Source: Candidatus Saccharimonadota bacterium (GTDB taxonomy: Bacteria > Patescibacteriota > Saccharimonadia > Saccharimonadales > Saccharimonadaceae). From it: a stretch of 37,134 bases of DNA. Both the position numbers and the translations under genes were made by a program. Positions 1 through 37,134 of the stretch are shown piece after piece; position 1 is the first letter of the stretch; each line of letters starts with the position of its first letter. The DNA lies in assembly GCA_017561575.1 (NCBI GenBank), contig JAFZBS010000002.1, forward strand, positions 1 to 37,134, read 5' to 3'. Under the pieces are notes generated by a model. The model had not been told where the DNA came from and did no database searches. It saw only the letters and a program-made list of their open reading frames with translations.

Positions 1-56
1 ATCACGGCAATCGCAAACCTGACGAGGTGTTTAGATTTGATATTGAGCCTTAACAT
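1..56 (-). CDS. Partial CDS: N-terminus of a probable membrane or secreted protein
   Basis: Only about 18 codons are inside the window; the rest lies beyond the left edge. The start is ATG at 54-56, with an AAAGG Shine-Dalgarno sequence six bases upstream. The readable N-terminus is basic (MLRLNIKSKHLVR) and then turns hydrophobic (FAIAV), as in a signal peptide or membrane anchor. A sigma70-type promoter lies about 90 bp upstream. Function cannot be named. The opposite strand also reads open to a stop at 51-53, but that reading lacks this supporting context. Confidence 0.45.
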   Translation of the reverse strand, partial: MLRLNIKSKHLVRFAIAV

Positions 57-145
57 TAGTGGCCTTTCGTTTTATGTTTGTTTTTATATATATTTTAGTT
101 TTGTGTATGTGTTAAAAATGTTTGTGTATAACCTTTAACGTTTCC

Positions 146-175
146 ATTATAAAACACACATTGTGCTAATGTCAA
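146..175 (-). promoter_or_regulatory. Sigma70-type promoter for the left-edge gene
   Basis: On the minus strand TTGACA (170-175) and TATAAT (146-151) are separated by 18 bp. The predicted transcript begins near 140 and has an A/T-rich leader of about 80 nt before the ATG at 56. Both hexamers are perfect consensus. The stretch 57-212 otherwise shows no gene. Confidence 0.5.
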
Positions 176-212
176 TAGTTACTACATAAAAAATCAAAAA
201 GTTTTCCACAAG

Positions 213-707
213 TTATCGTGTTCGTATTTTAAAAGCTTCCATCCATTTAGCAAAATCATTATAATCATTATATGCCACAGCATCATCATCAGAATCCGCT
301 TTCAGCCAACCTACTACTTTACCTTCTGACACTATCACCACTGAAGGATAATATTTCACAAAATTAAATAGCGACGATTCTTTCACGTCTGAAAAAGCCA
401 TCCTGAGTAACTGTATTTTTTCTTGTGATGCCCAATCCAAAGCATATGTCCTCAATCTATCCGCCGTAGTACAACCATCTTGATCAACAAACAAAATAAA
501 CGTTTTTTTATCATTAATTAATCCTTCATAGTCAGAAACCAAAACATCCTTAAAATCACTACACTCATCCTCACAAATATAATCTTTATCTATTATCACT
601 ATGGCATCACCTGAAAACCACCCAGCCGCAAGTCCAACAAAGAGTATGCCACCAAAAACCACCACAACTAAAAGCGAAACTAATTGCCAAATCTTCAGTT
701 TTTTCAT
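213..707 (-). CDS. Membrane-anchored thioredoxin-like protein
   Basis: The protein has 164 residues. A single N-terminal membrane segment (about 8-29) suggests a thioredoxin-like domain outside the cytoplasm. Residues 69-130 fit the fold: a beta strand (FILFVDQDGC), a helix, then KYYPSVVIV, where Pro121 would be the cis-proline. The usual CxxC pair is reduced to one cysteine (Cys79), so a classical dithiol oxidoreductase activity is doubtful; Cys45 and Cys49 lie near the N-terminus. The start overlaps the end of the rhodanese-like gene by four bases (ATGA), so this is the last gene of a four-gene operon with the surface protein and nuclease. The family call rests on pattern only. Confidence 0.6.
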   Translation of the reverse strand: MKKLKIWQLVSLLVVVVFGGILFVGLAAGWFSGDAIVIIDKDYICEDECSDFKDVLVSDYEGLINDKKTFILFVDQDGCTTADRLRTYALDWASQEKIQLLRMAFSDVKESSLFNFVKYYPSVVIVSEGKVVGWLKADSDDDAVAYNDYNDFAKWMEAFKIRTR

Positions 708-1399
708 TCTTGCTCCGTAAGATTATCAAATTCTATCATATGATAAGGCACCTTGTAAAAATTATATTTAGCGCTACCGTCCGGCAATACTTCTTTTACA
801 TATACATTATTATTGCCAGCATAATACCAATAGCCACCCACATTATATATCTTGTTTTCATCCCACCCGAGTGCTACCAGCATTTTTTTCATCATTCCAG
901 CATAGCCACCTCCGCCACACATCAAGAAAATAATTTTATCCTTCGGGAATAGAGCTTCCAATATTTCCATTGATTCCAAATAGTTCATTTTATAATTGCC
1001 ATCCCCCTCATCGGTAAATAAAGTCTTACCAGTATATGTATCTCCGACCACATCTGGCAGGCCTGTCACATTTACAATATAAGGTAGTGGCGCCACTTCA
1101 AAACCATTTACAAACCCCGAAAGATAAGAATCGCCACCAATCGCACCGTAATTACCTGGGTCTATCAACATCCTAAGATCACGATAAACAGCATCGGAGC
1201 GACCCAAATACTTATCAATTGTTGATTCGTTTACATTTTTATCAATTCCTAGATTCCCTCTCTCCCCTTCCGACACTTCCGGTTTTGGTAAAGATATCAA
1301 TTTGGACGTTGACCCACCAAATGCAAAACGCCCCAGAAAGAACGCTATTACTATTAAAAGTACAGCTAGAATCGCCGACAACCCATTATATTTTTTCAT
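704..1399 (-). CDS. Membrane-anchored rhodanese-like protein
   Basis: The protein has 231 residues with an N-terminal membrane anchor (about 7-28). Residues 72-195 resemble a rhodanese domain: LRMLIDPGNY near the start, then IIFLMCGGGGYAGMM, where Cys161 followed by glycines occupies the active-site loop position, then MLVALGWDENKIYNVGGYWYYAG, the typical rhodanese ending in which a helix leads into a glycine-containing strand. Rhodanese domains carry sulfur on the loop cysteine; the substrate here is unknown. The gene overlaps its neighbours on both sides by ATGA, so it is translationally coupled between the HNH nuclease and the thioredoxin-like protein. The pair of sulfur/redox domains may handle disulfides of secreted proteins, which is inference. 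Confidence 0.65.
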   Translation of the reverse strand: MKKYNGLSAILAVLLIVIAFFLGRFAFGGSTSKLISLPKPEVSEGERGNLGIDKNVNESTIDKYLGRSDAVYRDLRMLIDPGNYGAIGGDSYLSGFVNGFEVAPLPYIVNVTGLPDVVGDTYTGKTLFTDEGDGNYKMNYLESMEILEALFPKDKIIFLMCGGGGYAGMMKKMLVALGWDENKIYNVGGYWYYAGNNNVYVKEVLPDGSAKYNFYKVPYHMIEFDNLTEQE

Positions 1400-2151
1400 T
1401 TTGCCTCCTCTCTATCATCTTCATTATACCACAAATCTTGAATTCCTACAGTTCGCTCATTTGGACAACTCTCTAAAACTCTTTCTATTGCATCCTTTTC
1501 TGCCTGCGTCACCCACAAATCATATTTATACTTTACCGACACCTGCCTCGCTACATACTGACAACGAAACTTTTTGTTTGCCGGCAACCACGTCGCCGCA
1601 TCACCATCCGATTTCTTTTCATTTGCCGCACCATCTACAGCTAAAAGATTTAGTGGGTCAGTCGCAATTTTTTTTCTCGTTTCTTCATCCATATATTGCG
1701 CCCCTTTTTGCCACGCATCCGACAAAGCCACCACATGATCAATTTGAATCTTAGACACTTGCGTCTTATTCTCAAACACCATGTATTCTCCCGTGTATGG
1801 CTCAGTATACTCACCTGCAAGCACCGTACAACCATCAAGTTTAGCAGTCTCACCAAACTCACGCTTTAAAATCCTTTGCCTCAAATTGCATCCATCCACC
1901 GTTGGCCAACCCGAATAAAACTCATCGCGCGAATAACCAGTTTTTGGCGCCCTTCCTTTGACTTGAAGCTTTTCTAGTACCTCACTTACCAGCGGGCCAT
2001 TATCTAAATTATCATTTAAAACAATCTCCGCCCCATCGTTTTCGTTTACCTCAAAAAACGTCTCATAACTTTCGGGATTAATAACCAGCCAAGTCACAAC
2101 GCCAACAAGCGCAGCTGCGACCGCAATCAGCCTCCGCACATTAAACTTCAT
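1396..2151 (-). CDS. Secreted or membrane-anchored HNH nuclease of the DUF1524 (GmrSD C-terminal) type
   Basis: The protein has 251 residues. An N-terminal hydrophobic segment (about 7-25) is followed by a linker and a nuclease domain from about residue 70. Diagnostic features are GWPTVDGCNLRQRIL, then IQIDHVVALSDAWQKGA (Asp138-His139 are the core of the HNH beta-beta-alpha metal motif), then DPLNLLAVDGAANEKKSDGDAATWLP, the Asn/Lys-rich continuation seen in DUF1524 proteins. Cys88, Cys108, Cys197 and Cys229 may form disulfides. Extracellular DUF1524 nucleases of this shape occur in Actinobacteria and Saccharibacteria; digestion of external DNA for nucleotide scavenging is a plausible role. 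It lies 24 bp after the surface-protein gene and overlaps the rhodanese-like gene by four bases. Confidence 0.8.
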   Translation of the reverse strand: MKFNVRRLIAVAAALVGVVTWLVINPESYETFFEVNENDGAEIVLNDNLDNGPLVSEVLEKLQVKGRAPKTGYSRDEFYSGWPTVDGCNLRQRILKREFGETAKLDGCTVLAGEYTEPYTGEYMVFENKTQVSKIQIDHVVALSDAWQKGAQYMDEETRKKIATDPLNLLAVDGAANEKKSDGDAATWLPANKKFRCQYVARQVSVKYKYDLWVTQAEKDAIERVLESCPNERTVGIQDLWYNEDDREEAK

Positions 2152-2175
2152 GTTACTATTATAACAGCTATTATT

Positions 2176-4473
2176 TTATCTTTGACGAATAGAATGAAAT
2201 TCAATTAAACCAAACAAAACAAAGATTATTACAAATACCAATGGCAGAGCATAATCAACTACGCTCGCACCATTTTGGACCGAATTATTACCAGTGTTAG
2301 GAGCTGCCGGCACTTCTTCTTCCCCTTCATTGCTCTCTCCGTCAGCTTCCTCATCTTCCTCACCACTCCAAACCGCATATATACTATATAAACTATTTAG
2401 GTAGGTTGAACCGTCAACAATATCCGGCTCCGCCGCATCTGCATCAGTTGCAAAACCCAAGAATTGTTTTGTCTCGTCGTCATTACGTGGTACACCAAGC
2501 TTCGATTCCGCATCCTCATAACTAAACATGGTGTCCGGACCATTATAATCAAAAACAGCCAATTCAACACTATAGCACCCAATGCCACCATAAGGGAAAC
2601 AACCGCCATTACCATAGGCCATTATTTTATAACCTAAAACCGAAGTAAATGTAGTGTCCTTTTCAATAGTATAAGCTCCGTATTCCGTACTCACCACTGG
2701 TACAAAGACACCATCTTGATCAACCCATCCCCTTGCTAATACCTGTGGGTCTTCGTGCATCACTGCCATACCATAGAATATATGCCCTTTACCATAAGAA
2801 GACTCGTATGTTATAGCATTTGGATCGTCCATCATATAGGCATCACCAGTAGTGTTAAATACCACCGTCACTGGCTCCGTATATATAGCATACAAAGAAC
2901 GTCCATTCAATTTTTCAGCTATACCAGCAGCGGATTCGCTGGCACTTTCTCGATATTCTTCTTCTGGCTTTGTAGCATTAGGATTAGTAGACCAACCAGC
3001 AAATTTGAGTCTCGGATTATCAATCTTCGGATCAATCGGAGTCACAAATTTATCCCATCGATGATATTTAGCAATATATGAAGTTTCCTCTGGCTTTAAT
3101 GGATTATACCCACCATTATAATCAAGATGGATAGCAACAAGTTCTATGTAATCCGCATACACCGTCATTGGACCATCCACGATAAGATATCCATGAATTT
3201 CATCAGGATTAGATTCCTTCGCCCAAACATTAAATGTAATCGTATCATCATTTATAACCATTTTGTCGCCAAAACGATAATTAGCAATATCGTCACCAAC
3301 AGGAACAGTCATGTCAAACGTGGTACTTTTGTTTTCACCATCAACAAACCACACATCATCCCCATGATTGGTATCAAAAGTTACCGTCGCGGTTTCAGCT
3401 TTACGTACCCCAGCATTAAACCTTATATATCCACCGCTCATTTCTCCAAAACGCACATAATAAGTCTTTCCTGCTTCCATCTCATAGTATAAGTGGACAT
3501 CATACTCGCCATTCTCTGTTGTGGGATCAATAAACTTCTCCATCCCTAGCTGATGATCATGTACATCCTGAAGCCGAATCACGCCCTGGCGATCAGTTCC
3601 ATCCTCTTCAATGCCATCAGAAAAGATTTCATACCAACCAGACTCTTTTGGCGTAAACTTATAAGCAGGAATTGATACTCCAGCCTGTATATCATACAAT
3701 CTGCCTACCGTTAATTCATTGTCCATTCTGCTCGCATTATAATCCCAATTAGCATATACCTCAGTCCAATACTTATTGATTGCAGTTTCCGCAGTGTATG
3801 GCACTGTGTTTTCGGAAGATGTTCCCTCTGTCCACCCCGCAAAATCATAGAATTGTTCAAAAGGATATGGCTCCGGGTTAAGCGGTTTAAAATTAGCACC
3901 TGCATCATATTCCATTAATACCATTTGGTAGATTTCACCATCCGGGCTTTCCCACGCACCATTGTTGATATTGTACATTACGTATGCCTTATTACTCCAA
4001 ACCGCATAGATATCTGTTCCAACTTCGTAGGCTTTTACTAAATCTACATCAATATCAACTTGTGTTGCCTCAGGTTTAGTCGACCAGCCGACAAAAACAT
4101 ACTCCTCACTCTCCGCAATCGGCTTTGTTGTGTCATTAAAATTATCGCTACGATAAAAAGTCACCGTCCGTTCTTTAACATTACCCTCGAAATGGCCATG
4201 GTCGCCAGCATGCATAGTAATATCGATATATCGTTCGCTCGAAGCCTGCAAGCTAGTCGGTACCGCCCGTCTAGTACAAATTGCCGTAAAAACGCTCGCA
4301 GCATTTTCATCGCAAAAAATCTTCGATTTATCAACTGGTGTAGACCACAATTTCTTCTCAGCATCATCGATACCAGATTCTCCATTTGCGGCCCAAACAC
4401 TTGGGACTGACAAAACCGACATCAAAAAAGCTAGCAGCGCGATGCCGATTCGTTTTGCAGTTTTTATTCTCAT
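2176..4473 (-). CDS. Cell-surface protein with InlB B-type (Listeria-Bacteroides) repeats and a sorting-signal-like C-terminus
   Basis: The protein has 765 residues with a signal peptide (1-29, ending VWAA). At least four repeats of the InlB B type are visible, recognisable by FVGWSTKP..IYAVW, FAGWTEGT..VYANW, FAGWSTNPNA..LYAIY and FLGFATDADA..IYAVW. Between repeats 2 and 3 lies a beta-rich stretch (about 250-360) reminiscent of bacterial pre-peptidase-like domains. After an acidic Glu/Asp linker come APNTG (about 724-728), a hydrophobic segment and a short basic tail, an order like LPXTG sorting signals; no sortase is in the window. It is the first gene of a four-gene operon and has a promoter and an AGGAGAA ribosome site (4484-4490). 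Adhesion to a host cell is a reasonable but unproven role. Confidence 0.8.
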   Translation of the reverse strand: MRIKTAKRIGIALLAFLMSVLSVPSVWAANGESGIDDAEKKLWSTPVDKSKIFCDENAASVFTAICTRRAVPTSLQASSERYIDITMHAGDHGHFEGNVKERTVTFYRSDNFNDTTKPIAESEEYVFVGWSTKPEATQVDIDVDLVKAYEVGTDIYAVWSNKAYVMYNINNGAWESPDGEIYQMVLMEYDAGANFKPLNPEPYPFEQFYDFAGWTEGTSSENTVPYTAETAINKYWTEVYANWDYNASRMDNELTVGRLYDIQAGVSIPAYKFTPKESGWYEIFSDGIEEDGTDRQGVIRLQDVHDHQLGMEKFIDPTTENGEYDVHLYYEMEAGKTYYVRFGEMSGGYIRFNAGVRKAETATVTFDTNHGDDVWFVDGENKSTTFDMTVPVGDDIANYRFGDKMVINDDTITFNVWAKESNPDEIHGYLIVDGPMTVYADYIELVAIHLDYNGGYNPLKPEETSYIAKYHRWDKFVTPIDPKIDNPRLKFAGWSTNPNATKPEEEYRESASESAAGIAEKLNGRSLYAIYTEPVTVVFNTTGDAYMMDDPNAITYESSYGKGHIFYGMAVMHEDPQVLARGWVDQDGVFVPVVSTEYGAYTIEKDTTFTSVLGYKIMAYGNGGCFPYGGIGCYSVELAVFDYNGPDTMFSYEDAESKLGVPRNDDETKQFLGFATDADAAEPDIVDGSTYLNSLYSIYAVWSGEEDEEADGESNEGEEEVPAAPNTGNNSVQNGASVVDYALPLVFVIIFVLFGLIEFHSIRQR

Positions 4474-4509
4474 ATAGCCAAAATTCTCCTATATAAAGCT
4501 AATACTTTT

Positions 4510-4538
4510 ATTATATACATAAAGCACAAAAAACACAA
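4510..4538 (-). promoter_or_regulatory. Promoter of the surface protein-nuclease-rhodanese-thioredoxin operon
   Basis: On the minus strand TTGTGT (4533-4538) and TATAAT (4510-4515) are separated by 17 bp. This gives a leader of about 30 nt that carries AGGAGAA upstream of the ATG at 4473. The rest of the 4474-4643 spacer is A/T-rich and shows no further feature. Confidence 0.45.
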
Positions 4539-4643
4539 ACATTTTTTAAAACATTTTTAGCCATTTTTCTACATTCAAAGAATAATACGTGTTTCAGATT
4601 ACACGCAAAAAATACGCCCTAAATAATGTTATCCCGTTTAAAA

Positions 4644-5183
4644 TTATTGTAAATCTATCCAATATCTCAAGTATCTAAAACCATTATGTTCACAACTATT
4701 TTCGTAAACCCCTTTATTCTTTTCAATAACCTTCGCCGATGGAACATTGAAATCTTTGCAAGTAATCAAAAGCCTTTTGGTATTCTTATTATGTTCTTTA
4801 TATGTCAAAAGCCCAAGTCGCAGCATTTCATTTGCATAACCATGTCCTCTCATCTTTGGCCTTATACTATATCCAATCAATCCGCCATGCTTCATGAGAG
4901 CTGGTACTTCTTCCCATCTTAGGCAAATAGCACCAATGATTTCACCAGCATCATCCTCAACCAAATAAAAGGTTTGCGTAGAATACTCTTCTGGCAAGTT
5001 TTCCTTATGTTTATTCTTTTCTAAATCCGCCAGCCATTCCTTATAATTCATTTTTTCTAACTGCTCAAAACTCCTAACACCCTCAAACGTATCTATCCCC
5101 GGAATTGGTTCGCTATTTATATATTCATCATAAATTTCTAATATTGCTTTTTCGTCATCAGCTTTTGATTCTCTAAGTATCAT
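4644..5183 (-). CDS. GNAT-family N-acetyltransferase
   Basis: The protein has 179 residues when started at ATG 5181-5183 (MILRESKADD), which is where GNAT domains usually begin; a TTG at 5243 would add 20 unlikely residues. Acetyl-CoA-binding motif A is seen at about 104-122: IGYSIRPKMRGHGYANEML, with the R-G-H-G-Y-A loop that holds pyrophosphate. Motif B with an Asn-x-x-Ser-Ala helix follows (DFNVPSAKVIEKN). GNAT proteins transfer an acetyl group to an amine; the C-terminal pattern (LITCKDFNVPSAKVIEKNKG) is common in predicted acetyltransferases of unknown substrate. No Shine-Dalgarno sequence precedes the chosen start. A TTGACA lies at 5205-5210, but no well-spaced -10 box goes with it. Confidence 0.8.
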   Translation of the reverse strand: MILRESKADDEKAILEIYDEYINSEPIPGIDTFEGVRSFEQLEKMNYKEWLADLEKNKHKENLPEEYSTQTFYLVEDDAGEIIGAICLRWEEVPALMKHGGLIGYSIRPKMRGHGYANEMLRLGLLTYKEHNKNTKRLLITCKDFNVPSAKVIEKNKGVYENSCEHNGFRYLRYWIDLQ

Positions 5184-5253
5184 ACTTATATGATAGCATA
5201 AAAGTGTCAAAATAATATCTTTAACAACAGTCGCCCAAATCAACTATGTATTT

Positions 5254-5895
5254 TCATTTCCTAGCACAACAACGAAGCCATCCAGATCTAACGCCATCAT
5301 ACTGTTGTATATCAATTGTTTTAAAGCCCATTTGTTTTAAACACTCTTCTAACTCACTTCTAGTCCAATACGAAAAATACCTTTTTGCTCCAATTTGTCC
5401 TTGGAAATCCTCCCATTCCTCTTCGCAACCGTCTTTACATTTTACGCATAATGCAAGTCTGCCACCATCACTTAATGCTTCGTACATTTTTCTTATTGAA
5501 TCCTTTGCTTCGGCCTTCTTAAAATGTACCAAGACCGCCCAACACAATATAAAATCATATTTATCATTAAAATCATCAGTTAATAAATTAAACTTAATGG
5601 GAAGAAAACCTTCATCCTTTAATTTTTCCAAAAAATAATCAGCTACATCACTGACTATAATATTTGTATAGCCAAATCCTTTAAGAGTCTTAGCGTCTCT
5701 CCCGCCCGCCGACCCAACTTCAAAAATTTTCGCATCTTTTGGCAAACCACTAATATATACCTTTAATAATTCTTTCTGCGACTCGTCTTCCAATCTGGCT
5801 CTGCTATCACTCTTAATTGCCTTCTCGTTACGCTCAAGGTATCTATCACCAAACTTCTCATATATTTCAATTGTCTCTTCATTTTCTCTACTCAT
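5254..5895 (-). CDS. Class I SAM-dependent methyltransferase
   Basis: The protein has 213 residues. SAM-binding motif I is KIFEVGSAGGRDA (about 56-68), followed by the acidic strand end IIVSDVA (Asp83) and the motif IV region YDFILCWAVLVHF. The remainder fits a Rossmann methyltransferase (MYEALSDGGRLALCVK). The substrate is unknown; small-molecule methylation of the TehB/UbiE-like group is the nearest analogy. The ATG at 5893-5895 is preceded by GAGGAGA nine bases upstream, one of the better ribosome sites in the window, and by TATAAT at 5924-5929. It probably forms a transcription unit with the downstream acetyltransferase. Confidence 0.8.
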   Translation of the reverse strand: MSRENEETIEIYEKFGDRYLERNEKAIKSDSRARLEDESQKELLKVYISGLPKDAKIFEVGSAGGRDAKTLKGFGYTNIIVSDVADYFLEKLKDEGFLPIKFNLLTDDFNDKYDFILCWAVLVHFKKAEAKDSIRKMYEALSDGGRLALCVKCKDGCEEEWEDFQGQIGAKRYFSYWTRSELEECLKQMGFKTIDIQQYDGVRSGWLRCCARK

Positions 5896-5970
5896 ATTTT
5901 ATTTCTCCTCATTCACACCTTTTATTATACCCCAAAAGACATTATAACAATATTATGTTTATGAATACCA

Positions 5971-6022
5971 CAGGTTGGTTATGAATTTAAAGATCGGAAT
6001 CTTGAATTTCTAAACCAACCTG
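5971..6022. repeat. 52-bp imperfect palindrome containing a copy of the ychF start region
   Basis: CAGGTTGGTT (5971-5980) and its exact reverse complement AACCAACCTG (6013-6022) enclose an inner stem AAGAT-CGGA-ATCTT. The left half (5972-6000) also matches the ychF translation start (6826-6854) at nearly every base, including AGGTTGG, the start-codon position and the MNLKIGI coding sequence, but then stops after ten codons. It lies between the laccase-domain gene and the methyltransferase gene. No T-run follows, so it is not a clear terminator. Confidence 0.6.
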
Positions 6023-6095
6023 ATTTTTATATCCCGTTCTCCCTTAAAATCAAATTACCAAAACCAAAATGGCAAAAACTAATATAATTCTTTAC

Positions 6096-6773
6096 TTAGA
6101 TTTGTTTTACTACGACAGCGAATCTTTTAGTAGTATCACCACTAGAGTTTGAAGGAAAATTATTGTTGCCTACGGTATCGATTTTAAAATCTATAATATT
6201 ATCTGGTAAAATCCCAGCATTTGTAAATTGCTCTCTAGCTGCCTCGCCTAAACCTTTATTTTCCAATTTAAAAATACGATAGTCTAGGGCATATGGAGAA
6301 AACCATAATTTTATGTTCTTCGTATCACTCCCAAAATTATTCACAAAATATTCAATAAACTTTCTAGGGCCATTTTGCTCTATATTCTGCCTACCTGAAT
6401 GAAGTAAGCCGACAATTCTTTGCCTTTCATCAAAAGCCACTACACCAAGACAGTCAGCAAGCGGTAACAATATTCCAATTTCTGTTTCTCTCGTAACTAA
6501 GCCATCAGAAACCGGTATTTCCTTTTCGGAATTATCTATAGAATACTCAACCAAATTTTCTCTCGTTATCTCAATATATTCTGTAAAATTTTTTCTTTCA
6601 CCATAAATGGTTCTAATTCGCACAACATCACTTAGTTCTATAGAATGACTTAATTCTTTCTGATTTTTAATAATATCAGATTCATCACCATCGCCAAAAA
6701 ATCGCATATTTCCATCATCAATTTCCGAAATCCCCACCTCAACCTTGCCATCAAACAAAATCCGCTTTATCAT
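6096..6773 (-). CDS. Divergent laccase-domain protein (PgeF/YfiH, DUF152 family)
   Basis: The protein has 225 residues from ATG 6771-6773. The start was chosen because TATAAT lies six bases upstream; a GTG at 6788 would sit inside that promoter element. Family signatures are SDGLVTRE (89-95), LPLADCLGVVAFD with Cys108, and VGLLHSGRQN with His125, matching the ADC and HAGWRG motifs of YfiH-type enzymes. The first metal-ligand motif, normally QVHG, reads TIYG (55-58), so one histidine ligand appears to be replaced by tyrosine. Characterised members include the E. coli peptidoglycan-editing factor PgeF and purine nucleoside-cleaving enzymes; which activity survives here is unclear. It is divergent from ychF. 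Confidence 0.65.
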   Translation of the reverse strand: MIKRILFDGKVEVGISEIDDGNMRFFGDGDESDIIKNQKELSHSIELSDVVRIRTIYGERKNFTEYIEITRENLVEYSIDNSEKEIPVSDGLVTRETEIGILLPLADCLGVVAFDERQRIVGLLHSGRQNIEQNGPRKFIEYFVNNFGSDTKNIKLWFSPYALDYRIFKLENKGLGEAAREQFTNAGILPDNIIDFKIDTVGNNNFPSNSSGDTTKRFAVVVKQI

Positions 6774-6779
6774 ACTAAA

Positions 6780-6785
6780 ATTATA
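6780..6785 (-). promoter_or_regulatory. -10 box of the laccase-domain gene, leaderless arrangement
   Basis: TATAAT on the minus strand ends six bases before ATG 6773, so transcription would start at or next to the start codon. No Shine-Dalgarno sequence is present. Confidence 0.5.
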
Positions 6786-6795
6786 CACTAATTTA

Positions 6796-6804
6796 TGGTA
6801 TAAT
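6796..6804 (+). promoter_or_regulatory. Extended -10 promoter of ychF
   Basis: TGGTATAAT is an extended -10 element (TGN plus a perfect hexamer). Transcription from about 6811 gives a leader of roughly 23 nt carrying AAAGG (6823-6827) before the TTG start. No good -35 is seen. Confidence 0.5.
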
Positions 6805-6833
6805 AACAGATAAGAATTAACGAAAGGTTGGTT

Positions 6834-7823
6834 TTGAATTTAAAAATAGGAATTGTCGGATTACCGAACGTCGGTAAATCCACTTTGTTTAACGCACTCA
6901 CTAACGCTGGCGCACTTGCCGCCAACTATCCTTTTGCCACCATCGAGCCAAACGTCGGCATCGTACCAGTACCAGATGAGCGCCTAGAAGTCTTAGCTAA
7001 AATGTATGAGACAGACAAAGTTGTCCCCGCCACTGTCGAATTCGTCGACATCGCTGGCCTCGTTGCTGGCGCATCAAAAGGTGAAGGTCTCGGCAACAAA
7101 TTCCTCGCCCACATTCGCGAATGCCAAGCCATCTGCCACGTTGTCCGCGCTTTCAAAAATGATGACATCGTCCGCGCTGACAATAAAATTGAAGACGACA
7201 TTATAGCCCAGGCCAAAGATGACATTGATATCATCAATCTCGAACTTCAGCTTGCCGACGAAGAAACCAAAGCCAAAATCGAAGCCAAACGCAAAAAAGA
7301 CCCATCAGACGACAACATCCAATACCTCACCGACAAACCCGTCATTTACATGTTCAACGTAGACGAACGAGGCCTCACTGACATAAGCCTCCAAACTAGC
7401 CTAAAAGACCTCGTCAAGCCTGCTGAAGCAATTTTTGTTAACGCCAAACTCGAAGAAGAAATGTCCGGCATGAACTGCGAAGAAAGAAAAGAATTCCTCG
7501 AATCCTACGGTGTCAAGGATGACGCCCTCGGCGAACTCATCAAAGCTGCTTACAAAACACTTGGTCTCCAATCCTTCCTCACCGCCGGCAAAAAAGAATG
7601 TCGCGCCTGGACTATTAAAAAAGGCGCCACCGCTCCCGAAGCTGCAGGCATCATCCATAGCGATTTTGAACGCGGTTTCATCGCCGCCCAAATCTGTAAC
7701 TACAAAGATCTCAAAGAACTCGGCTCCGAACAGGCCGTCAAAGCCGCCGGCAAGCTCAGGACTGAAGGTAAAACCTATATTATGCAAGATGGCGACGTTG
7801 TTGAATTCAAATTCAATGTATAA
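6834..7823 (+). CDS. ychF: YchF/Obg-family ribosome-binding ATPase/GTPase
   Basis: The protein has 329 residues. TTG 6834-6836 is preferred over TTG 6828 because AAAGG lies six bases upstream and the product then begins MNLKIGIVGLPNVGKST, the family length. The P-loop GLPNVGKS is at 9-16, followed by DIAGLV (switch/G3) and FNVDE (the NxxE form of G4 that makes YchF prefer ATP). The C-terminal TGS domain is intact (AWTIKKGATAPEAAGIIHSDFERGFI..DGDVVEFKFNV). At about 329 residues it is shorter than the roughly 360 of E. coli YchF, and the missing part is in the helical arm after DIDIINLELQLADEETKAK. The 3' end overlaps the convergent RNase HII gene by 11 bp. Confidence 0.93.
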   Translation: MNLKIGIVGLPNVGKSTLFNALTNAGALAANYPFATIEPNVGIVPVPDERLEVLAKMYETDKVVPATVEFVDIAGLVAGASKGEGLGNKFLAHIRECQAICHVVRAFKNDDIVRADNKIEDDIIAQAKDDIDIINLELQLADEETKAKIEAKRKKDPSDDNIQYLTDKPVIYMFNVDERGLTDISLQTSLKDLVKPAEAIFVNAKLEEEMSGMNCEERKEFLESYGVKDDALGELIKAAYKTLGLQSFLTAGKKECRAWTIKKGATAPEAAGIIHSDFERGFIAAQICNYKDLKELGSEQAVKAAGKLRTEGKTYIMQDGDVVEFKFNV

Positions 7824-8769
7824 TTAGCCAGTCCGACACTTGGTAATCCCCATTTACACTCGCCGCGGCCAGTAACGGATCAAACCCGCCGAACTTAAAC
7901 TTATAGTATTTCAAAAAGCATTCCGCCGCATATTTCATCTGCTTTAATTTCTTTGCATCAATCGCTAGTAAGCCTCCACCATGCAAATTATTCCGTCGCG
8001 TCTTTACTTCAGTAAAATAAATCTTACCATCACACACCGATATGATATCAATTTCATAGAAATATGTTTTGAAATTTCTCGCCACAATTATATGACCCTG
8101 CTGTACCAAATACTCACAAACCGCATCTTCGCCCTTCGCGCCAATAGATGTTGTATTTTTTACAACATTCTTATCTCGGACAAACCCAATTAGACTCTTA
8201 ATTGGCTCAAAACTCTTTCGATGTTCTTCACAAATACCATATTCATTAATTGCCGCAATGTGCTTCGTTGTACCATATCCAACATGTTTTTCAAACCCAT
8301 ATTTTGGGTAAAGTTTCCCCGCTTCCACCATATAATTATCTCTCGCCACCTTCGCAATTATTGATGCCGCCGAGACCTCTTTAATTAAATCATCCGCTTT
8401 AATCGCCGTCGAAACATAATTTGCTAAACTAGTTCCCTCAAGAAAATTCACCTTCCCATCAATCACAATTTGCGAAAAACTTACACTTCGTTTCCGCACT
8501 TCTTCAACCGCTCGCCGTGTCGCCAATTTCAAAGCATCGCTTATTCCTAGTTCGTCAATTTCTATCGGACTTACCCAGCCAAGCCCGGTCGCCGGAGCTT
8601 CCTTTTCAATAATTTCAGACAAATAATTCCTTTTCTTTGCCGAAAGCTTTTTTGAATCCCTTAATTCCGTCACCCAATCCGGCCAATTTTCTGGCAAAAT
8701 TACCGCCCCCACAACAAGCGGACCCGCTAGGGGTCCGCGTCCAACTTCATCTATGCCGAGAATTGCCAT
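7813..8769 (-). CDS. rnhB: RNase HII fused to a YraN-type (UPF0102) nuclease-fold domain
   Basis: The protein has 318 residues. Residues 1-200 are RNase HII: GIDEVGRGPLAGP with Asp7 and Glu8, IDGK with Asp104, and ADDLIKEVSAASIIAKVARD with an Asp near 126, giving the four acidic catalytic residues that cleave RNA in RNA-DNA hybrids. Residues 208-318 are YraN/UPF0102: GAKGEDAVCEYLVQQG, YEIDIISV (Asp241) and YFTEVKTRRN (Glu254, Lys256), the E-ID-ExK arrangement of restriction-endonuclease-like folds. In many bacteria rnhB and yraN are adjacent separate genes; here they form one reading frame with no stop between. The start overlaps the rplS stop (TAATG), so it is coupled to L19. Confidence 0.92.
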   Translation of the reverse strand: MAILGIDEVGRGPLAGPLVVGAVILPENWPDWVTELRDSKKLSAKKRNYLSEIIEKEAPATGLGWVSPIEIDELGISDALKLATRRAVEEVRKRSVSFSQIVIDGKVNFLEGTSLANYVSTAIKADDLIKEVSAASIIAKVARDNYMVEAGKLYPKYGFEKHVGYGTTKHIAAINEYGICEEHRKSFEPIKSLIGFVRDKNVVKNTTSIGAKGEDAVCEYLVQQGHIIVARNFKTYFYEIDIISVCDGKIYFTEVKTRRNNLHGGGLLAIDAKKLKQMKYAAECFLKYYKFKFGGFDPLLAAASVNGDYQVSDWLIIH

Positions 8770-9242
8770 TAGGCTTCAGTCTTCTCTTCTTTTACTTCCT
8801 CTGCTGGAGTCTCTACTGGAGTCTCTTCCTGCGCTGGAGCTACCTCTTCTACAACCTCTACCTCTTTGACATCATTCACAGCTGCACGGTCAAAATCCTT
8901 ATTTGCAAGCCTTGCTGACTTGCCAGAACGATCCCTAAGATACTTCAAATTATTGCGGCGCACTTTCGAGCGCTTGGTAATTTCAATCTTCTCGACGAGT
9001 GGTGAATGAATCAGATACGATTTTTCAACACCAACACCTGAAGTGACTTTGCGCACAACAATGCGAGCTGTATGAGATTCTTTGCGATCCACACGAATTA
9101 CTACGCCTTCAAAAGTCTGCAAACGAAACTTCTCACCTTCCTTAATTTTCTGAGTGACTTTTACGGTATCACCAGAACGCACATCAACGACAGCCTTCTT
9201 TTTCTGTGCATCACCGATTTGTTTTAGGATAGAAAAACTCAT
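8769..9242 (-). CDS. rplS: 50S ribosomal protein L19 with an acidic C-terminal extension
   Basis: The protein has 157 residues; L19 is usually about 115. Residues 1-112 are ordinary L19 (GDTVKVTQKIKEGEKFRLQTFEGVVIRV, SGVGVEKSYLIHSPLVEKIEI, KYLRDRSGKSARL). The remaining 45 residues are a Glu/Val/Pro-rich acidic tail (VEVVEEVAPAQEETPVETPAEEVKEEKTEA without a basic stretch). ATG 9240-9242 follows AAAGG by six bases, and TATAAT lies at 9257-9262. It is translationally coupled to the rnhB-yraN fusion. Confidence 0.95.
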   Translation of the reverse strand: MSFSILKQIGDAQKKKAVVDVRSGDTVKVTQKIKEGEKFRLQTFEGVVIRVDRKESHTARIVVRKVTSGVGVEKSYLIHSPLVEKIEITKRSKVRRNNLKYLRDRSGKSARLANKDFDRAAVNDVKEVEVVEEVAPAQEETPVETPAEEVKEEKTEA

Positions 9243-9320
9243 ATTATACCTTTATTATTATACAATTACGACTAATTATATCATACATCTCTAAAATAAT
9301 CAACATCAAAATCAAATTCT

Positions 9321-9899
9321 TTAGGCACCTTTTAAGGCAAGTCTCACCCGCTCTTCAACCGGCAACGTTTTATCAACTTTTTCCAGTGCAAGAAGTGCTT
9401 CTTTCAGAGGAAAGCCAAGTGCAATCAACGCATCCAGTGCTTCATCTGGCTCTGTATCCTGAGGTGCTTTAACTACCTCTGTAGCTCCATATTTTGATGG
9501 AATCCCTACCTTATCACGAAGATCTACAATCACTCTCTCGGCTGACTTTTTCCCTACTCCAGAAGCTTTTGCAATAAACGCCGCATCTGCATTTGCAATC
9601 GCGTTACGCACATCCTCCGGCTCCGCTAATGACAAAATAGCCATCCCCGCCTTTGGGCCAATTCCTTGCACCGATATTAGTAGCTCAAAAATCTTTTTTG
9701 CTACAAGACTAGAAAACCCATATAATTCTTCTGAATTTTCCCGCACCGCATGATATGTATAAAATTTTCGCTCTTCGCCAAGCACCGCCGCATCAAAATC
9801 AAGCGATGACACTGCCATCTCGTATCCTACACCATTTACATCCACTATTAGTGAGTTACCAAACTTTTCCGAAACAATTCCTCTGATATGTGCAATCAT
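9321..9899 (-). CDS. ruvA: Holliday junction branch migration protein RuvA
   Basis: The protein has 192 residues. The N-terminal OB domain begins MIAHIRGIVSEK, helix-hairpin-helix motifs follow (ELLISVQGIGPKAGMAILS and IAKASGVGKKSAERVIVDL), and the C-terminal domain III that contacts RuvB is present (DEALDALIALGFPLKEALLALEKV). RuvA binds four-way DNA junctions and loads the RuvB motor; ruvB is not in the window. The start overlaps ruvC by four bases, so it is the last gene of radA-ruvC-ruvA. Confidence 0.95.
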   Translation of the reverse strand: MIAHIRGIVSEKFGNSLIVDVNGVGYEMAVSSLDFDAAVLGEERKFYTYHAVRENSEELYGFSSLVAKKIFELLISVQGIGPKAGMAILSLAEPEDVRNAIANADAAFIAKASGVGKKSAERVIVDLRDKVGIPSKYGATEVVKAPQDTEPDEALDALIALGFPLKEALLALEKVDKTLPVEERVRLALKGA

Positions 9900-10420
9900 T
9901 TTTTCTTCCTATTATTAGAAAACTTTTCTACTTCAATTATATCATCCGCACGATACAAAAAACTACATGTAATCGCAGCAGCAAGTGCATCCGCCGCATC
10001 ATCTGGCTTTGGTTTCACTTCAAGACCCAAATGGATTCGCACCATTTCCTCAATCTGAGTTTTTGTGGCAGCCCCATATCCAGTTAAACTTTTTTTAATT
10101 TCGTTTGGAGTATACTCTCGCACAATGGCTCCATTTTGTTCTGCCACCAAAAGTATTACGCCACGCGCTTCCGCTACCGCAATTCCAGTCGTGATATTTT
10201 TTGAAAAAAACAATTTTTCAATCGCCACCACTTCTGGTTTGCATTCTTTAAATACAATCGTCAGTGATTCATATAGCTCCTTCAATCTCTCTGGCATCGG
10301 CGCATCCACTTTTGTAGTCACCGCTCCAAAATCAAGAGCCTTCGCCCCAGCTCTAGTAGTAGTTTCTATTAATCCAAAGCCACAAATCCCAATTCCTGGG
10401 TCAATTCCAAGTATTCTCAT
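9896..10420 (-). CDS. ruvC: Crossover junction endodeoxyribonuclease RuvC
   Basis: The protein has 174 residues. The RNase H-fold resolvase signature is complete: GIDPG with Asp7, VAIEKLFF with Glu68, and KPDDAADALAAAI with Asp141 and Asp144 as the other two metal ligands. It cuts Holliday junctions symmetrically, working with RuvA downstream. The ATGA overlaps with radA upstream and ruvA downstream indicate translational coupling. Confidence 0.95.
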   Translation of the reverse strand: MRILGIDPGIGICGFGLIETTTRAGAKALDFGAVTTKVDAPMPERLKELYESLTIVFKECKPEVVAIEKLFFSKNITTGIAVAEARGVILLVAEQNGAIVREYTPNEIKKSLTGYGAATKTQIEEMVRIHLGLEVKPKPDDAADALAAAITCSFLYRADDIIEVEKFSNNRKKK

Positions 10421-11766
10421 TTTACATACCTTATCAAAGTTTCACGCAAATCTTTCGCTGGCACGACAAATTTATCATGTACTGTGGCCGGACCAATTGC
10501 ATGGAGAAACCCAAGTTTTTTCGCTTCTGCAATCCTCTGATCCGCGCGAAACGCTGATCTAATTTCTCCTCCAAGTCCTATCTCGCCAAACACTACATAT
10601 GACTCATCAAGCTTACGCCCCGCCACCGCCGAAGCAATCGCCATACAAACCGCAAGATCCGCCGCCGAATCCTGCAATTTCATTCCCCCTACCACATTGA
10701 TAAATATATCCTTATCAGAAAGTTTTAATTTCGTTCGCCTTTCGAGTACCGCAATCAGCAAATTTAACCTATTCATATCAAACCCAGATGCGGTTCGCTT
10801 CGGATAACCAAAATTTGTCTTTGTCGCTAACGCCTGAATCTCCACCAAAATTGGCCGATTACCCTCCAGCGTTGCTAGTATCACTGATCCATCAGTATTT
10901 GTCCGCTCTGCAAGCAACGCCGCTGAGGGATTTTGTACTTCCTTCAACCCAGAACCAAGCATTTCAAATATTGCCACTTCATTAGTTGAACCAAATCTGT
11001 TTTTCACAGCCCTCACTGTCTTAAACCCGCCATACCGATCACCCTCAAAATTTAGCACTACATCCACCAAATGCTCCAAAACTTTCGGACCAGCAAGGGT
11101 TCCATCCTTTGTTACGTGCCCCACTATCACTACGGCAGTATCAGTTCGCTTTGCTGCCCGTATAATCAAATTCCCAGAATTCGTAACCTGTGACACCGTT
11201 CCTGGCGCTGATGATATTTCATCCATAGCAAGAGTTTGAATCGAATCCACAATCACGAGGTCAAATTCACCCGTATCAATCGTTTTTGCTATATCATTGC
11301 TAGAAGTAGAGGCAGCGAAATTAAGTCGCTCTGAATTTGCCCCTAATCTCTCCGCGCGTAACTTTACCTGCCCCGCCGATTCCTCACCGGATACATATAA
11401 AACATCATGATTTTTTGCCACCTCGGCACAGATTTGCATGAGTAGCGTAGACTTACCAATACCTGGTTGTCCCGCAAGTAGTGACACGGATCCCATCAAA
11501 ATCCCTCCACCTAGCACCACGTTTAAATCATTAAACTCTGTCAGAAGTCTCGCCTTTGCGTCGCTCGGCACCACAGATGACAATTTCACGAAGTCCAACT
11601 TTTTCCCAGACGCTTTTCCTTTTTCTATTGCTGATTTCTTGCCAAGTTCCGGCTCAACTACCTGTTCAACTAAAGAATTCCATGCCTGACAATTAATGCA
11701 TTGCCCAACCCATTTCTTATAAGTATGCCCGCACTGTTGGCACACAAACAAAGTATTACTCCTCAT
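10417..11766 (-). CDS. radA: DNA repair protein RadA (Sms)
   Basis: The protein has 449 residues. The N-terminal zinc finger has Cys9, Cys12, Cys23 and Cys26. The RecA-like ATPase core has Walker A GQPGIGKST (99-107), a DLVIVDSIQT Walker B strand and the family-specific KNRFG motif (VKNRFGSTNEVAIFEM). The C-terminal Lon-protease-like domain includes VVGGMKLQDSAADLAVCMAI. RadA is a branch-migration helicase acting after RecA strand exchange and in natural transformation. It leads the radA-ruvC-ruvA operon and appears leaderless: TATAAT ends six bases before ATG, with no Shine-Dalgarno sequence. Confidence 0.95.
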   Translation of the reverse strand: MRSNTLFVCQQCGHTYKKWVGQCINCQAWNSLVEQVVEPELGKKSAIEKGKASGKKLDFVKLSSVVPSDAKARLLTEFNDLNVVLGGGILMGSVSLLAGQPGIGKSTLLMQICAEVAKNHDVLYVSGEESAGQVKLRAERLGANSERLNFAASTSSNDIAKTIDTGEFDLVIVDSIQTLAMDEISSAPGTVSQVTNSGNLIIRAAKRTDTAVVIVGHVTKDGTLAGPKVLEHLVDVVLNFEGDRYGGFKTVRAVKNRFGSTNEVAIFEMLGSGLKEVQNPSAALLAERTNTDGSVILATLEGNRPILVEIQALATKTNFGYPKRTASGFDMNRLNLLIAVLERRTKLKLSDKDIFINVVGGMKLQDSAADLAVCMAIASAVAGRKLDESYVVFGEIGLGGEIRSAFRADQRIAEAKKLGFLHAIGPATVHDKFVVPAKDLRETLIRYVK

Positions 11767-11772
11767 GCAGTA

Positions 11773-11781
11773 ATTATATCA
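11773..11781 (-). promoter_or_regulatory. Extended -10 promoter of radA, leaderless arrangement
   Basis: TGATATAAT on the minus strand ends six bases before the radA ATG at 11764-11766. The element lies in the 26-bp gap after the large surface-protein gene, giving radA its own start point. Confidence 0.5.
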
Positions 11782-11792
11782 CATTAAAGAGA

Positions 11793-14700
11793 TTATCTTC
11801 TTGGAGCTAACTCATGCTGGTAAACAGTCATCATCGTACCAGTGTCATCACCTTCTGCCTTACTTCTTCCCCAAAGCACAACCGAAGTATCATAATTTAG
11901 GATTTCTGCCGGAATTGCCGATGCCCGACCAGCGCCAGCACCATAAGTTCGTCCAAGCACAAGTTTATTTGCCATAATCGCTCCATTTACAACTAGTTGT
12001 CTAGAACGAGCCGGATCATTAATATCAGGAACATTTCCGTTAGCATCAGCACAAGTATTCAAAGTACCTTCCGTCGCAACAATAGCGTCTATTCTTCCTA
12101 CATTGCAGCTAACATTAATGTTACCTTTCACATAAATAATCATCTTCGGAATATTATCTACGCTATTATATGTTTCGCCATCATTATAGAGCAGGTCACT
12201 TTCAATTGATAAATTACCATCCACGCGTACTACATGAGTTATACCAGCACCAATTGTACCATTACTAGTTACCCTCAAATTTCCATTCTTGTACGTGTAC
12301 CGAATTGCTTCACCTGCTAATGTTGTCGTATTAACATAGCCATTTGTAGCTGCTAGGTTTACGGTATTACCAGCAATACTCGCCACCGTTTCCTTCGGTA
12401 ACCAATAATTTGCGACCGTATCTTTTCCACCATTAATTGCTATTCCAGAACCACCAGTATGCTGCTGACCAGTTTGCTCTGTTGTTGGACAAAGACCAAT
12501 CATCTTTTGCGAATAGTTTGCAAAGCTAATCGGCACCCTTGAATTACAATAACTCGTTGTTTTACCTTCAACACTACCGGTCATCCCAGTCGCCGCGCCT
12601 GACGCAAAACCAGACACCACGCCATTTGAAATTACACTTTGCTCAGCCCAAGAGCCAAACACTACCGTAAGTCCACGATTTGTCGGAGTATAGCCAAAGA
12701 CACCTCTTACGTTATTCTTCTTGCTAACCGAAGTTCTTATAGAATTTGAAGAGTAAACACTTCCGCCTCTCACCTGAAAACTCGGTCTCTTTGCAATCAG
12801 CTTACAATCTGGCGCAGATACATACCAAGAATCGCTTCCTTGTGGTAGCAAGTTTGTGTCTTCAGCGCTGTTGGCTGGATATAGCGCCGACACTACACAG
12901 AAATACTTACCCGCATCACCATCATATACACTATATGTCTCGCCAAACTGATTTGTGTAATTCTCAGTCACATCTGAATGAATCGTGCCATTAGCATTCA
13001 AAGTCAAACCATCGAGTACGTCTAGCTCATCGCATTCTTCATAGGCATAAACTCCCAGCGAACCACATATATTATAGTCTCTACCACTACCGACACTTTC
13101 CATTGGCGAGCCAGAACCTTGTGCAGAAAGATACGCAACGAGTTTAATCTTCGCATTATCTACATGTGTAATATACTTATCTTTTGTTATATCATTCTGC
13201 TTCAAACCGACCGTCACATTAAGATTACTAATATGCATTGTCTCGCCAGCATAAACTGGGTTTTCCCGAATTGCTACCGCCGTTCTATTCAAGAAGTTGT
13301 AAGGAATCTTTACATCCGCCTGGTCAACAGCTGGGACATTTGTAATGGTATGTGCAATGTAATCCTCAACGTGCTCGCAAATATCCTTGTAACAGCTATA
13401 ACAACAAGTATCGCACTCTTCCGTCGTAGAGCCATCCTCATTGGTAGTAGTTGTACAATTACACGAATATGAACCACAGTTCTCACAGTCATCATCCGAC
13501 CAGTGGCACTTCCACGAATGTGGCCCACGGTTAGATATAGAAGCATATGTTGGGACACCACTGGTGACTATACCCCACAAGGTATTACCAGCTTTATTTC
13601 TACCCGGACCTTTTTCAATTGTGTAGGTAGTACCACGTTCATCAGTGAAATAATCGAGAATTGAGTCATCACCAGTCCCACTACCCTCGGTATATCCATT
13701 AAATAATGGAGCATAGTTACCATTTTTACTCAACTTGTAAAAATTCTGCCATGGACTTCCGAATAAGTATAAATCCTTAGTGTAAAGCGTATAGCTATCG
13801 TCCGGACTTCCAGGTGACTCGCTTACGTGATTGTATGTTGCCTGCGTATCCCACGTTCTTTGGACACCAGGATAATAACAAAACGCCCAGTTAATATCAT
13901 CGTCTGGTCTAGCCCAGGTGCTATCAACCCAATCCGAATCCACGCCACGGTTTCTGTTGATTACCTTAGCTACTACAGAAGTCCAACCCGCCTCGGGCCC
14001 GGATGCAGTGTAGCTAGATGGCGTCCATCTATCACAGCCTGTCGGAGGAGAACCACCAGGAGGGTCATCTTCAGTAATCGCACTCGTACTCAATTTCGCA
14101 CAAACCTTTGTTTTTGGATCGCTATCTATAGAAATTGTTTCACAAAATGTAATCGTTTTATTCTCGGCAACAAGTTTTATCTTATAAACCTCTCTCACTA
14201 TATAATAATATGTGCCATCAGTACACGATCTCGAAGCCCCCTCTGGTTCACCATAATACAAATCACTACTTCCAATCTCAAGGCTTCTAAAGTTCGCTTT
14301 ACTCGAACTATACCACGTCGTAGGGCAAAGCTCCTGGCTTATTACTTCGTAGCCATCACCATCAAACCCTTCGCGACCAAATTGCCATTCTATACCGTCA
14401 ACTGTACGTTTTGAATAGATATTGTGCGAGAAGATAACTTCCCTTTCGGAATTAAGCTCAATATTTTCCTCAAAAACTGAAGCTTCCGTATATTCACTAA
14501 CTACCTCAGTAGTCGCAAAGTTAAAGTCTTGCGGTCCACCCTTAATTGCTACATTTGATTTAGCAAGAAATTCATTACTTTGATTTACAGTAAACTTCGC
14601 ACAAGCGCCAGTTTTTCTATCTTCATCTTGTATTTCGATATATTCACAGATTCTCACTTCACCAAGCGACTTAAAAGTAATCTTAAACTCATCTTCGCGG

Positions 14701-15836
14701 ATTTGATCACAGTTGGTCGCAGTATAATAAGTATCCCCGATCGAACATTCCACCTTTAGATTATTTGTTCCGCTTTCTGTTGCTTCCTTACTACCTTTCA
14801 CGACTTCAACTTCATAGTTTACATCATTACCTGCTTCAAAAGTCCTAGTTATTGTCCAATTCTTATTGTCATCTACTTCTTGAGATGCGTAAATATTTGG
14901 AGTAAACTTTACGACCGCAGTATCATTCTCGCCATACCCAGTTTTGCTTACTTCAACCACCAAACCCTGTGACACCGTCGCGTCCGACACGCCCGTACTC
15001 TTTCCTTGTGGATTATTATCCTCATCTATCACCACTTCCGACTTGGTAAAATACTCAGGCTCTGCCCAGTCTGGATGATAGCAGAAAGCCCATAAGTCGG
15101 ATGGGTAATTACTACCAGTATATTCAACATGATTATAATGTTTATAAGAAATCAGAAAAGCATACCAAGCACTATATTCATTATTAACATCAGTACTTGG
15201 GGATGGTGCCAAATCGTGTCGCGCAGCAGAATAAACTAATCTCCCATTAGCATATAAACTTTGACCTAAACTTCCTCTAGGGTCTCTAAGATCGCCTGAA
15301 CCATTCCCATAGCTAACGGTAAACATATGACCATAGCTACCACGACCAACAGAATATGTATATGGGTTAGAACTAACACCATTGACATACATGGTATTAC
15401 CAAACCATGCATATGCATAATTTACGCTAGAGTTCGATATCCCTCTCGCATTCTGACCAAAATGCCAAAAACCACCGCCGCTTTTTGAACATTCAGCAGG
15501 TATTACTAAATCCTTTGAAGTCTCTGAGCCACTGCTATTTGTCATATCTGGGCGAAATAAAACCTCTGCCACATTCTCGCCCTCAGCTAATTGACTTTCA
15601 TAATAAACCCAAGAATAACCATTACATCCCGCCATATATGAATCATTAGCACCGCTGCTACAGTCACCACCGCCACCGCCAGTCCAAGTTACACTTTGAT
15701 TACCATAACCAACCCAGCCATATGGTTCAGCAAAAACAACACCGTTACTGACGACTGCGCCACAGAAAACCAACAATAACACAAAAACCTTAGCATATAA
15801 AGCGGTTTTTCTTTTATTTGCTAATTTGCAACCCAT
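11793..15836 (-). CDS. Very large secreted surface protein (1347 residues), unknown function
   Basis: A basic N-terminus and hydrophobic segment form a signal peptide (ending VVFA, about residue 36). The N-terminal region is Gly/Ser/Tyr/Trp-rich. Two copies of a beta-rich unit follow (about 300-600), recognisable by FTPNIYASQ..NWTITRTF and FSHNIYSKR..EWQFGREG, each ending in a paired-Cys segment (ICEYIEI..GACAKF and FCETISI..KVCAKL). Another repeat is WAFCYHP and WAFCYYP. A cysteine cluster lies at about 775-819 (CENCGSYSCNC, CDTCCYSC), which could bind metal or form disulfides. The C-terminal 150 residues are strand-rich (GNINVSCNVGRIDAIVATEG). No transmembrane tail is seen at the C-terminus. 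It starts one base after its upstream gene, so the two are coupled. Confidence 0.75.
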   Translation of the reverse strand: MGCKLANKRKTALYAKVFVLLLVFCGAVVSNGVVFAEPYGWVGYGNQSVTWTGGGGGDCSSGANDSYMAGCNGYSWVYYESQLAEGENVAEVLFRPDMTNSSGSETSKDLVIPAECSKSGGGFWHFGQNARGISNSSVNYAYAWFGNTMYVNGVSSNPYTYSVGRGSYGHMFTVSYGNGSGDLRDPRGSLGQSLYANGRLVYSAARHDLAPSPSTDVNNEYSAWYAFLISYKHYNHVEYTGSNYPSDLWAFCYHPDWAEPEYFTKSEVVIDEDNNPQGKSTGVSDATVSQGLVVEVSKTGYGENDTAVVKFTPNIYASQEVDDNKNWTITRTFEAGNDVNYEVEVVKGSKEATESGTNNLKVECSIGDTYYTATNCDQIREDEFKITFKSLGEVRICEYIEIQDEDRKTGACAKFTVNQSNEFLAKSNVAIKGGPQDFNFATTEVVSEYTEASVFEENIELNSEREVIFSHNIYSKRTVDGIEWQFGREGFDGDGYEVISQELCPTTWYSSSKANFRSLEIGSSDLYYGEPEGASRSCTDGTYYYIVREVYKIKLVAENKTITFCETISIDSDPKTKVCAKLSTSAITEDDPPGGSPPTGCDRWTPSSYTASGPEAGWTSVVAKVINRNRGVDSDWVDSTWARPDDDINWAFCYYPGVQRTWDTQATYNHVSESPGSPDDSYTLYTKDLYLFGSPWQNFYKLSKNGNYAPLFNGYTEGSGTGDDSILDYFTDERGTTYTIEKGPGRNKAGNTLWGIVTSGVPTYASISNRGPHSWKCHWSDDDCENCGSYSCNCTTTTNEDGSTTEECDTCCYSCYKDICEHVEDYIAHTITNVPAVDQADVKIPYNFLNRTAVAIRENPVYAGETMHISNLNVTVGLKQNDITKDKYITHVDNAKIKLVAYLSAQGSGSPMESVGSGRDYNICGSLGVYAYEECDELDVLDGLTLNANGTIHSDVTENYTNQFGETYSVYDGDAGKYFCVVSALYPANSAEDTNLLPQGSDSWYVSAPDCKLIAKRPSFQVRGGSVYSSNSIRTSVSKKNNVRGVFGYTPTNRGLTVVFGSWAEQSVISNGVVSGFASGAATGMTGSVEGKTTSYCNSRVPISFANYSQKMIGLCPTTEQTGQQHTGGSGIAINGGKDTVANYWLPKETVASIAGNTVNLAATNGYVNTTTLAGEAIRYTYKNGNLRVTSNGTIGAGITHVVRVDGNLSIESDLLYNDGETYNSVDNIPKMIIYVKGNINVSCNVGRIDAIVATEGTLNTCADANGNVPDINDPARSRQLVVNGAIMANKLVLGRTYGAGAGRASAIPAEILNYDTSVVLWGRSKAEGDDTGTMMTVYQHELAPRR

Positions 15837-15837
15837 A

Positions 15838-16347
15838 TTAATTGACCTCTTCCTTCATATATATTTCAGTGACTTTATTATTATAATAATCAAACTTTCC
15901 TTCATCTACACCATTATATAATTCACTCATCATAGAATATAGACTCAATCTAATACCTAAATCATCGCCAACCAAAGGTTCTACTTTTGTCAAAACCTCT
16001 ATCGCTTTACCCTTATCACCAATCTTGTCCACTATAAAGCGCGCGTAATATAACCCTAAATGTACTTTATACTCATCACTTCTTAAACCCATCTGTTTTT
16101 CATACTCGTTCACCGCATCGTCTAAAGTGTAGCCTTCGTCGCTCCGAAGTAATCTATTGATTTCCTTATCCACATAAAAAGCATTATTCATTTCGTTATC
16201 GCCAAATGATACAAAATCAACGTTACCACCATCATCAGTATCTCCATTATGCACAGTGCCAATCGCCACCCCCGCCACAACAACAATCACCACCACGAGC
16301 ACCGCAGCTAGTCCAAGAATCAGCTTCTTTTTATTACGCTCCAGCAT
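15838..16347 (-). CDS. Small membrane-anchored helical (TPR-like) protein
   Basis: The protein has 169 residues. A strong N-terminal hydrophobic segment (about 9-30, Val-rich) follows basic residues. From about residue 55 the sequence is helical with a repeat-like spacing (LDDAVNEYEKQMG, VHLGLYYARFIVDKIGDKGKAIEVL, IRLSLYSMMSELYNG), consistent with two or three TPR-type hairpins, though no strict consensus is met. It precedes the 1347-residue surface protein by one base and probably assists its display or assembly (inference). The start looks leaderless: TGCTAAAAT ends six bases before ATG. Confidence 0.6.
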   Translation of the reverse strand: MLERNKKKLILGLAAVLVVVIVVVAGVAIGTVHNGDTDDGGNVDFVSFGDNEMNNAFYVDKEINRLLRSDEGYTLDDAVNEYEKQMGLRSDEYKVHLGLYYARFIVDKIGDKGKAIEVLTKVEPLVGDDLGIRLSLYSMMSELYNGVDEGKFDYYNNKVTEIYMKEEVN

Positions 16348-16353
16348 AATCTT

Positions 16354-16362
16354 ATTTTAGCA
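16354..16362 (-). promoter_or_regulatory. Extended -10 promoter of the surface-protein operon
   Basis: On the minus strand TGCTAAAAT ends six bases before ATG 16345-16347. This is the TGN plus -10 plus N6 arrangement seen at many starts in this window, with one hexamer mismatch. Confidence 0.4.
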
Positions 16363-16388
16363 TAAACAAATAAAAAAAGCACTAAATA

Positions 16389-16414
16389 AAACTAAATTAA
16401 AGAAAATTTAGTTT
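16389..16414 (-). terminator. A/T-rich hairpin at the 3' end of murC
   Basis: AAACTAAATT (16389-16398) and AATTTAGTTT (16405-16414) are exact inverted repeats around a six-base loop and span the murC stop codon. In the murC direction a T-rich stretch and a run of seven T follow within 20 bases. The stem has few G-C pairs, so termination strength is uncertain. Confidence 0.4.
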
Positions 16415-17672
16415 GCGGTGTTAAATACTTTTCCCTCAGCCACGTATCCGCCGGACCCGCAGTCATCAGTACCACCAAATAGTTATCCTTTAAGTATTGA
16501 TCCAGTCGTTCTTTTAACTCGTCATTTAATTCCACCGCTTCCGCATCAACACCTTGCACCAACGCCGCAAGTTCAGTATTTGTCAATATATTAAGCAACG
16601 GATCTTCTCTCGTTAAATATGTAGGTAACCAAAACACCTTCGTCGCCTCATCAAAAGCATGCGCGTACCCATTCTTTACTTTGTGCTGCCTCGTGTTTTG
16701 ATGTGGTTGGTACACCACTACCACGCCAGCTTTTGCGTCCATTTTTGCCTGTTCAAGCGCAATCTCTACCGTTGCCGCAATCTCTTCGGGATGATGCGCA
16801 TAATCCGTGTAAAGACCGTCAACTATTTTTTCAAATCTCCGCCCCACACCAGGAAATTCATTCATGACATTAACAATCATCGCAGCATCCACATTAGCAA
16901 CCTCACCTTTTTCCCGCGCTTCAACCATTAACATTTTTAGTACAGCTTCCGCCGCAAGTGCAGCATCTTTTCGCCTCGCTTCACCTGCTAATTTAAAACT
17001 ACCCGCCTCAAATATCCTCTTTTCGGTATCATTATCAATCACCATCTCGCTCTGTGACCGAAAAGTCTTAAACGCCTTTTCATAATCTTCCTGCGTCGGA
17101 TAAATATCCGGATGATCATAACTCACAAACGGTATCACGGCAAGCCAAGGATGATACTTTAAAAAATTCTTATCATATTCATCTGCTTCATAAATAAAAT
17201 ACTTATCCCCCGCATGATATACGCCTGACGGCGCAAAACCAAGCGTCGTCCCCACAATATAAGAAACTGGCAAACCAAGCTTGAGGCTCGCCCAAATAAT
17301 CATCGCTGTCGTTGTAGTTTTGCCATGCGTTCCCGCCACCGCTACCATCTTGAGCCCCAATCTCTCCACCAAAAATGCCGTAAAATCATCCCTCTTTGTA
17401 CATTTAATCCCAGCTCCCCAAGCCAAAGACAATTCAGCATGGTCATGCGGCAAAGCTGACGTATAAACAAACCAATCCAACCCGTTCATCTCTTGTTTCA
17501 AGAACTGTCCATCTTGCGCACCAATATATACTTTCACTCCAGCCGCGACAAGCTCATTATAAATCGCACCTTGTGCTAAATCAGACCCCACTACCTCAAT
17601 ACCAGCTTTCGCCGCCATAAGAGCCAACGGCCCCATACCAGTACCAGATATCCCCGATATATATACTTTCAT
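16392..17672 (-). CDS. murC: UDP-N-acetylmuramate-L-alanine ligase (MurC/Mpl family)
   Basis: The protein has 426 residues. The N-terminal Rossmann-like UDP-binding domain starts YISGISGTGMG (5-14). The central ATPase has AGTHGKTTTT (113-122) and YEADEYD, and the C-terminal domain has DYAHHPEEIAATVE and VYQPHQNTR, in the positions of the DYAHHP and QPHRYTR motifs of MurC. It would add L-alanine to UDP-MurNAc in cytoplasmic peptidoglycan synthesis. It is somewhat shorter than typical MurC (about 450-490), and the NTRQHKVKNGY stretch deviates from MurC, so a recycling ligase (Mpl) is a lesser possibility. The start codon is only 14 bp from the divergent tsaE start. Confidence 0.85.
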   Translation of the reverse strand: MKVYISGISGTGMGPLALMAAKAGIEVVGSDLAQGAIYNELVAAGVKVYIGAQDGQFLKQEMNGLDWFVYTSALPHDHAELSLAWGAGIKCTKRDDFTAFLVERLGLKMVAVAGTHGKTTTTAMIIWASLKLGLPVSYIVGTTLGFAPSGVYHAGDKYFIYEADEYDKNFLKYHPWLAVIPFVSYDHPDIYPTQEDYEKAFKTFRSQSEMVIDNDTEKRIFEAGSFKLAGEARRKDAALAAEAVLKMLMVEAREKGEVANVDAAMIVNVMNEFPGVGRRFEKIVDGLYTDYAHHPEEIAATVEIALEQAKMDAKAGVVVVYQPHQNTRQHKVKNGYAHAFDEATKVFWLPTYLTREDPLLNILTNTELAALVQGVDAEAVELNDELKERLDQYLKDNYLVVLMTAGPADTWLREKYLTPQTKFSLI

Positions 17673-17686
17673 GGTATAATACTACC
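17673..17686. promoter_or_regulatory. Overlapping divergent promoters of murC and tsaE-tsaB within 14 bp
   Basis: Between the two ATG codons lies a near-palindromic spacer; with the start codons it forms CATGGTA-N6-TACCATG. On the plus strand TGGTATAAT ends six bases before ATG 17687. On the minus strand TGGTAGTAT ends six bases before ATG 17672. Both genes therefore fit leaderless expression, and each promoter's upstream half lies in the other gene's coding sequence. Confidence 0.55.
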
Positions 17687-18550
17687 ATGAAAATCACTTC
17701 CGAGCAAGAAATGTTAAACTATGGCAAAAAGTTGGCCACAACTTCTGAAGGCTCGGTTTTTGAACTTATTGGTGACGTCGGCGCCGGCAAAACCACCTTC
17801 GTACGTGGCTTCGCCGAAGGCCTTGGTGTCAAAGAAAAAGTCACCAGCCCTAGCTACACTATTTCCAAATCTTACGCCCTCCCAAACGGCAAAACTCTCA
17901 CTCACTACGATTTTTATCGCCTAAATAATCCTGGCATTATGGCAAATGACCTCAAAGAAAAAATCAAAAATGGCCATATTATTATTGTCGAATGGGCCAA
18001 TTCCGTCAAGAATCTCCTCCCCGAAAACCACACAACCATTACCATCACCACCAACCCCGACTCCACCCGTAATATAGCGGTCAATAATGACCGAAATAGT
18101 ATCATTGCGGGACTTCCGGAGGCTACTACCGAGGATGAGCACCCGAGCCCCGTGAAGACTGGAGCGAGGGACGCGACCCAAAATGATACTATTCGGACAT
18201 CATCAAACGCGACAGGTATCCATTTATTTCTGGACACCTCCACCCCTACCACTATCCTCAAACTAAACGATAAAACCTACGAATGGGAATCAAACAACGA
18301 TTTAGCCGAAAAACTTTTAAAATTCATCCACGACAAGCTTCAAGAAAATGGTAAAAACTGGCACGACATTCAAGAAATAACTTTCATGTCAGGCCCCGGC
18401 TCATTCACCGGTCTTAGAATTGGCGCCTCCATTGTCAATACACTCGCCCACGAGCTAAACATCCCCCTAAAAGACCATCACGGCAATCTTCACCAAATTA
18501 TTGTTCCTGATTACGGGCGCGCCGCAAATATCTCACAACCAAAGAAATAA
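17687..18550 (+). CDS. tsaE: TsaE-TsaB fusion, t6A tRNA-modification proteins, with a palindromic insertion at the junction
   Basis: The protein has 287 residues. Residues 1-132 are TsaE: Walker A GDVGAGKTT (29-37), TSPSYTI, HYDFYRL and VEWAN, the family order. Residues 178-262 match the N-terminal part of TsaB: FLDTSTPTT and MSGPGSFTGLRIGASIV. TsaE and TsaB act with TsaD to make N6-threonylcarbamoyladenosine at tRNA position 37. The TsaB part is only about 110 residues against about 230 in the full family, so the C-terminal half is missing. Residues 136-170 are encoded by a palindromic element (18091-18196) exactly at the domain junction. The last 53 bp overlap the convergent fibro-slime gene. 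Confidence 0.85.
   Translation: MKITSEQEMLNYGKKLATTSEGSVFELIGDVGAGKTTFVRGFAEGLGVKEKVTSPSYTISKSYALPNGKTLTHYDFYRLNNPGIMANDLKEKIKNGHIIIVEWANSVKNLLPENHTTITITTNPDSTRNIAVNNDRNSIIAGLPEATTEDEHPSPVKTGARDATQNDTIRTSSNATGIHLFLDTSTPTTILKLNDKTYEWESNNDLAEKLLKFIHDKLQENGKNWHDIQEITFMSGPGSFTGLRIGASIVNTLAHELNIPLKDHHGNLHQIIVPDYGRAANISQPKK
18091..18196. repeat. In-frame palindromic element in tsaE-tsaB
   Basis: The left arm 18091-18106 (CCGAAATAGTATCATT) and the right arm 18182-18196 (AATGATACTATTCGG) are inverted repeats differing by one base. The GC-rich core (18110-18177) is about 90% identical by eye to the core in lepA (26100-26168), including CCGGAGGCT, GAGCCCCGTGAAGAC and GGAGCGAGGGACGCGACCC. The element stays open in the host frame and is read here in the orientation opposite to that in lepA and recX. 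Confidence 0.85.
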
Positions 18551-19643
18551 CCACCGCAATACAAATCGCCAAGATTCCAAGAATCATCCCTTGCGTGCTC
18601 ACCGCAATCGCAAATATTCTTTCCAGATTCGGACCCACCGTCGAACTCTCACCAAGAGGTGGCACATAGCCAGGATTCAACGGGTCATAAGCTACCACCG
18701 CCTCAGCTCGCGCCAAAGTCGCTTCCGTCAAATTTAGCACCATCCCCTTAACTTTCATTTTGAATACCGATTCGCTACTATTCCTATCTGCGTGGAAAAT
18801 CCTAATCACCGCCCCATTTTCACGCTCCAAATTTACACCAGTATATCTAGGCTCTTCTTTTGAAACTCCAGCATACACTTCGCCATCTTCCGTAATTCTA
18901 AAACTACCCGTTGTCGCTGAATGCACACCTCCCATATCTAGCACCAATTTTTTATCCACAAACACAAAAGTATCATCATCTGCCGTCACCGTAAATTCTT
19001 CTTCTCCATTCGCTAGCACTCTAATCGGTATACCCAAATTCATTGTAAACAAATGATTATGCCCGTCCGAATTTATAGCATCACCAATAAAAGTCTCACC
19101 CTTTGCCGCCAGCTCGTCTAGCGGATAAAATTTCTGTTCATCAATGTTAAAACTCGTTTCATCTGAATCATATTTTAATTTCATTTCAGCAACATGGCTC
19201 GTGGTCAGCCCATCAACTCTACTAAACCACCGCACAAAATTCGCACCTTCTACACCGCGATTTGATACCAGATTTCCACCAACCGCTACCGGAAGATATT
19301 GCTCATCTAGTTCACTATCCACTAACCCATTTTCAATCTCATTATAATAATATCCGCAACTCGCCCATTCAAATTGTCTTTTCTTCAAAGCACCACGTAA
19401 ATTTTCGTCATATTCATTCACACACTCATCCATTTTCTGATCATAAAAAATAACCGGGACGCTTACTATGCTTTCGTTTTCGACGTTTGCATTTGCTAAG
19501 ATTGTCTCGGCTTCACTTTTTTCTGATTCGACCGCAAAGTCTCCTATCGTTCGTGATAGGTTCACTCCTACCACACCAAATAAAACAACTATGCCAATTG
19601 CGGCTAAAGCTCCAATCATTACTAAATACTTTTTGCTTTTCAT
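18498..19643 (-). CDS. Membrane-anchored fibro-slime (PA14-like) domain surface protein
   Basis: The protein has 381 residues from ATG 19641-19643; a TTG four codons upstream is less likely. An N-terminal membrane segment (about 6-28) and a second hydrophobic segment near the C-terminus, followed by RYLRRARNQEQ, suggest a protein held at both ends with an external domain. Fibro-slime features are clear: VIFYDQ, NFVRWFSRVDG, FNIDEQKFYPLDEL, HNHLFTMNL, then FTVTADDDTFVFVDKKLVLDMGGVH, the hallmark of the family, and a Glu/Arg-rich strand IRIFHADRNSSES. Such domains occur in extracellular matrix and adhesion proteins. The 3' end overlaps tsaE-tsaB by 53 bp in the convergent direction. A TATACT lies 16 bp upstream of the start. 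Confidence 0.8.
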   Translation of the reverse strand: MKSKKYLVMIGALAAIGIVVLFGVVGVNLSRTIGDFAVESEKSEAETILANANVENESIVSVPVIFYDQKMDECVNEYDENLRGALKKRQFEWASCGYYYNEIENGLVDSELDEQYLPVAVGGNLVSNRGVEGANFVRWFSRVDGLTTSHVAEMKLKYDSDETSFNIDEQKFYPLDELAAKGETFIGDAINSDGHNHLFTMNLGIPIRVLANGEEEFTVTADDDTFVFVDKKLVLDMGGVHSATTGSFRITEDGEVYAGVSKEEPRYTGVNLERENGAVIRIFHADRNSSESVFKMKVKGMVLNLTEATLARAEAVVAYDPLNPGYVPPLGESSTVGPNLERIFAIAVSTQGMILGILAICIAVVISLVVRYLRRARNQEQ

Positions 19644-19773
19644 AATGAAATACAAAATAAGTATAGCACAAAAAACATAAAAAGCAAAAAAACTTTATTT
19701 TTTTATTTTTTACTACGTAGGATTTCTATTATACACGAAGCGTTCAAAAATTCAACCAGTAAAAACGATAATT

Positions 19774-20355
19774 TTATTTTATAATCTCGTCAATTATTCC
19801 GTACTTCTTAGCTTCTTCCGCACTCATCCAATTATCGCGATCCATATCCTTTTCGACTTGCGATAATGTTTTGCCAGTATTTGCTGCAAAAATCTCAGCT
19901 AGGCGCTTTTTTAAAAACACACCCTCACGTAGCATAATTTCCTGATCGGTAATCTTGCCTTCGGTTCCAGATGACGGCTGATGAATCATAATTCGCGCAT
20001 TCGGTAAACAATATCTTTTGCCTTTTGCACCAGACGACAATAGCATTGCCCCCATCGAAGCTTGCAAACCAATCCCAATCGTCTCCACATCCGGCTCAAT
20101 ATAATTCATCGTATCAATAATCGCGAGACCATCATAGACTGACCCGCCAGGTGAATTAATATATAGTTTAATCGGTTTCTTTGAATCTTCATGCGCAAGA
20201 TAAAGAAGCTGTGCAATCACCAAATTTGCCGTGTGTGCATTTACATCTTCGCCAAGAAACACAATTCGGTCATTTAAAAGCCTCGAATAAATATCGTAAG
20301 CCCGTTCGCCTTTATTGGTTTCTTCCACTACTGTTGGTACTAAATAATCTTTCAT
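19774..20355 (-). CDS. clpP: ATP-dependent Clp protease proteolytic subunit ClpP
   Basis: The protein has 193 residues from ATG 20353-20355 ([22 protein letters not shown]...), the normal ClpP N-terminus; the longer reading frame would add 24 non-homologous residues. Ser100 in [10 protein letters not shown] and His125 in IMIHQP are catalytic, and the Asp is in [18 protein letters not shown] precedes the ATG, and TATAAT lies about 16 bp upstream, so there may be an internal promoter in addition to readthrough from clpC. It forms the barrel-shaped peptidase that ClpC feeds. Confidence 0.95.
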
Positions 20356-20426
20356 GTTTTTTCCTTCCGTTATTATAATTTTTTCTTCCTCTGTTAAAAC
20401 GCGTTTTATGTTTTTGAAACTACACA

Positions 20427-22895
20427 TTATGATTTTTCGAGCGTCAATTTTCCTTTATTTAACTTTACTACCGGTATATCACCCTTCACAAATTCTCCAG
20501 CAATTATTTTTTCGGAAAGCAATGACTCAACTTCATCTTCAATACAACGTCTTAGCGGCCTAGCTCCATTTTTTGGATCATAGCCTTTCTTTATTAAATA
20601 CTCTTTAGCCTTCTCATCCACTTTTAATCCCACACCTTTCGTCGCGAGTCGCCTCTTAAGATCATCAATCAAATTATCAAATATCTTCTCTACATCTTTT
20701 TTCGTCAAAGCATGGAATACTAAAATCGAATCGAGCCTATTAATGAGTTCTGGTCGCATTACTTTCTTAAGCGCCTTCATCGCATATGATTTGTTTTCTT
20801 CATATTCTTCAGCCAAAGCTTTTTTGTCCTTTGCCGTTTTTGCCGCAAACCCCAGCTCGCCTTCGCGATACATATCCGCCGAGCCCAAGTTCGATGTGAG
20901 AATCACAATTGTGTTGTTGAACTTAATTTTATTGCCCTGTCCATCTGTCAGCACCCCATCTTCCAAAATCTGAAGTAACAAGTTAAATACATCCGGATGC
21001 GCCTTTTCAATTTCGTCAAACAAAATCACCGAATATGGCTTGCGTCGTACTGCTTCCGTCAATTTGCCACCATCATCATATCCGACATACCCCGCCGGCG
21101 CACCGACAAGCCTAGACACGTTGTGCTTTTCGCCAAACTCACTCATGTCGATTTTGACCAGTGCGTTTTCTCCGCCAAATACTTCACGCGCAATCACTCG
21201 CGCAAGTTCCGTCTTGCCTACACCCGTCGGACCCATAAATAAGAATGAGCCAATCGGACGCCTCGCATCCGCAATTCCAGAACGTCCACGCCTAATTGCT
21301 TTTGACACCGCTTTAATTGCCTCATCCTGACCGATGATTGATTTTTTCAGTTCATCTTCAAGTCCCATTAACATTTTCATTTCTGACCCATGCACTTTTG
21401 ACACCGGAATACCAGTCTTGAGCGATACTGCAGTTGCCAAGTTTTCTTCTGTAAGGACTGGGTTCTCAGTTTCCTTGACACCGGATTTTTCCAATTGTTT
21501 TATTTCTTTTTCAAGTTTTGCAAGCTCGGTTTTATACTCAGCTGCTTTTTCATAATTTTCCGCTTCCGCCGCCTCAGTTATTTTTTCTTCGAGCGACGAC
21601 TTTTCGATTTTCATTTTCTTATATTTGCCCCCACCCTTTTTATCCGCCGCCACCTTCGCAATCGCCGAAGCTTCATCAATTACATCAATCACCTTGTCCG
21701 GCATAAACCGATCATTAATGTATCTTTGCGACATCGTAATCGCTGTCTCAAGCACTTCGTCCGGGATGATGACGCCATGATGCTTCTCATAATGTTTCTT
21801 AATACCCTTCAAAATCCGAAGCGTCACCGCCGCCGAAGGTTCCTCCACCATCACCGTCTGAAATCGTCTCGACAGAGCCTTATCTTTTTCAATTGTTTTA
21901 CGATATTCATCTAAAGTCGTTGCGCCAATAAGATTAATCTGATTTCTCGCCAGTGCCGGCTTCAAAATATTCGCCGCATCCATCGACCCTTCCGAACTTC
22001 CTGCCCCACAAAGCAGATGTATCTCGTCAATAAACAGTAGCACCGTATCATCCGAAACCGCCTCGTCGATAATCCCCTTAATTCGCTCTTCAAATTCACC
22101 ACGGAATTTCGTACCCGCCACCACACTCGACAAATCCACCTGGTAAATATGCTTACCGATCAGATTTCCCGGCACTTCATTTTTTACAATCCTAGTCGCA
22201 AGACCTTCCACGATTGCAGTCTTACCCACACCAGCTTCGCCAATCAAAACTGGATTTGACTTAGTTCGGCGTGAAAGCACCGTCACTACGCGCTCAATCT
22301 CGTTTTCGCGCCCAATCACGGTATCAAGATTGCCAAGCTTCGCCTCTTCCGTCAAATCCTTACCAAACTTTTTCAAAAACTTTAGTCCAGAGCTCTTGAT
22401 GTATTTCGCCTTCTCCGCCTTTAGCTGTTCTTCTTTTGTTTGCTTTTCAACTAAATCCTCAATTTCATCCAGTACATTATCGTTATCTACTTTAAGCCCC
22501 TCAAGTATTAGAGAAGCCCTCGAATTTGGCTGTGAAAGGAGCGCATATAATATATGCTCAGTCCCAATCACCCTAAGGCCTTGCTCGTTTACATAATTTT
22601 GTGCCATCCGAAAAGTCAAAATCACCGCCTCAGAAAGTGACATCATTGCCATATCAGAACCCGGCACTTCTACCGCAACTTTATTTAAGGATTTTTCAAC
22701 ATCATCAATCGTCACCCCCTGTCCTCGTAAAATCTTCGCACCAGTCGAAGTATCAATCGCCATTACCCCCATCAGAAGATGTTCGGTACCCATGTACCCA
22801 TTATTATATCGTTTCGCATAATAATCCGATTTCTGAAGCGCAAATCTCGCATTTTCAGACAAACGGCTCATTATTTCGCTAAATTCTTCTTGCAT
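20427..22895 (-). CDS. clpC: ClpC-type AAA+ unfoldase
   Basis: The protein has 822 residues from ATG 22893-22895 ([12 protein letters not shown]); an upstream TTG frame would add 11 residues lying in the promoter. In order: a Clp-N double repeat (about 1-145), the first AAA+ module with GEAGVGKT (about 219-226), a coiled-coil/UVR segment ([27 protein letters not shown]), and a second AAA+ module with GPTGVGKT plus a sensor/C-terminal D2-small domain. It unfolds substrates and passes them to ClpP, encoded 71 bp downstream. Regulation by HrcA is likely because its promoter lies in a CIRCE-type operator. The ATG is nine bases after TACAAT, so the leader is at most a few bases. Confidence 0.95.
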
Positions 22896-22904
22896 AGTAT
22901 CTCT

Positions 22905-22933
22905 ATTGTAGCAAATTAGCACTCCCACGTCAA
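22905..22933 (-). promoter_or_regulatory. Sigma70-type promoter of clpC
   Basis: On the minus strand TTGACG (22928-22933) and TACAAT (22905-22910) are separated by 17 bp. The -35 box sits in the spacer of the CIRCE-like operator, the classical layout of HrcA-repressed heat-shock promoters. Confidence 0.65.
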
Positions 22934-22942
22934 GAGTGCCAG
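22916..22942 (-). promoter_or_regulatory. CIRCE-like HrcA operator upstream of clpC
   Basis: TTAGCACTC (22916-22924), a nine-base spacer and GAGTGCCAG (22934-22942) fit the CIRCE consensus TTAGCACTC-N9-GAGTGCTAA with two mismatches in the second half. A perfect second half-site GAGTGCTAA lies at 23026-23034, beyond a palindromic insertion. HrcA is not encoded in the window. The operator covers the clpC -35 region. Confidence 0.75.
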
Positions 22943-22947
22943 CTTTG

Positions 22948-23034
22948 CTGGCACTCTCTGTCCGCCGGGCGTCGTCTCGGAAAACATAATAAATTATGTT
23001 TTCACTCGTCTCCTACGGCGGTCAAGAGTGCTAA
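22948..23034. repeat. Nested palindromic element interrupting the CIRCE region
   Basis: Three nested inverted pairs are visible: CTGGCACTC (22948-22956) with GAGTGC (23026-23031), CCGCCG (22962-22967) with CGGCGG (23016-23021), and AAAACATAAT (22981-22990) with ATTATGTTTT (22993-23002) around a two-base loop. GTCAAGAGTGC occurs as a direct repeat at 22929-22939 and 23021-23031, on the two sides of an 81-bp insert. No coding sequence is seen in 22943-23058. Confidence 0.7.
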
Positions 23035-23058
23035 TTCGTATTTTTTGTAATTTAATTT

Positions 23059-23892
23059 CTATCCACAAACTACATTATTCGCGTGGAGCCACCCCTCTAC
23101 CGAACCACCATCAAGATACTCGCCGGTAGTTTTCGCTACTTTCATTACACCACCATTTTTAATATAATCGTCAATCGGATCAGTCACCATATATTCCTGT
23201 TCAGTTGGACCAAAATCATTTTCTTCGACATACTTTACTATTTTCTTCAATAAATCCGGCGTCATCACATATTTAGATACATTAATTAAATTAGATGGCG
23301 CCTCTTCTGGAGTTGGCTTTTCCACCACACCAGTAAGCTTCCCATCTGAAACCGACAACACTCCATATTTTTCTACATCCTTTTTGTCAATCTCTACACC
23401 AAGAATCGCGCATTCACCCTTAGATGATGCCTTTATTAATGCTTCCGCCGCCGATTCGCCTTTTGGATTCCAGATAAAATCATCACCCATAAATACCAAA
23501 ACCGGCTCGTTAATCCCAAACTCTGTCACCGCGAGCGCAATCGGCACCGCTGTACCATACTTCGCTGATGGATCTTGTGCCACATAATGAATATGCACAT
23601 CTTCCGGCAACGTTTTGGCTTTTTCTAACTTATCTTCTTTACCTCTATCCACCAAATACCGATTAAGCGCCAAATTATCCTGATAAAATGCCCTCACCTG
23701 GCATGGCTCGGTATTAGACACCACCATATAAATATCTTTCACGCCTGCTTTTATGAGCTCCTGTACCGAATAATCCACTAATGGCCGGTTTCCTACCGGT
23801 AACATTGATTTCTCCACTACCTTGGTAATTGGAAGTCGCCTAGTCCCCCAACCCGCCACTGGTATTATAGCCTTCGTAACTTTAGAATTCAT
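23059..23892 (-). CDS. galU: UTP-glucose-1-phosphate uridylyltransferase (GalU-like nucleotidyltransferase)
   Basis: The protein has 277 residues. The nucleotidyltransferase signature is AIIPVAGWGTRRLPITKVVEKSMLPVGNRPLVDY (about 9-42, given here by its ends: AIIPVAGWGTRRLP and EKSMLPV). Further GalU features are VFMGDDF, GVLSVSDGKLTGVVEKPTPEE, FGPTEQEYMVTDPID and the C-terminal GEYLDGGSVEGWLHAN. It would make UDP-glucose for cell-surface polysaccharide or lipid. It is slightly shorter than E. coli GalU (about 300). TGATATAAT at 23926-23934 and CGAGGA upstream of ATG show a leadered start. Confidence 0.88.
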   Translation of the reverse strand: MNSKVTKAIIPVAGWGTRRLPITKVVEKSMLPVGNRPLVDYSVQELIKAGVKDIYMVVSNTEPCQVRAFYQDNLALNRYLVDRGKEDKLEKAKTLPEDVHIHYVAQDPSAKYGTAVPIALAVTEFGINEPVLVFMGDDFIWNPKGESAAEALIKASSKGECAILGVEIDKKDVEKYGVLSVSDGKLTGVVEKPTPEEAPSNLINVSKYVMTPDLLKKIVKYVEENDFGPTEQEYMVTDPIDDYIKNGGVMKVAKTTGEYLDGGSVEGWLHANNVVCG

Positions 23893-23969
23893 AATGTGTC
23901 CTCGCTTTAGACTTATATCTCCCTAATTATATCACATTTCAAAGCGCGAGGAATCACTACTAGATAGTA

Positions 23970-24302
23970 TTATTCCGCTGAAATTCCGAGCTTGGCATCC
24001 GATAAAGCCTCTGCAGAAAAAGGATTTTCATAAGCATCAACTGCATTTAGCTCTTTTTCAAATAATTTTAAATACTCCTCTAAAACATCTACCGTAAGTT
24101 TCCCGCTCTTCTCAAATTCCGGCACTTCCTCCTGGGTATCATCTGAGCTTTCCTCTTCATCCGGTAAATAACCAGGTCTCGAACGATCCAAATAGATATC
24201 TCCAGAATTATGATATAAAGCCAGCGACACACTTGTGGTTGCAAATGCTACAATCACCGAAACGATACCTAATATTGCTAAATTACGTCCACCTTTTGTC
24301 AT
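23970..24302 (-). CDS. Small single-pass membrane protein, unknown
   Basis: The protein has 110 residues. A hydrophobic segment (about 8-30) is followed by an acidic linker (DEEESSDDTQEEVPEFEK) and a short helical C-terminal region (TVDVLEEYLKLFEKELNAVD). No family was recognised. The start overlaps the end of the upstream secreted protein by four bases (ATGA), so the pair is coupled and may act together at the envelope. Confidence 0.6.
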   Translation of the reverse strand: MTKGGRNLAILGIVSVIVAFATTSVSLALYHNSGDIYLDRSRPGYLPDEEESSDDTQEEVPEFEKSGKLTVDVLEEYLKLFEKELNAVDAYENPFSAEALSDAKLGISAE

Positions 24303-24802
24303 AGTTTCACCTCCAGCTCTTTCACCAAGCTCACATGCTTTGCCGCCAATTTACGTAGTTTTATTACATCGCCCGCTACCGCAGCACGTTTTTCTCGCAC
24401 CATTACAAGCTTATCATAAAACCTCTCCGGCTCCGTTTTGCAATCTGTTCCCACCAAATCCTCAAGGACTCTCTGGTATTCAACATATTCCGTCACAAAA
24501 GTTGACCGCGCTCTATTGAATTCATTTTGATTATTAATAAAATCAAGTCCAGACAAATTATTCTCTACAAGTCTAATATTAAGCGGCACAATGAATTTAT
24601 TATAAAGAATTTCATAATACCGTCCAAGATAAACTCTAGTTCGCGAATCCCTTCTTTGTAAATCCTTTAAATTATCTTTAACAATTGCGCAATGATCTTT
24701 TATTGCTACTCGTTGCTCATCTGAAATCGCAAGTGCCACCCCATTACAAGAAACCACGGCAAGTACCAATGCAAATATTGCTAACTTAATCCTATTTTGC
24801 AT
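24299..24802 (-). CDS. Secreted helical protein, unknown
   Basis: The protein has 167 residues from ATG 24800-24802. A signal peptide runs MQNRIKLAIFALVLAVV, ending near VALA; a Cys inside the segment (VSCNG) does not make a convincing lipobox. The mature part is largely helical and charged (KDNLKDLQRRDSRTRVYLG, VREKRAAVAGDVIKLRKLAAKH) with two cysteines that could pair. The GTG six codons upstream lies in the promoter, since TGCTATAAT ends six bases before ATG 24802. It is the first gene of a two-gene unit with the small membrane protein. Confidence 0.6.
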   Translation of the reverse strand: MQNRIKLAIFALVLAVVSCNGVALAISDEQRVAIKDHCAIVKDNLKDLQRRDSRTRVYLGRYYEILYNKFIVPLNIRLVENNLSGLDFINNQNEFNRARSTFVTEYVEYQRVLEDLVGTDCKTEPERFYDKLVMVREKRAAVAGDVIKLRKLAAKHVSLVKELEVKL

Positions 24803-24808
24803 ATTTTT

Positions 24809-24817
24809 ATTATAGCA
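24809..24817 (-). promoter_or_regulatory. Extended -10 promoter of the secreted helical protein, leaderless arrangement
   Basis: TGCTATAAT on the minus strand ends six bases before ATG 24800-24802 and lies next to the lepA stop codon. No Shine-Dalgarno sequence is present. Confidence 0.55.
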
Positions 24818-24819
24818 CA

Positions 24820-26715
24820 CTAATCTCGTTTCAACATCACCGTGAACGCCTCAGATGGAATGTCAATTTTGCCAAATCTTTTCATCCTGGCTTTACCGCG
24901 TTTTTGTTTTTCAAGCAATTTCGCCTTTCTATCCCTATCGCCAGTATGGATTTTTACCGTCACATCCTTACGGTATGCGCCAATCGTCTCACGCGCAATG
25001 ATTCTTGCGCCAATCGCCGCCTGAATCGCCACTTCCCAGTTTTGTCTAGGTATCACTTCTTTGAGCTTCTTCGTCGTTTCGCGCCCAATTGCATCCGCTT
25101 CAGATCGATGGCACATAATCGAAAGCGCATCTATCTTATGTCCACCCACCAAGAAATCTACTCTTACCAAATCTTCAGTCTTATATCCATTTAATTCATA
25201 ATTAAATGATGCATATCCACTCGTTGCCGATTTCAACTGGTCATAAAAGTCCGTCAGAAGATTCGCCATTGGCGCTTCAAAATCAATCACTGCCCTATCT
25301 TCAATATAGCTAAGGCTCGTCTGATGCCCACGTTTCTTGTTAATCAAATCTAACACCGGTCCAATCATCGGCTTCGGCAAAATGATTTCACCTTTCACCC
25401 ATGGCTCCCGAATCTCAAATATTTCACTCGCATCCGGCAAATCCGCCGCTGATTTGATTTCTAATATTTCACCATTGTTAAGCACTACTTCATAATTTGT
25501 CGATGGATTTGTTACAATCAAATCAAGTTTAAATTCTCTCTCAAGCCTCTCCTTGATGATGTCCATATGAAGTAGCCCCAAAAACCCAATCCGAAGTCCA
25601 AATCCGAGAACCGGTGAATTTTCCGGCTCATAGCGGAGCGCCGAGTCCGACAAAGCCAATTTTTCAATCGCTTCCTTTAGCTCCTTATACTGATCATTTG
25701 AAACCGGGAAAAACCCTGCATACACAAATGGTAACACATTCTTATACCCCGGCAATGGCTCGATAGCTGGATTTTTTACCAACGTCACCGTATCACCTAC
25801 TTTTGCTTCACGTGTCGTCTTAAGATTCGTTACAATATACCCAATTTGCCCCTCGGTCAGCTTCTCTTGCGGTTTCATCTTTGGCGTCAAAATTCCTACC
25901 TCAAGCGCGAGACCTTTTACGCCTGCCGCCATCATCAAAATCTCCGCATTTTTTGGTATCTCCCCCTCAAATACTCTCACATACAACACTACCCCTCGAT
26001 AATCGTCAAAATACGAGTCGAATATCAGCGCTTTAGTCGGTGACTGAACCGAAATCGATTGCAAAGTGTTTTGAGGACCTTGGCCCAATGTTGTTTCGGG
26101 GGATTCCGGAGGCTGCTGCCGAGGATTAGCGCCCGAGCCCCGTGAAGACGGGAGCGAGGGACGCGACCCCGAAACAATCGTTGGGCAAGGTCCTTCAGAA
26201 ATAATTGAATCTAATACTTTATCGACTCCAAATCCAGTCTTTCCAGACGCTTCGATAATATCATCCCTCGAGCATCCAAGCAAATTAATAATTTGCGCCG
26301 CCGTCCCCTCGACATCCGCCGCCGGCAAATCAATTTTATTTATCACTGGAATAATCGTGAGGTCCTGCTCGAGCGCCAAATAAACATTCGCCAGCGTCTG
26401 CGCTTGAATTCCCTGAGTTGCATCCACCACAAGTACCGCCGCTTCCACCGCTTGAAGCGACCTCGAAACTTCGTACGAAAAATCCACATGTCCTGGCGTA
26501 TCAATCAAATTCAGCGTATAGCCTTTCCATTTCATCGTCACCGGAGTCAATTTAATGGTAATACCTTTTTCACGCTCAAGCTCCATCGAATCTAGAAGCT
26601 GCTCTTTCATTTCGCGTTTTTCCACTGTACCGGTAAGCTCCATCATTCTATCCGCAATGGTTGATTTCCCATGGTCAATATGTGCAATAATACAAAAATT
26701 CCGTATCTTTTCCAT
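24820..26715 (-). CDS. lepA: Elongation factor 4 (LepA) with an in-frame palindromic insertion
   Basis: The protein has 631 residues. The G domain has AHIDHGKST (11-19), a DTPGHVDFS G3 motif and INKIDLP. The LepA-specific C-terminal domain is complete (LLEKQKRGKARMKRFGKIDIPSEAF). LepA is a ribosomal GTPase that helps translation under stress. Residues about 174-215 (GPCPTIVSG..SRPSLPSSRGS..QQPPESPE) are not part of the family: they sit between the G domain and domain 2 (before KALIFDSYFDDYRGVV) and are encoded by the palindromic element at 26072-26197. TGGTATAAT ends seven bases before ATG without a clear ribosome site, so it is near-leaderless. Confidence 0.95.
   Translation of the reverse strand: MEKIRNFCIIAHIDHGKSTIADRMMELTGTVEKREMKEQLLDSMELEREKGITIKLTPVTMKWKGYTLNLIDTPGHVDFSYEVSRSLQAVEAAVLVVDATQGIQAQTLANVYLALEQDLTIIPVINKIDLPAADVEGTAAQIINLLGCSRDDIIEASGKTGFGVDKVLDSIISEGPCPTIVSGSRPSLPSSRGSGANPRQQPPESPETTLGQGPQNTLQSISVQSPTKALIFDSYFDDYRGVVLYVRVFEGEIPKNAEILMMAAGVKGLALEVGILTPKMKPQEKLTEGQIGYIVTNLKTTREAKVGDTVTLVKNPAIEPLPGYKNVLPFVYAGFFPVSNDQYKELKEAIEKLALSDSALRYEPENSPVLGFGLRIGFLGLLHMDIIKERLEREFKLDLIVTNPSTNYEVVLNNGEILEIKSAADLPDASEIFEIREPWVKGEIILPKPMIGPVLDLINKKRGHQTSLSYIEDRAVIDFEAPMANLLTDFYDQLKSATSGYASFNYELNGYKTEDLVRVDFLVGGHKIDALSIMCHRSEADAIGRETTKKLKEVIPRQNWEVAIQAAIGARIIARETIGAYRKDVTVKIHTGDRDRKAKLLEKQKRGKARMKRFGKIDIPSEAFTVMLKRD
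26072..26197. repeat. In-frame palindromic element in lepA
   Basis: The arms 26072-26101 and 26167-26197 are inverted repeats of about 30 bp with only a few indels: GAGGACCTTGG..CCCAA..TTGTTTCGGGG against its reverse complement. The core 26102-26166 shares GATTCCGGAGGCT, GAGCCCCGTGAAGACGGG and AGCGAGGGACGCGA with the tsaE-tsaB element. In the lepA direction the core reads RPSLPSSRGS; the recX element reads RSSHPSSRGS in the same frame. Confidence 0.88.
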
Positions 26716-26722
26716 ATCACCA

Positions 26723-26731
26723 ATTATACCA
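26723..26731 (-). promoter_or_regulatory. Extended -10 promoter of lepA
   Basis: TGGTATAAT on the minus strand ends seven bases before ATG 26713-26715, with no Shine-Dalgarno sequence between. Confidence 0.5.
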
Positions 26732-26769
26732 CATTTTACAGGGGTAATAAAGTCAAACTACCAAGTGTC

Positions 26770-27720
26770 TTATTCCGGACGTACTTCAGATGCTTCTAAG
26801 CCATTATAACAGACATTACCAGCAAAAGCTTTTTGCAAATCTTCTGTATTATAATCGCTACAGTCTAACGGAGCTTGTCCGCCAGCAAAGTATTGCCACT
26901 CGTCATCTGGACTAACCCTATAGAAAAGCGCATATCCACCACCAATCGCTACCTGCAAAGATTGATATGGCTCATATTCGCTATCTTTTATTTTCCCACC
27001 GAGGCCATAAACTACCGTCGGATACCCACCTGTTTTATTATAGTAAGCTGTAGATAATTCTTTAACCAAAGTTTTCTCCTCTTCTGTAAGCCAAGACCAA
27101 TCAGTTTTAGCACACGTTAAAACCGCACCTACATCAGCGTAAACACCACACACGATATTATCTTCAGAATTCAGATATCCATCTATCTTTGGACCTGCCG
27201 ACCCAATAAATGGCAAAATACCAATCGAACTAAATCCAGCTCCTGTCAGCTTATTCTTCAAAGTGTTCACATTTGTCTCTACACTATACGAATTACTTAT
27301 TTCTACCTCAAGATCAAGATCCATAGGGACAAACGTATTTGCTTCCTCCAGCTTATATGTTAAGCCACTCCCGTTTTCTGGGTTACTAGACCAACTATTT
27401 TCAATGCCATCTACTAAATCCATCATTACATCTTTAACTTCTTTGTATTCATAAGCCATGTCGTTCTTTGAGACCACCTGCGAATCCGGGGTTGCTGGAT
27501 ACGATGGTTTACTTTTACCAAAGTACATAATCCCAAAATAGATTGCAAGTCCAGACGCTATTAGTGCAACAGCTCCTAGCGCTAAGACCAAAATATTTGA
27601 TTTCTTCCCCTCTTTTACGGGCTCAAATACTGGCGAATCCGATACGTCCGGCCCCGGTGTTGACTCACCCTCACCTTGATTTACTACAATATATTGATCT
27701 ACATTATCTTGATTATTCAT
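26770..27720 (-). CDS. Membrane-anchored protein with an external domain, unknown
   Basis: The protein has 316 residues. About 40 polar, acidic N-terminal residues come first (cytoplasmic side by the positive-inside rule, EGKKSN before the membrane). One membrane segment follows (about 43-66), then a Pro/Ser linker and an external region of 240 residues with four cysteines (DNIVCGVYADVGAVLTC, LDCSDYN, VCYNG). The external part mixes helix and strand (YKEVKDVMMDLVDGIENSW, LQVAIGGGYALFYRV). No family was recognised. TGATATAAT (27747-27755) and AGGAAAA upstream of ATG mark a leadered start separate from pnp. Confidence 0.6.
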   Translation of the reverse strand: MNNQDNVDQYIVVNQGEGESTPGPDVSDSPVFEPVKEGKKSNILVLALGAVALIASGLAIYFGIMYFGKSKPSYPATPDSQVVSKNDMAYEYKEVKDVMMDLVDGIENSWSSNPENGSGLTYKLEEANTFVPMDLDLEVEISNSYSVETNVNTLKNKLTGAGFSSIGILPFIGSAGPKIDGYLNSEDNIVCGVYADVGAVLTCAKTDWSWLTEEEKTLVKELSTAYYNKTGGYPTVVYGLGGKIKDSEYEPYQSLQVAIGGGYALFYRVSPDDEWQYFAGGQAPLDCSDYNTEDLQKAFAGNVCYNGLEASEVRPE

Positions 27721-27796
27721 CGCTTTTTCCTATCTTACTTAAGCTTATTATATCACAAGTTATTGCAGAATATGAACAATAACCTTTTTTATCTCT

Positions 27797-29971
27797 TTAT
27801 TCTACGCCAATCATTGATAGCGACAACTTACCATTATCAATCGCGACTAACCTTACACGCACTTTATCGCCAACATGTAATACTTCTTCCACAGACTTAA
27901 GTCTTTTGCCTTCACGAATTTGCGAAATATGAAGCATTCCATCAATTCCTGGCATAATATTCACAAATGCCCCGAAATCTTTAATCGTCACAACCGTACC
28001 GTTATAAATCTTCCCAACCTCTGGCTCCTCAACCAAAGATTTGATCCATTCCACCGCCTTTGCAATTTTTTCTGGGTCATTTCCAGACACCGTCACAAGA
28101 CCAGAATCATCAATATCCACCTGAGCACCGGTTTCCGTAGTGATTTTATTAATCGTTTCGCCACCTTTACCAATAATCGTGCCAATCTTCTCCGGCTTTA
28201 CCATAATCTTTTCAATCTGTGGTGCATACTTTGAGATTTCCGCACGTGGCTTGTCAATCACACTCATGATGTGATCCAAAATAAACATTCTACCCTCATG
28301 TGACTGCTTAATCGCCTTTTCAAGAATCTCTACCGGCAAACCATGTACCTTCATATCCATCTGAAGCGCCGTAATACCTTCAGTTGTACCAGTCACCTTA
28401 AAGTCCATATCGCCCGCAAAATCTTCTGCATCCATCAAATCAGTTAATACATATGCTTTATCAATATCTGAAGCTTCAATCGGCTGTCCCTTAGGTACAT
28501 CAACCATCAACCCCATCGCCACACCAGAAACTGGCCTCTTAATCGGCACACCAGCATCCATGAGCGCCATACATGATGAGCAAGTTGCCGCCATCGACGT
28601 AGAACCATTCTGCGACATGATCTCAGTCACCGAGCGAATCGCATACGGAAACTCCTCTTCAGATGGCAAAACTGGGATCAAAGCTCTTTCCGCCAAATAC
28701 CCATGACCAATTTCGCGACGTCCAGGCGAACCCATCCTACCCGGCTCACCCACCGTATAAGACGGCGCATTATAATGATGCATATAACGCCTCTTTCCAT
28801 CAGTCACTTCCATCGTATCAACTTCTTGTGCATAGGACAAAGGCGCGAGTGTCACGATATTCATCGCCTGAGTCACACCACGCGTAAAGAGCGACGAACC
28901 ATGTGCTCTCGGCAAAATTGACACCTGCGAGCTTAAGGGTCTTACCTCATTTAGTTTACGACCATCTGGGCGCACACCTTCTTCTACAATCCCACGACGC
29001 ACCTCTTTAAACACCGCAAGTTCGAAAGCTTGATCATACACATCGCGTAAATTCTCATCATACCAAGCCACTTTTTCATTGTCCGTCTCACCTTCACCCT
29101 TTGAAAGTGCAAATTCATCATGCATTGCATATTTAATATCGTCAAGCATATGTGAACGTTCCATCACATTGCCGCGAATCTTTGAACCAAACTTCCCCTC
29201 GGTCCATTTTGCCACTTCCTCAATTACATCCTCGGAAGGCAAAACCAACTCATATTCTTGAACTGGAGCTTCTACTTGTTTGGCAAGCTCCCTTTGAAGG
29301 TCAAGTACCGGCTGGACATTCTCTACCGCCCAATGCATCGCTTCGATAATCGTTTCTTCTGGCACTTCTTTTGCACCAGCTTCCACCATTACAACTTTAC
29401 CATCTTTACACGCCACCACAAGGTCAAGTGGTGAAACCTCACGTTCCTCAGGGCTTAAGAAGCCTTTAAATTCACCACCAATTCTGCCAATCCTAATCCC
29501 GGCCACCGGACCATCAAATGGCACACCGGCATTCATTAGTGCCGCCGATGCCGCAATCATCGCCACGCAGTCTGGCCTAAATGACGGATCCATAGAGAGC
29601 ACAGTACATACTACCTGCACTTCCTGACGATAACCTTTAGGAAATAGCGGTCTAATTGGGCGGTCAATCAACCTACCAACTAACACTGCCTCGTCCGAAG
29701 GTTTACCTTCTCTCTTAATAAATCTCGACGACGAAATTTTACCCGCCGCATAATATTTTTCTTCGTAATCAATCGAGAGCGGGAAGAAATCTTGCACTAC
29801 CGGCTTTGTTCCTACCACTACCGACCCGAGCACCACGGTATCACCATAAGTGACCAGCACGCTCGACGTCGAACGAAACCCTACTCGATTCACCTCAAGT
29901 GTCAGCTTTCGCCCTAGCCAATCAGTGGATACCTGAATGGTCTTTTTACCCATTGGATTTATAATATCCAT
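27797..29971 (-). CDS. pnp: Polyribonucleotide nucleotidyltransferase (PNPase)
   Basis: The protein has 724 residues from ATG 29969-29971 (MDIINPMGKKTIQVSTDWLG). This start has AAGGA seven bases upstream, whereas the longer frame starts within the leader hairpin. Two RNase PH-like halves are present (first around VTYGDTVVLGSVV and FFPLSIDYEEKYYAAGKI; second around RPDGRKLNEVRPLSS and RGVTQAMNIVTL), followed by a KH domain (KIGTIIGKGGETINKI) and an S1 domain (GTVVTIKDFGAFVNIMPGIDGMLHISQI). It degrades RNA phosphorolytically. rpsO lies upstream on the same strand, as in many bacteria, but an opposite-strand gene has come between them. Confidence 0.97.
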   Translation of the reverse strand: MDIINPMGKKTIQVSTDWLGRKLTLEVNRVGFRSTSSVLVTYGDTVVLGSVVVGTKPVVQDFFPLSIDYEEKYYAAGKISSSRFIKREGKPSDEAVLVGRLIDRPIRPLFPKGYRQEVQVVCTVLSMDPSFRPDCVAMIAASAALMNAGVPFDGPVAGIRIGRIGGEFKGFLSPEEREVSPLDLVVACKDGKVVMVEAGAKEVPEETIIEAMHWAVENVQPVLDLQRELAKQVEAPVQEYELVLPSEDVIEEVAKWTEGKFGSKIRGNVMERSHMLDDIKYAMHDEFALSKGEGETDNEKVAWYDENLRDVYDQAFELAVFKEVRRGIVEEGVRPDGRKLNEVRPLSSQVSILPRAHGSSLFTRGVTQAMNIVTLAPLSYAQEVDTMEVTDGKRRYMHHYNAPSYTVGEPGRMGSPGRREIGHGYLAERALIPVLPSEEEFPYAIRSVTEIMSQNGSTSMAATCSSCMALMDAGVPIKRPVSGVAMGLMVDVPKGQPIEASDIDKAYVLTDLMDAEDFAGDMDFKVTGTTEGITALQMDMKVHGLPVEILEKAIKQSHEGRMFILDHIMSVIDKPRAEISKYAPQIEKIMVKPEKIGTIIGKGGETINKITTETGAQVDIDDSGLVTVSGNDPEKIAKAVEWIKSLVEEPEVGKIYNGTVVTIKDFGAFVNIMPGIDGMLHISQIREGKRLKSVEEVLHVGDKVRVRLVAIDNGKLSLSMIGVE

Positions 29972-29985
29972 AAAAATGTCCTTTC

Positions 29986-30049
29986 TTAGAGAAAACATCA
30001 GATACCATCAGCCAAGGCATTAGCCAATCATATCTGCCGTCTTCTCTAA
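29986..30049 (-). promoter_or_regulatory. Long nested stem-loop in the pnp 5' leader
   Basis: In the mRNA sense TTAGAGAA and TTCTCTAA form an outer 8-bp stem, CAGATA and TATCTG a middle stem, and GGC-TAAT-GCC an inner hairpin. The structure ends about 14 bases before the pnp start codon, immediately before AAAGGA. In E. coli, pnp is autoregulated through a leader stem-loop cut by RNase III; a similar role here is inference. Confidence 0.6.
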
Positions 30050-30066
30050 TTATTAATGTCATCTCT

Positions 30067-30095
30067 ATTATACCAAACCTTGAAAAATATTGCAA
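30067..30095 (-). promoter_or_regulatory. Promoter of pnp
   Basis: On the minus strand TTGCAA (30090-30095) and TATAAT (30067-30072, preceded by TGG) are 17 bp apart. Transcription from about 30060 gives a leader of roughly 90 nt containing the stem-loop. Confidence 0.6.
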
Positions 30096-30108
30096 AATAT
30101 GCTATAAT
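30080..30108 (+). promoter_or_regulatory. Promoter of the opposite-strand gene between pnp and rpsO
   Basis: TTGAAA (30080-30085) and TATAAT (30103-30108) are separated by 17 bp. It overlaps the divergent pnp promoter. The predicted RNA starts near 30115 directly with a hairpin, GTGCC (30115-30119) pairing with GGCAC (30125-30129), which could protect the 5' end. Confidence 0.6.
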
Positions 30109-30158
30109 TAAGAGGTGCCCCCGTGGCACAAATCAAAGTTGGGGAGAGTAGGTTAACA

Positions 30159-30539
30159 ATGAGCATCAGGGAAATGGAGGTCGAACCCTTTACACTCACT
30201 ATAAAAGGGATAGATCTCAGCGACGAAACGATGAAATTGGTTGGCAATGTATGCCACAAGCACAAGCACCTGTACAAAGAAGGATACCCTTGCGGGAGAA
30301 AAACTCGCATGAAGACCAAAAAGAAATATGTCCGGCAAAAAAACCCAGGCATGTGCTTCACGTATCTCGTTACGAAGCACGACGGGATTCTCGTTATCCG
30401 TGTACTAGTCAGCAGTCTTAAAGAACTGCTTGAACGCTACACGCTGGACGAAATCCTGTTCCAGGTACAACAATATTTGCAAGACGTTGCTGACGAACTA
30501 TTAAAAGTCATCGGAGAAGATGACATCTTCTCCCAATAA
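30159..30539 (+). CDS. Unrecognised 126-residue protein inserted between rpsO and pnp
   Basis: ATG 30159 is preferred, with GGGGAGAG and TAGG upstream; a GTG at 30123 would lie inside the 5' hairpin and add 12 residues. The protein starts MSIREMEVEPFTLTIKGIDL, continues with a His/Lys/Arg-rich stretch (CHKHKHLYKEGYPCGRKTR, then KTKKKYVRQKNPG) and ends with amphipathic helices (SLKELLERYTLDEILFQVQQYLQDVADELLKVI). No family was recognised; the basic middle could bind nucleic acid. Codon use differs from neighbours, with frequent CTG and more G+C. It has its own strong promoter and a strong terminator, so it is a self-contained cassette. Confidence 0.65.
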   Translation: MSIREMEVEPFTLTIKGIDLSDETMKLVGNVCHKHKHLYKEGYPCGRKTRMKTKKKYVRQKNPGMCFTYLVTKHDGILVIRVLVSSLKELLERYTLDEILFQVQQYLQDVADELLKVIGEDDIFSQ

Positions 30540-30561
30540 GCAACCCCAACCCCAGCAAAAA

Positions 30562-30597
30562 TCCCCCGCTCCAACCGGAACGGGGGACATTTTTTTA
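30562..30597. terminator. Strong bidirectional Rho-independent terminator
   Basis: A seven-pair stem (TCCCCCG 30562-30568 with CGGGGGA 30581-30587), continued by three more pairs and an AACC loop, is followed by seven T on the plus strand. On the minus strand the stem is followed by five T. It can terminate the unknown gene and the convergent rpsO. Confidence 0.9.
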
Positions 30598-30864
30598 CTA
30601 TTTCCTAAGTCCAAGCTTGGCGACAGTCTTCTTGTATAGCTCAAAGTCAGTCTTCTCAAGATATTTTAGCAATCTCTTACGTTTGCCAACCATCTGCATT
30701 AGACCTCTTTTTGCCATAAAGTCATGTTTATTATTCTTAACATGCTCAGTCACCTCTTTGATACGAGCCGTCAGAATAGCCACTTGAACTTCAGGAGAAC
30801 CAACATCGTTCTTATTGCGAGCGACACTGGCAATAGCCTTGTCTTTATTCTCTTTTGTTATCAT
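30598..30864 (-). CDS. rpsO: 30S ribosomal protein S15
   Basis: The protein has 88 residues, the usual S15 length. Family features include GSPEVQVAILTARI, LTEHV-like EVTEHVKNNKHD, RGLMQMVGKRKRLLKYL and the C-terminal YKKTVAKLGLRK. S15 binds the central domain of 16S rRNA. TGGTATAAT ends six bases before ATG 30862-30864 with no Shine-Dalgarno sequence, so the mRNA is probably leaderless. This would leave no room for the leader-based autoregulation known for E. coli rpsO. Confidence 0.97.
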   Translation of the reverse strand: MITKENKDKAIASVARNKNDVGSPEVQVAILTARIKEVTEHVKNNKHDFMAKRGLMQMVGKRKRLLKYLEKTDFELYKKTVAKLGLRK

Positions 30865-30870
30865 TGCTCA

Positions 30871-30892
30871 ATTATACCACATCTGTTATAAT
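30871..30892. promoter_or_regulatory. Back-to-back leaderless promoters of rpsO and truB
   Basis: The minus-strand TATAAT of rpsO (30871-30876) and the plus-strand TATAAT of truB (30887-30892, preceded by TGT) lie 10 bp apart in the 34-bp gap between the two ATG codons. Each ends exactly six bases from its own ATG. The two -10 boxes are so close that polymerases would compete. Confidence 0.6.
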
Positions 30893-30898
30893 TATGCA

Positions 30899-31699
30899 AT
30901 GGAAAATCAAATCATCTTGATTGATAAACCAGCCGGCATATCGAGCTTCGGTGTCGTTGCCAAAGTTCGAGGTTTTTTGAAGCAAAAATATGGCCACAAA
31001 GTCAAAGTTGGCCACACCGGCACTTTGGATCCCTTCGCCACTGGCCTTTTGATATTGCTAACTGGTCAAATGACCAAAAAATCTAATGAATTTCTAAAAA
31101 AAGACAAAGTCTACGAAGCCACTCTAAAACTCGGTTTCACTTCCACCACTGGCGACCCTGAAGGAGAAATTACAGAAGTTATTTTTTCAAAACCTGGCGA
31201 GGCTTTTCCACAGGAAAAGCCGAGTGATTCGCCGGATTTTTACAACATTTCACCTCTGAAAAATTCCGTGAGCGAAGCGAACATAAAAAATTTTTCAGAG
31301 GCAGAACATGTTGTAAAAATAAACCCGCGCGAATACTATCCCAGTTTTGAAAAAGTTACTTCTTTAGTTAATTCGTTTGTCGGTAAAATCACCCAAACCC
31401 CACCCAAATACAGCGCCATCAAAATAAACGGCGAACGCGCCTACAAACTAGCCAGAAAAGGCACCGATTTTGAAATTCCCTCTCGCGAAGTTGAAATCTA
31501 TTCAATAGATGTTTTAGATTACAATTATCCGGAGCTTACCATTCGCTGCCATGTCAGCTCTGGCACTTATATTAGAACTCTCGCCGAAGACATCGGCAAA
31601 AAACTTGGCACTGGTGCCTATCTTACCGCCCTTCGTCGCACCAAAATCGCAGACTACGACGTCAAGGACGCTTCCGCTCTTTCCGAATTTGTGTTATAA
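30899..31699 (+). CDS. truB: tRNA pseudouridine-55 synthase TruB with palindromic insertions
   Basis: The protein has 266 residues from ATG 30899 (MENQIILIDKPAGISSFGVV); an earlier in-frame ATG at 30815 would run through rpsO and its promoter. Catalytic Asp44 lies in GHTGTLDPFATGLL, and TPPKYSAIKINGERAYKLAR and GTYIRTLAEDIG are the other family motifs. It makes pseudouridine 55 in the T-loop of tRNA. Residues about 96-143, between EGEITEV and NPREYYPSFEKV, are not conserved family sequence and are encoded by two adjacent palindromes. Its stop codon overlaps the -10 box of the next gene. Confidence 0.95.
   Translation: MENQIILIDKPAGISSFGVVAKVRGFLKQKYGHKVKVGHTGTLDPFATGLLILLTGQMTKKSNEFLKKDKVYEATLKLGFTSTTGDPEGEITEVIFSKPGEAFPQEKPSDSPDFYNISPLKNSVSEANIKNFSEAEHVVKINPREYYPSFEKVTSLVNSFVGKITQTPPKYSAIKINGERAYKLARKGTDFEIPSREVEIYSIDVLDYNYPELTIRCHVSSGTYIRTLAEDIGKKLGTGAYLTALRRTKIADYDVKDASALSEFVL
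31196..31320. repeat. Two adjacent in-frame palindromes in truB
   Basis: Palindrome 1: GGCGA (31196-31200) and TCGCC (31229-31233) enclose a perfect nine-pair hairpin, GGCTTTTCC-ACA-GGAAAAGCC (31201-31221). Palindrome 2: arms 31236-31265 and 31289-31320 are inverted repeats (ATTTTTACAACAT..TTC..CCTCTGAAAAATT and its complement) around the loop 31266-31288, which contains CCGTGAGCGAAGCGAAC. The loop resembles, but does not equal, the GC core of the other elements. The host frame stays open through both. Confidence 0.85.
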
Positions 31700-31700
31700 T
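31695..31700 (+). promoter_or_regulatory. -10 box of the PRC-barrel gene, overlapping the truB stop
   Basis: TATAAT, preceded by TGT at 31692-31694, ends six bases before ATG 31707. The truB stop TAA (31697-31699) is part of the hexamer. Confidence 0.55.
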
Positions 31701-31706
31701 AAACTT

Positions 31707-32315
31707 ATGTTAGTTACCGGTTCACGCCTTATTGGCACACCAATTCTTAGCATGCAAGCTTCTGGAGCTATCGGTCAAATCTCAGGCTCCATTATTGACC
31801 CAGATACTCTTAAAATCGTTGCTTTTTATGTAGCTAGCCCGCTCATCAAGAATTCAGAAAACATCCTCGCTACCAAATCAATCCGCGAATACAGTAAATT
31901 CGGCTGTGTTATTGATTCTATCGATGAACTTGTCGCAAAAGACGACGTTGTTAAAATTAGCAAAATTCTCGATCTCAATTTTGATCTCATTGGCCTTAAA
32001 GTTGAGACCAAAAAAGGCAGCAAACTTGGTAAAGTCTTAGACTTTACTGCCACCGATAACGATTTTATCATTCAACAATTAATCGTCAGACGCCCCATTG
32101 CCAAAGCTTTGATTGACCCAGAGCTAATCATCCCTCGCAGCGAAATTGTCGAGGTCAACGATTACAAAATTATCGTAAAAGACGAAGAAAAAACTATCAA
32201 GAAAAAAGCCGAAACCGTTGATTTTATTCCTAACTTCGTTAATCCTTTCCGTAAGACCGAACTTTCTCGTTCGCCAGCTCAAACGGAAAACCCTGACGAC
32301 ATAGATACTGAATAA
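31707..32315 (+). CDS. PRC-barrel domain protein
   Basis: The protein has 202 residues from ATG 31707 (MLVTGSRLIGTPILSMQ). A longer frame from 31551 is only the shadow of truB. Two PRC-barrel-like units are suggested: GTPILSMQASGAIGQISGSIIDPDTLKIVAFYV (by its ends GTPILS and AFYV, about 10-40), and LIGLKVETKKGSKLGKVLDF followed by IIPRSEIVEVNDYKIIV (about 90-150). PRC-barrels occur in the photosynthetic reaction centre H subunit and in RimM-like RNA-processing proteins; the role here is unknown. A charged, poorly ordered tail follows. The final 77 bp overlap recX on the other strand. Confidence 0.75.
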   Translation: MLVTGSRLIGTPILSMQASGAIGQISGSIIDPDTLKIVAFYVASPLIKNSENILATKSIREYSKFGCVIDSIDELVAKDDVVKISKILDLNFDLIGLKVETKKGSKLGKVLDFTATDNDFIIQQLIVRRPIAKALIDPELIIPRSEIVEVNDYKIIVKDEEKTIKKKAETVDFIPNFVNPFRKTELSRSPAQTENPDDIDTE

Positions 32316-33030
32316 GTTTTTCGTCATCATATTTCGCCCGTTTTTTTGCAATTATTTTCATTATCTCTTCTTCGTCATCCCTCGCATTTAGAACTTCCTC
32401 TATAATTTTCTGCGAAATACCTTTTTTAAGTAGTTCCATTTTAAGACGCTTCATAGACACGCCTTTTTTTACAAACCTATTATCCACATACCATTTAGCA
32501 AACGCCGAATCATCCACATAACCTTTTTCGACCAGCCGCGAAACTATCTCGAAAGGAAGTTTAGAATCTTCTTCTGAGGACCTTGATGCACTTTCAGAAG
32601 AAAACTTAGAAGTGTCTTCTGAGGGCAATCCGCAGTCGCTACGAGGACTGAGTGACGAGCCCCGTGAAGACGGGTGCGAGGAACGTCCCGAAGAAGACAT
32701 TCTAAGTTTTCTATACAAATACTCTCGAGTCTCTTTCACCGACCTTGGTCTTAGCATCGCCCACTCTAGCGTTTTCTGATACAGCTTTCCATATTCCGAC
32801 TGCCTCTTATACTCAGAAAGCTCCGCCTCGGTTATTTCATTTCCTACTTTGATTTTTAAATCCACTACTTGAGAAACATCTAGCGAAAACGAATACTTTC
32901 CATTCACAAAAATATTCACCCGATTGGCATTCTTTACCCCCTGCTTCATACTGGTAATTTTAAGAACATCGTCAGCATCCCCAGTTTTCTTAGAAACTGG
33001 TATCTCGTCACTTAGCTTGTAAATATCCAT
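32239..33030 (-). CDS. recX: Regulatory protein RecX with a palindromic, Ser-rich insertion
   Basis: The protein has 263 residues. The RecX order is visible: NRVNIFVNGKYSFSLDVSQVVDLKIKVG, LEWAMLRPRSVKETREYLYRKL, then VSRLVEKGYVDDSAFAKWYVDNR, MKRLKMELLKKGISQKII and a C-terminal LIQYLCRQGFPFELA. RecX binds RecA filaments and modulates them; it is the third gene after recA and nudix. Residues about 107-158 (RMSSSGRSSHPSSRGS...SSEEDSKLP) interrupt the first helical repeat region and are encoded by the element at 32557-32711. It overlaps the NUDIX gene by 23 bp at its start and the PRC-barrel gene by 77 bp at its end. Confidence 0.88.
   Translation of the reverse strand: MDIYKLSDEIPVSKKTGDADDVLKITSMKQGVKNANRVNIFVNGKYSFSLDVSQVVDLKIKVGNEITEAELSEYKRQSEYGKLYQKTLEWAMLRPRSVKETREYLYRKLRMSSSGRSSHPSSRGSSLSPRSDCGLPSEDTSKFSSESASRSSEEDSKLPFEIVSRLVEKGYVDDSAFAKWYVDNRFVKKGVSMKRLKMELLKKGISQKIIEEVLNARDDEEEIMKIIAKKRAKYDDEKLIQYLCRQGFPFELANEKVRSYGKD
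32557..32711. repeat. In-frame palindromic element in recX
   Basis: The main palindrome has arms 32601-32625 and 32687-32711: AAAACTTAGAA..TGTCTTCT..GGG and its complement. Its core holds GACGAGCCCCGTGAAGACGGG and TGCGAGGAACG, matching the lepA and tsaE-tsaB cores. A second hairpin (32557-32577 with 32594-32607) reuses the left arm: AAGTTT..TTCTTCTGA pairs with TCAGAAGAA..AACTT. The host frame stays open. Confidence 0.85.
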
Positions 33031-33574
33031 GTTGAGAAAACCATTCCTTCAAACTGATAAAAGTTAATTCTTCCTTTTTAAGAGGCGCTTTGGCATATTT
33101 TTTTCTAAACTCTTCAGTTTTATCAAATGCTATCCATTTTACTTCCGAAACCTCCTTATCATTAAATGAAAAAGTGTCATCCTTTCCGGTCCAATCTACC
33201 ACAAAAATCCAAGCAAACCGATTCTTATTAAATGGTCGCATCGTTACAAACCTCAAGTCATCCGCCGATATCTTGGCGCCAATTTCCTCATAGCACTCTC
33301 GCACTGCACCTTCCACTATAGATTCACCCAAATTGATATGTCCTCCCGCTGAAATGTCATAATCACCAGGATATCTATCAACCTCACTAGACCTTCTCTG
33401 CCACAATAGTTCCAGTACGCCATCACTATTAATGCGATAAACAAATATTACCGACACTCCAACAATTTCATCCGCGTTGTTTAGTTCTGGATTGTCTAGA
33501 GCCGAATCCCACCCAAACCCCGGAATCGGCTCACCATTTGGCGCATAAACTTGCCACATTTCATCATGATGCAT
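33008..33574 (-). CDS. NUDIX hydrolase
   Basis: The protein has 188 residues. The NUDIX box G-x5-E-x7-R-E-x2-E-E-x-G is perfect at 78-99 (GHINLGE, then SIVEGAV, then RECYEEIG). The N-terminal part (WQVYAPNGEPIPGFGWDSA) and the YPGDYDISAGGH lead-in resemble the isopentenyl-diphosphate isomerase-like subgroup, but the substrate cannot be assigned. It starts two bases after the recA stop and overlaps recX, so recA-nudix-recX is one operon. Confidence 0.88.
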   Translation of the reverse strand: MHHDEMWQVYAPNGEPIPGFGWDSALDNPELNNADEIVGVSVIFVYRINSDGVLELLWQRRSSEVDRYPGDYDISAGGHINLGESIVEGAVRECYEEIGAKISADDLRFVTMRPFNKNRFAWIFVVDWTGKDDTFSFNDKEVSEVKWIAFDKTEEFRKKYAKAPLKKEELTFISLKEWFSQHGYLQAK

Positions 33575-33576
33575 AA

Positions 33577-34602
33577 TTATTCTTCAGCGGCTTTCTCTCG
33601 CACTTGTTTCTCAATCTCAGCCATTAGTTCCGGCTTTTCCCGGAATAGCTTCTTTACCGCTTCGCGACCTTGCCCTAAAGTCTCACCTTTATATTTTATA
33701 AACGCACCAGCTTTTTCTAGCACACCATATTGCACACCAAGATCAAGCACATCACCAGATTTTGAAATCCCCTCGTTATACATGATGTCAAATTCTGCCG
33801 TCCTAAATGGCGCCGCAATTTTATTTTTTACTACTTTAATCTTTGTCCGATTTCCAGAAATATTATCACCATCCTTAATCTGCCCAATCCGACGGATGTC
33901 AATCCGGACCGAAGCGTAGAACTTCAACGCATTACCGCCAGTCGTCGTCTCAGGATTACCAAACATTACGCCAATTTTCATACGAATCTGGTTGATAAAT
34001 ATCACCGTTGCACGCGATTTAGAAATAATACCAGTAAGCTTTCGCATTGCCTGTGACATCAGTCGCGCCTGAAGTCCCATTTGCGAATCACCCATATCGC
34101 CATCAATCTCTGCCTGTGGCACTAGAGCCGCCACTGAATCCACCACGATAAGGTCCACCGCATTAGACCTCACCAAAGTTTCACAAATCTCCAGTGCTTG
34201 CTCACCATTATCCGGCTGCGAAATCAACAAATTCGCCGTATCTACACCGATTTTCTTCGCATACGCCGGGTCAAGAGCATGCTCCGCATCAATAAATGCT
34301 GCCTGTCCGCCCTGTTTTTGAATTTCAGCAATTGCGTGAAGTGCCAAGGTCGTTTTGCCAGAAGATTCCGGCCCATAAATCTCAATAATTCTACCTTTCG
34401 GATAACCACCGCCCAGCGCTAAATCTAGCGATAAAGACCCAGAAGGTAAAAGTTCCACATCCATCTTCGGCGTCTCACCAAGTTTCATGATAGAACCATC
34501 ACCAAACTGTTTTGTAATCTGAGCAATCGCAAGCTTCAAAGCCTCACTTTTACCATCGTTTTTTGCCCCCTCTTTTTCTGCCACCGCATCTTTTTTTGCC
34601 AT
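33577..34602 (-). CDS. recA: Recombinase RecA
   Basis: The protein has 341 residues. Walker A is GPESSGKTT (77-85), Walker [11 protein letters not shown], the MAW/ATP-cap region is present, and the DNA-binding loops L1 and L2 are seen ([44 protein letters not shown] by its ends NQIRMKIG and KFYAS). The N-terminus carries a Lys/Glu-rich extension. AAAGG lies nine bases before ATG and TATAAT at 34625-34630. A palindrome covering the -35 side could be an operator. RecX is encoded in the same operon. Confidence 0.98.
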
Positions 34603-34637
34603 ATAGTATTACCTTTCTCTCTATATTATATATTATT

Positions 34638-34653
34638 TTTCCTAAATAGGAAA
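34638..34653. promoter_or_regulatory. Palindrome at the recA promoter, candidate operator
   Basis: TTTCCTA-AA-TAGGAAA is a perfect 7+7 palindrome lying 8-23 bp upstream of the recA TATAAT (34625-34630), where a repressor would block the -35 side. It does not match the LexA boxes of E. coli or B. subtilis. A second perfect palindrome, ACACTAGTGT, lies at 34670-34679 inside the divergent promoter. Confidence 0.35.
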
Positions 34654-34660
34654 TAGGGTG

Positions 34661-34689
34661 TTGACTCTTACACTAGTGTGTGGTACGAT
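34661..34689 (+). promoter_or_regulatory. Strong plus-strand promoter upstream of recA
   Basis: TTGACT (34661-34666) and TACGAT (34684-34689, preceded by TGG) are separated by exactly 17 bp. No protein gene starts within 250 bp downstream. Instead a terminator follows after about 20 nt. Confidence 0.6.
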
Positions 34690-34695
34690 AGAATT

Positions 34696-34740
34696 ATTAA
34701 AGGTTTATTTAATCTCTCTTCTTTCGAGGAGAGATTTTTA
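34696..34740 (+). ncRNA. Candidate short RNA of about 45 nt ending at an intrinsic terminator
   Basis: The start is predicted from the -10 box at 34684-34689. The 3' end is an 11-pair stem (34711-34721 with 34726-34736) capped by TTTC and followed by TTTTT. The unit is antisense to the last two thirds of the small ORF at 34709-34780. It could be an antisense RNA or an abortive leader for murB, whose own promoter lies 200 bp further on. Confidence 0.45.
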
Positions 34741-34780
34741 GTTTGATATTTACTTTAATTTCTTCAATATCAATCTCCAT
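34709..34780 (-). CDS. Small ORF of 23 codons with a perfect Shine-Dalgarno sequence
   Basis: The ATG at 34778-34780 is preceded by AAAGGAGG (34785-34792), the best ribosome site in the window. The peptide starts MEIDIEEIKVNIKLKI and ends SPRKKRD: acidic at first, then alternating Ile/Val/Lys, then basic. It is not hydrophobic enough for a type I membrane toxin. It lies about 105 bp upstream of recA on the same strand and could be a leader peptide. No homologue is known to me. TTGACT and TTGACG occur upstream, but no good -10 was found. Confidence 0.4.
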   Translation of the reverse strand: MEIDIEEIKVNIKLKISPRKKRD

Positions 34781-34945
34781 AAAACCTCCTTTCTATTTCA
34801 AACCACGTTTTAAAAACAGCGCCAGCCCTATTTCCTGCGCCTTTCTTAACACGTCAAAAATCCAAAGTCAACTCCCCACCTCCAATTTTTTAGGTAGAGG
34901 GTTGTCGCAAAACCTCATCCGTGCTACAATATTCACCCCCAAATA

Positions 34946-34954
34946 TGTTATAAT
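34946..34954 (+). promoter_or_regulatory. Extended -10 promoter of murB-folD, leaderless arrangement
   Basis: TGTTATAAT ends six bases before ATG 34961 and no Shine-Dalgarno sequence is present. A second possible promoter (TTGTCG-17 bp-TACAAT) ends at 34930. Confidence 0.55.
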
Positions 34955-34960
34955 GTATCT

Positions 34961-35956
34961 ATGAAAATACTTGAAAACGTTCCCTTATCAGAACTCACCA
35001 CCATGCGTCTTGGCGGTCCAGCTAAATATGTTCTAGAAATCGAAACCCCAACCGATGTCAAATCTGCCTACGACTTCGCTAAAGCCAAAAACCTCCCCAC
35101 TTTTGTCCTTGGCGGTGGCGCCAATACTATCGCGCATGATGAAGGCTTTGACGGTGTTATTATCAAAAACACCATCAAGGGAATAGCTGACAATAATGGT
35201 ACACTTACTATTATGGGCGGTACTGTCTGGGATGACGCTGTTGAATATGCCTCTAGTAAAGGTTATACCGGTATCGAAGCTCTCTCCAAAATCCCAGGTC
35301 TCGCCGGCGCAGCACCAGTTCAAAATATCGGCGCCTACGGCCAGGAAGTTGCTGACACTTTTATTTCTGCTAAAGTTTACGACTCTAAAGAAGATATCTT
35401 CAAGACCCTAGAAAAATCCGACTTTAATTTCTCTTACCGACATTCCATCCTCAATACTACCGAAAAAAATCGTTATTTTGTCATCTCCATCGATTTAAAA
35501 CTAGAAAAAGGCGAAATGCACCGCCCTTTCTATAATTCTATCGAAAAATACATTTCAGAGCATAACGAAACAGACTTTTCCCCTCAAAACATTCGCAAAA
35601 TCGTTAGCATCATCAGAAAAAATAAACTCCCCGACCCAACCACCACCGCAAGCTCCGGCTCATTCTTTAAAAATATCTATTTGACCGACAAAGAAGCCGC
35701 AGCTGCAGAAGCCAACAATATCCCAGTCTACCGTGGTCACGATGGCCTCAAAATTAATTCCGGCTGGCTCATCGAAGCTGCCGGGCTTAAAGGCAAACTC
35801 CTTCATGGTATGCGTGTCCACGACGCTGCTGCATTAGTCCTCGTTAACGAATCCGCCACCAGCTATTCCGACCTTGCCGCCGCTCGCTCCGAAATCATCA
35901 AAGCCGTCAAAGAAAAATTCGGCTACACCCTAGAACAGGAACCAATCGAACTATGA
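34961..35956 (+). CDS. murB: UDP-N-acetylenolpyruvoylglucosamine reductase
   Basis: The protein has 331 residues. The FAD-binding domain shows TTMRLGGPAKYVLEI, FVLGGGANTI and SKIPGLAGAAPVQNIGAYGQEV; YRHSI is in the substrate region. The C-terminal domain has SSGSFFKN, with the catalytic Ser, and GWLIEAAGLKG..VHDAAALVLVNESAT, with the Glu. It reduces enolpyruvyl-UDP-GlcNAc to UDP-MurNAc, the step before MurC, which is also in this window. The stop overlaps the folD start (ATGA), giving a two-gene operon. Confidence 0.96.
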   Translation: MKILENVPLSELTTMRLGGPAKYVLEIETPTDVKSAYDFAKAKNLPTFVLGGGANTIAHDEGFDGVIIKNTIKGIADNNGTLTIMGGTVWDDAVEYASSKGYTGIEALSKIPGLAGAAPVQNIGAYGQEVADTFISAKVYDSKEDIFKTLEKSDFNFSYRHSILNTTEKNRYFVISIDLKLEKGEMHRPFYNSIEKYISEHNETDFSPQNIRKIVSIIRKNKLPDPTTTASSGSFFKNIYLTDKEAAAAEANNIPVYRGHDGLKINSGWLIEAAGLKGKLLHGMRVHDAAALVLVNESATSYSDLAAARSEIIKAVKEKFGYTLEQEPIEL

Positions 35957-36738
35957 AAATCTTAAATGGTAAAGAACTTGCTGGCTTTATTAAAGAGCGC
36001 CAAGCAAACCAAGTTAAAAATATGAGAAAAAAACCCAAACTTCTCATTATCCGCGATAGTGACAACCCCGTCATCACCAAATACGTCAATCTTAAAATTA
36101 AATATGGTGAAGATATTGGTGTTACTGTTGAGGATTACTATGCAAAAAATACCGAGGATTTAGCAAATAAAATTCTCTCTGCCAACAAAGACGAATCAAT
36201 CCATGGCATTATTTTACAACTCCCAATTCTAGAAAAGGACAAAACGGAAGAATTAACCAATCTTATTGCTCCAAAAAAAGATGTTGACGGACTTTCAAGC
36301 AAAGGCGAATATGACTCTGCCACCGCTACCGCCATCGTTTGGCTTCTCACTGGCTACGATATTGATCTAAAACACAGCAGAATCGCTCTAGTTGGCCGCG
36401 GCAAACTCGTCGGCGCTCCACTTTTTAAAATGTTTACTAACTCAAATTACGATGTCACACTCTTTCATCGTGGCTCAGACTTGACAAAGCTTAACCAGTA
36501 TGATACAATCATCACAGCAACGGGCGTACCGGGGCTTATTATTGACGATTACGTCAAATCCGGCGCCTCTATTGTGGACGCTGGCACCGCCAGCGAAAAA
36601 GGCATCTTAAAAGGCGACGTCGCAGACGAAGTCCGCTCTCGCACTGACCTTACCGCAATCACCCCTACCATCGGCGGCGTTGGCCCCCTTACCATCGCCT
36701 GCCTTTTCGATCACGTCATCACTGCCAGCACAAAGTAG
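35953..36738 (+). CDS. folD: Bifunctional methylenetetrahydrofolate dehydrogenase/cyclohydrolase
   Basis: The protein has 261 residues, shorter than the usual about 285. Tyr44 and Lys48 (YVNLK) match the catalytic Y-x3-K; GIILQLPI and APKKDVDGL are the substrate loops; LVGRGKLVGAPL is the NAD(P) loop, and ITPTIGGVGPLTIA replaces the usual TPxPGGVGPMT. It interconverts methylene-, methenyl- and formyl-tetrahydrofolate. GRGKLVG in place of GRSxxVG is an unusual cofactor-loop variant. A copy of its last bases recurs 34 bp downstream. Confidence 0.93.
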   Translation: MKILNGKELAGFIKERQANQVKNMRKKPKLLIIRDSDNPVITKYVNLKIKYGEDIGVTVEDYYAKNTEDLANKILSANKDESIHGIILQLPILEKDKTEELTNLIAPKKDVDGLSSKGEYDSATATAIVWLLTGYDIDLKHSRIALVGRGKLVGAPLFKMFTNSNYDVTLFHRGSDLTKLNQYDTIITATGVPGLIIDDYVKSGASIVDAGTASEKGILKGDVADEVRSRTDLTAITPTIGGVGPLTIACLFDHVITASTK

Positions 36739-36773
36739 TAACACTCCCTATTTTTCCGCCAGCGCAAAGTAGT
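36724..36773 (+). repeat. Direct repeat at the folD stop codon
   Basis: GCCAGCACAAAGTAGT (36724-36739, including the folD stop) recurs as GCCAGCGCAAAGTAGT (36758-36773) with one difference. The second copy can form a small CGCC/GGCG hairpin. It looks like a local duplication of the gene end. Confidence 0.5.
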
Positions 36774-36781
36774 GGCGACTT

Positions 36782-37134
36782 CTATTTTGTTTTTATAACA
36801 CTATTACCCGACCAATTTCTATTGGAACTCTGTCTTGCATCAAATTGCCTCTTAGCATCTCTTGCCAAAGTTTCAAGATTTGGCCCAGTGATTATAGGAG
36901 AATTCTGAGCTGGAGCCGGAGCTGGAGCCGGAGCTTGGGCTGAGGCTAACGTCGAAGATTGAGCTGAGGTTACTGAAGCTCTAGCTGGAGCCACTTGAGT
37001 CTGAGCTCGAACTGGAGCCACTTGAGCCTGAGCTCGAGCTGGGGCTGCTGGAGCTTGAGCCGGGGCCGAAGCTGGAGCCTGAGCTTGAACCGGAGCCACT
37101 GGAGCTTGGGTTGGAGCCACTTGAGCCTGAGCTC
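36782..37134 (-). CDS. Partial CDS: C-terminus of an Ala/Pro/Gln-rich low-complexity protein
   Basis: The frame is open to the right edge, so the start lies outside; a GTG at 37118-37120 is in frame but is probably an internal Val codon. About 117 residues are visible. The first 75 are degenerate repeats of AQAPVAP, ARAQTQVAP and APAPAPAQ. The end is non-repetitive and basic (NLETLARDAKRQFDARQSSNRNWSG, by its ends NLETLARDAKRQF and SVIKTK). Such extensions occur on ribosomal, nucleoid-associated and translation proteins, but the family cannot be told from this part. It converges with folD, with a 43-bp gap. Confidence 0.65.
   Translation of the reverse strand, partial: AQAQVAPTQAPVAPVQAQAPASAPAQAPAAPARAQAQVAPVRAQTQVAPARASVTSAQSSTLASAQAPAPAPAPAQNSPIITGPNLETLARDAKRQFDARQSSNRNWSGNSVIKTK
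36905..37134. repeat. Degenerate GAGCTGGAGCC-type tandem repeat
   Basis: The plus strand carries many copies of GGAGC and GAGCTNGAGCC with 6-12 base periodicity, encoding the Ala/Pro/Gln-rich region of the right-edge gene. The repeat continues past the window end. Confidence 0.7.

Follow-up and report, generated by a model that had tools for sequence, protein, structure and literature searches.

A candidate mobile hairpin family with locus-specific arms in a Saccharibacteria genus, and its copy at a TsaE-TsaB fusion junction

Here we describe a family of palindromic elements that recurs within and between the genes of a Saccharibacteria genus, one copy of which encodes the linker of a fused TsaE-TsaB protein. 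Our preferred reading, to which we assign a probability of roughly 0.7, is that these are mobile hairpins in which a core spreads from site to site, the arms are acquired by inverted duplication of target sequence, genic copies survive in frame, the core can flip, and insertion joined tsaE to tsaB.

The junction hairpin and its repeat family

The window, by which we mean the whole stretch of 37,134 nucleotides analysed here, belongs to a genome of 622 kb (G000) and contains on its plus strand a fused tsaE-tsaB open reading frame of 287 codons (17687..18550). TsaE, the P-loop ATPase of t6A synthesis, accounts for residues 1-134 (17687..18090) and is matched by PF02367 (residues 4-130, E 6e-32) and TIGR00150 (residues 3-133, E 4e-29), and a short form of TsaB with TIGR03725 and PF00814 matches accounts for residues 178-287 (18218..18550). 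The first-pass annotation had placed a palindromic element exactly at the TsaE-TsaB junction, and it does lie there: the inverted repeat spans 18095-18193, between TsaE (4-130) and TsaB (from about 178). Its two locus-specific arms, at 18095..18111 (5') and 18177..18193 (3') of the plus strand, are 17 nt each, 88% complementary and 65 nt apart, and between and partly within them lies a conserved structured core (18106..18183, plus strand; 87 bits with our covariance model, R1). The surrounding stretch, 18091-18196, corresponds to residues about 135-170 of the reading frame. It folds at -42.3 kcal/mol (z -4.8; none of 200 shuffles equalled it), and the palindrome outperforms shuffled sequence on either strand.

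In an AlphaFold2 model of the fused protein, computed from an alignment of 19 genus sequences, both domains are modelled well (pLDDT mostly above 80, and mostly 80-93 in TsaE), and residues 136-175, the linker coded by the element (18092..18211, plus strand), are predicted to be disordered with a pLDDT below 50. By this model, the hairpin-coded piece between TsaE and TsaB is predicted to form a flexible, disordered linker of some 35 residues. We infer that this linker is translated in the cell and that the fused protein is functional.

That TsaB is missing its C-terminal half, as had also been pointed out, is true but misleading. TIGR03725, the TsaB model, matches residues 180-261 and is covered at positions 2-88 of 212; however, unfused relatives with no element are equally short. 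The short form is common to fused and to unfused, element-free species and has a conserved end (PDYGRxANIS.PxK), and in the order as a whole the open frame of TsaB varies from about 106 to 181 aa, extensions included. Judged from these comparisons, the shortness of TsaB is genus-wide and unrelated to the element, which did not truncate the protein.

Six more places in the genome match the 106-nt junction stretch at the DNA level, two of them inside the window. One lies in lepA (26074..26194, core 26096-26173, plus strand) and the other in recX (32599..32712, core 32620-32695, plus strand); both are in frame and antisense to their genes, which are encoded on the minus strand (lepA 24820-26715, recX 32239-33030). 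Model R1, built from an alignment of 25 cores, has a consensus of 16 pairs, 11 of which show compensatory double changes, and it finds 25 copies in the window's genome and 43 in G067. Given the six further matches and the 25 core copies in one genome, the tsaEB hairpin is not a chance palindrome. R1 matches occur in 158 of the 174 genomes of the genus and, outside it, only in the same family (5 of the 156 genera of the order).

Each copy consists of a core of 78 R1 positions, about 75-80 nt long, with two inner stems and a closing stem that is G-rich on one side and C-rich on the other, and of flanking arms that pair with each other and differ at every locus. Beyond the core, the arms form a median of 19 Watson-Crick pairs, as opposed to 2 at random places (134 copies; pairs and mismatches were counted from alignments with equal penalties). 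An 11-mer within an arm is common to just 7 of 8911 pairs of copies, and among 61 within-genome pairs with a core identity of at least 0.90 (one of them 1.00) arm identity is 0.50, against a background of 0.49. Near-identical cores flanked by unrelated arms imply that the core is the spreading unit and that the arms come from the target site. In our model, the core would be the mobile, self-folding unit of an element confined to one Saccharibacteria family. At two loci of G021 (L055 and L064), both near contig ends, core and arms are alike and the outer flanks are not; arms may occasionally travel with the core.

Origin of the arms and turnover at shared sites

The genes for LepA and LeuRS offer sites at which copies can be compared with element-free relatives. 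In the latter, LepA reads ERGPxP, then about seven residues, then TRALIF, and many species have a hairpin exactly there. In the LepA hairpin the native GPxP codons make up the 5' arm and their inverted complement makes up the 3' arm, as in G113 (GGGCCAGAGCCAAGG / CCTTGGCTCTGGGCC). LeuRS has an insert in about a dozen of 57 matching genomes, the remainder being short at this place (EIDF....KITVFTTRP), and comparison of G017 with element-free G116 reveals that the native sequence ahead of the element, CAAGACTC, recurs inverted behind it; the native codons here are EIxF. Where it can be checked, in LepA and LeuRS, the outer stem is one native arm plus its inverted copy. The native side is constant within LepA and within LeuRS, whether the core is sense or antisense; we could discern no rule as to the side that is copied, and tests of codon usage and GC skew for the native arm were uninformative. 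For the window's tsaEB copy, the native arm would be assigned from relatives, none of which has a near-identical empty site.

These comparisons bear on whether complementary arms might predate the element, with the core preferring existing host hairpins such as transcription terminators. Several intergenic copies do have A-tract and T-tract arms, and some are located where sister species have a terminator hairpin, as at site S3, where the sisters are element-free. In LepA and LeuRS, however, element-free orthologues lack a long hairpin at this point, and the 3' arm is sequence that they do not have. Most copies, besides, are located within coding genes, and hairpins of 15-25 bp are unexpected there. 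We consider this explanation unlikely.

It is less likely still that the arms became complementary slowly after insertion, by compensatory mutation under selection for a folded RNA or single-stranded DNA. Compensated changes are present in core and arms, and on the element strand G-T mismatches in the arms exceed A-C mismatches (87:47 in one count, 24:10 in another), irrespective of gene orientation (27:16 sense, 27:15 antisense). This excess hints that the folded element strand may itself be under selection and that complementarity may be kept partly by function. Yet selection may maintain arms without explaining their origin: two copies at unrelated loci, whose cores are 100% identical, already have arms joined by 19-20 Watson-Crick pairs, and the 3' arms in LepA and LeuRS are inverted copies of native codons.

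In our preferred reading, flanking sequence would be copied, inverted, to the far side of the core on insertion, producing the locus-specific outer stem by what may be called inverted target duplication. A plausible route is fold-back ('snap-back') DNA synthesis, in which the end of the core would pair with its own start and prime copying of the adjacent host strand. We favor this route because it explains paired arms around identical cores, the combination of a native and an inverted arm, and, given flipping, the indifference to orientation.

Flipping is seen in a site-by-site alignment of four close relatives, which are 90-96% identical at most shared loci. The core has opposite orientations in sister species at sites S5, S6 and S9, and asymmetries in the arms are flipped too; LepA of G113 and G116, compared with that of G096, provides another core flip. 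The core would, in our model, have flipped between its inverted arms after insertion. At S1, S4, S5, S6, S7 and S8, sister species have different hairpin families at the same site. A second hairpin type, with a core like GGACCATAAGCTYGG..CCTYGAGYGYGTCC (L322, L318, L312, L319, L321 and L262), occupies sites of the first type in sister species and is also present in lepA of G001, and a third type, GGGAGCGCTCCGGGCCGC..GGCCGAGTCTTACTCCC, occurs at S5 and S8 (L314, L311).

LepA and LeuRS also vary in other ways at these sites. In six genomes (G017, G092, G019, G084, G149 and G068; L236-L241), lepA is in two genes, split at the linker that is the hairpin site of other species; the C-terminal half has its own ATG, and other sequence intervenes, with a reading frame of about 200 aa in three of the genomes. 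In G185 and G012 (L370, L373), some 200 additional residues occupy the LeuRS site; by eye they look like a Nudix-type domain, and hairpin sequence lies close to their end.

Persistence in coding genes and the tsaE-tsaB fusion

Across five genomes, 96 of 135 copies lie inside coding sequence, in frame and free of stops (60 sense, 36 antisense), and just two have same-strand coding flanks in different frames. Host genes include those for TrmD, cysteine desulfurase, LeuRS (two copies), AlaRS, PheT (two copies), ObgE, Der and DNA polymerase I, and most element-bearing host proteins still exceed curated family cut-offs. The in-frame bias seen in these genomes is the pattern that would be expected if insertions survive only when they are translated through. 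Genic copies, we propose, would persist only if in frame and stop-free, and would be translated as flexible linkers. In G006 (L025, L052), where tsaE is divergent from tsaB, a further copy lies in frame near the start of tsaE. The lepA insert of G115 (L268), a genome that is 69% complete, contains two in-frame stops, which may reflect a broken gene, a sequencing error or bypass.

Long, stable hairpins in essential genes, and the stops in the G115 copy, could also be accommodated if the hairpins were left untranslated, either skipped by the ribosome or cut out of the mRNA, in the manner of mitochondrial byp elements. Either process would lift the need to keep frame, and the ratio of 96 in-frame, stop-free copies to two out of frame therefore counts against both; we regard this as highly improbable.

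How the element relates to the fusion can be judged from relatives of the window's genome. In relatives with separate genes, the stop codon of tsaE overlaps the start codon of tsaB within the sequence ATGA; fused relatives have neither that stop nor that start, and a hairpin-coded linker lies in between. A single match covers both domains in 16 genomes, one of which (G041) contains a stop, leaving 15 true fusions. The junction hairpin is strong in 10 of these 15 (z -3.8 to -9.6), marginal in G078 and undetectable in G099, G102, G178 and G186, and it occurs in 3 of 36 unfused same-strand junctions inspected (G017, G062 and G172), in the spacer. The earlier proposal that insertion removed the tsaE stop and made the fusion is, overall, largely right: the ATGA overlap and the contrast between 10/15 and 3/36 speak for it, and the four hairpin-less fusions speak against it. 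The accompanying prediction, that relatives would have separate genes without the element and fused genes with it, describes ten of the fusions and is contradicted by four fusions without a hairpin and three unfused junctions with one. In its strict form, fusion only with the element, the claim is formally refuted by the four hairpin-less genomes. These four suggest either that the element is not the sole possible route to fusion or that it has eroded there.

The hairpin-less fusions are also what would be expected if loss of the stop codon had fused the genes before the element invaded a permissive linker. In keeping with this, the same linkers are hit repeatedly, including by different hairpin families. 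Genes overlapped at ATGA, however, offer no linker to invade, and the linkers of G099, G102 and G186 (105, 108 and 111 nt) are about as long as the hairpin-derived ones of G043, G131 and G158 (105 nt each). Moreover, G131 and G113, both fused and hairpin-bearing, are nested beside close unfused sisters without a junction hairpin (G151 and G116; branch support 98 and 99). This order of events seems to us rather unlikely. Well-supported branches of the LepA tree force at least five changes of fusion label, and fusion has occurred repeatedly; the TsaE/TsaB tree is poorly resolved. The most economical reading of these patterns is that these repeated fusions would have come about through insertion at the ATGA overlap, with some linkers later eroded. 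In the window, such an insertion would have removed the tsaE stop together with the tsaB start, leaving the two proteins joined by the disordered linker.

Relation to known palindromic elements

We read the family as resembling the Rickettsia palindromic elements (RPEs), with target-derived arms as a new feature. In RPEs, the palindromic sequence is shared between the copies of a family. Several RPE families are described, lying in frame in unrelated, often essential genes and translated with them (PMC10969869, PMC6649704). By description, RPEs are the nearest known system, the likeness being repeated palindromes in frame in unrelated coding genes; unlike in RPEs, the copies have just the core in common, each locus has its own, apparently target-derived outer stem, the core inverts at its site, and the host belongs to the Saccharibacteria. 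In nematomorph mitochondria, coding palindromes have arms of translated host sequence, and template switching has been suggested to maintain them (PMC6649704). Host-coded arms are common to both; of the two, only the Saccharibacteria element has a conserved mobile core and forms a repeat family. In Magnusiomyces capitatus mitochondria, byp hairpins are transcribed and then bypassed in translation (PMC6649704). These too are many hairpins within coding genes, whereas the Saccharibacteria copies stay in frame and stop-free (96, against 2 that are frame-shifted).

REP/RAYT palindromes and MITEs are likewise short, non-autonomous, structured repeats of many copies. REPs lie mostly outside genes and depend on a Y1 transposase, and MITEs have shared terminal repeats. 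The Saccharibacteria copies, in contrast to REPs, are mostly intragenic (96/135 in frame), and Y1 is absent from the window's genome; we rejected a Y1/RAYT mobilizer on its distribution, PF01797 occurring in 8 of 174 genomes of the genus and not in G000. No mobilizing enzyme was identified. In contrast to MITEs of DDE transposons, outer arms are not conserved between copies, and in a non-systematic look at the site alignments we noticed no short direct target duplications. No Rfam family reached its gathering threshold anywhere in the window, and the element itself, searched at four loci, had no Rfam hit with E <= 1; four loci with other hairpin types yielded nothing except an unrelated L10 leader. 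The open literature yielded no paper on elements of this kind in Saccharibacteria or CPR, which is weak evidence of absence, as subscription literature was mostly outside the search. The locus-specific outer stem, target-derived where it could be compared, sets the family apart from known hairpin elements. Whether the family represents a new class, one that would insert as a folded single strand, copy its neighbor inverted as an outer stem, flip, and repeatedly make linkers and fusions in a reduced genome, is in our estimation an even question.

Palindromic elements that are part of protein-coding genes have, to our knowledge, been described mainly in Rickettsia. The present family would be an independent one, with dozens of copies per genome of 0.6-0.9 Mb in genes for aminoacyl-tRNA synthetases, GTPases, DNA polymerase I and t6A enzymes. 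If arms are target-derived, they would record how each copy entered its site, and the mechanism by which such elements move, long an open question, could then be tested directly. As a natural experiment, the family would also show how insertions give rise to linkers, to fused genes and perhaps to split ones, as where LepA is split at the hairpin site.
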